From: Chloroflexota bacterium
GTDB lineage: Bacteria > Chloroflexota > Dehalococcoidia > Tepidiformales > Tepidiformaceae
Direction: 5' to 3'
DNA: 64,000 nt
Assembly (NCBI GenBank): GCA_026710655.1
Contig: JAPOQN010000030.1
Span: 1 to 64,000, forward strand
Both the position numbers and the translations under genes were made by a program. The notes beneath the pieces were generated by a model that was not told where the DNA came from, ran no database searches, and saw nothing but the letters and a program-made list of their open reading frames with translations. Each line of letters opens with the position of its first letter. Position 1 is the first letter of the stretch. This document shows positions 1 to 64,000 of this stretch, in pieces.

Positions 1-1
1 C

Positions 2-1345
2 GCACGCTGGCACGCGACCCAGATCAACCGCATCCTCCGCGACGAGGCCTACAAAGGTACCTGGTGGTACGGCAAGGCCCGCCACACCGCCACCGACACC
101 GGCACGCGCGTGCACGCGCAGCCCCGCGACGCCTGGATCAGCGTCCCCTTCCCGCCGCTCGTCGACGAGGAGACGTGGGAGCGGGCGAAGACGCTGCGCG
201 AGCGGCGGCTGACGCGCTCGCCGCGCAACACGAAGACCTTCCACCTGCTCCAGCACCTCGTGCACTGCAGCGAGTGCGGGATGCTGATGGGTCCCCGGGC
301 GGTCCGCAGCCAGAGCACGCGGCGCGGGGGCAAGACGTACACCTACCGGCTCAAGACGCCGCGCCGCTACTACCGCTGCTACGGGATGGGGGCGCCCTAC
401 CGCCTGCACTGCCGCGAGCACCCCTTCATCCGTGCCGAGCGGCTCGAGGAGCTGGTCTGGGGCGAGGTCAGGCGCGTGCTGCAGGACCCGGACCTGATCG
501 CGGCCGGGCTGGCGGCGCTGGACCCCGACGAGGACGGCGGCGAGGCCGACGATGCCGCGCGCACCGAGCGCGAGCTGGCGGGGGTGCAGGCGGAGGAGGA
601 CCGCGCCATCCGGCTCTACGTGTCGGGGAAGATCAGCGAGGCGCAACTCGACCACCAGCGGCGCTTCATCGGCGAGCGGCTGGAGCGCCTGCGCGCGCGG
701 CTCGATGAGCACCGGGCGAGGACCTCGGCCCAGGCCGGCCGGCGTGTGGCGGTGGAGCAGGTGGTGGAGTGGGCGCGCGCAGCCGGCGGCGGCCTCGACG
801 GCCTTTCGGACGCGGAGCGCCGCGAGGTGCTGGACCTGCTGCTGGAGGAGGCGACGATCGACGGCGAGAACAACGTCACGCTCACGCTCGCCATCCCCGC
901 TGACGAGGAGTTCGTGTCGATTGCCAAACCGGAGCGCAGTTCCTCGACCACGACATCAGCCTCACCCCCGAGGCCAACCCCGGCGAGACCCTCCGCATCC
1001 CCATCCCCCTCGGCGATCCCGTCTTCGATCCCTTCAACAGCGGGCTGCGCTCCATGGCCTTCAACCGCTCCGCCGTCGACTCCGGTACGGGCACGGCCCC
1101 CGATAACCCCCGGGAGCAGATCAACGCCATCACCGCGTTCATCGACGCCTCCAACGTCTACGGCTCCGACGCCGGCAGGACTCGCGCCCTCCGCACGAAC
1201 GACGGCACGGGCAGGCTCAAGACCTCAACTGGCGGCCTGCTGCCCTTCAACCTGGACCGTATCGAGAACGACAATGGCAGCTCCCGCCAGGTGCAGGCGC
1301 TCTTCCTCGCAGGCGACATCCGCGCCAACGAGCAGGTCGGGCTGA
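2..1345 (+). CDS. Large serine recombinase, C-terminal part (5' end outside window; 3' end fused out of frame into host gene)
   Basis: Site-specific recombinase of the large serine family, which integrates and excises mobile elements. Only the part after the catalytic domain is in the window. It starts inside the Recombinase domain (INRILRDEAYKGTWWYGK), followed by a zinc ribbon with Cys at residues 89, 92, 126 and 137 counted from base 2, then an Arg/Glu-rich coiled coil (about 180-240), then a terminal beta segment ending around DEEFVSIAKPE. From about base 935 the frame runs on for some 135 Pro/Ser/Thr-rich codons. Those codons are an out-of-frame reading of the peroxidase gene that follows, so the native C-terminus has been replaced. 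The family assignment is firm; the exact native end is inferred. Confidence 0.85.
   Translation, partial: ARWHATQINRILRDEAYKGTWWYGKARHTATDTGTRVHAQPRDAWISVPFPPLVDEETWERAKTLRERRLTRSPRNTKTFHLLQHLVHCSECGMLMGPRAVRSQSTRRGGKTYTYRLKTPRRYYRCYGMGAPYRLHCREHPFIRAERLEELVWGEVRRVLQDPDLIAAGLAALDPDEDGGEADDAARTERELAGVQAEEDRAIRLYVSGKISEAQLDHQRRFIGERLERLRARLDEHRARTSAQAGRRVAVEQVVEWARAAGGGLDGLSDAERREVLDLLLEEATIDGENNVTLTLAIPADEEFVSIAKPERSSSTTTSASPPRPTPARPSASPSPSAIPSSIPSTAGCAPWPSTAPPSTPVRARPPITPGSRSTPSPRSSTPPTSTAPTPAGLAPSARTTARAGSRPQLAACCPSTWTVSRTTMAAPARCRRSSSQATSAPTSRSG
922..942. other. Probable attachment-site junction of an integrated element inside a peroxidase gene
   Basis: Recombinase homology ends at about base 935 in frame 2. 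Haem-peroxidase homology begins at about base 931-937 in frame 1 with GAQFLDHDISLTP, the motif that normally reads W-G-Q-F-L-D-H-D. Going upstream, the peroxidase frame meets a stop at 901-903 and encodes nothing peroxidase-like. The boundary is therefore a junction between element and host gene, placed as expected for an att site next to a serine integrase. The two-base crossover core cannot be fixed without the other end of the element. Confidence 0.6.
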
Positions 1346-2547
1346 CCGCCCTGCACACCCTTTTCGTCAGGGAGCACAACCGCCTCGCCGATCTCATGGA
1401 GGACTCCGGCATGACCGGTCAGGAGATCTTCGAACTCGCCCGCAAGATCGTCGGCGCGCAGATGCAGGTCATCACCTACAACGAGTTCCTCCCCCTTCTG
1501 CTCGGCCCCGACGCCATCGAGCCTTACGAGGGGTACAAGCCCGACATCGACGCCGGCATCGCCAACGAGTTCTCGACCGCGGCCTACCGGTTCGGCCATA
1601 CCATGCTCTCCCCCTCCCTCCTCCTCATCGACGACGAAGGAAGGGAACAGGCGATGTCCCTGCGGGGCGCCTTCTTCAACCCCGCCATGATCACCCAGGG
1701 GGGAATCTCCGGCCTGCTTCGGGGCCTCGCAACGCAGCAGGCCCAGCGCGTGGACGAGCGCCTGATCGACAACGTTCGCAACCTCCTCTTCGGCCCCCCA
1801 GGCGGTCCCGGCCGCGACCTCGCCGCCCTGAACATCCAGCGGGGCCGCGACCACGGCCTCCCCGACTACAACAGCGTCCGCATGGCCTACGGTCTGCCGC
1901 CCGCCAGGAGTTTCGCCGACGTTTGTTCGGACCCGCTCGTGCAGGAAGCGCTCGAGAATGCCTACGGCGAACTCCGCTATCTGGACCTCTGGACGGGAGG
2001 GCTCTCCGAAGACCACCTGCCGGGAGCCATGCTCGGCGAGACCTTCCACACCATCATCGCCGACCAGTTCCTGCGCCTCCGCGATGGCGATCGCTTCTGG
2101 TTCGAGAACGACCCCTACTTCCTCGCCAATCCCGAGCTCCTCGCCGACCTGCGAGCCACCACCCTCGCCGACATCATTCGGCGCAACACCCCCATCGGCG
2201 ATGAACTCCCCAACTACGTCTTCGGGGGACCGCCGCGCCCTGTCATCGTCACGTTCGACCTCCAGCCAACGCTGACATCGTTCGAGTGGCCCGGAGCAGA
2301 CGGGACCGCCATCGATGAGGCGCTCCTGGAGGGCGGCGTATTCGACGCAGTGGTCGCTATCTGGGAGTGGGACGAAGCCACGCAGGGCTGGCTGGGCTTC
2401 TTCCCCGGCGAGCAGGATGCCCCCGCTCTCAACACCCCAACGGTATTCAGGCAGGGGCGCACCTACTGGATTGTCGCGACCGAGCCCATCACCTGGACCG
2501 TTGAGCTGCCCCCGGCGCCCGCAGCGGTGTTCGCCGCGGGCAACTGA
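931..2547 (+). pseudogene. Animal-type haem peroxidase, 5'-truncated by the recombinase junction
   Basis: Haem-dependent peroxidase of the animal (myeloperoxidase/peroxinectin) family. The surviving part begins at the distal Asp-His pair (LDHD, codons 946-954). It carries the proximal-His motif YRFGHTM (His codon 1597-1599) and the signature LNIQRGRDHGLPDYN. After the catalytic domain there is a C-terminal beta-rich module (WPGADGT... FFPGEQDAPALNTPT... GRTYWIVATEP... TWTVELPP) of a kind I associate with exported Chloroflexota proteins. The N-terminal region of typically 100-150 residues, including any signal peptide, is missing. The first ATG in frame is at 1054 and would exclude the distal His. 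It could be repaired by excision of the upstream element. Confidence 0.8.
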
Positions 2548-2568
2548 AGGGCACTGAGGTCGACTCCG

Positions 2569-3456
2569 CTATCCGTACCGCTCCGACGCAGGCGGCGGGT
2601 CCAGCTGCGGGTACCAGGGACTCCGCAGCGGATCACCCGGCTTCAGGTGCAGACCCAGCCCCGGCGTCATCGGTACCGTTGGCCGCGAGGCAGGCCGCGA
2701 CGCGAAGACCACGTCGTCGCCGAACATCCGCACCGCGAGCGCCCGCCGCTGGCTGTCGAGGTTCGTCGGCCCGCCCCCGTGGATGATGTGTGGGTTGGAC
2801 ACGATCACGTCGCCGGGGTTCACCTCCCAGCCGACGATCGGGAAGCTGTCCCGGTCCGCCTCGATGTCCGGAAGGATCGGCAACTCCTCGCCGTAGAAGC
2901 CGCTCGACGGGTCGTCCGGCTTCGACGGGTTGAACCCGTCGTACATGGTCCCAAGGTGGCTGCCCGCCACGAACTCCAGGCACTCCTCACGCTTGAGCTG
3001 GTCCAGCGAGATCCACATCGAGGCGAACTGCGAGCCCCCGATCGGGTAGTACGGCGTGTCCTGGTGCCAGGGCGTCCGCTCCGCCCCGCCCGAGCTCTTG
3101 AGGAAGAATTCGTCCGAGTAGTACCAGACGTTCTTCGAGCGGATGAAGCGCCCCAGGATCTTCTTGATCGGGGAGTCGTACAGCAGCCGCCTGATCTCGA
3201 AGCAGTAGTCGAAGTTCCGGACGGTCTCGTGGAATTCCCCCTCCGTCCCCTCGAAGAACGTCGCCTTGGCCATGCCCGAGTCCGCCAGCACCTTCCCCAG
3301 TCCCATCCCCAGCAGCATCATCCACTCCGGCCCAAGCGCCCCCCGCAGCATGACAACCCCGTCCTGCTGCCACCGCTCGATGACCTCGTCCGTAATCCCC
3401 GCGACCGGATCCGCAGGATCAAGGTCGTAACTCGCTGCGACAGTTTCCGTAGTCAT
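2569..3456 (-). CDS. Phytanoyl-CoA dioxygenase family Fe(II)/2-oxoglutarate oxygenase
   Basis: A 295-residue protein of the PhyH family. These are non-haem iron enzymes that hydroxylate lipids or small molecules using 2-oxoglutarate. The iron-binding H-x-D is seen in PWHQDTPYY, and the distal His in NPHIIHGGGP. The Arg in QRRALAVRMF is the likely 2-oxoglutarate anchor. It is a single gene, convergent with the peroxidase remnant, with a TATAAT box (3489-3494) and a GGGAG ribosome-binding site upstream. The substrate cannot be told from sequence. Confidence 0.85.
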   Translation of the reverse strand: MTTETVAASYDLDPADPVAGITDEVIERWQQDGVVMLRGALGPEWMMLLGMGLGKVLADSGMAKATFFEGTEGEFHETVRNFDYCFEIRRLLYDSPIKKILGRFIRSKNVWYYSDEFFLKSSGGAERTPWHQDTPYYPIGGSQFASMWISLDQLKREECLEFVAGSHLGTMYDGFNPSKPDDPSSGFYGEELPILPDIEADRDSFPIVGWEVNPGDVIVSNPHIIHGGGPTNLDSQRRALAVRMFGDDVVFASRPASRPTVPMTPGLGLHLKPGDPLRSPWYPQLDPPPASERYG

Positions 3457-3488
3457 TTCGCTGCTCCCGGCGCCCGCTGGCGACCGCC

Positions 3489-3494
3489 ATTATA
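3489..3494 (-). promoter_or_regulatory. -10 box TATAAT for the PhyH gene
   Basis: A perfect TATAAT on the minus strand lies 32 bp before the ATG of the dioxygenase gene, with GGGAG between them. No convincing -35 hexamer is seen at 16-18 bp. Confidence 0.5.
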
Positions 3495-3550
3495 GGGACG
3501 CCCCACGGGTCATTGTGTGGTAGGCCAACGCCTACCGGAGGCGAGGGAGA

Positions 3551-3907
3551 CTAGCCCGTTCCGTGGCGGATGCGCACTCGGTTTCGCGTTACCACGATCA
3601 TGGTGCTCTCACCCATGTCCTCTTCGTGACGCTCAATCAGGTCCAGCATCGCCGCGACCTTCTCGGCACGCGGCATATCAGTGAACCGGATGATGCACGG
3701 GTGCGGCAGGCGACGCACAAACACCAGCTCGCCAAAGTCCTTGTCCTCGGTGATGAGGACACGTTGCTGCGCGAGGGCCATGGCGAGCAGTTCATCGTCC
3801 GAGGCACGGGGCGCGACCTCCACGGCCGACAAGACATCGTGGCCGCGCTCGGTCAGCGCTGCATGCATGCTGCGGGACGCAGCGCACACATCGAGAAGAA
3901 ATCTCAA
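3551..3907 (-). CDS. DUF5615 family PIN-like toxin
   Basis: A 118-residue PIN-like protein of the DUF5615 family (MRFLLDVCAASRS... ITEDKDFGEL). The acidic residues in FLLD, ASDDELL and TEDKDF sit where PIN nucleases bind metal. The gene overlaps the stop of the DUF433 gene upstream by 4 bp, the usual antitoxin-toxin order for this pair. It is predicted to be a ribonuclease toxin. Activity is inferred from the family pairing, not shown by sequence alone. Confidence 0.8.
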   Translation of the reverse strand: MRFLLDVCAASRSMHAALTERGHDVLSAVEVAPRASDDELLAMALAQQRVLITEDKDFGELVFVRRLPHPCIIRFTDMPRAEKVAAMLDLIERHEEDMGESTMIVVTRNRVRIRHGTG

Positions 3908-4176
3908 GAGTCGTGGACGGGTACGCGCTCGTGCACATCTTCACCAGCTATCGAGCGGTGAGCGAAGAGCAGGCACGCCTGGATGTCTTCGCGCTCCAAA
4001 ACCCGGTATTCGTCCAGGATCGTCTCCGCGGAGTCGCCTGCCGCCAACATGCCGAGCACGTGCTCAACGGCAATACGCAGGTCACGAATGATCGGCTTGC
4101 CGCCGAAGACATCGGCCCTCACGGTGATGCGGTCCAACAGGTCGGTCTCGACTGTCACGCGTACTCCCCCAACCAT
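3904..4176 (-). CDS. DUF433 family antitoxin
   Basis: A 90-residue DUF433 protein (ITVRADVFGGKPIIRDLRI... VLGMLAAGDSAETIL), the small winged-helix family normally paired with DUF5615 toxins. I prefer the ATG at 4176, which has AGGGG just upstream. A TTG at 4230 would add 18 residues without family similarity. It lies about 60 bp downstream of tRNA-Lys on the same strand with no terminator visible between them, so co-transcription with the tRNA is possible. Confidence 0.8.
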   Translation of the reverse strand: MVGGVRVTVETDLLDRITVRADVFGGKPIIRDLRIAVEHVLGMLAAGDSAETILDEYRVLEREDIQACLLFAHRSIAGEDVHERVPVHDS

Positions 4177-4234
4177 TGTGGCCCCTGGCCAGCCCGCAGC
4201 CAATACACCGACCTCGGCAGCCCTGCTCAAGGAC

Positions 4235-4310
4235 TGGTAGGCCCGGGGAGACTCGAACTCCCGACCAATGGATTAAAAGTCCACTGCTCTTCCAGCTGAG
4301 CTACGGGCCC
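4235..4310 (-). tRNA. tRNA-Lys (anticodon TTT)
   Basis: A 76-nt tRNA including an encoded CCA end. The acceptor stem pairs GGGCCCG with CGGGCCT (one G-T pair). The anticodon loop CTTTTAA gives anticodon TTT. The T arm is GGGAG-TTCGAGT-CTCCC, and the D arm contains AGCTGGA. Confidence 0.95.
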
Positions 4311-4316
4311 GCACCT

Positions 4317-4322
4317 ATCGTA
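4317..4322 (-). promoter_or_regulatory. -10 box TACGAT of tRNA-Lys
   Basis: TACGAT ends 6 nt before the first base of the mature tRNA, so transcription would start at or very near the mature 5' end. The same spacing is seen before several protein genes in this window. Confidence 0.5.
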
Positions 4323-4379
4323 GCCCCGACCGCCCCCACGGGCCCCACCACCCCGACACTGCCCCTCCCGTTTCGCGAA

Positions 4380-4389
4380 CCGGTAAACT
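4380..4389 (+). promoter_or_regulatory. Promoter -10 region CCGGTAAACT of the Rieske oxygenase gene
   Basis: TAAACT preceded by CCGG lies 36 bp before the ATG, with GAGGGAA as ribosome-binding site in the leader. A similar CCGGTARA(C/G)T stands before the genes at 8876 and 34581. Confidence 0.4.
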
Positions 4390-4425
4390 CCCGCTTGGGT
4401 ACGAACTCCGCCCACGAGGGAAGCA

Positions 4426-6147
4426 ATGGTTGAAACGCTGACCGGCACGAATCGCTCCGCTGGCCTGTCCGTCCAGGAGCTGATCAAGTACGACACGCAC
4501 GAGGTCCCCGAGTACCTCAGCCGCGAGTCGCCTATGCCTCCTGGACCGACCCTCGTCCCGGCCGAGTTCTACTTCTCGCGCGACCACCATGAGCGCGAGA
4601 TGAACCAGCTCTGGAAACATGTCTGGCAGATGGCCTGCCACGAGGACGACCTGCCCAACGTCGGCGACTACCTCCCCTACGAGATCGGCGAGCTCAGCTT
4701 CCTCATCGTTCACACCGCCCCCGACGAGTTCAAGGCCTACCGCAACGCCTGCCGGCACCGTGGACGCCGCCTCAAGGAGCGCCCCGGCAAGCAGACCCAC
4801 GAGTTGCGCTGCCCCTTCCACGCCTGGGCCTGGAACCTCGATGGCTCCATCAAGGAGATCCCCTGCCAGTGGGACTTCCCCTACGTCAACAAGGAAGAGC
4901 AGGACCTCCCCGAGGCGGCCGTCGGCCGCTGGGGACGCTTCATCTTCATCAACCCCGATCCCGACTGCGAGCCCTTCGAGGAGTTCCTCGACGACTTCCC
5001 CGACAACTTCGAGCTCCTCCCCTACGAGAAGCGCCATAAGGTCGCCGAGGTGCGCAAGGTCATTCGCGCCAACTGGAAGGTCGCCCAGGACGCCTTCGCC
5101 GAGTCCTGGCACGTCTTCTCCACCCACCCCCAGGTTGTCTGGGGCTTCGGCGACTGCAACGCCCAGTTCGACGCCTTCAAGAACTACTCGCGCCAGCACA
5201 ACCCCGCCGGCGCCCCCAGCCCCCACCTCGAGGGCATCGAGTGGACCCCGCTTCCGCCCTCCCCCGACGGCGTCCCCCGCGAGCGCCACGCCTTCACCGG
5301 CGCCATCTACGAGCGCCGCCCCGACGGCAACGTCGACGTGACCATGCCCGATGGACGCAGCGGCGTCTTCACGCAGCAGGCCGTATGGGTTGAGGGCGAG
5401 CTGGGCCACGCCGACCTGCACCTCTGCCAGTGGGTCGCCGGCCCCCAGGTCGCCGAGAACCTGCGCATGGCCGTCCCCGAGGACCTCGACCCCAACGCCA
5501 CCGGCGGGCGGCTCGACGACAACGGCGCAACGCCCGGCGAGAACGGCGCAGCCCCCGCCGACAACGGCACGACGCCCGATGGCTCCGAGCTCTACGCCCA
5601 GATCGAGGACGACGCGCCGTCCGCCCCCACCGAGCCCCAGACGCGCGAAGAGCGCATTCAGGCCACCGCCGCGGTCCGCGCCAAGGCCGCCAGCGACATG
5701 CGAGAGGCCATGCGCCCCCTCCTAGGCGACCTCATGGACAGGGTCTCGGACACGGAGCTCACGGGGAACATCTACTACAACCTGTTCCCCAACCTCATGC
5801 CCAGCAGCTCCTGGGGGCCGCTCGCCATCTGGTTCCGCTTCCGCCCCAACGGTAGCAACCCCGAGGAGTGCATCATGGAGGCGATCTGCATCGCCCCCAC
5901 GCCCGAGGGCACCGAGCCCCCGCCGGCGCCCCCCGTCCACGAGATCGGCGTCGACGACAGCTGGACACTGGCTCCCGAGATCGGTGGTCTCGCCATGGTC
6001 ATGGACCAGGACACGGGCAACATGCCCTGGGTCCAGAAGGGCGTGCACTCGCTCGAAGGCGGCGTGCTTCAGCTCGCGGACTACAACGAGATGAAGCTGC
6101 GCCACTTCTACCAGGTGCTCGAGACCTACCTCGAGCGGGAGTGGTAA
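4426..6147 (+). CDS. Rieske non-haem iron oxygenase, large (alpha) subunit
   Basis: A 573-residue ring-hydroxylating-type oxygenase. The Rieske [2Fe-2S] motif is Cys109-x-His111...Cys129-x2-His132 (NACRHRG and RCPFHAWAWN). The catalytic domain shows an iron-binding pair in AESWHVFSTHPQ. The protein is longer than the usual 420-460 residues. Part of the excess is a low-complexity insert around residues 350-410, encoded by three 21-bp tandem repeats giving D/E-N-G-x-x-P-x. No reductase or ferredoxin gene is adjacent. Such enzymes hydroxylate, demethylate or cleave aromatic and other substrates; the substrate here is unknown. Confidence 0.85.
   Translation: MVETLTGTNRSAGLSVQELIKYDTHEVPEYLSRESPMPPGPTLVPAEFYFSRDHHEREMNQLWKHVWQMACHEDDLPNVGDYLPYEIGELSFLIVHTAPDEFKAYRNACRHRGRRLKERPGKQTHELRCPFHAWAWNLDGSIKEIPCQWDFPYVNKEEQDLPEAAVGRWGRFIFINPDPDCEPFEEFLDDFPDNFELLPYEKRHKVAEVRKVIRANWKVAQDAFAESWHVFSTHPQVVWGFGDCNAQFDAFKNYSRQHNPAGAPSPHLEGIEWTPLPPSPDGVPRERHAFTGAIYERRPDGNVDVTMPDGRSGVFTQQAVWVEGELGHADLHLCQWVAGPQVAENLRMAVPEDLDPNATGGRLDDNGATPGENGAAPADNGTTPDGSELYAQIEDDAPSAPTEPQTREERIQATAAVRAKAASDMREAMRPLLGDLMDRVSDTELTGNIYYNLFPNLMPSSSWGPLAIWFRFRPNGSNPEECIMEAICIAPTPEGTEPPPAPPVHEIGVDDSWTLAPEIGGLAMVMDQDTGNMPWVQKGVHSLEGGVLQLADYNEMKLRHFYQVLETYLEREW
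5518..5580 (+). repeat. Three tandem 21-bp repeats inside the Rieske oxygenase gene
   Basis: Units at 5518-5538, 5539-5559 and 5560-5580 encode DNGATPG, ENGAAPA and DNGTTPD. They lie in a linker-like insert outside the Rieske and iron motifs. Confidence 0.8.
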
Positions 6148-6156
6148 CCCCGGCGA

Positions 6157-7044
6157 CTAGCCCTCGTTGAGGTAGGGGGCCAGCAGCGTCAGCGTGTCCG
6201 GCGTCGAGGGCGCCATCTGCACGCGGTCGATGCCGAGCTCGCCCAGACGCCGCAGGTTCGTCGCGACCCGCTCCGGCTCGCCCAGCATCCCGCCGAAGAT
6301 GCGGTCCCCCATCGCCTTGCCCCGCTCACGCAACTCGGGGTCGTCCCCGGCGCCCACGAGCGCGAGGAACCCTAGCGGCTTGCCCGGCGCGACCTCCCGC
6401 GCCATCTCGACGCGCTTCCGCAGCGCGTCCTCGTCGAAGGCCGCCACCTTCCCCGCAAACTCGACCGGGTTCCCCACGTCGCTCACGGGGAAGCCCATCA
6501 GCTCGATGCGGTCCACGTGCGGCGCCGACTCGCGCAGCGTGCGCGGTCCCGCCGAGGAGGACATGAGCAGCGGCGGTGGTTTCGGCAGCGGCCCGATCAG
6601 GGGGATGTCGATGTCGTAGTAATTCCCGTGGAAGGTGCACGAACCCGTGTGCAGCAGGCTGCGGATAATCTGGAGCGCCTCGACGTACCGCCCCACCCGG
6701 TCCCGCGCCGAGGGGAACTCCCAGCCCATGCCCGTGATCTCGTTCTCCGCCCAGCCCGCCCCCAGCCCCGCCTCGCAGCGCCCCCCGCTCACCCGGTGCA
6801 GCGCCAGCGCCGCCGCCGCGAACTCGACCGGCGACCGGAAGAGGTTGTTCCCGAAGGCGATCATCACGCGGGTGCGCTCCGTCGCCAGCGCGAACGTCGT
6901 CGCCGTCACCCACACGTGCGGGTGGGGCTGTGGCGACGAGATGTGGTCCGCCACCGAGATGATCGGGTAGCCCTCCGCCTCCCGATCCCGCGCCCACTGC
7001 GCGGGGTCGTCGTCGACGCTGATGAAATTGGGGCAGAACTCCAC
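6157..7044 (-). CDS. LLM-class (F420-dependent type) oxidoreductase
   Basis: A 295-residue luciferase-like monooxygenase-fold protein, probably using reduced F420 or FMN. Family features are the N-terminal FCPNFISVDD, GYPIISVADHI, VMIAFGNNLFRSPVEFA, the GRCEAGLGAGWAENE motif and a C-terminal MGDRIFGGMLGEPERVA. The GTG start at 7044 has GGAGAGA in the leader. It converges with the Rieske oxygenase gene, 9 bp apart. The substrate is unknown, and choosing F420 over FMN is inference. Confidence 0.8.
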   Translation of the reverse strand: MEFCPNFISVDDDPAQWARDREAEGYPIISVADHISSPQPHPHVWVTATTFALATERTRVMIAFGNNLFRSPVEFAAAALALHRVSGGRCEAGLGAGWAENEITGMGWEFPSARDRVGRYVEALQIIRSLLHTGSCTFHGNYYDIDIPLIGPLPKPPPLLMSSSAGPRTLRESAPHVDRIELMGFPVSDVGNPVEFAGKVAAFDEDALRKRVEMAREVAPGKPLGFLALVGAGDDPELRERGKAMGDRIFGGMLGEPERVATNLRRLGELGIDRVQMAPSTPDTLTLLAPYLNEG

Positions 7045-7099
7045 GCTGTCTCTCCGGGTGTGAATGAACTGATCGTCGGGAAGCCTACCCGCGCCGGCC

Positions 7100-8752
7100 C
7101 TAACGCGAAGCGGAAGCCGTCGCCGGCTGCTCCTCTTCCTGCGGCGCGGGGGCGGACTTCCTCCCCCGCAACGGGATCTCCGTGAGTGCGAGCGAGAGCG
7201 CCACCAGGAGCACGCCCCCGATCGCCGATATCAGGAATAACCGCTTGTTCGCCACCGCCACCGCCTCCTTCTGTGCGTCCAGCGCCCGCTCGAACAGCGC
7301 CACCGTACCGCCTGCCTCCAGGAAGCTGGACCGCGTCTCCTCGAACCGGCCCGGGTCGAGCGCCAGCGTGGCATCCCCCTCCAGTTCCTCGTAGACGGCC
7401 TCCGGCATCGCCGCCCGCACCTCCTCATCGAGGTTCCCGGCGAACGACGAGGTGTACGAGGTGGTGAACAGGACGCCGAACAGCGCCACCCCGAGCACCT
7501 GCGCGATCTGGCGGAAGTACATCTGGCTGCTCGTCGCCACGCCCGTCTCCTCCTGCGAGACCGACGCCTGCACGATCACGTTGATCAGCGGCGTCACCAA
7601 CCCGGAGCCCATGCCGAACACGACCATGTACAGCGCCACGTGCCAGCGGGGGTCGCCCACCCCCATCGTTTGCAGCAGGAACGCCGCCAGCCCCGACAAC
7701 GCGCAGCCAATCACCACAAGTTGTTTGAAGCGCCCCGTTTTCGCGACGATCCGCCCGCCGATGAAGCTCATCACCACCAGTCCCGCCGCCTGCGGCATGA
7801 ACAGGAACCCGGAGACCTTCGCCGAGGCGCCCAGCGACGTCTGGATGAAGGTCGGCAGGAAGATCGCCGCCGAGAACAGCACGGCACTTGAGAGGATCGC
7901 GATGATGCCCGTGAGTACGTACATCCGGTTGCGGAACAGCGACATGGGGATGATCGCGTTTGGGTGCCGCAGCTCCTGCAGCACGAACAGGACCAGCAGC
8001 ACCCCCGCCGCCACGAGCAGCCCCACCGTGATCGCCGATCCCCATCCGTAGGCTTCGTACGCCCACGCCGAGGCCAGCAACCCCGCCACCGTTGCCGCCG
8101 TCAGCACCGCCGCGCCCGTAAAGTCGATGTCGCCGATGCGCCCCCCCTGGCGAGTATTCGGCAGGGTCGCCCAGATGGTCGCCAGCGCGATCGCGCCGAT
8201 GGGCAGGTTGATGAAGAAGCACCAGCGCCAGCCCGGCCCATCCGCGAAGAAGCCGCCCACGGGCGGCCCGAGCAGCGACCCCGCCGTGATGATCGCGAGG
8301 ATGTAGCCCACGTACTTGGCCCGCTCGATGGGCGTGTACATGTCCGCCATCACCACCAGCACGCAGGCGAGGATGAAGCCGCCCCCGATCCCCTGCACGC
8401 CACGCGCGATGATGAGCGTGATCATCGTGGGCGCCAGCCCCGATCCCAGCGACCCGATGAGGAAGATGACGACCCCCGAGATGACGAACGGCCGCCTCCC
8501 GAACATGTCCGAGAGCTTTCCCACGATCGGCACCACCACCGTCGAGGTGAGCATGTAGAGCGTGAACACCCAGGAGAGCAGCTGGAACCCACCCAGATCC
8601 GCAAGCATCACCGGCAGGGCCGTGGAGACAATCGAGCCGTCGAGCGAGCTGAGGAACATGCACATCGCGAGCGAGAGGAGCAGCAGCATCTTCTCGCGTT
8701 CGCTCAGGAGGACGCCCAGCACCGGCTCAGACGACGAAATAGATGTGGCCAA
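7100..8752 (-). CDS. MFS multidrug exporter, DHA2 (EmrB/QacA) type, 14 TM
   Basis: A 550-residue major facilitator with the pattern of 14 membrane segments. Motif A is seen in GKLSDMFGRRPF and motif C-like Gly/Pro spacing in AGSLLGPPVGGFFAD. A conserved SLDGSIVSTALP in TM1 is typical of DHA2 drug/H+ antiporters. The start appears to be TTG at 8752 with AGGAG immediately before it. A periplasmic-side loop near residues 430-480 separates TM13 and TM14. Divergent from the gene at 8876. Confidence 0.85.
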   Translation of the reverse strand: MATSISSSEPVLGVLLSEREKMLLLLSLAMCMFLSSLDGSIVSTALPVMLADLGGFQLLSWVFTLYMLTSTVVVPIVGKLSDMFGRRPFVISGVVIFLIGSLGSGLAPTMITLIIARGVQGIGGGFILACVLVVMADMYTPIERAKYVGYILAIITAGSLLGPPVGGFFADGPGWRWCFFINLPIGAIALATIWATLPNTRQGGRIGDIDFTGAAVLTAATVAGLLASAWAYEAYGWGSAITVGLLVAAGVLLVLFVLQELRHPNAIIPMSLFRNRMYVLTGIIAILSSAVLFSAAIFLPTFIQTSLGASAKVSGFLFMPQAAGLVVMSFIGGRIVAKTGRFKQLVVIGCALSGLAAFLLQTMGVGDPRWHVALYMVVFGMGSGLVTPLINVIVQASVSQEETGVATSSQMYFRQIAQVLGVALFGVLFTTSYTSSFAGNLDEEVRAAMPEAVYEELEGDATLALDPGRFEETRSSFLEAGGTVALFERALDAQKEAVAVANKRLFLISAIGGVLLVALSLALTEIPLRGRKSAPAPQEEEQPATASASR

Positions 8753-8787
8753 CTCCTACCTCGCCGGGCCGCTGCGGGGCCGCGGGC

Positions 8788-8837
8788 ATCGTACAGGAGC
8801 GCCGCCCATCGGCCCTAACGCCCGCTGCCGGTAAAGT
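8788..8837. promoter_or_regulatory. Divergent promoter region between the exporter and the PEP-mobile-domain gene
   Basis: On the minus strand TACGAT (8788-8793) precedes the exporter gene. On the plus strand CCGGTAAAGT (8828-8837) precedes the gene at 8876. No clear -35 hexamers are seen. Confidence 0.35.
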
Positions 8838-8875
8838 CCCCGATCGTGCCCGCATTCCGCGCACGGGGAGACGCC

Positions 8876-10612
8876 ATGGCCAACCTGAAAGAGCCGTTCT
8901 GCAGCTGGGACAGCACCATCGACGAGCGCTACAACGACTACACCACCGGGAACACGGACGAAGTCCTCCCCGGCATCACAAGGCCCCTCCCCGCCGACCT
9001 CATCCGCGAGTGGAACTACCAGTGGCTCGTCGTCGGCACCCGTGAACTCCAGATCGAAGACCTCGTCCCCATCCCCGATAAGCCGGGCCCGACCATGCTC
9101 CCCGTCGTCGGCGGCCAGTTCTGCGTGAACATCAGCATTGTCAACGCCCTCACCTCCAGCTTCGAGACCGGCGGCAGCGCCGACTACCTGAAGCAGTTCT
9201 TCGAGGTTGACGAGGAGGTCACCGCCGAGGTGGCCCAGGACACTTCCCGCGCAGAAGCCGTCCAGGAGCGCCTCATGGCTCGCTTTGTACGCGCCCGCGA
9301 ACTCGTCGATGCCGACGCCGAGCGTGCGAAGGCCCACTACACCGCCACCCTCGCCCGTGACTGGCCCGCCGTCGATGACGCCGGCCTCGTCGCCGCCATC
9401 CACGAGACGACCGACCACATTGGCGACATCTTCTTCACGCACTACTGGTGCAGCAGCGGCGGCGGCCTGCAGACCACGCTGCTCGATGGCCTGCTCAGCG
9501 AGCACGTGCCCGACCACCCGGCAGGGTGGATGACCGGCCTCACGAGCGGCCTCACCGACGTGGAGAGCGCCCGCCCCTCCAAGGCCATCTGGGACCTCAG
9601 CCGTCTCGCCATCGCCCGCCCCTCCCTCGCTGAGGAGCTCGCTGGCACTGCCGTGGACGGCTTCGAGGCCCGCCTCGCCTCACCCCCCAACGACGACTGG
9701 GCGGCGTTCGCCCGCGAATACGCCGCCTTCATCGCCGACCTGGGCTTCCGCGGCCAGCGCGAAACCGACCCCTCCTGCACCACCTGGAACGACTCGCCCC
9801 AGTTCGTCCTCAGCAGCCTCCAGGCCGACCTCCCACTGGGCGACGAGCACAGCCCCTACCTCCGCGAGGAACGCTCCGCCGCCGACCGCGTCGCCCTCGA
9901 GGCTGAGGTCGAGGCGGCTCTGCCCGAAGACCAGCGCCCCGAGTTCCGCAGGCTCCTCGACCTCGTGCAGGCCATGAACGGCAAGCGCGAGACCACCAAG
10001 GCGAGCTGGACCCGGCTCTGCCGCACCTATCGCCAGCCAATCCTGGAAGCCGGCCGGCGCCTCGTCCAGCGTGGAGACATCGATGACGTCGAGGATGTCT
10101 GGTTCCTGCGGCTCGTCGAGCTTCCCGAAGCCCTCGACGGTGGCCTCTCCGCCGCGGAGCTGCAGGACGCGATCGTGGAACGACGCCACGAATACGAGGT
10201 GCTCCACCACTACGAACTGCCCATCATCTTCCAGCGCCCCGTGGAGGCCACCCCGCGCGAGACTGCCGACGCCGGCGGCGAGACCTCGTTCGAGGGCATC
10301 GGTGTCAGCCCCGGTCAGGCTCGGGGCCGCGCCCGCGTCGTCCTCAGCGCGGACGGCGCCTCCGAGGCGACCATCCTCCCCGGCGAGATCCTCGTCGCGC
10401 CCGTCACCGACGCGCCCTGGACCCCGCTCTTCCTCCCCGCCGCCGGTGTCGTTGTCGAAACGGGCGGCCTGCTCAGCCACGCCGCCACGGTCGCGCGCGA
10501 ATACGGCATCCCCGCCGTCACGGGCATCCGCGGCGCCACCGACTTCATCGCCACCGGCACGATGCTCAGCATCGACGGCTCCACCGGCACCGTGACGATC
10601 GAAGAGGGCTAG
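8876..10612 (+). CDS. PEP-utilising-enzyme mobile (phosphohistidine) domain protein lacking ATP-grasp
   Basis: A 578-residue protein ending in a swivelling phosphohistidine domain of PEP synthase, PPDK and rifampicin phosphotransferase. The His motif is GGLLSHAATVAREYGIPAV, preceded by LVAPVTDAPWTPLF. The N-terminal 450 residues resemble the middle substrate-binding region of rifampicin phosphotransferase-like proteins (GFRGQRETDPS). No ATP-grasp domain (normally about 300 residues) is present. The start at 8876 follows GGGGAG; an upstream GTG at 8846 is less likely. How the His would be phosphorylated is unclear; a separate ATP-grasp partner or a PEP-dependent reaction is possible. Confidence 0.7.
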   Translation: MANLKEPFCSWDSTIDERYNDYTTGNTDEVLPGITRPLPADLIREWNYQWLVVGTRELQIEDLVPIPDKPGPTMLPVVGGQFCVNISIVNALTSSFETGGSADYLKQFFEVDEEVTAEVAQDTSRAEAVQERLMARFVRARELVDADAERAKAHYTATLARDWPAVDDAGLVAAIHETTDHIGDIFFTHYWCSSGGGLQTTLLDGLLSEHVPDHPAGWMTGLTSGLTDVESARPSKAIWDLSRLAIARPSLAEELAGTAVDGFEARLASPPNDDWAAFAREYAAFIADLGFRGQRETDPSCTTWNDSPQFVLSSLQADLPLGDEHSPYLREERSAADRVALEAEVEAALPEDQRPEFRRLLDLVQAMNGKRETTKASWTRLCRTYRQPILEAGRRLVQRGDIDDVEDVWFLRLVELPEALDGGLSAAELQDAIVERRHEYEVLHHYELPIIFQRPVEATPRETADAGGETSFEGIGVSPGQARGRARVVLSADGASEATILPGEILVAPVTDAPWTPLFLPAAGVVVETGGLLSHAATVAREYGIPAVTGIRGATDFIATGTMLSIDGSTGTVTIEEG

Positions 10613-10628
10613 CGAGGGCGGGGCTGGG

Positions 10629-11399
10629 CTACCCCTTCGCCCTGCTGAAGACGAGCCGGTCGTCGCTCGAGAGCTCCGGCCGGAAGCCGTACCCGCCGTC
10701 GTCGAAGTCCTTCAGGTCCTCGACTGACTCCACGCGGTTGCGGATGACGTAGCGAGCCATCAGGCCGCGGGCGCGCTTCGCCACCAGCCCGACCGTCTTC
10801 AACTCGCCGTTCCGCTCCTCCTTGAAGTCGGCGCTCACCAGCGGACGCTCCAGGCTCTTCGGCGGCACCGCCTTCGCATACTCCTGCGAGGCCAGGTTCA
10901 GGACCGGCGCCTTGGGGTCGGCATCCTCGCCGTTCAGCGCATCCGCGAGCCGGCTGCCCCAGAACTCGTAAAGGTTCTTCCCGCGCTCGTTCGAGAGTTT
11001 CGTGCCCATCTCCAGCCGGTACGGCTGGATCAGGTCCAGCGGACGCAGCAGCCCGTACAGCCCCGAGAGGATGCGCAGACGCCCTTGCGCCCACGACAGG
11101 TCCTCGTCGGCGAGGCTGGCCGCGTCGAGCCCCTTGTAGACGTCCCCCTGGAACGCGAGCACACACGGCTTCGCGTTCTCCGCCGTCAGCGGCAGGCTCA
11201 TCTCCTGGAAACGGGCGTGGTTCAGGTTCGCCAGCGAGTCGCTTAGCGACATGAGCTTGCGCAGATCGCTCGCCTCGAGCGTCTTGCAGGTATCCATCAG
11301 CAGGGCGGTGTCGTCGACGAAGCGCGGCTGCGTCGCGGCGAGCCCGTTCCCCACGGGCGAGAAATCGAGGGCCTTGGCGGGCGAGATGATCGTGAGCAC
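10629..11399 (-). CDS. yaaA: YaaA (UPF0246) peroxide-stress protein
   Basis: A 256-residue UPF0246/DUF328 protein. It begins MLTIISPAKALDF and contains FQGDVYKGLDA, LRILSGLYGLLRPLDLIQPYRLEMGTKL (read in pieces) and LASQEYAKAV, all family signatures. In E. coli YaaA limits intracellular iron and oxidative DNA damage. GTG start with GGAGGAA upstream and a TACGAT box at 11439-11444. Divergent from the ThDP enzyme. Confidence 0.9.
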   Translation of the reverse strand: MLTIISPAKALDFSPVGNGLAATQPRFVDDTALLMDTCKTLEASDLRKLMSLSDSLANLNHARFQEMSLPLTAENAKPCVLAFQGDVYKGLDAASLADEDLSWAQGRLRILSGLYGLLRPLDLIQPYRLEMGTKLSNERGKNLYEFWGSRLADALNGEDADPKAPVLNLASQEYAKAVPPKSLERPLVSADFKEERNGELKTVGLVAKRARGLMARYVIRNRVESVEDLKDFDDGGYGFRPELSSDDRLVFSRAKG

Positions 11400-11545
11400 G
11401 GGGTTCCTCCGGGGGTTGGCGCGGTGTCTGCTCCGAAAATCGTACCAGACACGCCCCCCGCGCTTGCCCCTCCCGCCTCCATGCGCTGAGATCGCGGGGC
11501 CGCCTGCGGACCGCCTGACGGATCCCCGCGCGCACGGAGTACGCC

Positions 11546-13177
11546 ATGAACGGTAACGAGTTGGTCGCCCGCATCCTCAAGGACGAAGGGGTCAACGAGA
11601 TGACCTGCTTCCCCAACAACCCCCTCATCGAGGAGGTGGCGAAGCTCGGGATCCGTCCCATCATGTTCCGCCACGAGCGCGGCGCCGTCATGGCCGCCGA
11701 CGGCTACAGCCGCATGAACGACGGCGAGCGCTTCGGGGTCGTCGCCACCCAGAACGCCGCCGGCGCCGAGAACGCCATGGGCGGCATCGCCCAGGCCTTT
11801 GGCGATAACGTCCCCATCCTCGTCCTGCCCGGCGGCTACCCCCTCATCGAGCGCCAGGTCCGCCCCAACTTCTCCGCTGTCGAGAACTACCGCGGCATCG
11901 TCAAGTCCGTCGAGTCCATCGACACGACCGCCCAGATTGCCCCCGCCATGCGCCGCGCCTTCCACGCACTCCGCAGCGGTCGCGGCGGTCCCGTCGTCGT
12001 CGAGCTCACCTCCGACGTCTGCGCCCAGGAGGTCCCGGAGGGCGAGACCCACTACGACTCTCCCGGCAGGGTTCGCCAGAGCCCCTCCAACGGCGACATC
12101 CAGGCGGCCGTCACGGCCCTCCTCGCCGCCGAGCGCCCGATGATCTGGGCCGGATCGGGCGTCCTCACCGCCGATGCCACCGAAGCGCTCCGCGAGCTCG
12201 CCGAGCTTCTCGACATCCCCGTTTTCACCACCATGGAGGGCAAGTCCGCCTTCGACGAGCGCCACCCGCTTTCGCTCGGCGCCGGCAGCCGCGCCACCAC
12301 CGGCGCCGCCCACGCCTGGATCGTCGAGTCCGACACCATCCTCGCCCTCGGCGCGAGCCTCACCCACAACGGCTACACCCAGATCGTCCCCGCCGGCAAG
12401 ACCGTCATCCACAACACCAACGCCCTCGACGACATCAACAAGGACACCGCCTCCGACATCGCTCTCGTTGGCGATGCCCGCATTACCATCAAGGCGCTCG
12501 TTGCCGAGGTGAAGGCCCAGACCGACGGCAAAGGCCGCACCTCCGACGCCGCCGCGAAGCTTGCTGAGAAGCAGGCCGAGTGGATGGCCGAATGGACCCC
12601 CTACCTCACCTCCGACGAAGCGCCCCTCAACACCTACCGCGTCATCCACGAGATCAACCGCAACGTCGACCACGAGAACTCGGTCGTCACGCACGATGCC
12701 GGCGCCCCCCGCGACTCGATGGTGCCCTTCTTCACCGCCACCTCACCCCACAGCTACATCGGCTGGGGCAAGACAACCCACCTCGGCTTCGGCATCCCCC
12801 TCATGATCGGCGCCAAGCTCGCTCGCCCCGACCGCTTCTGCCTGAACTTCATGGGTGACGGCGCCTTCGGTATGTCCGGCCTCGACCTCGAGACCTCCGT
12901 GCGTGCCAACCTCCCCATCACCACCGTCCTGCTGAACAACGGCGGCATGGCCACCTACCCGGGCGGCTTCCCCACCGCCCGCACCCAGTTCGGCGTCTCA
13001 CACATGACCGGCAACTACGCCGCCATTGCCGAGGGGCTCGGCGCAACGGGCATCACCGTGACCCAGCCGGACGACCTCGGCGACGCAATCCGGACCGCGC
13101 GCCAGCTCAACGACGACGGACACACCGTCCTCATCGACGTGCAATCGAACTATGAGTCGAAGAAGTCCCGCTTCTAG
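11546..13177 (+). CDS. Thiamine-diphosphate-dependent enzyme, acetolactate-synthase-like (paralogue 1)
   Basis: A 543-residue ThDP enzyme with the three-domain layout of acetolactate synthase and benzoylformate decarboxylase. The activating Glu is in MFRHERGAVMAADGY. The central domain follows (about 190-330), and the ThDP/Mg motif is NFMGDGAFGM...VLLNN. No regulatory small subunit gene lies nearby. It is a clear paralogue of the gene at 34581; both share the segment around SYIGWGKTT and GAKLARPD. The reaction is unknown, so calling it ilvB would over-reach. Confidence 0.8.
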   Translation: MNGNELVARILKDEGVNEMTCFPNNPLIEEVAKLGIRPIMFRHERGAVMAADGYSRMNDGERFGVVATQNAAGAENAMGGIAQAFGDNVPILVLPGGYPLIERQVRPNFSAVENYRGIVKSVESIDTTAQIAPAMRRAFHALRSGRGGPVVVELTSDVCAQEVPEGETHYDSPGRVRQSPSNGDIQAAVTALLAAERPMIWAGSGVLTADATEALRELAELLDIPVFTTMEGKSAFDERHPLSLGAGSRATTGAAHAWIVESDTILALGASLTHNGYTQIVPAGKTVIHNTNALDDINKDTASDIALVGDARITIKALVAEVKAQTDGKGRTSDAAAKLAEKQAEWMAEWTPYLTSDEAPLNTYRVIHEINRNVDHENSVVTHDAGAPRDSMVPFFTATSPHSYIGWGKTTHLGFGIPLMIGAKLARPDRFCLNFMGDGAFGMSGLDLETSVRANLPITTVLLNNGGMATYPGGFPTARTQFGVSHMTGNYAAIAEGLGATGITVTQPDDLGDAIRTARQLNDDGHTVLIDVQSNYESKKSRF

Positions 13178-13182
13178 CGGTC

Positions 13183-13944
13183 CTACGCCGGGAGCGAGGC
13201 CAGGAACGCCTCGACCGCCGCGTTGAAGTCCGCGGGGTTGTCGATGTTCGCCGCGTGCCCGGCATCGGCGATGAGGAAGTTCATCGCCCCCGGGATGTTC
13301 TCGCTCATGTAGCCGTGCGCAGCCAGGAAGTTCTGGTCGTTTGCGCCAGTCGCGACGAGCGTCGGCTTGTCGATCGCCGTCAGCGACTGGATCACGCTCG
13401 CGTCGCGCTGCGTCAGCATCCCCCGCGCCGCCTTCGCCAGCCCTTCCGCCGAGCGGTGCCGCGCCGCCTTCACCTCCGCCGAGTCCCCGAGCGAGTCGAG
13501 CCCGCGTGTCTCGAACGCCTCGGCCCGCCGTATGGCGAACTGGTTCCAGCCTTCTCGACCCTTCGGGTTGTTGTACCCGGGTCCCGTGTCGAACAGCATC
13601 AGGGCGTCCGTCCGCTCCGGATGCGCCAGGTTGAACGCCAGGGACATGTACCCGCCCAGCGAGAGGCCGCCGATGACGGCGCTGTCGACGCCACACGCAT
13701 CGAGGATGGCGGCGATGTCGGCCACCGTCGCCGGTTCCGAGTACTTGGACGGGTCCTCCGGACTGTCCGTATCCCCGTGACCCCGCATGTCCCAGGCGAT
13801 GATCCGGTACCGATCGCGGAACGCCTCAACCTGCCCCTCCCACATCCGCGAGCTCGCCCCGAACCCGTGCGTCAACAGGATCGCGGGACCGCTGCCCTCG
13901 TCCACGTAGTGCAGGTTCACGCCGTTCCGGTTCAGTGTCGCCAT
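13183..13944 (-). CDS. Alpha/beta hydrolase
   Basis: A 253-residue alpha/beta hydrolase with nucleophile Ser96 in GGLSLGGYM, acid Asp203 in TGANDQNF and His230 in DAGHAANIDNP. The oxyanion motif is LTHGFGA. It ends 5 bp from the converging ThDP gene. The leader has AGGGAGG and a TAGGAT box. It belongs to the broad epoxide-hydrolase/3-oxoadipate enol-lactonase-like group; the substrate is unknown. Confidence 0.85.
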   Translation of the reverse strand: MATLNRNGVNLHYVDEGSGPAILLTHGFGASSRMWEGQVEAFRDRYRIIAWDMRGHGDTDSPEDPSKYSEPATVADIAAILDACGVDSAVIGGLSLGGYMSLAFNLAHPERTDALMLFDTGPGYNNPKGREGWNQFAIRRAEAFETRGLDSLGDSAEVKAARHRSAEGLAKAARGMLTQRDASVIQSLTAIDKPTLVATGANDQNFLAAHGYMSENIPGAMNFLIADAGHAANIDNPADFNAAVEAFLASLPA

Positions 13945-14031
13945 CGGTTGCCTCCCTGGGATGTGCGGCGGCTCATCCTACGCGGAAGCGGCAAGTGGAC
14001 CAGAAAGCCCTCAGATTGCCTCGATAGATGA

Positions 14032-14061
14032 TTGTGGAGTGACTAGTTATTGGGATACAAT
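14032..14061 (+). promoter_or_regulatory. Promoter TTGTGG-18-TACAAT of a leaderless small gene
   Basis: -35 TTGTGG (14032-14037), spacer 18, -10 TACAAT (14056-14061), then 6 nt to the ATG at 14068. The surrounding sequence is clearly more AT-rich than the neighbourhood. There is no Shine-Dalgarno site, consistent with a leaderless transcript. Confidence 0.6.
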
Positions 14062-14067
14062 TGCCAC

Positions 14068-14310
14068 ATGGCGCTGTTTGACACCCTCAGGGCGGCTCTG
14101 CGGCTGCAGGAAGCAGGCTTCCATGAGGCGAAGGCGGGTGCCATTGTTACCACCGTCGCAGAAGCTGTTAATGAGCGCCTCGCCACGAAGGATGACCTCC
14201 AATCTCTCGAGCAGCGCCTCACCATCCGTATGGGGATGATGGTTACTGCGGCGACCGGAATTCTGCTCGCGGCCATGGGCATAACGGCAGGCGTCCTCGC
14301 CTCGATGTAG
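14068..14310 (+). CDS. Small coiled-coil membrane protein (DUF1640-like)
   Basis: An 80-residue protein: MALFDTLRAALRLQEAGF, a helical region with a heptad-like segment (KDDLQSLEQRLTIRM), and one C-terminal membrane helix (VTAATGILLAAMGITAGVLA). This layout matches the bacterial DUF1640/CCDC90-like group. A similar protein is at 36226-36498. An in-frame TTG at 14050 would add six residues, but the promoter geometry favours 14068. Function unknown. Confidence 0.7.
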   Translation: MALFDTLRAALRLQEAGFHEAKAGAIVTTVAEAVNERLATKDDLQSLEQRLTIRMGMMVTAATGILLAAMGITAGVLASM

Positions 14311-14315
14311 TCCGG

Positions 14316-14783
14316 CTACGGACTCCCACCCTCGTGCCCCTTTATGTCGCCTAGGTAGTGCTCCTCCCGCGCCCGCATCCGCGCCGCCTCCTCGCCCCCG
14401 CCCTCGTGCTCGTACCCGCACAGGTGGAGGATTCCGTGTACCAGCAGGTGCGCGATCTCGTCCCCCAGACCGTGCCCCACCTCCGCCGCCTGCCGCACCG
14501 CCGTGGGCACGCTGATGGCGATGTCCCCCAGGCTCCGCTCCCCCCCCTCCCCCAGCGGCGCCTCCGCCGGCTCCGGGAAGGAGAGCACGTCCGTTGGCGC
14601 ATCGATCCCGAGGAAGCGGTTGTTCAGCTCCCGCAGCTCCTCGTCCCCCGTCGTCAGGATCGTCAGCGCGACCCCGTCCGCCACGCCTTCCCCCACCAAA
14701 ACCCGCCCCGCCAGCGCTTCGAGTGCCCCTAACTCGACGCCCTCCGGCTCGATCTCGACCACGAAGTCGATGGTGTGGGCCAT
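14316..14783 (-). CDS. ybeY: Endoribonuclease YbeY (16S rRNA maturation)
   Basis: A 155-residue YbeY protein. The zinc-binding motif is HGILHLCGYEH, and upstream are ELNNRFLGIDAPTDVLSF and GDIAIS. These metallo-endoribonucleases process 16S rRNA and support ribosome quality control. I chose the ATG at 14783, 7 bp after the nuoN stop, which avoids overlap and suggests translational coupling to the nuo operon. The annotated open frame could start at 14831 but would then overlap nuoN. Confidence 0.9.
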   Translation of the reverse strand: MAHTIDFVVEIEPEGVELGALEALAGRVLVGEGVADGVALTILTTGDEELRELNNRFLGIDAPTDVLSFPEPAEAPLGEGGERSLGDIAISVPTAVRQAAEVGHGLGDEIAHLLVHGILHLCGYEHEGGGEEAARMRAREEHYLGDIKGHEGGSP

Positions 14784-14790
14784 GCCGCGA

Positions 14791-16251
14791 CTAGCTAGCG
14801 GCGAAGATGGCGGCGGCCTCGCGTGCGGCATCGACCAGCGGCGTCGGGATGATGCCGAACACGATCACGCCTATCGTCGCCACGCCCAGCGCCAGCGCCA
14901 CGGTCGGCGAGATGGCCAGCTTCTGCTCGTCCTCCGCCTCACCCATGAACATTTGCCGCACGACCGCGAGGTAGTAGTAGGCCGACACCACCGAGTTCAG
15001 CACCCCGATGATGACCAGCCAGGCGAGGTCGGCGTGGATGCCCGCGTTGAACACGTACAGCTTCGCCCAGAAGCCGACCGTCGGAGGGATGCCCGCCAGT
15101 GAGATGAGGCAGAAGGCCAGCGCCAGGGCCAGCAGCGGCGCCCGCTTCCACATCCCCGCGTAGTCGGCGATGTCGTCGCTGCCGATCTTCTGCGAGATGC
15201 CGATCACGGCGATGAAGGCTCCCAGGTTCGTGAAGGCGTACGCCGCCACGAAGAGCAGCACGCCGCTCGCCCCCTGCACGAAGTGCTCGCCCGCGATCGA
15301 GATCGCCGCAAGCCCGATCATGAAGTTGCCCGCCTGCGCGATCGACGAGTACCCCAGCATCCGCTTGATGTCGCGCTGCACGATCGCGAACACGTTCCCC
15401 AGCGTCATCGAGACGGCTGCGATAACCGCGAAGATCATCGCCCAGTCGTTGCTCAGGAACTGCTCCCCCAGCCCCTCGAAGAACAGCCGCATGACCACCG
15501 CGAACGCCGCCGCCTTCGACCCCACCGAGAGGAACGCCGCCACCGGCGTGGGCGCCCCCTGGTACACGTCGGGGACCCACATCTGGAAGGGAACCACCGC
15601 CATCTTGAAGCCGAAGCCGGCGATCAACAGCACCGAGGCCACGATCAGCAGCGAGCGGTTCCCGGCCCCGCTGTCGGCGATGGCGGCGGAGATGTCGGTC
15701 AGCAGCGTCGATCCGGCGAAGCCGTAGAGCAGCGCCATGCCGTACAGCAGCAGTGCTGAGGCGATGGCGCCCAGCAGCAGGTACTTCATGCCCGCCTCGC
15801 TCGACCGCTGGTCCTTGCCCCAGCCGGCGAGGATGTACTGCGGGATCGAGCTCAGCTCGAGCGCCAGGAAGATCGTGATCAGGTCGCGGGCGCCCGCCAG
15901 GAACATTAGCCCTGCGGAGGCCGTCAGGACGAGCGCGTAGTACTCCGACTGCCGCCGGCCAACCCGGTTGACCCAGTCGATCGAAGCGATAACGACGATC
16001 GCCGTGATCCCCGCGAACACGTACTGGAAGAACACCGCGTACTGGTCGATTGCGAAGGTTCCGTCGAAGGCGGTCTGGAAGTCGCCCCGGATGACCCACG
16101 TCGAGGTCCAGATGGCCGCTCCCAGGATGCCCGCGAGCGCGATGTACGGCAGGTACTGGCGACGGGTCGGCAGGAGTGCGTCCCAGACGAGCACGGCGCC
16201 GGCGGCGAGCAGGATCGCGAGCTGCGGTCCGACGATGTCGAGTTCGCTCAC
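14791..16251 (-). CDS. nuoN: NADH-quinone oxidoreductase subunit N
   Basis: A 486-residue antiporter-like membrane subunit of complex I with about 14 TM helices. The conserved Glu is in LALELSSIPQYILAGW and the Lys in LSVGSKAAAFAV, both in the proton channel. It overlaps the nuoM stop by 4 bp, so translation is coupled. Confidence 0.95.
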   Translation of the reverse strand: MSELDIVGPQLAILLAAGAVLVWDALLPTRRQYLPYIALAGILGAAIWTSTWVIRGDFQTAFDGTFAIDQYAVFFQYVFAGITAIVVIASIDWVNRVGRRQSEYYALVLTASAGLMFLAGARDLITIFLALELSSIPQYILAGWGKDQRSSEAGMKYLLLGAIASALLLYGMALLYGFAGSTLLTDISAAIADSGAGNRSLLIVASVLLIAGFGFKMAVVPFQMWVPDVYQGAPTPVAAFLSVGSKAAAFAVVMRLFFEGLGEQFLSNDWAMIFAVIAAVSMTLGNVFAIVQRDIKRMLGYSSIAQAGNFMIGLAAISIAGEHFVQGASGVLLFVAAYAFTNLGAFIAVIGISQKIGSDDIADYAGMWKRAPLLALALAFCLISLAGIPPTVGFWAKLYVFNAGIHADLAWLVIIGVLNSVVSAYYYLAVVRQMFMGEAEDEQKLAISPTVALALGVATIGVIVFGIIPTPLVDAAREAAAIFAAS

Positions 16252-17708
16252 CCTGCCACCCTCGCGCTCACGACCCCGATAGCGGGATCAAGCATGTCCA
16301 TGATCAGGCTCGGGTAGACGCCCAGCAGGATCACCAGCGCGGCCAGCCCCACGACACTCGCGTGCTCCCACCAGTGCTTCTGGTCGTCCACCTCGTCCCA
16401 CTCGTGCCGCACCGGCCCGAACACGACCCGCTGCAGCGTCCAGAGGATGTACCCGGCGGAGAGCACCACGCCGAAGATGGCCATGATCACGGCCCACTCG
16501 TGTTTCTGGAAGGCTCCCAGGAAGACTGTGACCTCGGCGATGAACCCGGCTAGCGCCGGCAGCCCCACGCTCGCGAAGCCCGCAAACACGAGCCCCGTCG
16601 CAATCAGCGGCATCTGCCGCGCCAGTCCGCCCAGCTTTCCGATCTCGCGCGTGTGCGTGCGTTCGTACATCAACCCGATGACCACGAAGAGCATGCCCGT
16701 GATCAGGCCGTGAGCCAGCATCTGGTAGGCCGCGCCCACCATCGCCGTTGTGCCGAGAGCCCCGATCCCGAGCAGCACGAGACCCATGTGGCTCACCGAG
16801 GAGTACGCGATCAGCCGTTTCACGTCGGTTTGCCGGAACGTCACGAACGCCCCGTAGAGCACGCTGATGGCGCCGATCGCGGCAAGCCAGATGCCGTAGT
16901 CGTTCGCCTGGTCCGGCAGGATGGTGACGCAGGTGCGGATGATGGCGTAGCCGCCCATCTTCAGGAGCACGCCCGCGAGCATCACCGAGACGGCCGTGGG
17001 CGCGTCGCTGTGCGCGTCCGGCAGCCACGTGTGCAGCGGCACGATCGGCAGCTTCACCGCGAACCCGATGAAGAGGAACAGGAACACCCAGCGCAGCGGC
17101 AGCACCGCGCTCGAGATGCTCGACTCGCCCAGCACTTGCATGTCGAATGTGCCCGCGCTGAAGGCCAGGGCGAGGATGGCCACCAGCATGAACGCCGAGC
17201 CAGTCACGGTGTACAGCACGAACTTCATCGCCGAATACTCGCGCCTGCCCGAGCCCCACACCGAGATGAGCAGGTACATCGGGAACAGCTCCAGCTCCCA
17301 GAACAGGAAGAAGAGCAGGAAGTCCATCGCCGTGAAGACGCCCAGCACGGCCGTCGAGAGCACCATCAGGCAGGCGAAGTAGGCCCGCGGCCGGTGCTCG
17401 ATGCTGAACGAGACCAGCACCGCCGCCGTCGTCAGGAACGTCGTCAGCACCACCAGCGGCAGGCTCAGACCATCGACCGCGAGGAAGTACTGGATGTCGA
17501 ACACGCCCACGTCGATCCAGGCGGCACGGTCGACGAACTGGAATCCCCCGCCCGTCTCGAAGTCGAAGAACAACACGATCGACAGCGCCAGCGCCAGCAG
17601 CGAGCCGGCCAGCGCGACCCAGCGGGCGTAGTGCGCCCGGTTGGCTGGAAGCAGCAGCCCCAGCAGCCCCGCGAAGGCGGGCAGGAACACGAGCACGGTC
17701 AGTGGCAT
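16248..17708 (-). CDS. nuoM: NADH-quinone oxidoreductase subunit M
   Basis: A 486-residue proton-pumping subunit of complex I. The channel Glu is in LFWELELFPMYLL and the Lys in LLKMGGYAIIR. The loop PDAHSDAPTAVSVML is characteristic of NuoM. It begins 9 bp after nuoL ends. Confidence 0.95.
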   Translation of the reverse strand: MPLTVLVFLPAFAGLLGLLLPANRAHYARWVALAGSLLALALSIVLFFDFETGGGFQFVDRAAWIDVGVFDIQYFLAVDGLSLPLVVLTTFLTTAAVLVSFSIEHRPRAYFACLMVLSTAVLGVFTAMDFLLFFLFWELELFPMYLLISVWGSGRREYSAMKFVLYTVTGSAFMLVAILALAFSAGTFDMQVLGESSISSAVLPLRWVFLFLFIGFAVKLPIVPLHTWLPDAHSDAPTAVSVMLAGVLLKMGGYAIIRTCVTILPDQANDYGIWLAAIGAISVLYGAFVTFRQTDVKRLIAYSSVSHMGLVLLGIGALGTTAMVGAAYQMLAHGLITGMLFVVIGLMYERTHTREIGKLGGLARQMPLIATGLVFAGFASVGLPALAGFIAEVTVFLGAFQKHEWAVIMAIFGVVLSAGYILWTLQRVVFGPVRHEWDEVDDQKHWWEHASVVGLAALVILLGVYPSLIMDMLDPAIGVVSARVAG

Positions 17709-17717
17709 TCCACCCTC

Positions 17718-19673
17718 CTACAGCGGATTCGCGATGAAGACGATGATGGCGACGATGAAGACGCCGGCGGCGATTCCTGCGCCGTAGAGCTGCACCTGGC
17801 CCGTCTGGGCGTGGCGCAGCACACGGCTCGATTGCTGGCCTACCCAGCCGACCCCGTTCACGGAGCCGTCCACGGCAAGCGTGTCGAATTGCTCCACCAG
17901 CCGGTTCCAGCCGCGCTGGAAGATGTTGATGGCGAAGGCGCGTTCGTACAGGTCGTCAAGGAAGAACTTCCGCTCCAGCACCGCGGCGATCGGGAAGGCG
18001 GTCTTGCGGATGTCGTCGGCGGAGATGAGGCGGCGGTGGTAGATCGCCCAGGCCGTCCCGATTCCCGCCACGGCGATGATCGAGGAGGTGATGGCGATCC
18101 AGTAGCTGAAGTTCGGGGCCTTGTGCAGGACGCCCTCGGGGACGGCCGCATCGACGAAGTGCTGGAACTCCTTGCCCCAGCCCCACCAGCCCGCCGCGAT
18201 CGCGCCCGCCGTCAGGACCAGCAGGGGTACCGTCATCACCCAGCTCGACTCGTGCGGGTGGGCGGGATCGCCGTGGAAGTGCGAGTCCTCGTCCTCGTGG
18301 TCGACGGGCTCGCCGCCTTTGTACTCCCCGAAGAACGTCATGAAGATCGCGCGGAACATGTAGAGCGCCGTCACGAAGGACGCCACCGCGGCGACGACGT
18401 AGAGCGCGCGGTCATTCACCCACGCCTCCAGCAGGATCTCGTCCTTCGACCAGAAACCGGCCAATGGGAACACCCCCGAGAGGCTGAGCGTGCCGATCAG
18501 GAACGTCCAGAACGTGATCGGCATCACCGTGCGCAGGCCGCCCATGCGGCGCATGTCGAACGTGTTCGTCGCGTGGTTCACGGAACCGCTGCCGAGGAAC
18601 AGCAGCGCCTTGAAGAAGGCGTGCGTGAACAGGTGGAACACCGCCACCGCATATCCGAACACGCCCAGCGCCAGCATCATGTAGCCGAGCTGGCTGATCG
18701 TGGAGTAGGCGAGCACCCGTTTCAGGTCCGTCTGCACGAGCGCCAGCGAGGCGCCCACGATGACCGTCGCCGCCCCGATCCAGCCGACCGTATCGAGTGC
18801 CTGCGGCGACGCTTCGATCACCGGGAAGAAGCGCGCCATCAGGTAGACGCCCGCCGCGACCATCGTGGCCGCGTGGATGAGGGCGGAGACCGGCGTCGGG
18901 CCCTCCATCGCGTCGGGTAGCCACACGTGCAGCGGGAACTGCGCGCTCTTGCCGACCGCCCCCGCGAACAGCCCCAGCCCGAACAGCGTGAGCGTCGTCC
19001 CGGCGAGCGCGCCGGAAATGACCAGGTCGTGGATTTCGTGAATGGCGAACGTCTCGTGACGCGTCCAGATGAGCAGGATCGCGGCCAGCAGCCCGAGGTC
19101 GCCGATGCGCGTCACGATGAACGCCTTCTTGGCGGCAGCGGCTGCGCTCGGCTTGTGGAACCAGAAGCCGATGAGCAGGTAGCTCGAAAGCCCCACCAAC
19201 TCCCAGAAGATGAAGAGCATGAAGAGGTTGTCGGCCAGGACCAGCCCCAGCATCGCCGTGATGAAGAGGCTCATGTAGGCGTAGTAGCGCCCGTAGCCGG
19301 GGTCGCCCTCCATGTACCCCTGCGAGTACACCTGCACGAGCAGCGACACGCTCGAGACCACCACCAGCATTACCGCCGTCAACCCGTCGATGCGCACCCC
19401 GAGGGCGAACTCGACCGGTCCCGCCTGGAACCACTCGTACGAATGGATGGCGACGCCCCCGCCCGCCCCGAGGACGTCGACGAGGGTGATCAGCGAGAGC
19501 ACGAACGAGGCCGCGATCGCGGTGATGCTCAGGTAGCCCGCGATCTTGGGCAGGTGGCGCACGTAGAGCGTGATCGCCACGAACGCCGCCAGCGGGGCGA
19601 CGATGATCGCCCACAGCACGGCCTCGCTGATGCCAGGAACCTCGCCAGTCGCAGCCGCGAAGAGTTCGGTCAT
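17718..19673 (-). CDS. nuoL: NADH-quinone oxidoreductase subunit L
   Basis: A 651-residue distal proton-pumping subunit of complex I. Key motifs are FWELVGLSSYLLIGFW (channel Glu), PDAMEGPTPVSALIHAATM and LKRVLAYSTISQLGYM. A long lateral helix and a final TM segment are seen near the C-terminus (YGAGIAAGVFIVAIIVFI). The start is 4 bp after the small upstream gene. Confidence 0.95.
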   Translation of the reverse strand: MTELFAAATGEVPGISEAVLWAIIVAPLAAFVAITLYVRHLPKIAGYLSITAIAASFVLSLITLVDVLGAGGGVAIHSYEWFQAGPVEFALGVRIDGLTAVMLVVVSSVSLLVQVYSQGYMEGDPGYGRYYAYMSLFITAMLGLVLADNLFMLFIFWELVGLSSYLLIGFWFHKPSAAAAAKKAFIVTRIGDLGLLAAILLIWTRHETFAIHEIHDLVISGALAGTTLTLFGLGLFAGAVGKSAQFPLHVWLPDAMEGPTPVSALIHAATMVAAGVYLMARFFPVIEASPQALDTVGWIGAATVIVGASLALVQTDLKRVLAYSTISQLGYMMLALGVFGYAVAVFHLFTHAFFKALLFLGSGSVNHATNTFDMRRMGGLRTVMPITFWTFLIGTLSLSGVFPLAGFWSKDEILLEAWVNDRALYVVAAVASFVTALYMFRAIFMTFFGEYKGGEPVDHEDEDSHFHGDPAHPHESSWVMTVPLLVLTAGAIAAGWWGWGKEFQHFVDAAVPEGVLHKAPNFSYWIAITSSIIAVAGIGTAWAIYHRRLISADDIRKTAFPIAAVLERKFFLDDLYERAFAINIFQRGWNRLVEQFDTLAVDGSVNGVGWVGQQSSRVLRHAQTGQVQLYGAGIAAGVFIVAIIVFIANPL

Positions 19674-19677
19674 CGGC

Positions 19678-19875
19678 TCAGATCTTCCTCAGGATTTCGC
19701 GCGCCACGTGGGCCTTGCCCGTCGGCACGTAGATGGTTCGTTCGTCGCGCATGGAGGCGTCCTCGCCCCGTCCCACAGGCGGCATGATCACGATGCGCAG
19801 CCCCTCGGCTGCGAACAGCTCGCGCCACGTCTCCGCCACGTACCCGTTTGCCACGCTCATGAATTCGACCCACAT
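19678..19875 (-). CDS. Small DUF2007-like protein embedded in the nuo operon
   Basis: A 65-residue soluble protein starting MWVEFMSVANGYVAETWR. It ends with YVPTGKAHVAREILRK, the arrangement of DUF2007-type putative signal-transducing domains (beta-alpha-beta, then V-x-x-x-x-A-x-x-I/L). It lies 4 bp after nuoK and 4 bp before nuoL, so it is very likely translated with the operon. It has no Fe-S or membrane motif. I do not know of it as a standard complex I subunit. A regulatory or assembly role is possible but unproven. Confidence 0.65.
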   Translation of the reverse strand: MWVEFMSVANGYVAETWRELFAAEGLRIVIMPPVGRGEDASMRDERTIYVPTGKAHVAREILRKI

Positions 19876-19879
19876 GGCG

Positions 19880-20227
19880 TTACAACTTCAGGAGGTCGAG
19901 CTGGTCGACCTCGACGGTTTGGCGGTTCCGGTAGACGGAAACCGCGAGCGCAAGCGCCACGGCCGCTTCCGCGGCGGCGACGGTGATGACGAACGCCACG
20001 AAGGCGTGCCCGCCGATCTCCGGGGGAAAGTCCTTGTTGTGAAGCGCCGAGGTGTCCACGAGACCACCGCTGAAGCGCGAAAACGCGATCAGCGTCAGGT
20101 TGACGGAGTTCAGCATCAGCTCGATGCCCATCAGCACGCCGATAGCGTTCCGCTTGCTCAGGGCGATCACGAGCCCCAGGCAGAACAGCAGCGCGCCCAC
20201 GGTGAGGAAGTGCTCAATCGTCAGCAT
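19880..20227 (-). CDS. nuoK: NADH-quinone oxidoreductase subunit K
   Basis: A 115-residue subunit with three TM helices. The two conserved membrane Glu are in LMGIELMLNSVNLTLI and VAAAEAAVALALAV. It overlaps the nuoJ end by 14 bp. It connects the quinone-binding module with the pumping arm. Confidence 0.95.
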   Translation of the reverse strand: MLTIEHFLTVGALLFCLGLVIALSKRNAIGVLMGIELMLNSVNLTLIAFSRFSGGLVDTSALHNKDFPPEIGGHAFVAFVITVAAAEAAVALALAVSVYRNRQTVEVDQLDLLKL

Positions 20228-20738
20228 CGGGCACGTCCTCGCTTTCCTCGGCCTCGGAGCGCACGAGCATGATTGCGCCCACCAGGGCGGCGGTCAGGAG
20301 CACCGAAGCGATCTCGAAGGGCAGCACCCACGTTGAGAGCAGCGCCCGCCCGAGGTCGCTCGCCGACAGCCCCGGGTCCCCGGCGGCGGTCGACCAGGCC
20401 GTGTCGTGGATGACGAACAGGAACACGGTCACGAGCGCCACGCCCAGCAGGATCGCGGGGCCGACCATCGCCGTCTCCGAGTTGTCCCGCACCGACTGCG
20501 GCGTCAGCACGATCGCGAACAGGATCAGCACCGAGATGGCGCCGACGTAGATGACGATCTGCGCCATTGCAATGAACTCGGCCGAGAGCAGCACGAAGAA
20601 GCCCGCCACCCCGATGAAGGCCACGATCAGGAACAGCACCGCGTGCAGCAGGTTGCGCGACACCATCACGCCGCCCGCCGCCACCAGCGTGAGGATGGAG
20701 AGCGCGTAGAAGCCGATCTGGACGCCCGCGCCTTCCAT
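20214..20738 (-). CDS. nuoJ: NADH-quinone oxidoreductase subunit J
   Basis: A 174-residue membrane subunit with five TM helices; the family motif is FVLLSAEFIAMAQIVIYVGAI (read in two parts around AEF). The ATG follows the nuoH stop directly, with no gap. Confidence 0.95.
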   Translation of the reverse strand: MEGAGVQIGFYALSILTLVAAGGVMVSRNLLHAVLFLIVAFIGVAGFFVLLSAEFIAMAQIVIYVGAISVLILFAIVLTPQSVRDNSETAMVGPAILLGVALVTVFLFVIHDTAWSTAAGDPGLSASDLGRALLSTWVLPFEIASVLLTAALVGAIMLVRSEAEESEDVPDADD

Positions 20739-22004
20739 CTACTTGCCCCCTCCCGCCGCCGGGTCCTCGACCGGCACGTAGCCGCCCGCCTCCCGGACCA
20801 ACCGCGGCCGCATCGGAACGGACTCGGGCTTGTAGCCCAGGAACCGCGCCCACAGGTACACCGCCGCCGCGGAGACGACGATGTTGATCCCGGCGAAGGC
20901 GAAGACGATGCCGTTGCCCAGGTTCGCCTCCGACCACCACAGACGCTCAAGCGATACGAGGAACAGATTGACAACCGCCAGCGGCAGCAGGAACTTCCAT
21001 GCGAAGCCCATCAGCTGGTCGATGCGCAGGCGGGGCAGCGTGCCCCGCGTCCAGATGAAGACGAAATAGAAGAGGTGCGTCTTGGCGACGAAGATGAGCC
21101 ATGCCGGTACCCACTGCTCCAGCCCCCACATCGACCAGCCGCCCAGGAAGATCGTGGAGGCGAAGGCGGCGGCCGCCAGCGCGTAGCCGATATCCATTCC
21201 GTAGAAGAGGCCCCACTTCATTCCGCTGTACTCGGTCAGGTAGCCGGCCACGATCTCCGACTCCGCCTCGGCGATGTCCGTGGGCGTGCGGTTCAGCTCG
21301 GCGCTTACGGCGATGAAGTAGACGACGAAGGCCAGCGGCTGCATGAAGATGAGCCACAGGTTCGTGTCGCGCTGGAACTCCACGATGCCCGGCAGGCTCA
21401 TCGTGTTCGTGAACACGACCACGCACAGCAGCATCAGCACGAGCGGCACCTCGTAGCTGACCGACATGGCCACGATCCGCATCGCCCCGAAGAGGCTGTA
21501 CTTGTTGTTCGAGCTCCAGCCCGCGATGAACGCCGCCAGCACAGGCAGCCCGGAAACGGCGATGAAGAAGATGAGGCCCGCGGGCACGTCCGCGAAGACC
21601 ATGTTCGGCCCGAACGGGATCACCGCGAACAGCAGCACCGCCGGCGCCACGAAGAAGATCGGCGCCGCCCACATGAGCGGCTTGTCTGCGGCCGTGGGCG
21701 TGAGCGCTTCCTTCTGCAGCAACTTGAGCGCGTCCGCGACTGGCTGCAGCAGCCCGAACGGCCCCACCCGGTTCGGTCCCCGGCGCGCCTGGATGCGCCC
21801 GATCAGCTTCCGCTCCCCGTACACCCCAACGAACAGCTGCGAGGGCAGCACGAAGATCACGAAGGCCGCCACGAACCCGATGATCGGCGCCACGATGTAA
21901 GCCAGCTCGTACGGCGCCACCTTGTCGATCCCCTCGAGGATGACGCGCGACAGGTTGGAGAGATCGCGGAAGTCGTACCAGTGGTCCGTCACGAGTATCG
22001 GCAT
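20739..22004 (-). CDS. nuoH: NADH-quinone oxidoreductase subunit H
   Basis: A 421-residue quinone-chamber membrane subunit. The conserved loop RRGPNRVGPFGLLQPVADALK is read in pieces. The acidic loop RTPTDIAEAESEIVAGY lies next to the quinone entry. A C-terminal extension carries YVPVEDP. Its ATG overlaps the nuoD stop (ATGA). In most operons nuoI would follow; here nuoJ follows immediately. Confidence 0.95.
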   Translation of the reverse strand: MPILVTDHWYDFRDLSNLSRVILEGIDKVAPYELAYIVAPIIGFVAAFVIFVLPSQLFVGVYGERKLIGRIQARRGPNRVGPFGLLQPVADALKLLQKEALTPTAADKPLMWAAPIFFVAPAVLLFAVIPFGPNMVFADVPAGLIFFIAVSGLPVLAAFIAGWSSNNKYSLFGAMRIVAMSVSYEVPLVLMLLCVVVFTNTMSLPGIVEFQRDTNLWLIFMQPLAFVVYFIAVSAELNRTPTDIAEAESEIVAGYLTEYSGMKWGLFYGMDIGYALAAAAFASTIFLGGWSMWGLEQWVPAWLIFVAKTHLFYFVFIWTRGTLPRLRIDQLMGFAWKFLLPLAVVNLFLVSLERLWWSEANLGNGIVFAFAGINIVVSAAAVYLWARFLGYKPESVPMRPRLVREAGGYVPVEDPAAGGGK

Positions 22005-23113
22005 CAGCGGTCAATCTCACCGACGACGATGTCGATCGAGCCGAGCGCCACGATGGCGTCGGCGATGGAGCCGCCCACCGTCATCTCCTTCAGCACGCTG
22101 AGGTTGATGAGCGAGGGCGGACGGATGTGGAAGCGGTAGGGCGAGGGCCCTTCGTCGCTGACCAGGTAGTAGCCGAGCTCGCCGCGCGGGCTCTCGATGC
22201 GCGCGTAGGCCTCGCCCGCGGGCGGCCGCAGGGCCAGCGGAACCTCCGTGCTGTGCGGCCCGCCCGGCAGCCCGTCCAGCGCCTGCTCGATGATGTTGAG
22301 GCTCTGGCGCATCTCCTCCAGCCGCACGATGAAGCGGTCGTAGGCGTCGCCCTGGTAGCCGATGGGGATTGCGAAGTCGTACTGCTCGTAGCCGCAGTAG
22401 GGGTCCGCTTTGCGGATGTCCCAGGCGACGCCGCTGCCGCGAAGCATGGGCCCGCTCAGCGACGCGTTCACCGCCAGCTCCGGCGGGACCACGGCCACGT
22501 TGCGCGATCGCGCCAGGAAGATCTCGTTCCCCGAAAGCAGCCCCTCGCCGTTCGCGATCGTCTCGCGCATGGGCCCGATGAACTCCCGCACCAACTCCTC
22601 GAACCGGTCGGGAAGCTCGAAGGCCACCCCCCCGATGCGCATGTAGTTGCACGTCAGCCGCGCCCCGCTCGTCATCTCGAAGATGTCGAGGATCTTCTCG
22701 CGTTCGCGCATGAACCACATGATCGGCGTCTGCCAGGCGCCCGTGTCGTTCGCGAACGCCCCCGCCCCCATGCAGTGGCTCGCGAGGCGCTGCAGCTCCG
22801 CCATGATCACGCGGATCGCCTGCCCCCGCGCCGGCACCTCGATGCCCGCCAGCTTCTCCACCGCCAGGCAGTAGCCGAGGTTGTTCGACATGCTGCTCAG
22901 GTAGTCCGTGCGGTCGGTGAAGGGAATGTTCTGCGTGTAGGTGCGCTCCTCCGCCAGCTTCTCCATCGAGCGGTGCAGGTACCCGATCACCATCTCCGCA
23001 TCGACCACCTGCTCCCCGTCCACGGTCGCCTTCACCCGGAACACGCCGTGCGTCGACGGGTGCTGCGGCCCGATGTTCATCACGAACGGTTCGGACTGGA
23101 CGATGTCGCTCAT
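22004..23113 (-). CDS. nuoD: NADH-quinone oxidoreductase subunit D
   Basis: A 369-residue 49-kDa-type subunit forming the quinone-reducing site with NuoB. The motif NIGPQHPSTHGVFR carries the quinone-contacting His, and GYLHRSMEKLAE and TDRTDYLSSMSNN are also present. It overlaps the nuoC stop (ATGA). The NuoB partner that carries cluster N2 is not encoded in this window. Confidence 0.95.
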   Translation of the reverse strand: MSDIVQSEPFVMNIGPQHPSTHGVFRVKATVDGEQVVDAEMVIGYLHRSMEKLAEERTYTQNIPFTDRTDYLSSMSNNLGYCLAVEKLAGIEVPARGQAIRVIMAELQRLASHCMGAGAFANDTGAWQTPIMWFMREREKILDIFEMTSGARLTCNYMRIGGVAFELPDRFEELVREFIGPMRETIANGEGLLSGNEIFLARSRNVAVVPPELAVNASLSGPMLRGSGVAWDIRKADPYCGYEQYDFAIPIGYQGDAYDRFIVRLEEMRQSLNIIEQALDGLPGGPHSTEVPLALRPPAGEAYARIESPRGELGYYLVSDEGPSPYRFHIRPPSLINLSVLKEMTVGGSIADAIVALGSIDIVVGEIDR

Positions 23114-23634
23114 GTGACCGGCCGTACCGGGGGCTCAGGCTTGGCGGAGGTGCCCGCGAACTCGTTCAGACCGGGCTGCAAACCACCCGGCATCGAGAGG
23201 AAGTCCTTGCGCAGCGGGTGCCCCGGGTAGCCGTCCCAGAGCAGGATGCGTTGCAGGTTCGGGTGCCCCTCGAAGCCGATGCCGAACAGGTCGTACGTCT
23301 CCGATTCCTGGATCCACGCCCCGTGCCAGATATCGACGACGCTCTGCACCGAGGCGTCCTCGCGGTCGTGCGCCTCTACCTTCGCGCAGGCCATCTGGTT
23401 CCGTTCCAGCGACTGCAGGTGGTACACCACCTCGAAGCGGTCCCACTGGTCCACCCCGCACAGGTTCGAGAGGTGCTTGAAGTTCGTCTCGGCGTCGTCG
23501 CGCAGGGCCAGCAGCGCCTCGTGGGCGTGCTCGGCGTGCAGGATGCAGGCCGTCTCGGTCGTTCTCGAAACCGACCCAGGCACAAGCCGCTCCGCCGCCT
23601 CCCCCAGCTCCTCGCCCGTCCACCAGCGCGTCAT
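23110..23634 (-). CDS. nuoC: NADH-quinone oxidoreductase subunit C
   Basis: A 174-residue 30-kDa-type subunit. The family segments are HLSNLCGVDQWDRFEVVYHL and WIQESETYDLFGIGFEGHP, followed by RILLWDGYPGHPLRKDF. I chose the ATG at 23634, which overlaps the nuoA stop (ATGA). A longer frame to 23862 lies in nuoA and is not real. nuoB, normally between nuoA and nuoC, is absent. Confidence 0.95.
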   Translation of the reverse strand: MTRWWTGEELGEAAERLVPGSVSRTTETACILHAEHAHEALLALRDDAETNFKHLSNLCGVDQWDRFEVVYHLQSLERNQMACAKVEAHDREDASVQSVVDIWHGAWIQESETYDLFGIGFEGHPNLQRILLWDGYPGHPLRKDFLSMPGGLQPGLNEFAGTSAKPEPPVRPVT

Positions 23635-24008
23635 CAGTTCCACTCCAGTGCGCGCTTGCGCCAGGCGTAGAGCCCGCCCACGACGAACGTGCCTACGAAG
23701 ATTGCGATCTTGCCCAGCCCCACGAGCCCCGCATCCTCGAACACGACTGCCCAGGGGAACAGGAACACGATCTCGACGTCGAACAGCAGGAACAGCAAAG
23801 CGATGTAGTAGAAGCGGAAGTTGAACTGCGTGAGCGCCGGTCCGCGCGTGACCATGCCGCACTCGTACGTGTCTTCCTTGACCGGGTCCGAGGGCACTTC
23901 GGGGCGGATGTTGACGAACTTAAACGCCCACGATTGCACGATCGCGCCCGCCGGAAATATCAGCGCGATGATGACAAGAATGGCGATGTGGCCGTATTCG
24001 TGGAGCAC
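23634..24008 (-). CDS. nuoA: NADH-quinone oxidoreductase subunit A
   Basis: A 124-residue subunit with three TM helices and the conserved loop DPVKEDTYECGM. The likely start is GTG at 24008 (VLHEYGHIAILVI), giving the usual family length. A start at 24083 would add 25 residues without family similarity. It opens the operon. A possible -10 box TATAGT is at 24049-24054 on the minus strand. Confidence 0.9.
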   Translation of the reverse strand: MLHEYGHIAILVIIALIFPAGAIVQSWAFKFVNIRPEVPSDPVKEDTYECGMVTRGPALTQFNFRFYYIALLFLLFDVEIVFLFPWAVVFEDAGLVGLGKIAIFVGTFVVGGLYAWRKRALEWN

Positions 24009-24048
24009 GCCCTGGCCGTTTGTGAAATCTCTCGCTAAGACCGGCGGA

Positions 24049-24054
24049 ACTATA
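24049..24054 (-). promoter_or_regulatory. Possible -10 box of the nuo operon
   Basis: TATAGT on the minus strand, 40 bp before the proposed nuoA start. There is no good -35 hexamer at normal spacing. The region 24009-24099 is the only gap before the operon. Confidence 0.3.
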
Positions 24055-24099
24055 GCACGGTCCCCCCCGCAGGGACCAAACACGGGCGTTCGCGCAGGC

Positions 24100-26064
24100 C
24101 TACTCCCGACCCGCCCCCGCGATGTTGGCGACCTCGGGAGCCGAACGGATGACCCACGAGATCGTCACGCGTGAGGACAGCGCGCCGTCGCTCACCGTCA
24201 CCGTCGAGGTCAGGGAGCCTGCCACCGTGGGGTTGCCGACGATCCGGCCAGTCCGCGCAACGATCTCCACGCCCGCCGGCAGCGCGTCGACCGACCAGGT
24301 GAGCGAGTCGCCATCGATGTCGGCGGCTGCGACACTCACGTCGACCGAGTCGCCGACGGTGAAGGACTGCGTCCCCGGGTTCGTGACCATCGGGGGCGTG
24401 TTTCCCGCGCCCTTGGTAGCCACGGCGAACGCCTCGAAGGCCGCCCTCGCCTCCGAGGGCAACAGGCTTGCGGAGACCTCGCCCACGGTGATCGCCACGG
24501 TCGCCACGACCGCCGTCCGTGGGTAGGCGCTGTAGACGTCGTAGGCCTCGTATTCGAACGAGTCGACGCCGGAGAATCCCTCGTTCGGCGTGTACCACAG
24601 GATCGTCCCGGACAACGGCACCCCGACCGTCGCATTGAGTGTTCCGTTGGCGGGTGCCGCTACAAGACGGAAGTATCGCGGGCCGGGGCTGCCAAACACC
24701 GTGGCGGCCAGCACCATGTCAACCGCAGTGTCTACCTCCGTACTGAGAGTCAGCGACTGCGCGATATAGCCCGGCACCACGCTGATGGTTTCCGAAACGG
24801 CGGCGCCATTGTTGGTCTCGTCGGTCTCCACCACGATGTCATAGGGATCGGACTCGGCCGCCAGCCGGTAGTTGCCCGGCCTCAGATCAGACACATCGAC
24901 CCACTGGAACGTGACCGAGCCCTCGTACACGTCCCGCCACCCCTCGGTCACGCCCATGCGCAGGCTGTCCGCGTCCGGATCATTTGCGCGGCAGTTCTCG
25001 ACAACCTCGGACTCGTAGGTTTGCTCACCGGGGTGCGGGTGCCTCTCGGGCAGGCTCTCCACATCCAGCATGCAGAACCCAACCTTCCGGCCCGGCAGGA
25101 TCTGGGTCGTGCCCGCCTCGTCCCACAGCGAATAAGCCACAATCTCCATCAGGTGGAAGTGGTTATGTCCATCATCGGTTTGATAGCGCACGGGCGGCTT
25201 GGTCAGGCTCACCCAGTCGCCCGTTGACGTTATGACGCGCTGCCAGACATCGTGACTCGTCGGATCCTCCGGATCTGCCAACCGGGGATCCCCAGACAGG
25301 TCCAGGGGACCGTCACCGAGATTGGTCACGTACCCCTCGAAGCGCAGGGCCAGGAACTCCTCCCCCTCCCACGTCACCGGTTGCACCTCGCCCCACTGAA
25401 CGGGCGGATCGGCCACCAGGTCGGGCAGGAGGAATACGCGGTCGTTGTCCGCGATGTACACCTTCGCCGAATCCGCTTGCTCGTCGACCGTATAGCCCGA
25501 CCCCGGTGTGATCGTGGCCGTCACGGTGCTGGTCACGTCGACCGCCCCGTCATCGTCGGTCGCCACCGCGAGCGTCGCCGTACGCTCCTTCGCCCCGAAC
25601 GTGACCGTCTCCGGCGCCGCGCCGTCCAGCATCGAACCGCTCTCCGCGACGTCGACGGAAACGGTCACTGCCACCGACGCCTCACCCGTACGCGTCAGCG
25701 TGAACACCGCGGGTGTGCCTTCTGTCGCCAGGCTCGGCCCCGCGGCGATTGACACCTCGGGAATCTCAGCCGGCGCCACGACCCCCGCGGCGGTCGGCGA
25801 CTCCTTCTTAATCCCCGCGTCGGGGACGGGCTCCCGCACCGTGGGTGTGTCTACCTCCACAGCCGCGGGCGCCGCAGGCGAGTCCGCCGGAGCGCTCGTG
25901 TCCGCGGGCGCAACCGCTTCAGGCGCCCTCTCCGCCGCTTCCGGGGCCGTACCTGTCGGGTCGCTCCGCGCCGAGACGAAAGCAACCCCCATGACCAGAA
26001 CGGCCAGGACCGCCAACGCAACGAGCTTTATCAGACCCGGCGACCCCGAGCGGTCAGATGCCAT
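24100..26064 (-). CDS. Exported bacterial lysyl oxidase with Calx-beta and Ig-like domains
   Basis: A 654-residue protein with an N-terminal membrane anchor or signal (residues 11-32) and a Pro/Ala/Glu-rich linker. A Calx-beta-like domain (about 103-208) follows, then a lysyl oxidase domain (about 214-430) and two Ig/cadherin-like domains. The copper triad is His300-x-His302-x-His304 (DGHNHFHLME). The residues that form the lysine tyrosylquinone cofactor in animal LOX are matched by Lys327 (GRKVGFCMLD) and Tyr380 (GWRDVY). The motif QWVDVSDLRPGNYRL is also LOX-like. It is predicted to oxidise primary amines outside the cell, and lies upstream of nuoA on the same strand. Confidence 0.8.
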   Translation of the reverse strand: MASDRSGSPGLIKLVALAVLAVLVMGVAFVSARSDPTGTAPEAAERAPEAVAPADTSAPADSPAAPAAVEVDTPTVREPVPDAGIKKESPTAAGVVAPAEIPEVSIAAGPSLATEGTPAVFTLTRTGEASVAVTVSVDVAESGSMLDGAAPETVTFGAKERTATLAVATDDDGAVDVTSTVTATITPGSGYTVDEQADSAKVYIADNDRVFLLPDLVADPPVQWGEVQPVTWEGEEFLALRFEGYVTNLGDGPLDLSGDPRLADPEDPTSHDVWQRVITSTGDWVSLTKPPVRYQTDDGHNHFHLMEIVAYSLWDEAGTTQILPGRKVGFCMLDVESLPERHPHPGEQTYESEVVENCRANDPDADSLRMGVTEGWRDVYEGSVTFQWVDVSDLRPGNYRLAAESDPYDIVVETDETNNGAAVSETISVVPGYIAQSLTLSTEVDTAVDMVLAATVFGSPGPRYFRLVAAPANGTLNATVGVPLSGTILWYTPNEGFSGVDSFEYEAYDVYSAYPRTAVVATVAITVGEVSASLLPSEARAAFEAFAVATKGAGNTPPMVTNPGTQSFTVGDSVDVSVAAADIDGDSLTWSVDALPAGVEIVARTGRIVGNPTVAGSLTSTVTVSDGALSSRVTISWVIRSAPEVANIAGAGRE

Positions 26065-26443
26065 GTCACCGCCTTGCCGCGCTCTTCAGACAGCCGCGCC
26101 AAGGGGCCGGGCAACGTTCGCCGTTGCAGGAGCAACCGAACAGTGACCCCGCGCCTGAGCCCCGCCGAAAGGCGCCCTCCGCGCTGCAACCTAGAGGTCA
26201 CTTCCGCGGGGCGTCAAGGCATCCAACCGCCTGGCCCGGAACGGAGCCACACGTGCGGCGCCCCGCTCGGGACTGAACACGCCGTGTCCCTCGCCCTGCC
26301 AGGCGCGAAGACCAGTGCCCGACCGACCGTCCGCACCGCCGCCGCCCGCTCGAATATGGTCCCCGGAGGTCGCGTCAGGCGCCCGATTTGCCCCTGCGAA
26401 GCCTAGGCGTAACATTCCGCTCACCCTCTCCACCAGGGGCCGC
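26065..26443. other. Intergenic region between the lysyl oxidase and ccr
   Basis: A 379-bp divergent intergenic region with no convincing gene. A TAGGTT box on the minus strand and TAACAT (26410-26415) on the plus strand may be -10 elements for the two flanking genes. No repeat, RNA gene or terminator was recognised. Confidence 0.5.
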
Positions 26444-27697
26444 ATGACCACCGGCACCGACAGCGAACTGTACCCGCTCGGAGAAGCGCCGCCGCTCGGC
26501 GAAGTACCCGCACGGATGCACGCGCAGCTCATCCGCGAGTCCCGTTTCGGCGAGCCCCTCCAGGCATTCGCCCCCGAGGTCGTCGATATCCCCCCCGTTG
26601 GCCCCGACGACGCGCTCGTCTACGTAATGGCCGCGGGCGTCAACTACAACAACGTCTGGGCCGGCCGCGGCGTCCCCATCGATGTCATCGCCGCCCGGCA
26701 GAAGGCCGGCGAGGCCGAGGACTTTCATATCGGCGGCTCCGATGCCTCCGGGATCGTTTATGCCGTCGGCGAGAACGTCACCAACATCAAGGTCGGCGAC
26801 GAAGTCATCGCCCATTGCGGCATCTGGAACGTGCACGCGCCCGGGATCACCTCGGGTGGCGACCCCATGTACGACCCCTCCTTCCGCATCTGGGGCTACG
26901 AGACCAACTGGGGCTCCTTCGCCCAGTTCACCAAGGTGCAGGCCCACCAGTGCCTGCCCAAGGCCCCCCACCTCAGCTGGGAAGAGGCCGCCGCCCCCAC
27001 CCTCGTGGGCGCCACCGCCTACCGCATGCTCTGCTCCTGGCAGCCGCACACCGTCCGCGAGGACGACGTCGTCCTCATCTGGGGCGGCGCCGGCGGCCTC
27101 GGCACGATGGCCATCCAGCTCGCCGCCCTCCAGGGGGCGAAGCCCATCGCCGTCGTCTCCAGCGACGCCAAGGGCGAGTACTGCAAGCAGCTCGGCGCCG
27201 TCGGCTACATCAACCGCAAGAACTTCGACCACTGGGGCCGCCTCCCCGACTGGGAGGACCAGTCCGGCATGGGCAAGTTCGCCAAGGGGGCTCGCGCCTT
27301 CGGCAAGGCCATCTGGGACGTGCTCGGCGAGCGCCGCAGCCCCCGCATCGTCTTCGAGCACCCCGGCGAGGACACCCTCCCGACCTCCATGTTCGTGTGC
27401 GATACGGGCGGCATGGTCGTCATCTGCGCCGGCACCACCGGCTACAACGCCGATATCGACCTGCGCTACCTCTGGATGCGCCAGAAGCGCTTCCAGGGCT
27501 CCCACTTCGCCAACGACGAGCAGGCGGGCGCGTTCAACGACCTCGTCATCCAGGGCAAGATCGACCCCTGCCTCTCCCGCGTCTTCCCCTTCGAGGAGAC
27601 GGGCGCCTGCCACCAGCTCATGTTCGAAAATCGCCACCCCGACGGCAACATGGCGATCCTCGTGGGCGCCACCGAAGAGGGACAGGGACGCCGCTAG
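26444..27697 (+). CDS. ccr: Crotonyl-CoA carboxylase/reductase
   Basis: A 417-residue medium-chain dehydrogenase/reductase of the Ccr family, which reductively carboxylates crotonyl-CoA to ethylmalonyl-CoA with NADPH. Characteristic segments are [54 protein letters not shown] and [13 protein letters not shown]. The YETNWG and HPGE regions correspond to the CO2-pocket regions known in Ccr, by analogy only. The start at 26444 follows AGGGGC; the longer frame from 26315 lacks homology. It heads a cluster with an acyl-CoA dehydrogenase and a MaoC protein. A non-carboxylating enoyl-CoA reductase role cannot be excluded. Confidence 0.85.
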
Positions 27698-27747
27698 GGC
27701 CGCGACCACGCGGCTGCATCACCCAACACCAGGAAGGGACCTGCTGA

Positions 27748-28923
27748 ATGGCGCGTGACTTCGCCGCCGACATCCTCGATCCCATCGCCCAGGAGATCGT
27801 CTCCAACGTCGGCGTCTGGGTAGACCGCGAGGTCAAGCCCGTCGCCAGCGAGTACGAGCACGCCGACGAGTACCCCGAGCCCCTCGTCAACGGCATGGCC
27901 GAGATGGGCCTCTTCTCCATCAAGATTCCCGAGGCCTACGGCGGCCTCGACCTCAGCTTCGAGTGCTACGCCGGCGTCTGCATCGAGCTCGCCCGCGGCT
28001 GGATGAGCCTCGCCGGCGTCCTCAACACGCACGTCCTCGTCGGCTACGCCATCTCCACCTACGGCACCGAGGAGCAGAAGCAGAGCTTCCTCCCGCGCAT
28101 GATCGACCCCGAGATCCGCGCCGCCCTCAGCATCACCGAGCCCGACGCCGGCTCCGACGCCCAGGCCATCAAGACCCAGGCCACCCGCGACGGCGACGAC
28201 TACGTCATTAACGGCCAGAAGATGTGGGTCACCAACGGCCAGCGCGCGGGCGTCTACCTCGTCCTCACCAAGACCAACGTCGACGCCCAACCCGCCCATC
28301 GCGGCATCAGCGCCTTCCTCGTCGAGCCCGACACCGAGGGCTTCTTCGTCGGCCGCAAGCTCGAGAAGCTCGGATACAAGGGCGTCGAGACCACCGAGCT
28401 CGCCTTCGACAACGCCCGCGTCCCCGCCGGCAACCTCCTCAGCGGCGACGAGGGCCGTGGCTTCCAGCACGTCATGAGCGCGCTTGAGGTCGGCCGCATC
28501 AACGTCGCCGCCCGCGGCGTGGGCGTCTCCCAGGCCGCCTTCGAGGACGCCATCGCCTACGCCCAGCAGCGGCACGCCTTCGGCAAGCCCATCGGCCAGC
28601 ACCAGGCCCAGCAGATCCGCCTCGCCGAGATGGCGACCAAGATCCGCGCCGCCCGCCTCCTCACCTTCGACGCCGCCCGCCGCAAGGACAGCGGCGCCCG
28701 CTCCGACCTCGACGCCGGCATGGCCAAGCTCTTCGCCACCGAGGTCTGCCAGGAAGTCGTCCTCGAAGCCCTGCGCCTCCACGGCGGCGTCGGCTACAGC
28801 AAGGAGCTTCCCCTCGAGCGCTACTACCGCGACGCACCCGTCATGGTCATCGCCGAGGGCACCAGCGACATCCAGAAGATCGTCATCGCCCGCAACCTCC
28901 TCCGCGAGTACGCCATCGACTAG
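27748..28923 (+). CDS. Acyl-CoA dehydrogenase
   Basis: A 391-residue FAD acyl-CoA dehydrogenase. The catalytic Glu is in IAEGTSDIQKIVIAR, the flavin loops are ITEPDAGSDAQA and MWVTNGQRAG, and RHAFGKPIGQHQAQQ is in the C-terminal half. It lies 50 bp after ccr with AGGAAGGGA before the ATG. Given its neighbours it could oxidise a branched or dicarboxylic acyl-CoA, but it lacks the long N-terminal extension of classic methylsuccinyl-CoA dehydrogenase. Confidence 0.9.
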   Translation: MARDFAADILDPIAQEIVSNVGVWVDREVKPVASEYEHADEYPEPLVNGMAEMGLFSIKIPEAYGGLDLSFECYAGVCIELARGWMSLAGVLNTHVLVGYAISTYGTEEQKQSFLPRMIDPEIRAALSITEPDAGSDAQAIKTQATRDGDDYVINGQKMWVTNGQRAGVYLVLTKTNVDAQPAHRGISAFLVEPDTEGFFVGRKLEKLGYKGVETTELAFDNARVPAGNLLSGDEGRGFQHVMSALEVGRINVAARGVGVSQAAFEDAIAYAQQRHAFGKPIGQHQAQQIRLAEMATKIRAARLLTFDAARRKDSGARSDLDAGMAKLFATEVCQEVVLEALRLHGGVGYSKELPLERYYRDAPVMVIAEGTSDIQKIVIARNLLREYAID

Positions 28924-28983
28924 CGAGTCCCGGGAGGGGCAGGCGGGGACCAACAGCCAAGAGCCAACAACCAGGAGCCAGAT

Positions 28984-29466
28984 ATGACTGTCCACGACGG
29001 GCGCGAAGACTTCGGTCGCTACTACGAGGAGTTCGAGGTCGGCGACGTGTTCAAGCACTGGCCCGGACGCACCATCACCGAGTACGACGACATCCTCCAC
29101 TGCATGCAGACGATGAACCACCACCCCCTCCACATCGACGCGCGCTACGCCGAGGAGGAGACCCAGTTCGGCCAGAACGTGGTCGTCGGCACCCTCGTCT
29201 ACTCCATCGTCTTCGGCATGACCGTCACCGAGATCTCGGGCAAGGCCATCGCCAACCTCGAGGTCGAGTCCCTCAGGCACACCGCCCCCACCTTCCACGG
29301 CGACACCGTCTACGCCGAGACCACCGTGACCGACAAGGTCGAGTCCCGCTCCCGCAACGACCGCGGCATCGTCACCGTCGACACGCGCGCCTACAACCAG
29401 CGCGACGAGACGGTCCTCACATTCACCCGCAAGGTCATGGTCCCCAGGCGCGATCCGGGCGAGTAG
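28984..29466 (+). CDS. MaoC-like hot-dog dehydratase/hydratase
   Basis: A 160-residue single hot-dog protein (RTITEYDDILHCMQTMNHHPLHID). In R-specific enoyl-CoA hydratases the motif is G-D-x-N-P-L-H with catalytic Asp and His; here the Asp position reads Asn (TMNHHPLH), while the His is kept. I recall this substitution as common in MaoC proteins of mesaconyl/beta-methylmalyl-type clusters. SD AGGAG. Co-directional with ccr and the acyl-CoA dehydrogenase. The 60-bp gap before it has an imperfect CCAACAGCCAAGAGCC-type repetition of no known meaning. Confidence 0.8.
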   Translation: MTVHDGREDFGRYYEEFEVGDVFKHWPGRTITEYDDILHCMQTMNHHPLHIDARYAEEETQFGQNVVVGTLVYSIVFGMTVTEISGKAIANLEVESLRHTAPTFHGDTVYAETTVTDKVESRSRNDRGIVTVDTRAYNQRDETVLTFTRKVMVPRRDPGE

Positions 29467-29477
29467 CCTCTTTGGAC

Positions 29478-29747
29478 ATGCTGGCACGCATCCCTTTGCT
29501 CCTGGAACCCCAGCCTGAGGGCGGCTACACGGTCACTTCCCCCCTCCTGCAGGAACTAATCACCGAGGGCGACACCGTGGCCGAGTGCCTTGCTCACGCC
29601 GAAGATGCCTTCGCGGCGGTGACGGAGATATATGCACATTGGAACCGGCCAATGCCTTCGAGCATCTACTTCGACGACAGTGCCGGGCCGTTGCTGATCG
29701 AGGCAGTCGTGCCGTTCCCCGAGTCCGAGGAGGGTTTGCCGGCCTAG
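29478..29747 (+). CDS. HicB-like protein without HicA partner
   Basis: An 89-residue protein with the HicB/UPF0150 N-terminal fold: PEGGYTVTSPLLQELITEGD and TVAECLAHAEDAFAAV. It lacks an obvious C-terminal DNA-binding helix, and no HicA-like gene is adjacent. ATG at 29478 chosen; TTG at 29472 is possible. Its end overlaps the converging uvrD end by 4 bp. Probably a solitary antitoxin-like protein. Confidence 0.65.
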   Translation: MLARIPLLLEPQPEGGYTVTSPLLQELITEGDTVAECLAHAEDAFAAVTEIYAHWNRPMPSSIYFDDSAGPLLIEAVVPFPESEEGLPA

Positions 29748-31966
29748 GCCCGCTCCAGCGGGGCCAGGCTCTGCAGGAGCCGCTTGACCCCCGCGTTCGT
29801 GTCGTCGAACGCCACCACCACCTCCACATCCCCCCGGCGCTCCTGGGAGCTCACCACGATCCCCTCCCCGAAGTGCGAGTGGCGCACCCGCTCGCCCGCC
29901 TGCCACTCGGGCTCGGTTGCGGCCACCGCAGAAGCCGAGGTCGCGGCCGGCTCCGATGCGGGGGCGGGGCGCGGTGCCGGGGCGACTCGATCCCCTACCG
30001 TCCGCCGTTCGCCGCTTCGGTAAGGCTGTAGCAGGTGCTCCGGTATCTCCGCCAGGAACCGTGACGGCGGGTTCGTGAGCGGACGCCCTCCTAGGTAGCG
30101 ACGGTAGGCCCGAGTCAGGTACACCGACTCCTCCGCCCGCGTAATCCCGACGTACGCCAGCCGCCGCTCCTCCTCCAGTTGCCGGGGGTCATCGAACGAG
30201 CGGATGTGGGGCAGCACCCCCTCCTCCATCCCCACCAGGAACACGACCGGGAACTCCAGCCCCTTGGCCGCATGCAGCGTGATCAGCGTCACCGCCTCCA
30301 CCGCCCCCTCCAGTTCGTCCACGTCCGCCACCAGCGCCACATCCTGCAGGAAGCTCGCGAGGTCCGCCGCCTCCCCCCCGGTCGTGTCTTCGTACTGCGC
30401 CATCACCGTCCGAAGCTGCAGCACGTTCTCCAGCCGCTCCTCCCCGCCCTCGTCGCGGTCGCGCAGATACTCGACGTAGCCGCTCTCCTGCAGCACGTGG
30501 TCGAGCAACTCCGCCAGCGGGCGGTCGCGCTCCCCGCGCATCGCCTCGACCGCGTGAACGAACCGCCGGATCGCCGTCGCCGCGCGCGCCGCGATGCCGG
30601 GTACCGGCTCGCCCCGCGCCGCCGCCTCGCACGCGTCCCACACGGCCAGGCCCGTGGAGCCCGCGTATTCCGACAGTCGCGCGAGGGTCGTGTCGCCGAT
30701 GCCCCGCGCCGGCACGTTGATGATGCGCAGCAGGCTCGCCTCGTCGAGCCGGTTGTGCACCAGCCGCAGGTACGCGATGAGGTCCTTGATCTCCCGCCGC
30801 TGGTAGAAGCGCACGCCCCCGATCAGCCGGTACGGAATCCGGTGCCGCACGAGCGCGTCCTCGATCGGTCGCGACTGCGCGTTCGTGCGGTACAGCACCG
30901 CGATCGACCCGAGGGATCGGTCCGTCGTCGCGAGACGCTCCACCTCGCGCGCCACGAACTCGCCCTCCTCCTCGTCGTTATAGGCCTCGTAGGTCGCCAG
31001 CGCCTGGCCCGACTCCTGCTCCGTCCAGAGCGCGCGCTCGATGTGGCTGCGGTTGTTGCTGATGACGGCGTTGGCGGCGTCGAGGATCGGCTGCGTCGAC
31101 CGGTAGTTCTGCTCCAGCAGGTAGGTCTCCGCCTCGGGGAAGTCGCGCAGGAAGTACTGCGTGTTGCGCGCGTCCGCCGCCCGCCACGAATAGATGCTCT
31201 GGTCAGGGTCGCCCACCACGCAGATGTTCCCGTGTACCGACGCCAGCTGGCGCGCCAGCGCGTACTGCGCCGGGTTCGTGTCCTGGAACTCGTCCACGAG
31301 CACGTGCCGGTACTGCCCCGACCGCCGCTCCAGCGCCGCCTCCGACTCCCGGAACAGCCGTACCGTCTCCGTCAGCAGGTCGTCGAAGTCGAGCGCCGAG
31401 GCCTCCCGCAGGCTTTGCTGGTAACGCTCGTAGGCGCGCGCCACCACCTCCTGGAAGTAGTTCTCCGTCTGACGCTTGAAGTGGTCCGCGCCCCGCATCT
31501 CGCTCTTCGCGCTTGAGATCGCGGAGAGGACCGACCGCGGCGTGAACTGGCGCGAGTCGACGTGCAGGCTCTCAAGCACGCGCTTCATAAGGGCCGTCTG
31601 GTCGGCGTCGTCGTAGATCACGTAGTCGGGCGAGAGCCCGATGTCCTGCCCGTGAATGCGCAGCCAGCGCGCGCACATCGAGTGGAACGTGCCGAGATGC
31701 AGCTTGGCCGCATCCTCCCCGAGGAGGCCCTGCGCCCGCGAGCGCATCTCGCGAGCCGCCTTGTTCGTGAAGGTCACCGCGAGGATCTGCCAGGGCGCGA
31801 CGCGCTGCTCCCCGACGAGCCAGGCAATGCGGTGCATGATTACCCGCGTCTTGCCGCTGCCCGGCCCCGCCAGGATGAGCTGCGCGCCCTCGGAGTGCTC
31901 CACCGCCGCGCGCTGCGCCGGGTTCAGGCCCTCGACGGCAGGGGATGGGGGCTGGGTGGCTGTCAC
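29744..31966 (-). CDS. pcrA: UvrD/PcrA-type superfamily 1 DNA helicase
   Basis: A 740-residue 3'-5' DNA helicase. Motifs are ILAGPGSGKTRV (Walker A), LVDEFQDTNPAQ (Walker B), VVGDPDQSIYSWRAA, LEQNYRST, TLHAAKGLEFPVVFLVGMEE (in parts) and RLAYVGITRAEE. The C-terminus has the Tudor-like VRHSHFGEGIV segment typical of PcrA. The GTG start at 31966 (VTATQPPSP) sits 6 nt after a TACGAT box; the open frame to 32083 has no homology. Acts in repair and in clearing proteins from DNA. Confidence 0.9.
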   Translation of the reverse strand: MTATQPPSPAVEGLNPAQRAAVEHSEGAQLILAGPGSGKTRVIMHRIAWLVGEQRVAPWQILAVTFTNKAAREMRSRAQGLLGEDAAKLHLGTFHSMCARWLRIHGQDIGLSPDYVIYDDADQTALMKRVLESLHVDSRQFTPRSVLSAISSAKSEMRGADHFKRQTENYFQEVVARAYERYQQSLREASALDFDDLLTETVRLFRESEAALERRSGQYRHVLVDEFQDTNPAQYALARQLASVHGNICVVGDPDQSIYSWRAADARNTQYFLRDFPEAETYLLEQNYRSTQPILDAANAVISNNRSHIERALWTEQESGQALATYEAYNDEEEGEFVAREVERLATTDRSLGSIAVLYRTNAQSRPIEDALVRHRIPYRLIGGVRFYQRREIKDLIAYLRLVHNRLDEASLLRIINVPARGIGDTTLARLSEYAGSTGLAVWDACEAAARGEPVPGIAARAATAIRRFVHAVEAMRGERDRPLAELLDHVLQESGYVEYLRDRDEGGEERLENVLQLRTVMAQYEDTTGGEAADLASFLQDVALVADVDELEGAVEAVTLITLHAAKGLEFPVVFLVGMEEGVLPHIRSFDDPRQLEEERRLAYVGITRAEESVYLTRAYRRYLGGRPLTNPPSRFLAEIPEHLLQPYRSGERRTVGDRVAPAPRPAPASEPAATSASAVAATEPEWQAGERVRHSHFGEGIVVSSQERRGDVEVVVAFDDTNAGVKRLLQSLAPLERA

Positions 31967-31972
31967 CCTCGT

Positions 31973-31978
31973 ATCGTA
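31973..31978 (-). promoter_or_regulatory. -10 box TACGAT for a leaderless pcrA transcript
   Basis: TACGAT on the minus strand, 6 nt from the GTG start; no -35 recognised. Confidence 0.45.
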
Positions 31979-32127
31979 TCGGCTCCGCCCCTCCCGCGCG
32001 CGCAGTGTGATCAGGCGACTGAACAGTTTCCATCGCGCACCTACGGGGCGATGTTGTAACCTCAGATTCTGGCGGTGCGCCACGCTCGCGAGACGGCGAT
32101 TACGTGGCCGGAAGGTAAGGACGCTCG

Positions 32128-32682
32128 ATGTTCGACTGGCCCGGCGGCGAGTGGCAGGACACCGTACGGCTCGTCCTCACGGTGCTGGCGATCTACGGCG
32201 CCGTCATCTGGGTAGCCCTCATCTTCTGGGTATTCCGCGACATCCGCCAGCGCACCCGCGACCCCATCATGCAGCTCATCTCCGTGCTGCTCGTCCTCGC
32301 CTTCTTCCTCCCCGGGCACTGGGTCTACCTCATCCTCCGCCCGCGCCAGACCCTCACCGAGCTCTACGAACGCTCCCTCGAGGAGGAGGCCATCCTCCAG
32401 GATCTCGACGACCAGAAGGCTTGCCCCGCCTGCCGCCGCCGCGTGCGCGACGACTTCCTTGTCTGTCCCTCCTGCCTGACCGACCTGAAGGAACCCTGCA
32501 CGGCCTGCGGCAAACCCCTCGACTACGGCTGGCTCGCCTGCCCCTACTGCGCCCGCGAGAAGGCCCCCTCAGTCGCCCCCGGACCCGCCCCCAACCACAT
32601 CGAGGGCCCCGAATCCGGCCGCGGCGCGCTCGGCGGCCTCGTCCGCCGCTCCACCTCCCTCGTCCGCCGCCGCCCCGGCTAG
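32128..32682 (+). CDS. Membrane protein with double zinc ribbon
   Basis: A 184-residue protein with two TM helices (about 14-36 and 46-69). A cytosolic helix precedes a double zinc ribbon: CPACRRRVRDDFLVCPSC followed by CTACGKPLDYGWLACPYC, i.e. four C-x2-C pairs. SD AAGGA. Function unknown; zinc-ribbon tails of this type often mediate protein contacts. Divergent from pcrA. Confidence 0.75.
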   Translation: MFDWPGGEWQDTVRLVLTVLAIYGAVIWVALIFWVFRDIRQRTRDPIMQLISVLLVLAFFLPGHWVYLILRPRQTLTELYERSLEEEAILQDLDDQKACPACRRRVRDDFLVCPSCLTDLKEPCTACGKPLDYGWLACPYCAREKAPSVAPGPAPNHIEGPESGRGALGGLVRRSTSLVRRRPG

Positions 32683-32698
32683 GGCGGCGGCCCCCTCA

Positions 32699-33598
32699 AT
32701 GGACACAACAACGCGGAGACTCCCGCTCACCCAGCCCTTCAACCTCGACGGGACCCTCGACCTCAATACCCAAGACTTCCGCTGGAAGCGTTGGCAAGAT
32801 GGCGGAGGGGTGAACTGGCACTCGGGCGTACTCCAGGGACATCTGATTCACATCCGCCAGGACGACGGCGTGCTCGAGTACCACGCGAGCGGAAACGCCG
32901 ACTGCAGTGACGTGTTGCGGTCCTACTTCCGACTCGACGGGGACACCGAGATCACCCGTAACGAGCTGGCATCCCTCGATACCACGATGGCCCAGCTAAC
33001 CGGACGCTTTCCTCACATGCGAGTACTTCGCCAGCCGGACCCCTGGGAGACCACCGTCGCTTTCATCTGCACAGCCACAACGAGCATCAAGGGCACGAAG
33101 ACCCGGGTGGAGCGAATCGCAAGCCAGGTCGGGAGCCCGCTCGTCCTCGCCGGCGACAAACGCTGGAGCTTTCCCTCTCCCCGAACCGTGCTTGAGCGCG
33201 AGCAGTGTGTGAAGAAATTACGCCTGGGACTCGACCGCGAGTCCAAGATCCTCGGTGCCGCCGCGCGCGTCTGTGGCGACGGAACTCCTCCACTCAATCT
33301 CGACACCCTCGCCCAACCCGGCGTGCCCTATCCCGAAGCTAGGTGGCAGTTGCTCTTCTCTCGAGGCATCGGTCCCAAAGTCGCCGACTGCATCTCGCTC
33401 TTCGCGCTGGACAAGCCCGAGGCATTTCCGGTGGACAGATGGGTGAGGGAAGCCGTCAAGCGAAACTACTTCCCTGATGGGAAACTCCCCTCCGGCGATG
33501 ACTTGGTCCGGTGGGGTCAGGAACGTTTCGGACGAGCCGCAGGCTACGCCAGCCAACTACTCTTCTTGGACGGATACCCAGGGCCGAAGACCCCTTAG
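32699..33598 (+). CDS. ogg: 8-oxoguanine DNA glycosylase, OGG1 type
   Basis: A 299-residue HhH-GPD base-excision enzyme. The catalytic Lys227 is in RGIGPKVADCISLFALDKP and Asp246 in AFPVDRWV, matching the Lys/Asp pair of eukaryotic OGG1. The N-terminal domain (FNLDGTLDLNTQDFRW) also fits OGG1. It removes 8-oxoG from DNA and cuts as an AP lyase. The coding sequence uses noticeably more A/T-ending codons than its neighbours, suggesting acquisition from another lineage. It starts 16 bp after the zinc-ribbon gene and overlaps the converging DRTGG gene by 4 bp. Confidence 0.85.
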   Translation: MDTTTRRLPLTQPFNLDGTLDLNTQDFRWKRWQDGGGVNWHSGVLQGHLIHIRQDDGVLEYHASGNADCSDVLRSYFRLDGDTEITRNELASLDTTMAQLTGRFPHMRVLRQPDPWETTVAFICTATTSIKGTKTRVERIASQVGSPLVLAGDKRWSFPSPRTVLEREQCVKKLRLGLDRESKILGAAARVCGDGTPPLNLDTLAQPGVPYPEARWQLLFSRGIGPKVADCISLFALDKPEAFPVDRWVREAVKRNYFPDGKLPSGDDLVRWGQERFGRAAGYASQLLFLDGYPGPKTP

Positions 33599-34473
33599 CC
33601 GCCCAGCGCCACCGCCACCCGTTCCGCCAGCCCCGTCGACCCCAACAGCTCCGACATCCGCTCCAGCTTGCGCTCCCCGTGGAAGCGCGTCCGGTCGAAG
33701 ATGCCCTCCAGCGCGATGACCGTGTTTTCGGTGTCCGTGCGCGAGAGCATGACGGGCACGCCGCGCGCGGCCGCCGCGTCGAACAGGTACTCGCTGGGAC
33801 GCCGCCCGCCCGTCAGGATGAGGCAGGCCGGCTCCGTCGCCAGCGCCGCCAGGTGCTGGTCTGTCTTGTCGAAGCGCACCACCACCGCCTTCGATTCGAA
33901 GCGGCTCAGGTACGGCTGCCCCGCATCCGACCCGATGGGCGCGATCACCAGGTGGTCGCAGGTCGGGTCGAGCCCGTCGCCTTCCACCAGCGTCTCCGCA
34001 CGCAGCGTCGCCTGCGCCTCCGACACGCTGAAGCCCGCGAGCGTGCGGTCTTCGCCGATCGCGATCAGCGGCGCCCCGCCGACCTCTTCGGGCGCTTCCG
34101 TCAGCGCCGAGGCGGCTACGTCCACCGCCACGACCGCAACCGGAGCAACCTCGGAGACTCGCGCCTCGTCCGGCAGGCCGCGCGTGACGAGCACCGCCGC
34201 GTCGGCGCGCTCCAATGGCGCATCCAGCTCCCCCACGACGATCTCGTCGCCGCTGGGCGGCGGGATGACGTCCGCCGCTACCGGCGTTGAGGCGCTCCCC
34301 GGCGCGAACTCAAGGCTGGAGAACCAGCGGGCGTCGGCGGCGGCATTGCCGTCGCCTTCGCCACGGACGAGCCAGACGCGCTGGCCCGTGTAGGCGAGTG
34401 CGCGGGCCACGCTGGCGGCAACACCGGTCTTGCCGGCGCCCGGCGTGTCGGAGATCACGGTTAGCAAGGGCAT
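33595..34473 (-). CDS. P-loop protein with DRTGG domain
   Basis: A 292-residue protein with an N-terminal P-loop (ISDTPGAGKTGVA) and a C-terminal half resembling the DRTGG regulatory domain: ACLILTGGRRPS and GVPVMLSRTDTENTV. This layout matches the N-terminal regulatory part of long phosphotransacetylases (AAA_26 plus DRTGG) without the catalytic domain. Probably a nucleotide- or metabolite-sensing protein; function unknown. Divergent from the second ThDP enzyme. Confidence 0.7.
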   Translation of the reverse strand: MPLLTVISDTPGAGKTGVAASVARALAYTGQRVWLVRGEGDGNAAADARWFSSLEFAPGSASTPVAADVIPPPSGDEIVVGELDAPLERADAAVLVTRGLPDEARVSEVAPVAVVAVDVAASALTEAPEEVGGAPLIAIGEDRTLAGFSVSEAQATLRAETLVEGDGLDPTCDHLVIAPIGSDAGQPYLSRFESKAVVVRFDKTDQHLAALATEPACLILTGGRRPSEYLFDAAAARGVPVMLSRTDTENTVIALEGIFDRTRFHGERKLERMSELLGSTGLAERVAVALGG

Positions 34474-34525
34474 CGCGCCCGATTCTGCACGTCACCCCTC
34501 CCTTGCGGCAAGCGCGGGGCCCGCA

Positions 34526-34535
34526 CCGGTAGACT
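34526..34535 (+). promoter_or_regulatory. Promoter -10 region CCGGTAGACT of ThDP enzyme 2
   Basis: TAGACT preceded by CCGG, 45 bp before the ATG, with AGAGGAGG as ribosome-binding site in the leader. Confidence 0.4.
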
Positions 34536-34580
34536 GACGCCGCCGCGCACACCCCGTCGCGGCCACCAGAGGAGGACTCC

Positions 34581-36200
34581 ATGAAGGTCGCCGATGCCGT
34601 AGCCGAGATCCTGAAGCGCGAGGGCGTCGAGTTCCTCGTCGCCTATCCCGTCAACCCCATCATCGAGGCCGCCGCCCGCGCCGACGTCCGCACGATCATC
34701 GTCCGCCAGGAGCGCGTCGGCCTGCACATGGCCGATGCCTTCAGCCGCGTCAACTCGGGCGACCGTATCGGCGTCTTCGCCATGCAGCACGGCCCCGGCG
34801 CCGAGAACGCCTTCGGCGGCGTCGCCCAGGCCTACGGCGACTCAGTCCCGATCCTCGTCATGCCCGGCGGCTACGCCCGCCGCCTCACGAATACCGCCCC
34901 CAACTTCAACTCCTTCCTCAACTTCCAGCACGTCACCAAGTGGACCGAGCAGGTCACCCTCGGCTCGACCGTCCCCGACGTCATGCGCCGCGCTTTCACG
35001 CAGGTGCGGAACGGCCGCCCCCGCCCCGTCCTCATCGAGATCCCCGGCGATGTCTTCCAGGAGGAGGTCCCCGACGACTTCGTCTACGAGCCCGCTCCCT
35101 CCCTCCGCTCCGGCCCCGACCCGGAGGCCGTGGTCGCCGTCGCCGAGGTGCTGCGCAACGCCGAGCGCCCGGTCATCTACGCGGGCCAGGGCGTCCACTA
35201 CGCGAAGGCCTGGGACGAGCTGCGCGAGCTCGCCGAGCGCCTTCAGATTCCCGTCACAACCAGCCTCCAGGGCAAGAGCGCCTTCCCGGAGAACCACCCC
35301 CTCTCCCTTGGCTCCGGCGGCCGCGCCATCCCCAGGACCGTCCACGACTTCCTCCAGGACGCCGACGTCATCTTCGGCATCGGCTGCAGCTTCGCGGCCA
35401 CCGGCTTTGGGGTGGCCATGCCGCGGGGCAAGACCATCATCCACGCCACCCTCGATCCCGCCGACGTGAACAAGGACGTCGCCTCCGCCCACGCCCTTAT
35501 CGGCGACGCGAAGCTGACGCTCGCCGCCCTCCTCTGCGAGCTCGACGGCGCCACGGCCTCCCGCGACGGCGTCACCGAGCGCATCGCGAGCACGAAGCAG
35601 GAGTGGCTCGCCGAGTGGATGCCCAAGCTGACCGATGACTCCTCCCCCCTCTCCCCCTACCGCGTCATCTGGGACCTGCTCCACACCGTCGACGTCGACA
35701 ACACCATCATCACGCACGACGCCGGCAGTCCCCGCGACCAGCTCTCCCCCTTCTGGGAGAGCCGCACGCCCCTCAGCTACATCGGCTGGGGCAAGACCAC
35801 CCAGCTCGGGACGGGCCTCGGCTACGCCATGGGCGCCAAGCTCGCCCGTCCCGACCAGCTCTGCATCAACGTCTGGGGCGACGCCGCCATCGGTTTTACC
35901 GGAATGGACTTCGAGACGGCCGTGCGCGAGCGCATCCCCATCCTCTCCATCCTCCTCAACAACTTCTCCATGGCGATCGAGCTGCCCATCATGCAGGCCG
36001 CCACCGAGAAGTTCCGCAGCACCGACATCAGCGGCAACTACGCCGACATGGCGAAGGCCTTCGGCGGCTACGGTGAGCGCGTCACCGACCCCGCCGAGAT
36101 CATCCCTGCCATCAAGCGCGGCATCGAGCAGACCGAGTCAGGCACGCCCGCCCTCCTGGAGTTCATCACCCAGAAGGAAATCGACATCTCTAGGTACTAG
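34581..36200 (+). CDS. Thiamine-diphosphate-dependent enzyme, acetolactate-synthase-like (paralogue 2)
   Basis: A 539-residue ThDP enzyme with activating Glu in VRQERVGLHMADAF. Its ThDP motif reads NVWGDAAIGF...SILLNN, with GDA in place of the usual GDG. It aligns along its length with the protein at 11546 (for example GGVAQAYGDSVPILVMPGGY against GGIAQAFGDNVPILVLPGGY). Two paralogues without a small subunit argue against ordinary branched-chain synthesis. The reaction is unknown; a 2-oxoacid decarboxylase or sulfo-type decarboxylase is possible. Confidence 0.8.
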   Translation: MKVADAVAEILKREGVEFLVAYPVNPIIEAAARADVRTIIVRQERVGLHMADAFSRVNSGDRIGVFAMQHGPGAENAFGGVAQAYGDSVPILVMPGGYARRLTNTAPNFNSFLNFQHVTKWTEQVTLGSTVPDVMRRAFTQVRNGRPRPVLIEIPGDVFQEEVPDDFVYEPAPSLRSGPDPEAVVAVAEVLRNAERPVIYAGQGVHYAKAWDELRELAERLQIPVTTSLQGKSAFPENHPLSLGSGGRAIPRTVHDFLQDADVIFGIGCSFAATGFGVAMPRGKTIIHATLDPADVNKDVASAHALIGDAKLTLAALLCELDGATASRDGVTERIASTKQEWLAEWMPKLTDDSSPLSPYRVIWDLLHTVDVDNTIITHDAGSPRDQLSPFWESRTPLSYIGWGKTTQLGTGLGYAMGAKLARPDQLCINVWGDAAIGFTGMDFETAVRERIPILSILLNNFSMAIELPIMQAATEKFRSTDISGNYADMAKAFGGYGERVTDPAEIIPAIKRGIEQTESGTPALLEFITQKEIDISRY

Positions 36201-36225
36201 GGCGTGGGCAAGGGCTGCGGCCTGG

Positions 36226-36498
36226 CTACGTCACCAGAGCCGCCACCGCCACGGCGACGGTCGCAATGCCAATGTTGAGGGCCGCCACGAAGGTGATGAT
36301 CCTGAGCTGGAAGTGTGCCAGGTCGGCGTGAACGGTGGCTTGAATGTTGGCCTGAAGATTGGCCAACTCAGTTTGAAGGATATCGCGCGTGACGAATGGA
36401 CTCAGTATCTCCACGACTGCATTGGCGGCAGGCTCATCCATCCCGCCTTCGCGCAGCCGGTGATACGCCTCACGCGAGTCGAAGGTGGAAGTCACCAC
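36226..36498 (-). CDS. Small coiled-coil membrane protein (DUF1640-like, second copy)
   Basis: A 90-residue protein: FDSREAYHRLREGGMDEPAA, a helical segment (TRDILQTELANLQANIQ) and one C-terminal membrane helix (FVAALNIGIATVAVAVAALV). Same layout as the protein at 14068-14310, though the sequences differ. Downstream of the ArgA-like gene on the minus strand. Function unknown. Confidence 0.65.
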   Translation of the reverse strand: MVTSTFDSREAYHRLREGGMDEPAANAVVEILSPFVTRDILQTELANLQANIQATVHADLAHFQLRIITFVAALNIGIATVAVAVAALVT

Positions 36499-36564
36499 GC
36501 TGACCCTCCCGGTAGCACCATGTTACCGGACACGTATACCGCTTACAACCCTTGTATAGCCTTT

Positions 36565-37041
36565 TCAGGGTGCCTGGGTATCCGCCCGCAGGTCCCGCAC
36601 GACCGCAATCTCGCGGCAGTCCGTGAAGAACGGGCAGCGCACGCACTCGCTCCAGACCTTCTGCGGGAAGTCCATCACGTTCGCGAGCACGAAGCCCTGC
36701 CGCTCGAAGAACCCGGGCTGGTACGTCAGCGCAAACACGCGCTCGATCCCCATCCCCCGCCCTTCTTCGATGCACGCCTCGACGACGGCCGCGCCGACGC
36801 CTTTGCCGTGCTGATCCTCACGCACGGCCAGCGAGCGGATCTCGGCCAGGTCTGCGCCCATGATGTGCAGCGAGCCGCACCCCACAACCTCGCCATCCTC
36901 GCGCGCGACCTTGAAGTCGCGGATCGCTTCGTGAATCTCCCCGAGGGGGCGTTCGAGCATCTCGCCACGCTGCGCCCACAGATCGATCAGGGCGTGGATG
37001 GCGTCGGCATCGCTCAGGCGGGCCGGTTCGACACAGACCAT
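36565..37041 (-). CDS. GNAT acetyltransferase, N-acetylglutamate-synthase-like (ArgA short type)
   Basis: A 158-residue GNAT acetyltransferase. The acetyl-CoA loop is REDQHGKGVGAAVV. The C-terminal segment FPQKVWSECVRCPFF ending TDCREIAVV is typical of short ArgA-type amino-acid N-acetyltransferases (first step of arginine synthesis) and contains a Cys cluster. SD AGGAGG. A long structured leader precedes it (37042-37177). No other arg gene is near. Confidence 0.8.
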   Translation of the reverse strand: MVCVEPARLSDADAIHALIDLWAQRGEMLERPLGEIHEAIRDFKVAREDGEVVGCGSLHIMGADLAEIRSLAVREDQHGKGVGAAVVEACIEEGRGMGIERVFALTYQPGFFERQGFVLANVMDFPQKVWSECVRCPFFTDCREIAVVRDLRADTQAP

Positions 37042-37189
37042 TGGGAACCTCCTGGTACGCGGGACGGAACGGTTTGCCGGCTCAGGCGCGGGGCCTGGCC
37101 ACCGTTCCGCGGCGCGCCAGGGCGGCGATGACGCCGCCCTGCGGGGCTCCTTGGGACACTGGTCGCTGCAGCATCGTGCTGCGAGTGTA
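37042..37189 (-). promoter_or_regulatory. Structured 5' leader of the ArgA-like gene
   Basis: TACACT (37184-37189, minus) may be the -10 box, giving a leader of about 135 nt. Three inverted repeats follow: a 6-bp stem GCAGCA/TGCTGC (37168-37182), a perfect 10-bp stem CAGGGCGGCG/CGCCGCCCTG with 4-nt loop (37118-37141), and 8-bp arms GGAACGGT/ACCGTTCC (37066-37073 with 37101-37108). The ribosome-binding site follows. This looks like a regulated leader. It does not match a riboswitch class I can name. Confidence 0.4.
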
Positions 37190-37269
37190 GGCCCCCATCG
37201 CCCTTACACGCTCGCGGGTGCGCGCTCGTGTAGGCTCGCGCCGAGCGATTCGGACTCAGGAGGGAGCCC

Positions 37270-38187
37270 ATGCGCGTCTCGATCATCGGTCAGGCGGCCT
37301 TCGGAGAAGCGGTGCTCAAGCGACTGATCGAGGACGGCGTCGAGATTGTCGCCGCCTCCGCTCCCGAGCCGCGCGAGGGCGGCCGTCCCGACCCCCTCTG
37401 GGTCGCCGCCGAGGAAGCAGGCCTGACCCCCATCGATACCGCCGCCCTCAAGGGCGAGGAGGGGCTGGCCGCATGGCAGGACGCCGGCGCCGACCTCGGC
37501 GTCATGGCCTTCGTCACCGAGATCCTGCCCGAGGAGGCGCTCACCGCCCCCAAGCAGGGCACGATCCAGTACCACCCCAGCCTTCTCCCCCTCCACCGCG
37601 GTTCCGCCGCCATGAACTGGCCCATCATCTTCGGCCGGACCGAGACGGGCCTCAGCATCTTCTGGCCCGACGACGGCGTCGATACGGGCCCCATCCTCCT
37701 CCAGAAGACCTGCGAGATTACGCCCGACGACACCCTCGGGTCTCTCTATTTCGAACGCCTCTTCCCCATGGGTGTCGACGCGATGGCGGAAGCGGTGAAG
37801 CTCGTCGAAGCGGGGGACGCGCCCCGCATCGAGCAGAACCACCCGCTCTCCACCTACGAGCCCCCCTGTGGCGAGGAGCACGCCCGCATCCCCTGGCACG
37901 AGCCCGCCCAGCAGGTCTACAACCGCATCCGCGGTTGCAACCCCCAGCCCGGCGCCTGGACCATGCGCCGAGGCGAGCGCCTGGGCGTCTTCGATTGCCG
38001 CCTCTCCCTCCAGGACGAACCGGGCATGCCCGGCGCCGTTCTTCGCATCGAGGAGGATGGCATCGACATCCGCCTCAACGGCGGCGTGCTGCACGTGAAG
38101 CGCGTCCAGCCCCAGGGCGCGCGCAAGGTGAACGCGGGCGAGTGGGCCGCCGAGGTAGGACTGAAGGTGGGCGCCCGCTTCCGCTAG
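37270..38187 (+). CDS. Formyltransferase of the 10-formyl-THF-dehydrogenase N-terminal type
   Basis: A 305-residue formyltransferase-fold protein. The catalytic His102 is in QYHPSLLPLHRGSAAMNW and Asp138 in DDGVDTGPILLQK. It follows the N-terminal hydrolase domain of eukaryotic ALDH1L1 closely (MRVSIIGQAAFGEAV; FWPDDGVDTG; LYFERLFPMGV; IRGCNPQPGAWT). The Asn found two residues before the His in methionyl-tRNA formyltransferase is replaced (TIQYH). It is therefore more likely a 10-formyl-THF-using transferase or hydrolase than a true Fmt. The C-terminal OB-like domain is kept. SD AGGAGGGAG. Confidence 0.75.
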   Translation: MRVSIIGQAAFGEAVLKRLIEDGVEIVAASAPEPREGGRPDPLWVAAEEAGLTPIDTAALKGEEGLAAWQDAGADLGVMAFVTEILPEEALTAPKQGTIQYHPSLLPLHRGSAAMNWPIIFGRTETGLSIFWPDDGVDTGPILLQKTCEITPDDTLGSLYFERLFPMGVDAMAEAVKLVEAGDAPRIEQNHPLSTYEPPCGEEHARIPWHEPAQQVYNRIRGCNPQPGAWTMRRGERLGVFDCRLSLQDEPGMPGAVLRIEEDGIDIRLNGGVLHVKRVQPQGARKVNAGEWAAEVGLKVGARFR

Positions 38188-38191
38188 CGGC

Positions 38192-41100
38192 CTACGGCTC
38201 TTCCGGTTCTTCCGGCTCCACTGGCTCGGGCGGGTCGTCGTCGAAGATCGGTTGCGTTGGTCCCGAGGTCGGTCGTAGTGGCGACCTCGCCGGCGGTACA
38301 TCGTCCAGGTTCACGAGAATGGTGTCGCGCAGCGGCGCGAGCAGACCCTGTCTTGCGGTCAGGCGCAGCGTGTAGACCCGCGGCGGGAACTCCTCGTCCT
38401 CAGCCGCGATCCTGCCCAGCAGTTCGTTCGCCATGTTCTCCTCGCCCGAAGCGAGCACGATCCAGTCGTCCTCGCCCGGGTTGGAGCCCGGGGCGATCTC
38501 CAGCAACCACTCCGTCAGCCGCCCTGCCTGCACGCTGCCGACCACCTCCGTCCCCGGGCCTACTGCCGCGTCCCCGAAGGGGAAGCTGATGTCGACCGCC
38601 TGCAACCCCGTGCTGTTCTCCTCGGGCATCAGCGGGATGAACACGTCCAGGTCTTCGGGAGGCTCCGCCACCAGCTTGATCGCGAGTTCGTCCTCCCACC
38701 CCGGCAGCTTCACGAACCGCTGCGCCTCCCGGAAGCGATGCGGTGTCTGGCTCGAGGCCAGCAGCCCGTTGCGCGTGTCTATGATCCCCGGCTCGCACGG
38801 ATCCTCGTACTCGACATCCTTTCGCACCCACGCCTCCACCATTTGGTCGCAGCCGCCTGCGAGGTGGCGGTCGGTCGCGGGCGTGTTGAACTCCGTCAAC
38901 TCCACGTTCTCGGGCTGCAATTCTTCGAAGTCGCCCAGCTCCTCGATGCGATCCTCCTCCAGCAGGTAGCTGTGGTAGGTCCCCATCCAGTTCTTGAAGA
39001 GCCAGAGGGTCGTGCGCGCGGAGGCGTACTCCCCGCTCCGTCCGTCGATCACGAGCTCGTTCGTGGCGTTCCCTATCCACACCGCGGTGGCAGCGTGACG
39101 CGAGTACCCGTTCATCCACGTCTCCAACGTGTCGGCGGCGTCCAGCGGTCCCTGCTGCGTCCCCGTCTTGATGCCCGACACCAGCTTCTCCCCGTTCACG
39201 AAGGTGTCCAAGCGGATGTCCTCGTTGCTCTCCCCGCAGCTCCAGATGACGAACCGGGCCCTACAGTCCGACATGATGCTGTGCAGCAGCCAGACGCTGC
39301 CCGCATCCACCGTGCGGATTCGCTGCGGCCCCTCGTGCAGGAAGATCACGCGGTCGTTGATGTCCCGCACTTCCAGCACCGTCACGGGGTCGAGAGGCCG
39401 CGTTCCCGGCAGCCGCAGGTGCCCGCGCTGGAAGTCGAGCTTCTGCTGGAGCGCGTTCTCGTAATCGATGCCTTCGTCGAAGGCCGTGTTGTTCAGGGTG
39501 TCGGGCGCGACCGTGGTGGCGTGGTGGGGCACGCCCACCATCACCCCCATATTGGCGATCGTCGCGTTCATGTAGGCCATATCCACGGCCCGGATGTTCG
39601 CCCCGCCGGTCGCGATCGAGGCCCCGTAGTAGATGTCGAGGTGCGAGACGAAGGTCGGGTCGAACTGCTGCTGGATCGTCGTGATCCCCAGCAGCTTCGC
39701 CATCGTGATCACGTTCTCAATCCCCGCCTCCTGGGCCGCCCGGTAGGCGGGCACGTTCTGCGAGCCTCCCAGCGCCGCCCTGGCCGTGATCAGGCCCTCT
39801 GTGCGCGGCTGCGGGCGCGGATTGACGATCTCGACGTCCGTACCCTCGAGCTTCAGCGGGCTCGTGTCCCAGAGGATGCTCATCGGGACCTTGTTCGCAT
39901 ACTCGAACCAGGCGAGGTACACCGCCGGCTTGAACGCCGACCCCGGCTGGTTGATCTCCACCAGCTGGTCCACGTTGCCCGCCACCCTCGGGTCCGCCGT
40001 GACCGAGGGGTCGCGGTTGGGCGCGTAAACGAGCAGCTCGCCCGTCTCCGGCTCGATCGTGACGATAGCCGCGTTGTGGCACTCGCAGCCCGCCTCCAGC
40101 CCCCGCTCGATAGCCTCCCTCGCCATCGAGAGAGCCTCCCGCGTGGCATCCCAGTCGAGCGTCGTCCGCACCGTCCAGCCGGCGCTGTGCACGCTCGTCA
40201 GGCAGTCCGGCACGTTCTCCAGCTTCGGGAGCAGCCCCGCCTCGCACATCCGCACCAGCCGCGGCTCCACCTGGTTGTCGATGAACGCGGATGCGTCCTG
40301 TGCGGCCGTCGTCGCGGCGGGGAACACGTAGAGCGTCTCCGCCTTGGCGTCCTCCCCCTCCGAGTAGTTGATCCAGCCGTGCACGACCATCAGGTCGATC
40401 ACGTCCTCCTGCCGCGCCTTCGCCGGCCCTCCCACGGTCATCCGGCCCAGCGCATCGAGCACGCAGTTGTCCTCCGCATCGCGAAGGCAGTTCAGCCTCG
40501 GGTGGTAGAGCGTCGGGAACTGCGGAATCCCCGCCAGCATCGCCGATTCGGCCAGCGTCAGGTCACCGGCATTCTTGCGGAAGTACCCCTCCGCCGCCGC
40601 CTGCACCCCCACGTAGCGGTCCGCATACGAGATCTGGTTCAGGTACCACGTGAGGATCTGCTCCTTCGTGTAGTCCTGCTCCAGCTCGATCGCGTAGGCC
40701 ACCTCCCGCAGCTTCCGGTCGAGCGTGCGCTCGGCCACGCAGGGATTCTCCGGGTCGGTAAAGCTCCCGCAGATATAGACGTTCTTGATCAGCTGCTGCG
40801 TAATCGAGGAGCCGCCCGTGCCCGTCCCGATCCCCCCGCCCACGTAGTTCTCCCAGGCGGCCCGCGCGAGGCCCCGGTAGTTCACCCCGGGGTGCGTCCA
40901 GAAGATGTTGTCCTCGGTCGAGACGGTCGCGTCGATCATGCTCTGCGAGATGTCGTCCAGCTCCACCGGGTGCAGGAGCTGCTGCGCCGGATTCGTGAGA
41001 ACGCCCAGCTCCACCCTCCCCGTGCGGTCGAAGACGCGCGTGATCCCCACCTGCCGTTCGATCAACAGATCTTCAATCGGCACGTAGTCGCTCGCGTAGT

Positions 41101-41260
41101 TCTGGTAGACGGCAAAGACGCTTCCCGCGCCCGCCGCCAGCGTGGCCGAACCGAGAAATCCCACCACCAGCACCACGATCGCCCAGATGGGAAAGCCGCC
41201 GCGCTTGGTCCGCGCGCGGCGCGCTCGAAGCCGACGGCGGATGACGACGCGGCTAGACAT
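38192..41260 (-). CDS. Class A penicillin-binding protein (PBP1A-like)
   Basis: A 1022-residue bifunctional peptidoglycan synthase with one N-terminal TM helix (about 25-50). The glycosyltransferase domain has ATVSTEDNIFWTHPGVNYRG (in parts) and TGGSSITQQLIKN. The transpeptidase Ser is in QPGSAFKPAVYLAW and the KTG box in SGIKTGTQQGP. Extra C-terminal beta-rich sequence of about 200 residues ends in a Pro/Glu tail (EPVEPEEPEEP). I chose the ATG at 41260; one at 41287 is possible. Confidence 0.9.
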   Translation of the reverse strand: MSSRVVIRRRLRARRARTKRGGFPIWAIVVLVVGFLGSATLAAGAGSVFAVYQNYASDYVPIEDLLIERQVGITRVFDRTGRVELGVLTNPAQQLLHPVELDDISQSMIDATVSTEDNIFWTHPGVNYRGLARAAWENYVGGGIGTGTGGSSITQQLIKNVYICGSFTDPENPCVAERTLDRKLREVAYAIELEQDYTKEQILTWYLNQISYADRYVGVQAAAEGYFRKNAGDLTLAESAMLAGIPQFPTLYHPRLNCLRDAEDNCVLDALGRMTVGGPAKARQEDVIDLMVVHGWINYSEGEDAKAETLYVFPAATTAAQDASAFIDNQVEPRLVRMCEAGLLPKLENVPDCLTSVHSAGWTVRTTLDWDATREALSMAREAIERGLEAGCECHNAAIVTIEPETGELLVYAPNRDPSVTADPRVAGNVDQLVEINQPGSAFKPAVYLAWFEYANKVPMSILWDTSPLKLEGTDVEIVNPRPQPRTEGLITARAALGGSQNVPAYRAAQEAGIENVITMAKLLGITTIQQQFDPTFVSHLDIYYGASIATGGANIRAVDMAYMNATIANMGVMVGVPHHATTVAPDTLNNTAFDEGIDYENALQQKLDFQRGHLRLPGTRPLDPVTVLEVRDINDRVIFLHEGPQRIRTVDAGSVWLLHSIMSDCRARFVIWSCGESNEDIRLDTFVNGEKLVSGIKTGTQQGPLDAADTLETWMNGYSRHAATAVWIGNATNELVIDGRSGEYASARTTLWLFKNWMGTYHSYLLEEDRIEELGDFEELQPENVELTEFNTPATDRHLAGGCDQMVEAWVRKDVEYEDPCEPGIIDTRNGLLASSQTPHRFREAQRFVKLPGWEDELAIKLVAEPPEDLDVFIPLMPEENSTGLQAVDISFPFGDAAVGPGTEVVGSVQAGRLTEWLLEIAPGSNPGEDDWIVLASGEENMANELLGRIAAEDEEFPPRVYTLRLTARQGLLAPLRDTILVNLDDVPPARSPLRPTSGPTQPIFDDDPPEPVEPEEPEEP

Positions 41261-41380
41261 GGTCGGAAGCGCAGTTCGCCAGGGCAACCAGTGGGCGCGA
41301 AAGCGAGGGATGGGCGGGGGGCCGCATCACATCGAGCCTAGCAAAGCGCCCCCTTGCGGGCACGTGCGGGAGTCGCTGTG

Positions 41381-41386
41381 TACGAT
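41381..41386 (+). promoter_or_regulatory. -10 box TACGAT for leaderless gatCA
   Basis: TACGAT ends 6 nt before the gatC ATG at 41393; no Shine-Dalgarno site is visible. Confidence 0.5.
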
Positions 41387-41392
41387 CGCGCC

Positions 41393-41680
41393 ATGCCTAT
41401 CTCCCGCGATCAGGTGCTTCACATCGGCAGGCTCGCCCGCCTCGGCCTGACCGAGGACGAGATCGATCGCCTCACCACCCAGCTCTCCGACATCCTTGAC
41501 CACTTCGAGGCGCTGGCCGCCGTCGACACCGACGGCGTGGACCCCACCGCCCACCCCCTGCCCCTGCAAAACGTCATGCGCACCGACTCCGTCGCCCCCT
41601 CGCTGGCCCGCGACGATGCGCTCAGCAACGCACCCGAGGTTGAGGACGGCCTCATCCGCGTGCGCGCCGTGCTCGAATGA
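41393..41680 (+). CDS. gatC: Asp/Glu-tRNA amidotransferase subunit C
   Basis: A 95-residue GatC (MPISRDQVLHIGRLARLGLT; DILDHFEALAAVDTDGV). It stabilises GatA in the GatCAB transamidosome. The start at 41393 is supported by homology and by the TACGAT box. Its stop overlaps the gatA ATG by 4 bp. gatB is not in the window. Confidence 0.95.
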   Translation: MPISRDQVLHIGRLARLGLTEDEIDRLTTQLSDILDHFEALAAVDTDGVDPTAHPLPLQNVMRTDSVAPSLARDDALSNAPEVEDGLIRVRAVLE

Positions 41681-43134
41681 GCGAACTCTGGGAGTTGACG
41701 GCGCACGAGGCCCAGGAAGGCCTCCGTGCGAAGGCGTTCTCCGCCCTCGACCTGGCGGAGTCGGTTCTCTCGCGCGTCGACGCCGTCGAGCCCCAGGTCA
41801 ACGCCTACATCACGCGCACTGACGAAGTCGCCCGCGAACAGGCCCGTGAGGCCGACGCCCGTTTCGCTGCCGGCACGGCCACCCCCCTCACCGGCATCCC
41901 CTTCGCCGTCAAGGACCTCATCGTGACGAAGGGCGTCCGCACCACTGCCGGCTCGCGCATGCTCGGCGACTTCGTCCCGCCCTACGACAGCCATGTCTAC
42001 GAACAGCTCAAGCGCGCGGGCGCCGTGATGGTCGGCAAGGCCAACATGGACGAGTTCGCCATGGGCTCCAGCACCGAACACTCCGCCTACGGCGCCACCC
42101 GCAATCCCTGGGACACCGACCGCGTCCCCGGCGGCAGCTCCGGCGGCTCCGCCGCCGCCGTCGCCGCCGGCGAGTGCCTCGCCGCCCTCGGCAGCGACAC
42201 GGGCGGCAGCATCCGCCAGCCCGCCGCCCTCTGCGGCGTCGTCGGCCTCGACCCCACCTACGGGCGCGTCAGCCGCTACGGCATCATCGCCTTCGGCAGC
42301 TCCCTCGACCAGGTCGGTCCCATCGGCCGCGATGTTGAGGACGTCGCCACCATCCTCGACGGCATTGGCAGCCACGACCCCCGCGACTCGACCAGCGATC
42401 CCGCCCCCAGGCCCGATATGCGCCACTACCTCGGCCGCGATATCGCCGGGAAGAAGATCGGCGTCCCCCGCGAGTACTTCGTCGAGGGCATGGAGCCCGG
42501 CGTCCGCGCCCGCATCGACGAGGCCCTTGCGCTCCTCGAGTCGCTCGGCTGCGAGGTCGACACGGACCTCTCCCTGCCCATGACCGAGCACGCCCTCGCC
42601 GTCTACTACCTCATCGCCCCCAGCGAGGCGAGCTCCAACCTCGCCCGCTACGACGGGGTCAAGTACGGGCTCAGCGAGCGCGGCGGCAGCATGTGGGAGA
42701 ACATGGAGCAGACCCGCGAGCAGGGCTTCGGCGACGAGGTCAAGCGCCGCATCATGCTCGGTGTCTACGCCCTCAGCGCCGGCTACTACAACCAGTTCTA
42801 CCTGAAGGCGCAGAAGGTCCGGACCCTCATCACCAACGAGTTCCGCGAGGCCTTCACCCGCTACGACGCGCTCGTCACGCCCACCGCCCCCGGCATCGCC
42901 TTCCCCCGCGGCGAGAAGCTCGACGACCCCTACGCCATGTATCTGAACGACGTGTACACGCTCCCCAGCGCCGTCGCCGGGCTCCCCGCCCTCAGCCTCC
43001 CCTGCGGCCTCAGCGAAGGCCTGCCCGTCGGCCTCCAGGTCATCGGCGACGTGGGGGCCGAGGGAACCATCCTCCAGATCGGCCACGCCTTCGAGGGAGC
43101 CCTCGGCCAGGCCAACCGCCTCGCCCCGCTGTAG
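41677..43134 (+). CDS. gatA: Asp/Glu-tRNA amidotransferase subunit A
   Basis: A 485-residue amidase-signature enzyme that releases ammonia from Gln for tRNA-dependent amidation. The catalytic triad is Lys79 (GIPFAVKDL), cis-Ser154 (RVPGGSSGGSAAA) and Ser178 (DTGGSIRQPA), at the residue numbers known for GatA. The start overlaps gatC (ATGA). With GatB it would make Gln-tRNA and/or Asn-tRNA. Confidence 0.95.
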   Translation: MSELWELTAHEAQEGLRAKAFSALDLAESVLSRVDAVEPQVNAYITRTDEVAREQAREADARFAAGTATPLTGIPFAVKDLIVTKGVRTTAGSRMLGDFVPPYDSHVYEQLKRAGAVMVGKANMDEFAMGSSTEHSAYGATRNPWDTDRVPGGSSGGSAAAVAAGECLAALGSDTGGSIRQPAALCGVVGLDPTYGRVSRYGIIAFGSSLDQVGPIGRDVEDVATILDGIGSHDPRDSTSDPAPRPDMRHYLGRDIAGKKIGVPREYFVEGMEPGVRARIDEALALLESLGCEVDTDLSLPMTEHALAVYYLIAPSEASSNLARYDGVKYGLSERGGSMWENMEQTREQGFGDEVKRRIMLGVYALSAGYYNQFYLKAQKVRTLITNEFREAFTRYDALVTPTAPGIAFPRGEKLDDPYAMYLNDVYTLPSAVAGLPALSLPCGLSEGLPVGLQVIGDVGAEGTILQIGHAFEGALGQANRLAPL

Positions 43135-43289
43135 CCCCCGCCCGCGCCAACCTTGACCGTAATCCCCTCCGTGCCCAGAGTCCGGATCGTGGATCGCAAG
43201 CTGACCGCTACGTGTCTCCTCACTGCCGCTGCGGCGGCGGCGCAAGCGCGCAGGTAGCATGCGAGCGGTCCAGGGACGATCAGGACAGA

Positions 43290-43313
43290 AAGCCGCCCGC
43301 GGGGCGGCTCTTT
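43290..43313 (+). terminator. GC-rich hairpin between gatA and the aminotransferase
   Basis: An 8-bp stem AGCCGCCC / GGGCGGCT with 3-nt loop, flanked by A and T runs (GAAA before, CTTT after). It could terminate the gatCA transcript or act as an attenuator for the downstream aminotransferase. The T-run is short. Confidence 0.45.
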
Positions 43314-43351
43314 CGTATCCGTCACCGGCGGGGGGCGGAAGGAACGGGGCC

Positions 43352-44533
43352 GTGGAACACGATTCCCCCGGAGCCGAACGCTTCATCTCGCGGAGCCTCG
43401 CCTCTGTGCCCGCAAGCGGCATCCGTAAGTTCTTCGACCTCCTCAGCACCATCGACGACGTCATCTCCCTCGGTGTCGGCGAACCGGATTATGTAACCCC
43501 CGAACCCATCAGCCGCGCCGCCGTCGAGAGCATCGAGAAGGGCGAGACCCACTACACCTCCAACTACGGCCTCATGGAGCTCCGCGAGGCCCTCGCCGAG
43601 GAGTTGCAGACGCTCTACGGCGTCGCCTACGACCCCGCCACCGAGATCGTCGTCACCAGCGGTTCCAGCGAAGCCTTCGACATCGCCCTCCGCTCCCTCA
43701 TCGACGACGGCGACGAGGTGCTCTGCCCCGACCCCAGCTACGTCGCCTACGAGCCCGCCGTGACCATGGCCAAGGGCCGCTTCCGCCCCGTCCCCACCAG
43801 CGCCGAGCACGAGTTCCGCCTGCTCGCCGGCGACGTATCCGAGCGGGTCACCGAGCACACGAAGGCGCTTCTCTTCGGCTTCCCCGCCAACCCCACGGGC
43901 GCGACCATGGACCGCCCCAGCCTCGAAGCCGTCGCCGAGGTCGCCGCCGCCAACGATCTCGCCGTCATCAGCGATGAGCTCTACGCCCGCCTCACCTACG
44001 AAGGCGAGCACACGTGCTTCTCCTCGCTCGAGGGCATGCGCGACCGCACCATCCTCATCGGCGGCTTCAGCAAGACCTACGCCATGACCGGCTGGCGCAT
44101 CGGCTGGCTCGCCGCCCCCGCCCCGCTCGCCGAGGCCGCCATGAAGGTCCACCAGTACGTGATGATGTCGGCCCCAACCGCCGCCCAGTACGCCGCCCTC
44201 GCCGCCCTCCAGCACGGCGAAAGCTTCGTCCAGGAAATGCTGGCCGAATACGACCGCCGCCGCCGCCTCATGGTCGATGGCCTCCACGCCGTCGGCCTCC
44301 CCGCCTTCCGCCCCCGCGGCGCCTTCTACGCCTTCCCCGACATCCGCCCCACGGGCATGGACAGCACCACCTTCAGCGAGCGCCTTCTCGCCGAGGAGCG
44401 CGTCGCCGTCGTGCCCGGCGCCGCCTTCGGCGCCTGTGGCGAGGGCTTTGTGCGCGCCTGCTACGCCAGCGGCTACGAGCAGATCGAGCGAGCCCTCGAA
44501 CGCATCGGCCGCTTCGTCCAGCGCAACCGCTAA
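43352..44533 (+). CDS. Pyridoxal-phosphate aminotransferase, class I/II
   Basis: A 393-residue fold-type I aminotransferase close to aspartate/aromatic aminotransferases of subgroup I-gamma. The PLP Lys is in GGFSKTYAMTGWRIGW. Other motifs are GEPDYVTPEPI, FGFPANPTGATM and VVPGAAFGACGEGFVR (substrate carboxylate Arg). I chose GTG at 43352 after GGAAGGAACG; the frame to 43259 crosses the hairpin and lacks homology. The amino-acid substrate is not certain. Confidence 0.85.
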   Translation: MEHDSPGAERFISRSLASVPASGIRKFFDLLSTIDDVISLGVGEPDYVTPEPISRAAVESIEKGETHYTSNYGLMELREALAEELQTLYGVAYDPATEIVVTSGSSEAFDIALRSLIDDGDEVLCPDPSYVAYEPAVTMAKGRFRPVPTSAEHEFRLLAGDVSERVTEHTKALLFGFPANPTGATMDRPSLEAVAEVAAANDLAVISDELYARLTYEGEHTCFSSLEGMRDRTILIGGFSKTYAMTGWRIGWLAAPAPLAEAAMKVHQYVMMSAPTAAQYAALAALQHGESFVQEMLAEYDRRRRLMVDGLHAVGLPAFRPRGAFYAFPDIRPTGMDSTTFSERLLAEERVAVVPGAAFGACGEGFVRACYASGYEQIERALERIGRFVQRNR

Positions 44534-44539
44534 CCGCTC

Positions 44540-44896
44540 GTGGACCCCAACCTCCACCTCGCCGACTGGCTCGGCCGTCGCGTTGCCATCGAGATCGATC
44601 GCCCCCTCGGCGCCACCCATCCCCGCGAGGCCGACATCCTCTACGAGGTCAACTACGGCTTCGTCCCCGGCACCCTCGCTCCCGACGGCCACCCCATCGA
44701 TGCGTACGTCCTCGACGCGGCCGAACCGCTGGAACGGTGCGAGGCCACCGTCATCGCCATCGTCCGCCGCCGGGACGACGTGGAGGACAAGCTGGTGGCC
44801 GTGCTGGACCCGAACAGCGCGTGGGACGCCGCCGGGATTGCGGCTGCCGTCGACTTCCAGGAGCGCTTCTTCGACTCCTGGCTGGAGTGCCCCTGA
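44540..44896 (+). CDS. Inorganic-pyrophosphatase-like protein, short form
   Basis: A 118-residue protein with the family I pyrophosphatase core: YEVNYGFVPGTLAPDGHPIDAYVL. The metal motif D-x-D-P-x-D reads DGHPID here. The protein is much shorter than the usual 170 residues. GTG start 6 bp after the aminotransferase stop. It may hydrolyse PPi or another phosphate anhydride. Confidence 0.75.
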   Translation: MDPNLHLADWLGRRVAIEIDRPLGATHPREADILYEVNYGFVPGTLAPDGHPIDAYVLDAAEPLERCEATVIAIVRRRDDVEDKLVAVLDPNSAWDAAGIAAAVDFQERFFDSWLECP

Positions 44897-44921
44897 CGCT
44901 CACCCGAGCCCGTGCTAGACT
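44893..44921 (+). promoter_or_regulatory. Promoter CTGACG-17-TAGACT of acyl-CoA dehydrogenase gene
   Basis: -35 CTGACG (44893-44898, overlapping the upstream stop codon), 17-bp spacer, -10 TAGACT (44916-44921). The start codon is 75 bp downstream. Confidence 0.55.
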
Positions 44922-44932
44922 CGCGCGGCTAA

Positions 44933-44964
44933 CCCCCGCGGAGGGGGCGCGTCTTTGTGCGCCC
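44933..44964 (+). promoter_or_regulatory. Two mutually exclusive hairpins in the leader of the acyl-CoA dehydrogenase gene
   Basis: CCCCC (44933-44937) can pair with GGGGG (44943-44947), or GGGCGC (44945-44950) can pair with GCGCCC (44959-44964). The two stems share bases 44945-44947 and cannot form together, an attenuator-like layout. Stability was not computed. Confidence 0.35.
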
Positions 44965-44995
44965 GCCTCGCGACCCTGATGAAGGACGGACAACG

Positions 44996-46105
44996 ATGGA
45001 TCTGAGCCTCACCGAAGAGCAAAACCTGATCCGCGACTCGGCGCGCGACTTCCTCGAGAACGAGTGCCCCGAAGAACACGTGCGGGCCATGGAAGAAGAC
45101 GAGGCCGGCTACAGCCCAGACCTCTGGAAGAAGATGGCCGGGCTTGGCTGGCAGGGCCTCATGGTTCCCGAGGAGAACGGCGGCTCCGGCTTCAGCTACT
45201 TGGACCTCTGCGTCCTCGTCGAGGAGTTCGGGCGCGCGCTCGTTCCCGGTCCCTTCATCCCCAACGCCACCTGCGCCGCCTGGCTCGTCGTTGCCGGTAA
45301 CGAAGCCCAGAAGGCGAAGTACCTCCCCGGCATCGCCAGCGGGACCGCCATCCACACCTACGCTGTCACCGAGGAATCGGGCCGCTGGGACCGCGCCGGC
45401 TACACCCTCACCGCCAGCGCCGATGGCGACAACTACGTGCTCAGTGGCTCGAAGCTCTTCGTGCCCGACGCCAACGTGGCCGACTACCTGCACGTCATCG
45501 CGAATACGCCCGATGGCCGGCTCGCCGACTTCATCATCGCCCGCGACCAGGCCGGCGTGGAGGTCAACCTCCTCAAGACCATCGCCAGCGACAAGCAGGC
45601 GGAAGTCGTCCTGAACAACGTCAGCGTCGCTGCCGAGGACGTCATGCCCGTCGATGCCGAGACGAGCATGCGCGGTCGCAACATCGCCGTGAATCTTGAG
45701 AACGCCTACCTCGTCGGCCTCGCCCAGAAGGACTTCGAGATCGCCGTCAACTACGCCAAGGAGCGTGTCCAGTTCGGCCGCCCCATCGGCTCCTTCCAGG
45801 CCATCCAGCACAAGGCCGCCGATATGGTCACCGACGTCGACGGCATGCGCTTCATCACCTACAAGGCCGCCTGGGCCACCAGCGAGAACGAGCCTTCCCA
45901 GCACATGGACACGTCCATGGCGAAGGCCTGGTGCAGCGAGGCCAGCCGCCGCGTGGTCGCCCATGGCCAGCAGATCCACGGCGGCATCGGCTTCACCAAG
46001 GACTACATCATCCAGCTCTACTTCCGCCGCCAGAAGCGCGCCGAGCTCTTCTGGGGCGACGCCGACTACCACCGCGAGCAAGTCGCGGCCATGCTGGAAA
46101 TCTAG
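44996..46105 (+). CDS. Acyl-CoA dehydrogenase family protein lacking the usual catalytic Glu motif
   Basis: A 369-residue acyl-CoA dehydrogenase-fold protein (MDLSLTEEQNLIRDSARDF; GLGWQGLMVPEENGGSG; ERVQFGRPIGSFQAIQHK; QIHGGIGFTKDY). In place of the E-G-T-S-x-I motif the end reads AELFWGDADYHREQV, as in the FadE-type subunits of heteromeric enzymes. It may need a partner subunit such as the dehydrogenase at 50970 (an inference). The SD is weak (AAGGACGGA). Confidence 0.85.
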   Translation: MDLSLTEEQNLIRDSARDFLENECPEEHVRAMEEDEAGYSPDLWKKMAGLGWQGLMVPEENGGSGFSYLDLCVLVEEFGRALVPGPFIPNATCAAWLVVAGNEAQKAKYLPGIASGTAIHTYAVTEESGRWDRAGYTLTASADGDNYVLSGSKLFVPDANVADYLHVIANTPDGRLADFIIARDQAGVEVNLLKTIASDKQAEVVLNNVSVAAEDVMPVDAETSMRGRNIAVNLENAYLVGLAQKDFEIAVNYAKERVQFGRPIGSFQAIQHKAADMVTDVDGMRFITYKAAWATSENEPSQHMDTSMAKAWCSEASRRVVAHGQQIHGGIGFTKDYIIQLYFRRQKRAELFWGDADYHREQVAAMLEI

Positions 46106-46128
46106 CTCCAACAGCCGGAAACCTGTTG

Positions 46129-46157
46129 AAAGGCCCCGCCGATTGGCGGGGCCTTTC
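46129..46157. terminator. Strong bidirectional terminator hairpin
   Basis: A perfect stem AAGGCCCCGCC / GGCGGGGCCTT with GATT loop, preceded by A's and followed by T's on either strand. It separates the acyl-CoA dehydrogenase gene from the converging vapC. Confidence 0.85.
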
Positions 46158-46160
46158 GCG

Positions 46161-46595
46161 TCACTCCAGCGGGTCGATCACCGTCAGGAACGGGAAGCGG
46201 TGAAAGTCGCGGTCATTCGTACAGATTTGACTGATCCCGTGTTCTCGAAGCACGACAGCAATGTGGACATCATGGGCGAAGTTCCCCCGCACTTCGGGCA
46301 ACTCTGCGAGCGTCTGGCTGAGCAGGGCTGAATGCCGGCTCGTCGCGGTGAGCATTTCGAATCCGGGTGACTCCAGAAGGCCACGGATGAAACCCCACGA
46401 CTGACTCGACGTCAGTGGCGAGGCGAAGGCGCCGGGCCGCGTGCTCACCCGCAAGAACTCGTAGATCACGCTCCACGTCAGGAAAGTCGGGGTTGCATCG
46501 AGGCGCCACGCTTCGAGCTTTCGCCGGCAAACATCTCGATACTCGGAACGCGCGTTGACGGCATAAAGAAGCACATTCGTGTCGACCGCTAACAC
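46161..46595 (-). CDS. vapC: VapC-type PIN-domain toxin
   Basis: A 144-residue PIN ribonuclease (MLAVDTNVLLYAVNA; VIYEFLRVS; FAHDVHIAVVLREHG; CTNDRDFHRF), with the acidic residues in AVDTN, VIYEF, HDVH and NDRDF placed as in VapC. The GTG start directly follows the antitoxin stop. It is predicted to cleave tRNA or rRNA when free of antitoxin. Confidence 0.85.
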   Translation of the reverse strand: MLAVDTNVLLYAVNARSEYRDVCRRKLEAWRLDATPTFLTWSVIYEFLRVSTRPGAFASPLTSSQSWGFIRGLLESPGFEMLTATSRHSALLSQTLAELPEVRGNFAHDVHIAVVLREHGISQICTNDRDFHRFPFLTVIDPLE

Positions 46596-46976
46596 CTACG
46601 CTTCGTCCGTCGCATCGTGTGCCTCTGGATCGTAGGGCGCCACGTCCTCCGCCGCGACGAGCTGCCCCGGCTCCAGCGTGCCGGCGGCACTGTCTGCGGT
46701 GCTCGCCGGCCTGGCCCCGTAGAGGCGCTCATCCCGTTCCCGGTCCAGCACTTCGTACAGAGCCTCGCGGTCGGCCACGTCCACGAGTGGCTCTCCCATG
46801 TCGTAGAGGGGCAGGGGCGGAAGCGTCTCAGCGGCGCGAGCGGGAGCCTCGCCTTCCGCCAGGATCCGCCGGATCCCAGCCTCGACGAGCGCGCCCATGG
46901 TCGTCTTGCGCCTGATGGCCTCTTCCTTCAGCCGCGCCATGGTTGCCTCATCAAGATTGAGTGTCGTCTTCTTCAT
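46596..46976 (-). CDS. vapB: Ribbon-helix-helix antitoxin (VapB type)
   Basis: A 126-residue protein with an N-terminal ribbon-helix-helix domain (MKKTTLNLDEATMARLKEEAIRR, read in two parts) and a disordered acidic C-terminus that would wrap the toxin. I chose the ATG at 46976, 7 nt after a TATGGT box inside a palindrome; an ATG at 46988 is also in frame. Confidence 0.8.
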   Translation of the reverse strand: MKKTTLNLDEATMARLKEEAIRRKTTMGALVEAGIRRILAEGEAPARAAETLPPLPLYDMGEPLVDVADREALYEVLDRERDERLYGARPASTADSAAGTLEPGQLVAAEDVAPYDPEAHDATDEA

Positions 46977-46978
46977 AT

Positions 46979-47000
46979 GGGCAACCATATACCATTGCCC
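46979..47000 (-). promoter_or_regulatory. Palindromic operator/promoter of vapBC
   Basis: Inverted repeat GGGCAA-N10-TTGCCC (46979-47000) with TATATGG in the middle. A TATGGT -10 box (46984-46989) lies inside. This is the expected layout for autorepression by the VapB-VapC complex. Confidence 0.6.
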
Positions 47001-47030
47001 ACCGCATCACAAGTACCTTCCCCAGAATCC

Positions 47031-47342
47031 CTAGTGGGGGTGCGGATGCCCGTGCGAATGCCCGCCGGGGCCGTGGCTATGGCCATGGTGGGTGAGGTCA
47101 TCCGTGCCGCCGGCATCGAGGTCGCCGTCGCCATCCGCCTCGCCATCACCGCCGTCTTCCCAGGGAGCGGGACCATCGCCCACCCCCGCCTCGGCGCGAC
47201 CCACCACCGCGAAGTTCCCGATGATCTTCTTCGCCTGTGCGCCGCAGCCGGGGCAGGGCGCGAGCTGCAGGGCGTCGCCCATCGGCATGCGCTTTTCGAA
47301 ACGCTCACCGCAATCCGGGCACTGGTATTCGTAGAGAGCCAT
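47031..47342 (-). CDS. FmdB-type zinc ribbon protein with His-rich tail
   Basis: A 103-residue protein: FmdB-family zinc ribbon (MALYEYQCPDCGERFEKRM... CPGCGAQAKKIIGNF), an acidic Gly/Asp linker, then a tail of His/Gly/Pro (HHGHSHGPGGHSHGHPHPH). The ribbon likely binds zinc. The tail, with nine His, could store or bind Zn, Ni or Co. FmdB proteins are small presumed regulators. Confidence 0.8.
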   Translation of the reverse strand: MALYEYQCPDCGERFEKRMPMGDALQLAPCPGCGAQAKKIIGNFAVVGRAEAGVGDGPAPWEDGGDGEADGDGDLDAGGTDDLTHHGHSHGPGGHSHGHPHPH

Positions 47343-47373
47343 GCCGGGATGGTGGAGAGGGTCGCCCGCTAGG

Positions 47374-47625
47374 TCAACCCGAGCGGGAGTTGCGCTCCCG
47401 TTCGTACGGACCCGAGCGCCGCGCCACCTGGCGGAACCGGTCGAAGTTGCCGTCGAAGCTGCGGATGGCGGAGCCGCGCCGTACCCCCTGGTGCTCGCAG
47501 GCGCTGCCGACGGAGCAGCTGGCGCAGCAATAGCGCCGGGTCGCCATCATGTGCGGGTCACCCTCGATGGGCGTCAGGCAGCGCTCACAGCGCATCGTTT
47601 CGGGCACGGCAACCTCCACGCGCAT
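47374..47625 (-). CDS. Small Cys-rich metal-binding protein
   Basis: An 83-residue protein with CERCLTPIEG, RRYCCASC and GSACEHQG, i.e. a treble-clef or metallothionein-like cluster of seven Cys. The remainder is Arg/Ser-rich. ATG at 47625 chosen; 47595 is also possible. Same strand as and upstream of the FmdB gene. Function unknown. Confidence 0.55.
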   Translation of the reverse strand: MRVEVAVPETMRCERCLTPIEGDPHMMATRRYCCASCSVGSACEHQGVRRGSAIRSFDGNFDRFRQVARRSGPYERERNSRSG

Positions 47626-47696
47626 TCTCCGCGCCTGCGCCCATCGGCGAAAGGGGCAGGCTGGCCCGCGCCCTGCCACTCCGTCATGCTTGAGTC

Positions 47697-48263
47697 ATGG
47701 TTCGCATCAATCGCGTCTACACCCGCGCCGGCGACGATGGCACGACCGCCCTCGCCGGAGGCCAGCGCGTTCCCAAGGAGAGCCTCCGCATCGAGGCCTA
47801 CGGCACCGTCGACGAGCTGAACAGCGCCATCGGGATCGCCGTCGCTTCCGGCCTCGAGGCGCCTCTGGCCGAGCCCTTCGGCGTGATCCAGCAGGTGCTC
47901 TTCAACCTCGGCGCCGAACTCGCCACCCCCCGCCAGCCCGACGACGAGGTAACCGGGCCCCACGTCGAGAGCCGCCACGTTGACCAGCTTGAAGCCTGGA
48001 TCGACGGCTGGAACGACGACCTCGAACCCCTTACCAGCTTCGTCCTCCCCGGCGGCGACCCCACCGCCGCCCACCTCCACCTCGCCCGCACCATCTGTCG
48101 CCGCGCCGAACGCCTCACGTTCGCCCTCAGCCGCGAGGAGCATGTGGGCGAGTTCGTCGCCGCCTACCTCAACCGCCTCAGCGACCTGCTCTTCGTCGCC
48201 TCCCGCCTCCAGAACCAACTTAGCGGCCACGGCGACGTGCTCTGGGATTCGCGCAGGTTCTAG
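47697..48263 (+). CDS. pduO: Cob(I)alamin adenosyltransferase, PduO type
   Basis: A 188-residue ATP:cob(I)alamin adenosyltransferase that makes adenosylcobalamin. The ATP motif is YTRAGDDGTTALAGG, and GTVDELNSAIG, FVLPGG and RTICRRAERLTFAL are also present. Such enzymes support B12-dependent mutases such as methylmalonyl- or ethylmalonyl-CoA mutase, which would fit the ccr cluster, though it is 20 kb away. Confidence 0.9.
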   Translation: MVRINRVYTRAGDDGTTALAGGQRVPKESLRIEAYGTVDELNSAIGIAVASGLEAPLAEPFGVIQQVLFNLGAELATPRQPDDEVTGPHVESRHVDQLEAWIDGWNDDLEPLTSFVLPGGDPTAAHLHLARTICRRAERLTFALSREEHVGEFVAAYLNRLSDLLFVASRLQNQLSGHGDVLWDSRRF

Positions 48264-48266
48264 CCG

Positions 48267-49043
48267 CTACCGCCGCAACCGCACGATGTGCCCGTCCGCG
48301 AACACCCCTCGCGTGCTGATCCCCAGCCGCTCGTACGCCGCTCGCGGCACACCCAGGTCTGCGGCGTAAATCTCGCCGACCTGCTTCGCGCAGACCGGTA
48401 GCACCTGGCCCGTCTTCGGTAGGTCGAAGACCAGCGTCGTCGCTGCCGTCACCGAAGGGCTGCTGACCACGCCCGTGCCCGCGTTCACCCCCGTGGGTAT
48501 ATCCAGCGCGAGGATCGGCCGCCGTGCCGCGCCCGCGATCTCCGTGACCGCCGCCGCGAGGCCCGTCGGCGCACCCTCGAGCCCGTATCCCACGAGCGCG
48601 TCGACCACCAGGTCCGCGCGCTGCAGGTGGTCCTCGGCGGTGTGCTCGCTGGTGTCGCTATCGTGCGGCTCGGCGATCCCCGACTCCGACAGGATGTGCA
48701 GGTGCCGCCGCGTCACGAAGCTCATCTGCGTCTCCACCTCGCCCAGCAGCGGCTCCGCCTGGACCCCCCAGTTGTCGAGGTGCCGCACCGCACAGAGCCC
48801 CGCCGCTCCCACGTGTCCGCCACCCGCCAGCACCACCACCCGCTGCCCCTTGGCGCTGCCGCCCAGCATCGCCAGCACGAACTGCGCCGTCGCCTGCCCC
48901 GCGTTCTCGACCGCCTGCAGGATGTCGTAGTGAAACACTTCCTGGGCGGCGCGCTGAACCTCCCGCATCTGACCGGGGGTCACGGTCGGGGTGTCCTTCA
49001 GCTTCCGCTGGGGAAAGCCGCCGGGATCCTGTTTCACCGCCAT
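48267..49043 (-). CDS. nnrE: NAD(P)H-hydrate epimerase (YjeF N-terminal domain only)
   Basis: A 258-residue YjeF_N protein: VTPGQMREVQRAAQE, QAVENAGQATAQFV, VVVLAGGGHVGAAGL and LALDIPTGVNAGTG. It repairs hydrated NAD(P)H by epimerisation. The ADP/ATP-dependent dehydratase domain often fused at the C-terminus is absent. ATG at 49043 chosen; the open frame to 49316 runs into queF antisense-frame sequence without homology. Confidence 0.85.
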   Translation of the reverse strand: MAVKQDPGGFPQRKLKDTPTVTPGQMREVQRAAQEVFHYDILQAVENAGQATAQFVLAMLGGSAKGQRVVVLAGGGHVGAAGLCAVRHLDNWGVQAEPLLGEVETQMSFVTRRHLHILSESGIAEPHDSDTSEHTAEDHLQRADLVVDALVGYGLEGAPTGLAAAVTEIAGAARRPILALDIPTGVNAGTGVVSSPSVTAATTLVFDLPKTGQVLPVCAKQVGEIYAADLGVPRAAYERLGISTRGVFADGHIVRLRR

Positions 49044-49057
49044 GAGAGGGACCGATG

Positions 49058-49423
49058 CTACGCCTGCGGATGCATCGCGGTCACCCGCGCCGTGATGCCC
49101 CCGCGGGCGTGAAAGTCCCCGATGACCGTCGCCCGCCGCGGGGCGATGGCCGCCACCACGTCGTCGAGGATGACGTTCACCACGTCCTCGTAGAAGATGC
49201 CTCGCTGGCGGAACGCCTGCAGATAGAACTTGAAGCTGCGTAGCTCGATGCAGCGCGCCTCGGGCACATAGATCAGCGTGATCGTCCCGAAATCCGGCTG
49301 CCCCGTCATCGGACATACGCTCGTGAACTCAGGCGCGTCGAAGCGGATCTCGTAATCACGCCCCGGGTGCTGGTTCTCGAAGGAGTCGATCGTGCCGTCG
49401 GTGGCGAATTCGTTGGCGCCCAT
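49058..49423 (-). CDS. queF: NADPH-dependent 7-cyano-7-deazaguanine reductase
   Basis: A 121-residue type I QueF that reduces preQ0 to preQ1 for queuosine in tRNA. The thioimide-forming Cys is in FTSVCPMTGQPDF, the QueF motif in ELRSFKFYLQAF, and DFHARGGI follows. ATG at 49423. It follows the transporter gene on the same strand, forming a preQ0 uptake and reduction pair. Confidence 0.9.
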   Translation of the reverse strand: MGANEFATDGTIDSFENQHPGRDYEIRFDAPEFTSVCPMTGQPDFGTITLIYVPEARCIELRSFKFYLQAFRQRGIFYEDVVNVILDDVVAAIAPRRATVIGDFHARGGITARVTAMHPQA

Positions 49424-49467
49424 CCGCGCCAGCGTGCGACTCGCGGAGCGAGCGCGCAAGCGCCCGC

Positions 49468-50217
49468 CTACCGCTTCAGGGTCAGTCCAAAGGGAAGCGG
49501 AATCGGGCTGAAGTCCGTGTCGGTGTCGTAGACATCCACGCCTTCGAGCCGCTTCATCGTGTTCACCACGTAGTAAGTCAGCGGTGTCGCGACAACTTCG
49601 TAGACCGTCTTGATCACCCACGCCCGCCAGACGAACGCCCAGAGCGCCTCGCCGTTCGCGATCGTGGCGGTCCCGAAGAACGCGATCGTGAGGAAGACGG
49701 CCGAGTCCAGCCCCTGCCCGACGATCGTGGAGCCGATTGTCCGAGTCCACAGGAACCGTCCCTGCGTGGCCCGCTTCAGCCGCGCCAGCACGTACGAGTT
49801 CGCGAACTCCCCCACGAGGAATGCGACGAAGCTGCCGCCAACGATCCGCCACGTCTGCCCCAGAATCGACTCGTAGGCCTCCTGGTCGGCCCAGAAGGGC
49901 GCTGCCGGAACCTCCTGGGCGATCACGATCGCCAGCACGACCATCGCGTTCGCGAAGAACCCCGTCCAGATGACCCGCCGCGCAACGGAGTAGCCGTACA
50001 CCTCCGTGAGGATGTCGCCGATGATGTACGAGACCGGGAAGATGATGACCGCAGCCGGCTGGAAGTAGTCGAACGCCCCGCCAACCAACCCCGAGATGTT
50101 CACTATCTTGATCGCGATGATGTTCGAGACGATCAGCGCACCCGCGAATATGACGGCCACGGGCATCAGGTAGCGGAAGTGGCGCTCTCCGGCTTCCGTC
50201 ATCATCGTCTGGGTCAT
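49468..50217 (-). CDS. yhhQ: Queuosine precursor transporter (YhhQ/DUF165)
   Basis: A 249-residue inner-membrane protein with six to seven TM helices of the queuosine precursor transporter family: VSNIIAIKIVNI, FPVSYIIGDILTEVYGY, and IGSTIVGQGLDSAVFL. It imports preQ0/preQ1. A TAGAAT box (50227-50232, minus) lies 9 nt before the ATG, so the leader would be very short. Confidence 0.9.
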   Translation of the reverse strand: MTQTMMTEAGERHFRYLMPVAVIFAGALIVSNIIAIKIVNISGLVGGAFDYFQPAAVIIFPVSYIIGDILTEVYGYSVARRVIWTGFFANAMVVLAIVIAQEVPAAPFWADQEAYESILGQTWRIVGGSFVAFLVGEFANSYVLARLKRATQGRFLWTRTIGSTIVGQGLDSAVFLTIAFFGTATIANGEALWAFVWRAWVIKTVYEVVATPLTYYVVNTMKRLEGVDVYDTDTDFSPIPLPFGLTLKR

Positions 50218-50258
50218 GGAGCGCCGATTCTAGCAGCCCGCGAGCCACCCTCCCGCGC

Positions 50259-50264
50259 TACCAT
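50259..50264 (+). promoter_or_regulatory. -10 box TACCAT for a leaderless DUF402 gene
   Basis: TACCAT ends 6 nt before the ATG at 50271. The divergent transporter gene has TAGAAT at 50227-50232, so two short or leaderless transcripts start from one 53-bp gap. Confidence 0.45.
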
Positions 50265-50270
50265 GGCTGC

Positions 50271-50960
50271 ATGACCGCGCCCGGCGAGACCCGTTTCCGC
50301 CCCGGCCAGCCGATCCTCCACCGCACGCCCTTCATCCCCGAGAACGGCGCCTCCCCGCCCGTCATCGCCGACGTGCGCCCCACGGTTGTCGTCGAGGACA
50401 GCGACGCACTGGTCACCCTCTGGCTGCCCGAGGGAACCCCCACGAAGCGCTCCCTGCCGCTCGATCCCCACCAGCCCAAGCCCTGGCTCGAAGGCGAGTG
50501 GGACCTGGTCGACGGCACCTGGCCCTGGCACACCCTGATGTTCATGGTGCCCGGCCAGTGGCGTGCGACCTGGGCCTGGTGGATGCCCGACTGGGAGTTC
50601 ATTGGCTGGTACGTGAACCTCGAGGAGCCGCTCCTGCGTACGCCTCTCGGCTTCGACTCCCGCGACCTCCAGCTCGATGTCCTCGTCAACCCCGAACGCC
50701 GCTGGCAGTGGAAGGACGATGACGACCTCACGCGCTGCCTCGACCTCGGCATCATCTCGGAGCCCGTCGCCAGGCGCGTCCGCGCCGAAGGCGAGGCCGC
50801 CATCGTCGACATCGAGCACGGCGCCTGGCCCTTCACCGACGACATGCGCGACTGGCGCCCCGACCCCGACTGGCCCACCCCCACCTACGCCCACATCCCC
50901 GAGGACCAGCTCCTCGCCATCCACGACGAGGCCCACTGGGCCAACCCCAACCGCCTCTAG
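50271..50960 (+). CDS. DUF402 family protein (FomD-like phosphohydrolase fold)
   Basis: A 229-residue DUF402 protein. The barrel-like core has WEFIGWYVNLEEP, LGFDSRDLQLDVLV and WQWKDDDDL, acidic motifs that bind metal in the FomD/Ntdp nucleotide hydrolases. The C-terminus adds a Trp/Pro-rich stretch. It probably hydrolyses a nucleotide or nucleotide-conjugate; the substrate is unknown. Confidence 0.7.
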   Translation: MTAPGETRFRPGQPILHRTPFIPENGASPPVIADVRPTVVVEDSDALVTLWLPEGTPTKRSLPLDPHQPKPWLEGEWDLVDGTWPWHTLMFMVPGQWRATWAWWMPDWEFIGWYVNLEEPLLRTPLGFDSRDLQLDVLVNPERRWQWKDDDDLTRCLDLGIISEPVARRVRAEGEAAIVDIEHGAWPFTDDMRDWRPDPDWPTPTYAHIPEDQLLAIHDEAHWANPNRL

Positions 50961-50969
50961 CCGAAGGGC

Positions 50970-52142
50970 CTACGAGCGCGGCAGACCCAGCCCGCGCGTC
51001 GCGATGATGTTGCGGTTCACCTCGCTCGTGCCGCCGGCGACCGTGTAGCTCGGCCCCGCCAGCGCCCAGCGCTCCACCCGACCTTGCAGCGGGACGTACG
51101 GGCTATCCGGCTCAAGCTGCCCTTCCATCCCCAGCACGCGCATCCCCGTCTGGCCCATCTGCCGCTGGAGCTCCGTGCCGAATACCTTCGAGATTGACGC
51201 CTCGTAGTTCGGGTTGAGCCCCTCGCTCTGCATCTGCGCAACGCGGTAGCAGAGCCAGCGCCCCAGCTCGAAGTCGATCGAGCGCGAGGCGAGTTCGTGG
51301 CGGATGTGGTGCGGCGACGACCCGCCGTCGCGCTCACGCACGTAGTCGATGAGCGCCTCCAGCGTCGAGCGCGTCATCACGATCCGGTTGATGGAGCTGC
51401 GCTCCTGGTCGAGCGTGGCCGCGGCCACGTACCAGCCCCGGTTCTCCTCGCCGATGCGGTTGTCGATGGGGATGCGCACATCGTCGAAGAACACCTCGTT
51501 GAAGTGCGCCGCGCCCATCATGTTCACCAGCGGACGCACGCTCACACCCGGAGACGTGATATCGAGGATGAAGTAACTGATGCCGCGGTGCTTGGGCGCG
51601 TCCTGATCGGTGCGCGCCAGCAGGATTCCCCACTTCGCGCCAGTCGCCCAGCTCGTCCAGATCTTCTGCCCATTGACGACGTATTCGTCGCCATCGCGGA
51701 TGGCGCTGGTCTGCAGGGAGGCCAGGTCGGAGCCCGCGCCCGGCTCGGAGAAGAGCTGGCAGAAGCGGGACGTGCCATCGCGCAGACCCGGCAGCCAGCG
51801 TTCTTGCTGCTCCTTCGTGCCCTCGTTCATGAGCGCCGGTCCGGCCAGCCACACGCCCTGGTCGTAGGCCCCGGGGGCGCCGCGAGAGCTCATCTCCTCC
51901 ATGTAGACGGTCTGCGTGACGAAGTCCGCCCCGCCCCCGCCGTACTCCTTCGGCCATCCCAGCGTGAGCCAGCCGCGATCGGCCAGCTGGCCCCGGAACT
52001 GCTTCGCGAAGGCGGCCTCTTCCTCGTTCATCTCCTCGCGATCGCTGCGCATGTTCCATACATCCGACGGAAGCTCCGCATTGAGGAACTCGCGGATCTC
52101 CTGGCGGAAGGCGGCCTGCTCGGGCGAATCGCGAAAGAGCAT
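50970..52142 (-). CDS. Acyl-CoA dehydrogenase
   Basis: A 390-residue acyl-CoA dehydrogenase: FSEPGAGSDLASLQT, GQKIWTSWATGAKWG, NEVFFDDVRIPID, and a C-terminal VAGGTSEVNRNIIATRGLG. The usual Glu of E-G-T-S-x-I is Gly, as in the FadE group that takes its base from elsewhere. It begins 7 bp after the peroxiredoxin gene, forming an operon with it and the enoyl-CoA hydratase. Confidence 0.9.
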   Translation of the reverse strand: MLFRDSPEQAAFRQEIREFLNAELPSDVWNMRSDREEMNEEEAAFAKQFRGQLADRGWLTLGWPKEYGGGGADFVTQTVYMEEMSSRGAPGAYDQGVWLAGPALMNEGTKEQQERWLPGLRDGTSRFCQLFSEPGAGSDLASLQTSAIRDGDEYVVNGQKIWTSWATGAKWGILLARTDQDAPKHRGISYFILDITSPGVSVRPLVNMMGAAHFNEVFFDDVRIPIDNRIGEENRGWYVAAATLDQERSSINRIVMTRSTLEALIDYVRERDGGSSPHHIRHELASRSIDFELGRWLCYRVAQMQSEGLNPNYEASISKVFGTELQRQMGQTGMRVLGMEGQLEPDSPYVPLQGRVERWALAGPSYTVAGGTSEVNRNIIATRGLGLPRS

Positions 52143-52149
52143 CGGGCCG

Positions 52150-52611
52150 CTACTCCTCGTTCAGCGCGCGCAACGCTTCGAGGGCGAACGGCGCATGCGA
52201 CTCGAAGTCGCGGGGCTCCGTGTGGACGCCGCGCACGACGCCATCACTATCGATCACGAAGGTCGCACGGTTATGAAAACCAAAGTCGTCGTTGAAGATG
52301 CCGTAGTCGGCGCCCGCCTGGTTCTTCGGGAAGTCCGAGAGCAGGGGGAACTCCAGCCCCAGCTTCTCCTGGAACTCACCGACTGCGGCGAAGGAGTCGA
52401 CGCTCACGCCCAGAACCTGGGCGTTGGCCTCCGCGAACGCATCCGTGTGCGTGCGGAAGCTCACCATCTCCGACGTTCACCCACCGGTGAAGGCGAGCGG
52501 ATAGAACGCCAGGACGATGTGCTTGCCCGGGAACGAGTCGAGCGTGACCTGTTCCCGGTCCTTGTTCATCAGCGTGAACGCTGGGGCGCGGTCTCCGGGT
52601 GCTGGTGGCAT
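52150..52611 (-). CDS. AhpE-type peroxiredoxin with in-frame TGA at the peroxidatic position (probable selenoprotein)
   Basis: A 153-residue peroxiredoxin read from ATG 52611 (GGAG 8 nt upstream) to the stop at 52150. Codon 45 is TGA (52477-52479), read here as selenocysteine (U): FYPLAFTGG-U-TSEMVSF. This is the universal P-x3-T-x2-C motif, with Pro38, Thr42 and U45, plus Arg115 in HNRATFVID, the same positions as in M. tuberculosis AhpE (Cys45, Arg116). Homology runs unbroken on both sides of the TGA in the same frame. The protein has no Cys at all, so it is dead unless the TGA is decoded. Without recoding, only the part from about 52467 would be annotated. A sequencing error or inactivating mutation is the alternative. 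Confidence 0.8.
52435..52476 (-). promoter_or_regulatory. Candidate bacterial SECIS element after the TGA
   Basis: Just after the TGA two competing stem-loops can be drawn. One is CGGAG/UUCCG with loop AUGGUGAGC (52454-52472). The other is GC-U-UCCG/CGGA-U-GC with an 8-nt loop (52439-52460), the latter at the usual distance. Neither is a textbook SECIS and no folding energy was computed. Confidence 0.3.
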
Positions 52612-52629
52612 GAGGCTTCTCCTTGTTTG

Positions 52630-53436
52630 CTAGTAGCCCTTGAAGTTGGGTTCGCGCTTCTCCGTGAAGGCGCGTGGACCCTCATTCGCGTCCTCCGTGG
52701 ACTGCGCGAGGGTCATCGCCATCTGGGCGAAGTCGAGGTGTTCGTCGAAGGTGAGGTTGGCCGAGCGGGTGACGAGCTTCTTCGCAAGCTGGATGGCCGT
52801 CGCGGGCCCGTTCGCCAGCTTCAGGGCGAACTCGCGGGTGTGGTTCATCAGCTCCTCGGGCGGGTGGACGGAGGTCACATACCCGATTCGCAACGCCTCC
52901 TGGGCGTCGATCAGCTCGCCGCTCCAGATTAGCTCCAGCGCCTTTGCCGAACCCACGATGCGGGGCAGCGTCCAGGCGCCGCCGTCGCCCGGGATGAGTC
53001 CCATGCGGACGTAGCCCATGCCGAAACGCGCCCGCTCGCTGGCGAAACGGATATCGGCCATCGAGGCCATGTCCATGCCCGCCCCCACGGCCGCCCCGTT
53101 GACCGCCGCGATGTACGGCTTTTCCAGCTGGACCAGCGCCCTCGGGATGTGGTGGACGCTGTTGCGCAGGCTGTGGCGCCGCTCGGCGACACTCTCCTCC
53201 GACTGCAGCACTCCCTCACCGGCAGTCTCGTGCGCGACGTCCATGCCGCTGCAGACCCCGCGGCCCGCACCCGTCAGGATGATGACGCGTACGTCGCGAT
53301 CGGCGTCCGAGCGCTCGATGGCATCCCGCCACTCGCTCAGCATCAGGTTGTCGAAGGCGTTGAGCCGCTCGGGGCGGCTGAGCGTGATGGTCGCGATGCC
53401 ATCCGCCACGTCGTACTGGATGTGTTCGTAGTCCAC
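52630..53436 (-). CDS. Enoyl-CoA hydratase/isomerase family protein
   Basis: A 268-residue crotonase: ITLSRPERLNAFDNLML, GAGRGVCSGMDVAHE, AAVNGAAVGAGMDMASMADIRFA (in parts), and MGLIPGDGGAWTLPRIVG with the hydratase-type acidic region. I chose GTG at 53436, which lies 7 nt after a TACAAT box; an upstream GTG at 53460 would place that box inside the gene. First gene of the operon with the peroxiredoxin and acyl-CoA dehydrogenase. Confidence 0.9.
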   Translation of the reverse strand: MDYEHIQYDVADGIATITLSRPERLNAFDNLMLSEWRDAIERSDADRDVRVIILTGAGRGVCSGMDVAHETAGEGVLQSEESVAERRHSLRNSVHHIPRALVQLEKPYIAAVNGAAVGAGMDMASMADIRFASERARFGMGYVRMGLIPGDGGAWTLPRIVGSAKALELIWSGELIDAQEALRIGYVTSVHPPEELMNHTREFALKLANGPATAIQLAKKLVTRSANLTFDEHLDFAQMAMTLAQSTEDANEGPRAFTEKREPNFKGY

Positions 53437-53443
53437 GGCGGCG

Positions 53444-53449
53444 ATTGTA
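53444..53449 (-). promoter_or_regulatory. -10 box TACAAT of the hydratase-peroxiredoxin-dehydrogenase operon
   Basis: TACAAT on the minus strand with 7 nt to the GTG at 53436; leaderless geometry. No clear -35. Confidence 0.45.
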
Positions 53450-53519
53450 CGCAGGGGCACGCTAGCTGGCTCGCTGGGAGGTTCGAGGTACGCTCACGCC
53501 CACCGGAGGCTACTTCCCG

Positions 53520-54284
53520 ATGCCCAGCGACAGCGACATTCGGCGCCAACTCGAACCGTGGGGCGCCGCCGAGGTCGACTCCGAGGTCAGCGGCCTCCGC
53601 AATAGCGTCTGGAGCATCCGCCTGCATGGCGAGCGCCACGTCGCGCGCGTCAGCCCTCGCAGCGCTTCCGTCCTTGAGTGGGAACTGGACCTCCTCGAGA
53701 AACTCGCCGGTCACGGTTTCACTGTTCCTGCCCCCGTCCCCACGGCTTCGGGCGCCCGCCACCTCGATGGGCTGGTGGTCTTCACGTTCGTCGAGGGACG
53801 AGAACCCGAGGGACCGCGTGACTGGCAGCTGGTCGGCGAGGAGTTGCACCGCCTGCACGAGCTCACTCCGGGGTGGTCGCAGCGCCCGGGCTTCCGCACG
53901 AGCCGCGATCTGGTAACGGCCAACACCGGCGGCGACGCCGACATGTCCCTCCTGCCGCGGGCCGACGCAGAACTGTGCCGCCGGGCCTGGAGCAAGCTCC
54001 CCGACACCCACGAGTGCGTCGTCCACGGCGACCCCTCGCCCACCAACATCCTGATCGACGGCGACACCGTCGGGCTCATCGACTGGGACGAGGCTCGCGT
54101 CGACTCCCCACTCCTCGACCTCGGAGCGCTGCCGGATGCCGAGACCGCGGGGTTGTCTCTCGATGACTTCCGCCGCGCGCAGCGGGCGTCCGTCGCCTGG
54201 GAGGTGGCGGTCTGCTGGCAGCTCGAGTCCGACTACACGCGGCGCAGGCTGCGGGAGTTGCGGGCGTTCAGCGACTCGCCGTAG
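53520..54284 (+). CDS. Aminoglycoside-phosphotransferase-family kinase
   Basis: A 254-residue APH/choline-kinase-fold enzyme. The catalytic loop is VVHGDPSPTNILID and the metal motif GLIDWDEARVDSP. The N-lobe Lys region is weakly conserved (HVARVSP). The leader has TACGCT (53489-53494) and GGAGG. The family phosphorylates diverse small alcohols and amines; a drug-resistance role should not be assumed. Confidence 0.75.
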   Translation: MPSDSDIRRQLEPWGAAEVDSEVSGLRNSVWSIRLHGERHVARVSPRSASVLEWELDLLEKLAGHGFTVPAPVPTASGARHLDGLVVFTFVEGREPEGPRDWQLVGEELHRLHELTPGWSQRPGFRTSRDLVTANTGGDADMSLLPRADAELCRRAWSKLPDTHECVVHGDPSPTNILIDGDTVGLIDWDEARVDSPLLDLGALPDAETAGLSLDDFRRAQRASVAWEVAVCWQLESDYTRRRLRELRAFSDSP

Positions 54285-54295
54285 TACGGGAAAAC

Positions 54296-54328
54296 ATACG
54301 TATACGTGTGTACAATACGTATACGTGT
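54296..54328 (+). promoter_or_regulatory. Operator/promoter of the second VapBC module: two direct 14-bp repeats
   Basis: ATACGTATACGTGT occurs at 54296-54309 and again at 54315-54328, 19 bp apart, about two helical turns. Each repeat contains the palindrome ACGTATACGT. A -10 box TACAAT (54311-54316) lies between them, so binding would block RNA polymerase. This fits autorepression by the antitoxin. Confidence 0.7.
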
Positions 54329-54343
54329 AGGAAGGGCAGCGTC

Positions 54344-54703
54344 ATGCAGACCAAGACCAAGCTCACCGTCACCATCGACTCTGAGGTGCTCCCCCGCGCC
54401 AAGGAGTACGCCCGCGCCCACGGCGTCTCTCTCTCCGCACTCATCGAAGACGCCCTGCGGGAAGCCCTGGCGGCCGAGCAGAGCACCACCGACGAGGTGG
54501 ATTGGGAGAGGGCGGACACCCGGACAACTGCCATCGTCGCTCGACTGGATGAGGAAACAGAAGAAGAACGACAGGCTCGCCTGAGAGATGGAACCCTGCC
54601 GATCGGGACGCGCCTTCTCGGTCAGGCCAAACCAGACAAGCCCCTGACGGACGAAGAGCTGGACGACCTGCGGTATGACTACCTCCAGGAGAAGTATGGC
54701 TAG
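54344..54703 (+). CDS. vapB: Ribbon-helix-helix antitoxin
   Basis: A 119-residue protein with an N-terminal RHH domain (TKLTVTIDSEVLPRAKEYAR; GVSLSALIEDALREAL) and an acidic, probably disordered C-terminus. ATG at 54344 with AGGAAGGG 7 nt upstream; the GTG at 54308 lies in the operator and is not used. It overlaps the toxin start by 8 bp. Confidence 0.8.
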   Translation: MQTKTKLTVTIDSEVLPRAKEYARAHGVSLSALIEDALREALAAEQSTTDEVDWERADTRTTAIVARLDEETEEERQARLRDGTLPIGTRLLGQAKPDKPLTDEELDDLRYDYLQEKYG

Positions 54704-55112
54704 GTGGCTTGTCGATTCGGACGTGCTCATCGACATTGCCCTCGACCGTGAACCCCACGTGGACTTGTCTCGCGAAGCAATCGACCTGCTTCAACAGGAG
54801 AGGCAGCAACTCTTCATCGCATGGCACACCGCTTCCAACGTCTTCTACAACGTCAGGCGGCAGGCCAACCCGCCGGTGGCGCGAGCCTTCATCACGAGCC
54901 TGCTCGACTTCGCCGAAGTCGCCCCAACGACCACCGACAACCTCCGCTACGCCCTCGAACTTCTCATGCCCGACTTCGAGGACGCGATGCAGGTTGCCGC
55001 CGCGCGCGCCTGCGACGCGCAATTCATCATCACCCGGAACGTCCGGGACTTCGGCCGCTCGCCCATCCCTGTCCTCACACCCGCCGACGCCCTCGCGGAA
55101 CTGTCCCGCTGA
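54696..55112 (+). CDS. vapC: PIN-domain toxin (VapC type)
   Basis: A 138-residue PIN nuclease: MARWLVDSDVLIDIALDRE, FEDAMQVAAARACDAQFIITRN, and VRDFGRSPIPVLTPADAL. The Asp residues in VDSD, FEDAM and RDF form the metal site. ATG at 54696 overlaps the antitoxin end. This is the third toxin-antitoxin pair in the window. Confidence 0.8.
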   Translation: MARWLVDSDVLIDIALDREPHVDLSREAIDLLQQERQQLFIAWHTASNVFYNVRRQANPPVARAFITSLLDFAEVAPTTTDNLRYALELLMPDFEDAMQVAAARACDAQFIITRNVRDFGRSPIPVLTPADALAELSR

Positions 55113-55121
55113 GGGTCGCGC

Positions 55122-55127
55122 TACACT
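55122..55127 (+). promoter_or_regulatory. -10 box TACACT for leaderless uvrC
   Basis: TACACT ends 6 nt before the GTG start of uvrC; no Shine-Dalgarno site is seen. Confidence 0.5.
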
Positions 55128-55133
55128 AGCCTC

Positions 55134-57005
55134 GTGGTCGCAGCCGCCCTTCCCGACCGGCTTCGCAAGCAGCTCGAGGCGCTCCCCGCGAGGCCTGGCG
55201 TCTACCTCATGCGCAACGCCAAGGGCGAGGTCATTTACGTGGGCAAGGCCGCCCGCCTCAAAGACCGCGTTCGCTCCTACTTCGGCTCCCCCCGCAGCCT
55301 CGAGCCGAAGACCCGCGCCCTCCGCGCCGAAATCGAGGACTTCGAGTACATCATCTGCGCCAACGCGGGCGAGGCGCTCATCCTCGAAGCCACGCTGATC
55401 AAGCGGCACCAGCCCCTCTTCAACATCCGGTTGAAGGATGACAAGCGCTACCCCTACCTGAAGATCGACGTGCAGAATCCCTGGCCGCGCGTCTACATCA
55501 CCCGGCGCATCGAAAAGGACGGGGCGCGCTACTTCGGGCCCTACGCGAGCGCCGGCTCCGTACGCGCCAGCCTCGACCTGCTGAAGAAGCTCTTTCCCTA
55601 CCGCTCCTGCACGAAGGAGATCACGGGCAAGGACCCGCGCCCCTGTCTCGACTACTACATCAAGCGCTGCATCGCGCCCTGCACCGCCTACTGCACCGAC
55701 GCCGAGTACGCCGAGGTCATCGACCAGATCATCCTCTTCCTTGAGGGGAAGGCGTCGGCGGTGCTCAACCGGCTGGACGAGCAGATGAACGCCGCCGCCG
55801 AGGCGCTCGACTACGAACGCGCGGCCATGCTGCGCGACCAGGTCCGCGCCATCGAGCGCACCGTCGAGCGCCAGATGCTCTCGACCACGAAGAAGGAGGA
55901 CCTCGACGTCTACGGCCTCGCCCGCGAGGGTGACCGCGCCTGCGTCCAGGTGTTCTTCGTGCGTGGCACCCAGATGACGGGCCGCGACCACTTCGTGCTG
56001 GAGGGTGTCACGGGCGAGTCCGACGAGGCCGTGCTCGGCAGCCTCCTCCAGCAGTACTACGAGAGCGCGCAGTCGATCCCGAAGCTCGTGGTCGCACCCG
56101 TGGAGCCGGCCAATCGTGCTGATCTGGAGGCCATGCTGACGGAGAAGCGCGGGGCAAACGTCGAGATCCGGGTGGCGCAGAGGGGCGAGAAGCGCCAGTT
56201 GCTCGAGATGGCCCGCGAGAACGCTGCCGAGGCGCTCGACAACCTCAAGGTGCGCTGGCTCAGCGACCGGACGAAAACCGGTACCGCCCTCGAGGAGCTG
56301 CGCGAGGAGCTCGCCCTGCCGGAGGTCCCCCACCGCATCGAGTGCTACGACAACTCCAACCTCCAGGGCGCGAGCCCTGTCTCCAGCATGGTCGTCTTTC
56401 AGGACGGGCAGCCCACCCCCCGCCAGTACCGCAAGTTCCGCATCAAGACCGTCGAGGGCGCGGACGACTTCGCCACCATGCAGGAGGTGCTCCGCCGGCG
56501 CTTCAAGCGCGCCGCCAAACGCATCGAGCAGCAGACGCTCGAAGGGGGCGAGACCGCCCCGCAGGACGACGACAGCTGGGACCTGCCCGACCTCGTCATT
56601 GTCGACGGGGGCAAGGGCCAGTTGAGCGCGGCCGTCGAGGTGATGCGCGAGCTTGGGGTGTACGACATCCCCACCTTCGGGCTCGCGAAGCGCCACGAAG
56701 AACTGTTCGCGCCCGACGAGGAAGCGCCCATCATCCTGCCGCGCGGATCGGAAGCGCTCTACCTCGTGCAGCGAGTCCGCGACGAGGCCCACCGCTTCGC
56801 CATCACCTACCACCGCCAGGTTCGCCGCAAGGCCGCCACCGCCAGCGTCCTCGACACGATTCCCGGCGTAGGCCCCAAGCGGAAGCGCGCCCTCCTGCGC
56901 AAGTTCGGCTCCCTGAAGGCCGTGCGCGAGGCGGGCATCGACGAGATCGCCAGCACGGCCGGCTACACCCGCTCCCTCGCGGAGAAGGTCAAGGAGTACG
57001 TCTAG
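55134..57005 (+). CDS. uvrC: UvrABC nuclease subunit C
   Basis: A 623-residue nucleotide-excision-repair nuclease. The GIY-YIG domain is at the N-terminus (PGVYLMRNAKGEVIYVGKA), and a UVR motif follows (AAEALDYERAAMLRDQVRAI). The RNase H-like domain has RIECYDNSNLQG and LVIVDGGKGQLSA, and the C-terminus carries two HhH motifs (IPGVGPKRKRALLRKFGS). The hydantoinase gene starts 2 bp after its stop. Confidence 0.95.
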   Translation: MVAAALPDRLRKQLEALPARPGVYLMRNAKGEVIYVGKAARLKDRVRSYFGSPRSLEPKTRALRAEIEDFEYIICANAGEALILEATLIKRHQPLFNIRLKDDKRYPYLKIDVQNPWPRVYITRRIEKDGARYFGPYASAGSVRASLDLLKKLFPYRSCTKEITGKDPRPCLDYYIKRCIAPCTAYCTDAEYAEVIDQIILFLEGKASAVLNRLDEQMNAAAEALDYERAAMLRDQVRAIERTVERQMLSTTKKEDLDVYGLAREGDRACVQVFFVRGTQMTGRDHFVLEGVTGESDEAVLGSLLQQYYESAQSIPKLVVAPVEPANRADLEAMLTEKRGANVEIRVAQRGEKRQLLEMARENAAEALDNLKVRWLSDRTKTGTALEELREELALPEVPHRIECYDNSNLQGASPVSSMVVFQDGQPTPRQYRKFRIKTVEGADDFATMQEVLRRRFKRAAKRIEQQTLEGGETAPQDDDSWDLPDLVIVDGGKGQLSAAVEVMRELGVYDIPTFGLAKRHEELFAPDEEAPIILPRGSEALYLVQRVRDEAHRFAITYHRQVRRKAATASVLDTIPGVGPKRKRALLRKFGSLKAVREAGIDEIASTAGYTRSLAEKVKEYV

Positions 57006-57007
57006 CC

Positions 57008-58948
57008 GTGGCTGAGACGCACGCTGGCGTCCTCGGCGTGGACGTGGGCGGCACATTCACCGACTTCGTCGCCATCGAGGAGAGCGGCATCCGCACATGG
57101 AAGCGCCTCTCGACGCCGTCCGCCCCGGAAGAGGCGGTCCTTGCCGGAGCGGGAGAGCTCTCCGCAGGGCGGTTGGCGCACGGCAGCACGGTCGCGACCA
57201 ACGCCCTCCTCGAACGCCGCGGCCCCCGCACCGTGCTCGTCACCACCGAGGGCTTCCGCGACCTGCTCGTCATCCGCCGGCAGGAGCGCCCCGCCCTCTA
57301 CGACCTCGAACCTCGCCGCCGTCCCCACGTAGTCGCCCGTGGCGACGTCATCACCGTGCGGGAGCGGGTGGAGGCAAACGGGGAGGTCGTGACCCCACTC
57401 GACGATGCCGAAGTCGCGCGCGTCGTCGATGAAGCCCGGGCGCTCGGAGCTGAGACGGTCGCCATCTGCCTGCTCTTCTCCTACCTGCGACCGGAGCACG
57501 AGGCTCGGCTCGCGGCGGCGCTGCGGGACGCCGGATTCGCCGTCAGCGCCTCGCACGAGGTATTGCCCGAGCACCGCGAGTACGAGCGAGCAAGCACCAC
57601 CGCCATCAACGCCTTCCTCCAGCCCTCAGTCCGCCGCTACCTCGGTGGCATCGACGAACGCTCCGCCCACCTGCGCGTCATGCACTCGGCGGGCGGCCTC
57701 ACCGATGCTGGTTTTGCGGGCGAGCGGCCCGTCTCCATGGTCACGAGCGGACCTGCGGGCGGCGTTCTTGGCGCCCTCGCCGTCGCGAAGGCGGCGGGAC
57801 ACGAGCAGATCATCACGTTCGACATGGGCGGCACCAGCACCGACGTCTCGCTCTGCCCGGGGGAGCCCCGCTACCGCTCCGCCACCGAGGTCGACGGCCT
57901 CGCCATCCACACGCCGATGGTCGACATCGTGACCGTGGGGGCGGGAGGCGGCTCGATCGCACGGCTCGACACCGGGGGGGCGCTGGCGGTCGGGCCGGAG
58001 AGCGCCGGCGCCGACCCCGGTCCCGCCTGCTACGGTCGTGGCTCCCTCCCGACCGTCTCCGACGCCAACCTCGTGCTGGGACGCCTCCGGCCCGAAGCGC
58101 CCCTCGGCGGCAGCGTCATCCCCGACCTCGGACGAGCGCAGGAGGCCCTCGCGACACTGGGCGAACCCGAGGCCGTCGCCACGGCCGTCGTCGAGGTCGC
58201 GAACGCCACCATGGCGCGCGCGCTCCGCCGCGTCAGCCTCGAACGGGGCTACGACCCGGCCGCCTTTGCGCTGGTCGCCTTTGGCGGCGCCGGGCCGTTG
58301 CACGCCTGCGAACTTGCCACCGAGCTCGGCATCTCGAGGGTGCTCGTTCCGCGCCACGCGGGCGTCCTCTCCGCTATCGGTATCGCGACAGCCCCGGAGG
58401 TCATCGAGCGTGGCCAGGGGTTGGTGCTCACACTGGGTCAGGGCGCGTCCGACCCGATCGCTACCACTGCCACAGCCCTCAAGGAGCAGGCCGCCAAGGA
58501 CCTGCGGGCGGCAGGCGGATCCCTCTCCGAACTCACGTGGGCGGCGGACGTGCGCTACCGGGGGCAGGCGCACGAGCTCCGCGTGGCCATCGAGGAGCCC
58601 GCGCCTGACGCCATCATGGAGGCATTCCACGCCGCCCACGAGCGCGAGTACGGCTTCGCGACACCCGAGCGGGCCGTCGAACTGGTCGCGCTGCGCTGCC
58701 GCGCGCAGGGCACGTCCCGCCCCATGCCTGCGACAGCCGCCGATGGCGACGCGGGCACGGACGAGCCGTCGGCCATCACCCTTGCGGGGGGCGTGCGAGC
58801 CGTTCACGCGCCCCGCAGCGCCCTGGCGGAGAACGCAACCCTCGACGGACCCGCGGTCGTAACGCAGCCAGACGCAACGACCTACATCCCCCCGGGCTGG
58901 CGCGCGGCCGTCGATGCTGCCGGGAACCTCGTGGTGACGCCATCATGA
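57008..58948 (+). CDS. hyuA: Hydantoinase/oxoprolinase family protein, A subunit
   Basis: A 646-residue HyuA-type ATP-dependent amidohydrolase subunit with a sugar-kinase-like ATPase fold. Motifs are GVDVGGTFTDFVAIE, AHGSTVATNALLERRG, HSAGGLTDAGFA, TFDMGGTSTDVSL and VAFGGAGPLHACELA. GTG start at 57008, coupled to uvrC; the longer frame from 56342 lies in uvrC and is not real. It works with the B subunit on N-methylhydantoin, oxoproline, acetone or a related substrate, not known here. Confidence 0.9.
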   Translation: MAETHAGVLGVDVGGTFTDFVAIEESGIRTWKRLSTPSAPEEAVLAGAGELSAGRLAHGSTVATNALLERRGPRTVLVTTEGFRDLLVIRRQERPALYDLEPRRRPHVVARGDVITVRERVEANGEVVTPLDDAEVARVVDEARALGAETVAICLLFSYLRPEHEARLAAALRDAGFAVSASHEVLPEHREYERASTTAINAFLQPSVRRYLGGIDERSAHLRVMHSAGGLTDAGFAGERPVSMVTSGPAGGVLGALAVAKAAGHEQIITFDMGGTSTDVSLCPGEPRYRSATEVDGLAIHTPMVDIVTVGAGGGSIARLDTGGALAVGPESAGADPGPACYGRGSLPTVSDANLVLGRLRPEAPLGGSVIPDLGRAQEALATLGEPEAVATAVVEVANATMARALRRVSLERGYDPAAFALVAFGGAGPLHACELATELGISRVLVPRHAGVLSAIGIATAPEVIERGQGLVLTLGQGASDPIATTATALKEQAAKDLRAAGGSLSELTWAADVRYRGQAHELRVAIEEPAPDAIMEAFHAAHEREYGFATPERAVELVALRCRAQGTSRPMPATAADGDAGTDEPSAITLAGGVRAVHAPRSALAENATLDGPAVVTQPDATTYIPPGWRAAVDAAGNLVVTPS

Positions 58949-60507
58949 GCGACGATCCTGCCCGCCTCGCGGTTTGGAACGCCCTCCTCGCCTCGGCCGC
59001 GGAGGAGATGGGCGTGACGCTCTGGCGGACGGGCCACTCGCCCAACATCCGCGAGCGCCGCGACTTCTCCTGCGCCGTCTTCGATGCCCACGGCGAGATG
59101 GTCGCGCAGGCCGCCCACATCCCCGTGCACCTGGGCGCCATGCCCGAGTCGGTGGCCGCCGTCTCGGCCCTTGCACCCTGGAGCGAGGGTGACGTCGCCA
59201 TCGTCAACGACCCCTACCTGGGCGGCACCCACCTCCCCGACGTGACCCTGGTGGGGCCGGTGTTCGCCGGCGGCGCGCTCATCGGCTTCGTCGCGAACCG
59301 GGCGCACCACGCCGACATCGGCGGGATGTCGGCAGGCTCCATGCCGGTCGCCACGGAGTTGTACCAGGAGGGCGTGATCATCCCCCCACTGAAGCTGCGC
59401 GAGGCCGGACGGCTGAACGAGGCGCTCTTCGCCCTCATCCTGCGCAATGTCCGTACCCCCGCCGAACGCCGTGGCGACTTCGACGCACAACTGGGCGCGC
59501 TCCAGACCGGTGCGGCTCGCCTCGAAGCGCTGGCCGCGCGGTACGGCAATGCCGAACTGGCCCGTTGGATGGGCGAACTGACTGCCTACGCCGAACGGCT
59601 CACGCGGGCCGCTCTCTCCGAGGTTCCCGATGGCGAATACCGGGCCGAAGACGTGATGGAGCGAGCGGGCGGCGGTCTGCTTCCAATACGGGTGCGCGTT
59701 GTTGTGTCCGGCGATGAGGTCACGGTCGACTTCGCGGGCTCCGCGGGCGAGCAGCCGGCCTCGATCAATGCGGTGGCGGCCGTCACGCGTTCGGCGGTGG
59801 CCTACTGTGTGCGCTGCCTCCTGCCCGGGAACGCGCCTTCGAACGCGGGGGTGTTCCGGCCCATCGAGGTCGTTCTGCCCGAAGCCTCCATAGTGAACGC
59901 CCGACCGCAACGGGCGGTGTCCGCGGGCAATGTCGAGACCTCCCAGCGGGTCACCGATGTGGTCCTGGCCGCCTTCGCACAGGCACTCCCCGACCGTATC
60001 CCTGCCGCGAGCACCGGCACGATGAGCAACTTCACTTTCGGCGGCGTACGCCCGGGAGGCGAGCCCTTCGCCTATTACGAGACCGTGCCCGGGGGCGCGG
60101 GCGCAGGGCCGGGCGGCGACGGTGCGAGCGGCGTCCAGACCCACATGACCAACACGGCCAACACCCCCGCGGAGTCGATCGAGAGCGCCTTCCCCGTGCG
60201 CGTGCGGCGCTTCGAACTACGCGACGAGAGCGGAGGCGAAGGGCTTCACCGTGGAGGTGACGGGGTCGTGCGGGAGATCGAGTTCCTGACCGACGCGGAC
60301 GTATCCCTCATCGGCGACAGGCGCGCCGTCGGGCCACCGGGAACCCGGGGAGGGGAAGCGGCTGCTCATGGCGAGAACACACTCACTCGGGCGGATGGCC
60401 AACGCGAACCGCTGCCCGGTCAGCACCAGCTGCAGGCCGCCGCCGGGGACCGCATCGAGGTTCGCACCCCCGGCGGGGGAGGCTGGGGTAAGGGCGCCCG
60501 CACCTGA
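58945..60507 (+). CDS. hyuB: Hydantoinase/oxoprolinase family protein, B subunit
   Basis: A 520-residue HyuB protein (WRTGHSPNIRERRDFSCAVFD; NDPYLGGTHLPDVTLV; NRAHHADIGGMSAGSMPV; ETVPGGAGAGPGGDG; and the C-terminal PGGGGWG). The His and Asp residues in THLPDV and HHADIGG form the metal site in relatives. ATGA overlap with the A subunit. Confidence 0.9.
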   Translation: MSDDPARLAVWNALLASAAEEMGVTLWRTGHSPNIRERRDFSCAVFDAHGEMVAQAAHIPVHLGAMPESVAAVSALAPWSEGDVAIVNDPYLGGTHLPDVTLVGPVFAGGALIGFVANRAHHADIGGMSAGSMPVATELYQEGVIIPPLKLREAGRLNEALFALILRNVRTPAERRGDFDAQLGALQTGAARLEALAARYGNAELARWMGELTAYAERLTRAALSEVPDGEYRAEDVMERAGGGLLPIRVRVVVSGDEVTVDFAGSAGEQPASINAVAAVTRSAVAYCVRCLLPGNAPSNAGVFRPIEVVLPEASIVNARPQRAVSAGNVETSQRVTDVVLAAFAQALPDRIPAASTGTMSNFTFGGVRPGGEPFAYYETVPGGAGAGPGGDGASGVQTHMTNTANTPAESIESAFPVRVRRFELRDESGGEGLHRGGDGVVREIEFLTDADVSLIGDRRAVGPPGTRGGEAAAHGENTLTRADGQREPLPGQHQLQAAAGDRIEVRTPGGGGWGKGART

Positions 60508-60551
60508 TGCGTCGACGGCCCGGTTGCTGATCCCCTATCGTTGAAGGCGAT

Positions 60552-61031
60552 ATGCCCGACCGCATCGATCGCGAGATCGAGGAAATCCTCAGCCGCCTTG
60601 GAGAGGAGCCTCCCAAGCGTGGAGAGGAGCCCCCCAAGCGCGGTGAGGAGCCTCCCAGGCGTGGCGAGGAGCCGATCTCCATCGATGAGCGGCGGAGGCG
60701 TCGGAAGGCGCCACTCGGGTCGCGGGCCACGGCAGCGTTCGGTCTCTCCCTGAGCGGTCCCACACCCGCCTCGATGCTCTACACGGGCGCGGGTGTGATG
60801 GTCGTTGGGCTCATCCTCTCCGCCATCTGGGGCACGCTGATCTGGGTTGCCTTCGTAGGCGTGCTCGTCTTCGTGGCGGCCTTCATCTGGTCGTTCGTGC
60901 GTCCGCGACGTGCGGGGGTCAAGAACCAGCCCGCCGCCAAGGGCGCCCACTGGCGAGGACGTTACGTCGAGTACGAACCCCCACCACCCGGCGTGCTGGC
61001 GCGGATCAGGCGTGCGTTCCGACGGCGCTAG
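60552..61031 (+). CDS. Membrane protein with N-terminal heptapeptide repeats
   Basis: A 159-residue protein: a charged N-terminus with four tandem GEEPPKR-like repeats (residues 17-42), then two TM helices (about 74-95 and 97-115), and a basic C-terminus. SD GAAGG. Resembles small DUF-type envelope proteins of Chloroflexota; function unknown. Confidence 0.65.
   Translation: MPDRIDREIEEILSRLGEEPPKRGEEPPKRGEEPPRRGEEPISIDERRRRRKAPLGSRATAAFGLSLSGPTPASMLYTGAGVMVVGLILSAIWGTLIWVAFVGVLVFVAAFIWSFVRPRRAGVKNQPAAKGAHWRGRYVEYEPPPPGVLARIRRAFRRR
60600..60674 (+). repeat. Tandem 21-bp repeats (3.5 copies) in a coding region
   Basis: Units at 60600-60620, 60621-60641 and 60642-60662 plus a partial unit to 60674 encode the GEEPPKR heptads. 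The units differ mostly at silent positions, suggesting an older duplication kept by selection. Confidence 0.85.
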
Positions 61032-61068
61032 CAACGGATCGCGACCTGGCCTAACGCGCAGGCTCCCA

Positions 61069-62397
61069 ATGACTTTTCGACTACTCCTTGCGATCGCGCT
61101 GGCTGCGTTGCTGGCCACGGCCTGCTCCGACGGCGACTCCGATGACGCCTCCACCCCACCTGAAGCGACCGCTTCCTCCGCTTCCCCCGCAGACGCCGCC
61201 ACCCCAACCGAAGCGGACACCGCTGCTGCGCCCCCGTCCGCCATCGACGCGCCCTTCGACCACGACATCGAGAGGGCGATGGAACACGTGCGCGTGCTCT
61301 CCGTCGCCATCGGACCGCGCGTGTCTGGCTCCCAAGAGGCACGGCAGACGGTCGCGTATATCGCCGACGTCTTCCGCAGCTACGGCTACGCGGTGGAGGT
61401 GATGGAGTTCGACTACAAGACGCGGTTCCGGGCCGCGACCGTCACCGTGAACGGGGAGACGATTGAAGGAGTCGCACTCAACGGGCTGGCTACCCCACCG
61501 AAGTCGGCGGAAGGGCGCGCGGTCGAGGTGGGGGCCAGAAGGAGCGCCTCCTTCAGCGGCTCCATCCCCGTCAGGAACCGGAACAACCCTGGGTACGGGG
61601 ATGTGCTGGCGTACATGGAGGCCGACAGGAACGAGGCCACGGGTCTCGTCATCGTCAACCAAGCGAGGTGGCCCTTCTACGGCTTCCCCATCGAGGCGGC
61701 CGACGCCATTCCTGTCGTGCTCGTTTCCCACACGGAGGCCGACCGCTTGACACTGGCGGTCGAGGACGGCGCCACCATCACCGTGAGCATCGGACCGGGC
61801 CGCCCCATGGCCGCGAACGTCATCGCGCGGCCCGCGGAAGGCGCGAGCTGCAACATCCTCGCGGGTGGCCACCACGACACCGTTGCCGCCGCCCCCGGCG
61901 CCATCGACAACGCGAGCGGCGTCGCCATCGTCCTCGAGCTGGCACGGGCCTTCGCCGTGGACGGGCTCGACGAGGGGCTGTGCTTCGCGACCTTCGGCGC
62001 CGAGGAGTCGGGCCTCTTCGGCAGCGCAGCCCTGGCTCGGGGGTGGGAGGAGTCGGGGGAGTTACCCGAAGTCATGGTGAACTTCGACGTGACCGCGCGG
62101 GGGGAGGCCGTCGAGCTCATCGGCAGCGGGAGGCTCGTGGGGCAGGCGGTCCAACTGCTCAGCGACGCAGGCATCCCTTCGTTCCCGTCCGCCCTGCCAC
62201 AGGGCTACGGAAGCGACCACCAGAGCTTCGTCGACGTGGGCGTGCCCGTGCTGTATTTCTCCGATGGGGACGTTTCGCTCATCCATACGCCGGGGGACGT
62301 GATCGCGGAGGTAGAGCCGGTTGCGGTCGACCGCATCGGCGATGCGGCGGCGCTGGTGCTGTCCGTTCTGCTTGCGGAGATTGCCGGGGGACCGTAG
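61069..62397 (+). CDS. Lipoprotein M28-family zinc aminopeptidase
   Basis: A 442-residue exported protease. The signal ends in a lipobox LLATAC (Cys20), followed by a Thr/Ala/Pro-rich linker, a PA-like insert (about 140-240) and the M28 catalytic domain. The di-zinc ligands are in GGHHDTVAA, GAIDNASGV, TFGAEESGLFG and YGSDHQSF, with the final His in SLIHTPGD. It probably trims peptides at the cell surface. ATG at 61069; the frame from 60910 is within the previous gene. Confidence 0.9.
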   Translation: MTFRLLLAIALAALLATACSDGDSDDASTPPEATASSASPADAATPTEADTAAAPPSAIDAPFDHDIERAMEHVRVLSVAIGPRVSGSQEARQTVAYIADVFRSYGYAVEVMEFDYKTRFRAATVTVNGETIEGVALNGLATPPKSAEGRAVEVGARRSASFSGSIPVRNRNNPGYGDVLAYMEADRNEATGLVIVNQARWPFYGFPIEAADAIPVVLVSHTEADRLTLAVEDGATITVSIGPGRPMAANVIARPAEGASCNILAGGHHDTVAAAPGAIDNASGVAIVLELARAFAVDGLDEGLCFATFGAEESGLFGSAALARGWEESGELPEVMVNFDVTARGEAVELIGSGRLVGQAVQLLSDAGIPSFPSALPQGYGSDHQSFVDVGVPVLYFSDGDVSLIHTPGDVIAEVEPVAVDRIGDAAALVLSVLLAEIAGGP

Positions 62398-62407
62398 CGA
62401 ACCTAGC

Positions 62408-63010
62408 ATGGCCACGGTGCTCACCCGAACGCTCGCCGCAGCCTGCCTCCTTGCGCTTCTCGTCGCGGGTTGTGGCGGCGACGACGCTACGGAGGAGCCA
62501 CAGGCGCGGCCCACGCTGAGCGACCCGGCCGCCGTCCCCACCGCCGTCCCGGACGAAGGCCGCGAACCGTACCGCATCGGCCAGACTGGCGTGAACGCCC
62601 CCGGGGCCGATGTAACGGCCACTGTGGCGCCGGCGGAACCCACGTCGACGACCTACAACGTGCAGGAAGGGGACACCTGTGGCGGGATCGCGTCCAACCA
62701 CGGCATCACCGTCGACGCGCTGCTGGCCGCCAACGCCCGCATCAACGACGACTGTACGAACCTGCATGTCGACGAGGTCCTGACTATCCCCGCACCGGAC
62801 CCATCGGCGTCACCGCCGGAGGCCAGCGACAGCGACACCCGCGACACCCCCACGGGCGCCCGCGTCTACATCGTTGTGGCGGGCGACACCTGTGCGGCGA
62901 TCGCGCAGGACCACGACATCCCGCTGCAGACGTTCCTCGTGGCCAACGGGCTCGACGAGGAGTCGTGCCTCACCATCCAGGTCGGGCAAGAGGTCATCAT
63001 TCCCGAGTAG
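62408..63010 (+). CDS. Lipoprotein with two LysM domains containing paired cysteines
   Basis: A 200-residue lipoprotein with lipobox LLVAGC (Cys22). Two LysM domains follow at about 78-123 (YNVQEGDTCGGIASNHGITV ... NDDCTNLHVDEVLTIP) and 151-200 (YIVVAGDTCAAIAQDHDIPL ... EESCLTIQVGQEVIIP). Each has a Cys after the GDT turn and another before the last strand, a disulphide pattern more usual in fungal LysM. Peptidoglycan or glycan binding is expected. It begins 10 bp after the peptidase gene and overlaps the converging CoA-transferase by 14 bp. Confidence 0.85.
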   Translation: MATVLTRTLAAACLLALLVAGCGGDDATEEPQARPTLSDPAAVPTAVPDEGREPYRIGQTGVNAPGADVTATVAPAEPTSTTYNVQEGDTCGGIASNHGITVDALLAANARINDDCTNLHVDEVLTIPAPDPSASPPEASDSDTRDTPTGARVYIVVAGDTCAAIAQDHDIPLQTFLVANGLDEESCLTIQVGQEVIIPE

Positions 63011-64000
63011 CGTCCGCCAGCTCCGCCAGCACCTCGTTGGTGTGCTCGCCCAGCTTTGGGGCGGGACGGCGGAGCTCCCAGGGGGTCGCGCTGAGCACGT
63101 AGGGGGCGCCCGGCATGAGCGCATCCCCCTCCAGCCCCTCGCCCGTGGTGGCGACGAAGTGGCCGCGGTCGTGCAGGTGGGGGTCGTCGACGGCCTCGTC
63201 GGGGGAGCGCACGGTGCCCCAGGGGAGGCCGCACGCCTGCGCGCCGCGATACACGTCCTCGGCGTCGAGGGCGGCGACGAAGCGGGAGACCTCGGCGAAT
63301 ATCTCCTTCGCCTCGGGGGCGCCGCGCGCAGCCATCCGGTTCATGGGGTCGTCGAAGCGCGACTCGTCGAAGTTCATGCCGAAACCGTGGGACTGCATCC
63401 AGCGCTTCAGCTTGCCCCACGACTCGTTGCTTCGGCCGATGTTGAAGACGAGCACGTCCTTGCCGTCGCGGGCGCGGTGGATCCAGGGCTCGCTGCGGAT
63501 GACGGCGGCGTGGCGACCCGTCTGGCGGGTGATGTTGGTCTTCGTGTAGAGCCAGTGGGGCAGGCCCACCTCGGTGGCGGAGGAGAGGGCCTCGTGCATG
63601 GAGGAGTCGATGTACTGGCCCTGGCCGGTGGCGTCGCGGGCCACGAGGGCGGTGAGGATGCCCATGACGGCGAAGTGGGCGCCGGTGTTCCAGGCCTGGT
63701 CGCCCTTGCCGTGGATGGGCGGGGCGCCGGGGGCGTCCTCCGGGTCGTAGCCGTTCATGTTCATGGGGCCGCCGGCGGCCAGCGCGACCAGGTCGGTGAC
63801 GCGATAGTGCGCCCAGGGGCCGTCCTGCCCGAAGGGGGTGATGGCGCAGTGGATGAGGCCGGGGTTGGCGGCGGCGAGGGTGTCGTAGTCGAGGGCGAGG
63901 GCGATGGGGCGGCCGGGGGTCATCGCCTCGAGGAAGATGTCGGCGCGGGCGAGGAGGGCGCGGGCGGTGGCGCGGTCGGATTCGGAGGCGTCGAGGTCGA
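62997..64000 (-). CDS. CaiB/BaiF family (class III) CoA-transferase, C-terminal part
   Basis: At least 334 residues of a formyl-CoA-transferase-family protein; the gene continues past the window end. Visible motifs are ARADIFLEAMTPGRP, NPGLIHCAITPFGQDGPWA, and GQGQYIDSSMHEAL, whose Asp is the likely acyl-carrying nucleophile. The first ATG in the window (63923) is internal. It transfers CoA between organic acids; the acids are unknown. Confidence 0.85.
   Translation of the reverse strand, partial: DLDASESDRATARALLARADIFLEAMTPGRPIALALDYDTLAAANPGLIHCAITPFGQDGPWAHYRVTDLVALAAGGPMNMNGYDPEDAPGAPPIHGKGDQAWNTGAHFAVMGILTALVARDATGQGQYIDSSMHEALSSATEVGLPHWLYTKTNITRQTGRHAAVIRSEPWIHRARDGKDVLVFNIGRSNESWGKLKRWMQSHGFGMNFDESRFDDPMNRMAARGAPEAKEIFAEVSRFVAALDAEDVYRGAQACGLPWGTVRSPDEAVDDPHLHDRGHFVATTGEGLEGDALMPGAPYVLSATPWELRRPAPKLGEHTNEVLAELADATRE

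Follow-up and report, generated by a model that had tools for sequence, protein, structure and literature searches.

A gene in the 64,000-nucleotide stretch of Chloroflexota DNA that we analysed (the window) very likely encodes a surface-tethered bacterial lysyl oxidase (LOX), that is, an exported amine oxidase with copper and lysine tyrosylquinone (LTQ) that is carried on Ig-like domains and was probably gained horizontally. In animals, LOX is the enzyme that cross-links collagen. The window is from a 3.14 Mb draft genome in 71 contigs, in a Chloroflexota genus labelled Dehalococcoidia; the congeners are labelled Dehalococcoidia or Chloroflexi MAG. Bacterial LOX proteins with the catalytic residues were already known (2015; PMC4448552), and the window protein adds a member with a less usual multi-domain build. 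The gene, its neighbours and the parts of the protein are listed in Table 1.

Table 1. Features of the LOX gene, its neighbours and the encoded protein (positions in the window; residues of the LOX protein).
Feature	Position	Strand	Basis
LOX gene, 654 aa plus stop	24100..26064	-	ORF from ATG; PF01186 over cut-off; orthologues at the same place in 6 named relatives
nuoA-like gene that begins the nuo operon, immediately downstream of LOX (context)	23634..24083	-	ORF and its sequence; syntenic in relatives
ccr-like (crotonyl-CoA carboxylase/reductase-like) gene, divergently oriented next to LOX on its upstream side (context); start codon uncertain	26315..27697	+	ORF; family by eye; next to nuoA with no LOX between them in some relatives
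Hydrophobic N-terminal segment, residues 12-31, membrane anchor or signal peptide	25972..26031	-	Read by eye; position conserved in orthologues
Pro/Ala/Glu-rich linker, residues 35-100	25765..25962	-	Poorly conserved; dN/dS 0.44-0.74 for residues 1-100
Calx-beta-like domain, residues about 101-209	25438..25764	-	Weak Pfam Calx-beta in 5/7 orthologues, best E 0.0026
Lysyl oxidase catalytic domain, residues about 210-432	24769..25437	-	PF01186 at 294-422; model pLDDT 92.2; LOXL2 Z 14.3; dN/dS 0.14-0.24
Ig-like domain (Big_9/cadherin-like), residues about 433-530	24475..24768	-	Big_9 in 7/7 orthologues; tandem-95 match at 473-530
Second Ig-like domain (He_PIG), residues 557-639	24148..24396	-	E 5.9e-12; in 2/7 orthologues only
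Copper motif H300-x-H302-x-H304 (predicted)	25153..25167	-	Aligned with LOXL2; invariant in 38 relatives
K327, predicted LTQ lysine	25084..25086	-	Aligned with LOXL2; invariant in 38 relatives
Y380, predicted LTQ tyrosine	24925..24927	-	Aligned with LOXL2; invariant in 38 relatives
C331, one of only two cysteines	25072..25074	-	Invariant across 38 relatives; putative disulfide
C358, partner cysteine of C331	24991..24993	-	Invariant across 38 relatives; putative disulfide

The window protein is, by its sequence, a member of the lysyl oxidase family in which the copper triad and the LTQ pair are both complete. The Pfam profile Lysyl_oxidase (PF01186) matched residues 294-422 with an E value of 4.8e-12 and a score of 46.4 bits, compared to a cut-off of 20.4. 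Human LOXL2 (5ze3) was the sole lysyl oxidase in the PDB that was matched by the window protein sequence in a phmmer search (E 6.2e-7), and a profile of 38 LOX relatives matched LOXL2 at E 1.7e-23, with the HxHxH motif, the Lys, and the Tyr all aligned. The two proteins share the copper triad, the LTQ Lys and Tyr, the DxY, QW, GxY, and E-x-D motifs, and the fold. LOXL2 is an animal matrix enzyme with SRCR domains, whereas the window protein has Calx-beta-like and Ig-like companions instead and had no Pfam match to the SRCR domains that are present in LOXL2, LOXL3, and LOXL4. The window protein also has just two cysteines (C331 and C358), in contrast to the several disulfides of animal-type LOX. 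Profile searches for the classical copper amine oxidase family, that with TPQ (PF01179), found none in the LOX protein and none in any of the nine congeners.

The five catalytic residues were invariant in an alignment of 38 sequences. The members of this alignment (A2) were collected across the phylum and on named genome contigs and are 23-83% identical to the window protein; one paralogue (L049, described below) and fragments were deliberately left out, and the invariance is thus that of intact members. The invariant columns were P214, H300, H302, H304, K327, C331, C358, D378, Y380, Q387, G397, Y399, and E413, which comprise the catalytic residues and their surroundings. Because all five catalytic residues were invariant in sequences this divergent, their occurrence in the window protein is not due to chance. 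The original prediction was that H300, H302, and H304, together with Lys327 and Tyr380, match the residues that bind copper and build LTQ in animal LOX. These positions proved to be exact, and they align with chain positions 309/311/313, 336, and 372 of LOXL2 (5ze3), as counted from the alignment. We take these chain positions to be H626/H628/H630, K653, and Y689, presuming a 457-residue LOXL2 construct that starts at residue 318 (457 = 774-317). Copper binding and LTQ formation are predicted for the window protein, and the protein is likely to be catalytically competent. L049:1417-2499, a LOX paralogue from a different Chloroflexota genome, has Q-x-Q-x-Q in place of the triad and Asn in place of the LTQ tyrosine, and is probably a natural inactive form.

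The fold of the catalytic core was most similar to that of LOXL2. A model of residues 205-435, made on the 38-sequence alignment, had a pLDDT of 92.2 and a pTM of 0.87, and its best fold match was LOXL2 (Foldseek E 1.8e-9). The overlay on LOXL2 that had been proposed along with the original prediction was run as a fold comparison, in which residues 1-230 of the core model and residues 441-740 of LOXL2 superimposed with a Z score of 14.3 and an rmsd of 3.5 over 178 residues. The distance between Lys327 and Tyr380 in a model, which had been offered as a way to refute the prediction, is an unfair measure because the Lys and Tyr are still unbonded in the solved LOXL2 precursor (5ze3). A full-length structure prediction with the seven orthologues had a pLDDT of 29 and was set aside.

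The catalytic domain very probably lies on the outer side of the membrane, presented by Ig-like modules. The protein had been described as exported and fused to Calx-beta and Ig-like domains. Export agrees with the hydrophobic stretch of residues 12-31, seen by eye in the sequence, which does not discriminate between cleavage and anchoring. The Ig-like domains were found as described, in the form of Big_9 and He_PIG (Table 1). The Calx-beta assignment did not hold as worded: in a Pfam search at E 1, residues 101-209 of the window protein did not reach the threshold for Calx-beta, and we refer to this domain as Calx-beta-like. There was no SLH anchor in the genome that carries the window LOX. 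Display outside the membrane together with complete copper and LTQ residues makes extracellular amine oxidation the natural prediction.

We propose that the N-terminal hydrophobic segment would take the LOX protein across the membrane, and that the flexible linker and the Calx-beta-like and Ig-like domains would hold the enzyme outside. There, the three histidines would bind copper, copper and O2 would turn Y380 into a quinone, and LTQ would form as this quinone couples to K327. The mature enzyme would then convert accessible primary amines (lysine side chains of proteins, polyamines, or other small amines) to aldehydes, with production of NH3 and H2O2.

A prokaryotic LOX has been characterized biochemically. 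HTU-LOX of the archaeon Haloterrigena turkmenica was described in 2019 as an active copper-dependent, BAPN-sensitive amine oxidase (PMC6452851). Like the window protein it is a prokaryotic LOX with a hydrophobic N-terminus, and the same paper marks its three His and its LTQ Lys and Tyr as hyperconserved, a likeness to the window LOX that is by description. HTU-LOX is an archaeal protein of 308 aa that was tested biochemically, whereas the window LOX is longer (654 aa), carries extra modules, and is known from its sequence. Amine oxidase activity was undetectable in the host of HTU-LOX, and full-length HTU-LOX was inactive until its N-terminus was removed (PMC6452851). The window LOX might therefore likewise be silent or need processing.

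In a previous survey, LOX proteins of five bacterial clades had the LTQ pair along with three His and were predicted to be active (Grau-Bove et al. 2015; PMC4448552). Chloroflexi are absent from the five clades listed, and the prokaryotic LOX proteins were single-domain in all but three. The bacterial LOX proteins of that survey are without the first animal His (H289), and the window motif likewise has no His before the triad. No papers dealing with a LOX of Chloroflexi or of sponge symbionts came up in our literature searches.

LOX was present in most of the genus and was found at one chromosomal site. It was in 7/9 genomes of the genus and in 0/29 other genomes of the family, and in all six named relatives it was between ccr and the nuo operon (nuoA). 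In a congener without LOX (G028) and in two genomes of other genera (G017 and G010), ccr and nuoA were adjacent with no LOX between them. The gap between ccr and nuoA appears to be a spot of varying gene content: in some other genera of the family (L057, L058, L055, and L061) it contains a gene of approximately 367 aa that is oxidoreductase-like (Gfo/Idh/MocA-like by eye) and unrelated to LOX. A scan for promoters and terminators found nothing. We saw no dedicated partner gene for the window LOX, and a comparison of the neighbours of actinobacterial LOX genes found no partner gene common to them.

The genus probably gained LOX horizontally. In a tree whose root is for drawing only, the LOX proteins of the genus and one other Chloroflexota sequence (L032) were inside an otherwise actinobacterial clade with a support of 100/100, and 19 other Chloroflexota LOX proteins fell apart from them. 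We infer horizontal gain because the LOX of the genus sits in an actinobacterial clade and apart from most Chloroflexota LOX; the donor was most likely of the actinobacterial type, with the genus as the putative recipient. The ancestor of most of the genus would have taken the gene up from a different bacterium, with ccr and nuoA flanking the point of insertion, and selection would have retained it. The absence of LOX from G028 and G035 could be due to loss instead of later gain.

The actinobacterial LOX proteins L014, L024, L016, L020, L022, and L023 belong with the window protein (clade support 100/100 for those in the tree). Their LOX domains were 40-49% identical to that of the window protein where compared, and most have surface-type modules. 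These modules are SLH, PKD, and CBM_4_9, in contrast to the membrane-anchored, Calx-beta-like build of the window LOX. An Acidimicrobiaceae protein (L024:2628-5171) combines LOX with S-layer homology, He_PIG, and Big_9 domains in one fusion, and the LOX proteins of L016, L020, L022, and L023 carry PKD and, in some, CBM_4_9. This multi-domain LOX clade in Actinobacteria and Chloroflexota is absent from the text of the 2015 survey (PMC4448552).

The LOX domain is under purifying selection. Pairwise dN/dS was 0.14-0.24 for the LOX domain, compared to 0.44-0.74 for residues 1-100, and the five catalytic residues and the Cys pair were kept in 7/7 orthologues.

Members of the genus are likely to be sponge symbionts. 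The isolate name of one congener, jk18x1bzbins.86, fits the naming of bins in a study of Ircinia sponges (PMC9531527), and the names p16x63bins.9, IRC1_bin_31, IRC3_bin_22, SB0661_bin_22, and SB0662_bin_5 may likewise point to sponge samples. The link is through the bin names of relatives, at least one of which matches the Ircinia study, and not through the record of the window genome itself.

We considered whether the core might be a CARDB-type Ig domain in which HxHxH occurs by chance, rather than a lysyl oxidase. The LOX core (24769-25437) does resemble CARDB Ig-type domains, with a profile E value of 0.0015 to 2kl6 and a fold Z score of 7.8 to 3idu, and the Pfam CARDB profile scored 17.2 bits with the LOX protein, below its cut-off of 22.7. 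However, the match to LOXL2 was far stronger both by sequence and by fold and extends over the entire core, and the catalytic residues stay invariant across deep divergence. A CARDB identity for the core is strongly disfavoured, and we regard it as extremely improbable; the likeness may be a hint of an origin of LOX in a CARDB-like domain. It is also quite improbable that the LOX domain is degenerate, or a purely adhesive remnant that is no longer catalytic. The L049 paralogue indicates that catalytic loss occurs in the superfamily, but the orthologues of the window protein have all kept the catalytic residues and the Cys pair, and no other part of the protein is as constrained as LOX.

For an active enzyme, a plausible but tentative role is the cross-linking or modification of proteins, in which lysines of the cell's own coat or of the collagenous matrix of a sponge would be converted to aldehydes that cross-link and thereby fix the cell or its coat in position. 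Tethering by the Ig-like modules would keep LOX close to surface proteins, and SLH, PKD, or carbohydrate-binding modules occur as fusions in close LOX relatives. Large Calx-beta proteins are found in several congeners, one of these proteins having a charged Pro/Glu/Lys stalk, and the Ircinia-type bin name of at least one named relative is consistent with a sponge setting. In contrast, the collagen-family matches in two loci that we read were antisense artefacts, and the nearest actinobacterial relatives are not known as sponge-associated. We think it unlikely that a horizontally acquired, tethered LOX of a sponge-symbiont genus acts on collagen or spongin lysines of the host; if true, a bacterial enzyme would be doing the job of animal LOX on an animal matrix, to lodge in or reshape the tissue. 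The use of free amines is possible but doubtful. Host or environmental amines (polyamines, taurine) would be deaminated to provide ammonia or carbon, consistent with the broad substrate range of HTU-LOX, for which taurine is among the best substrates (PMC6452851), and with a genus that is without the classical copper amine oxidase PF01179. However, sulfoacetaldehyde acetyltransferase (Xsc) was over the cut-off in 0/9 congeners, with matches to general TPP enzymes only, and the use of taurine carbon via Xsc is therefore unsupported. No amine transporter gene was recognised beside LOX among the neighbours scanned, and scavenging does not need a multi-domain surface build. No physiological role of a prokaryotic LOX was shown in the literature that we found. 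The surface-tethered lysyl oxidase that we favour, restricted to one genus, under selection, and with LOX-less congeners at hand, provides a concrete setting for asking about the function of bacterial LOX, on the cell's own coat versus an animal matrix.

Several other loci in the genus and in the window were noticed. The collagen-family matches of the genus were considered as LOX substrates and rejected, since in both loci that we read the matching frames run antisense to surface-protein Pro/Glu repeats. One locus, G000:C5:91430-93190 (L064, L068), encodes a surface protein of Calx-beta repeats that has a long stalk of Pro/Glu repeats and a C-terminal membrane segment, and its antisense frame yields a false collagen match. 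In the window, an ORF of 681 aa at 41419-43464 (minus strand) had no Pfam match at 1e-4 and overlaps at its 5' end with a good aminotransferase ORF on the opposite strand (43259-44533). A second NuoD homologue (G000:C9:12045-13127), 51% identical to the NuoD of the window, suggests that there may be a second complex I in the genus.
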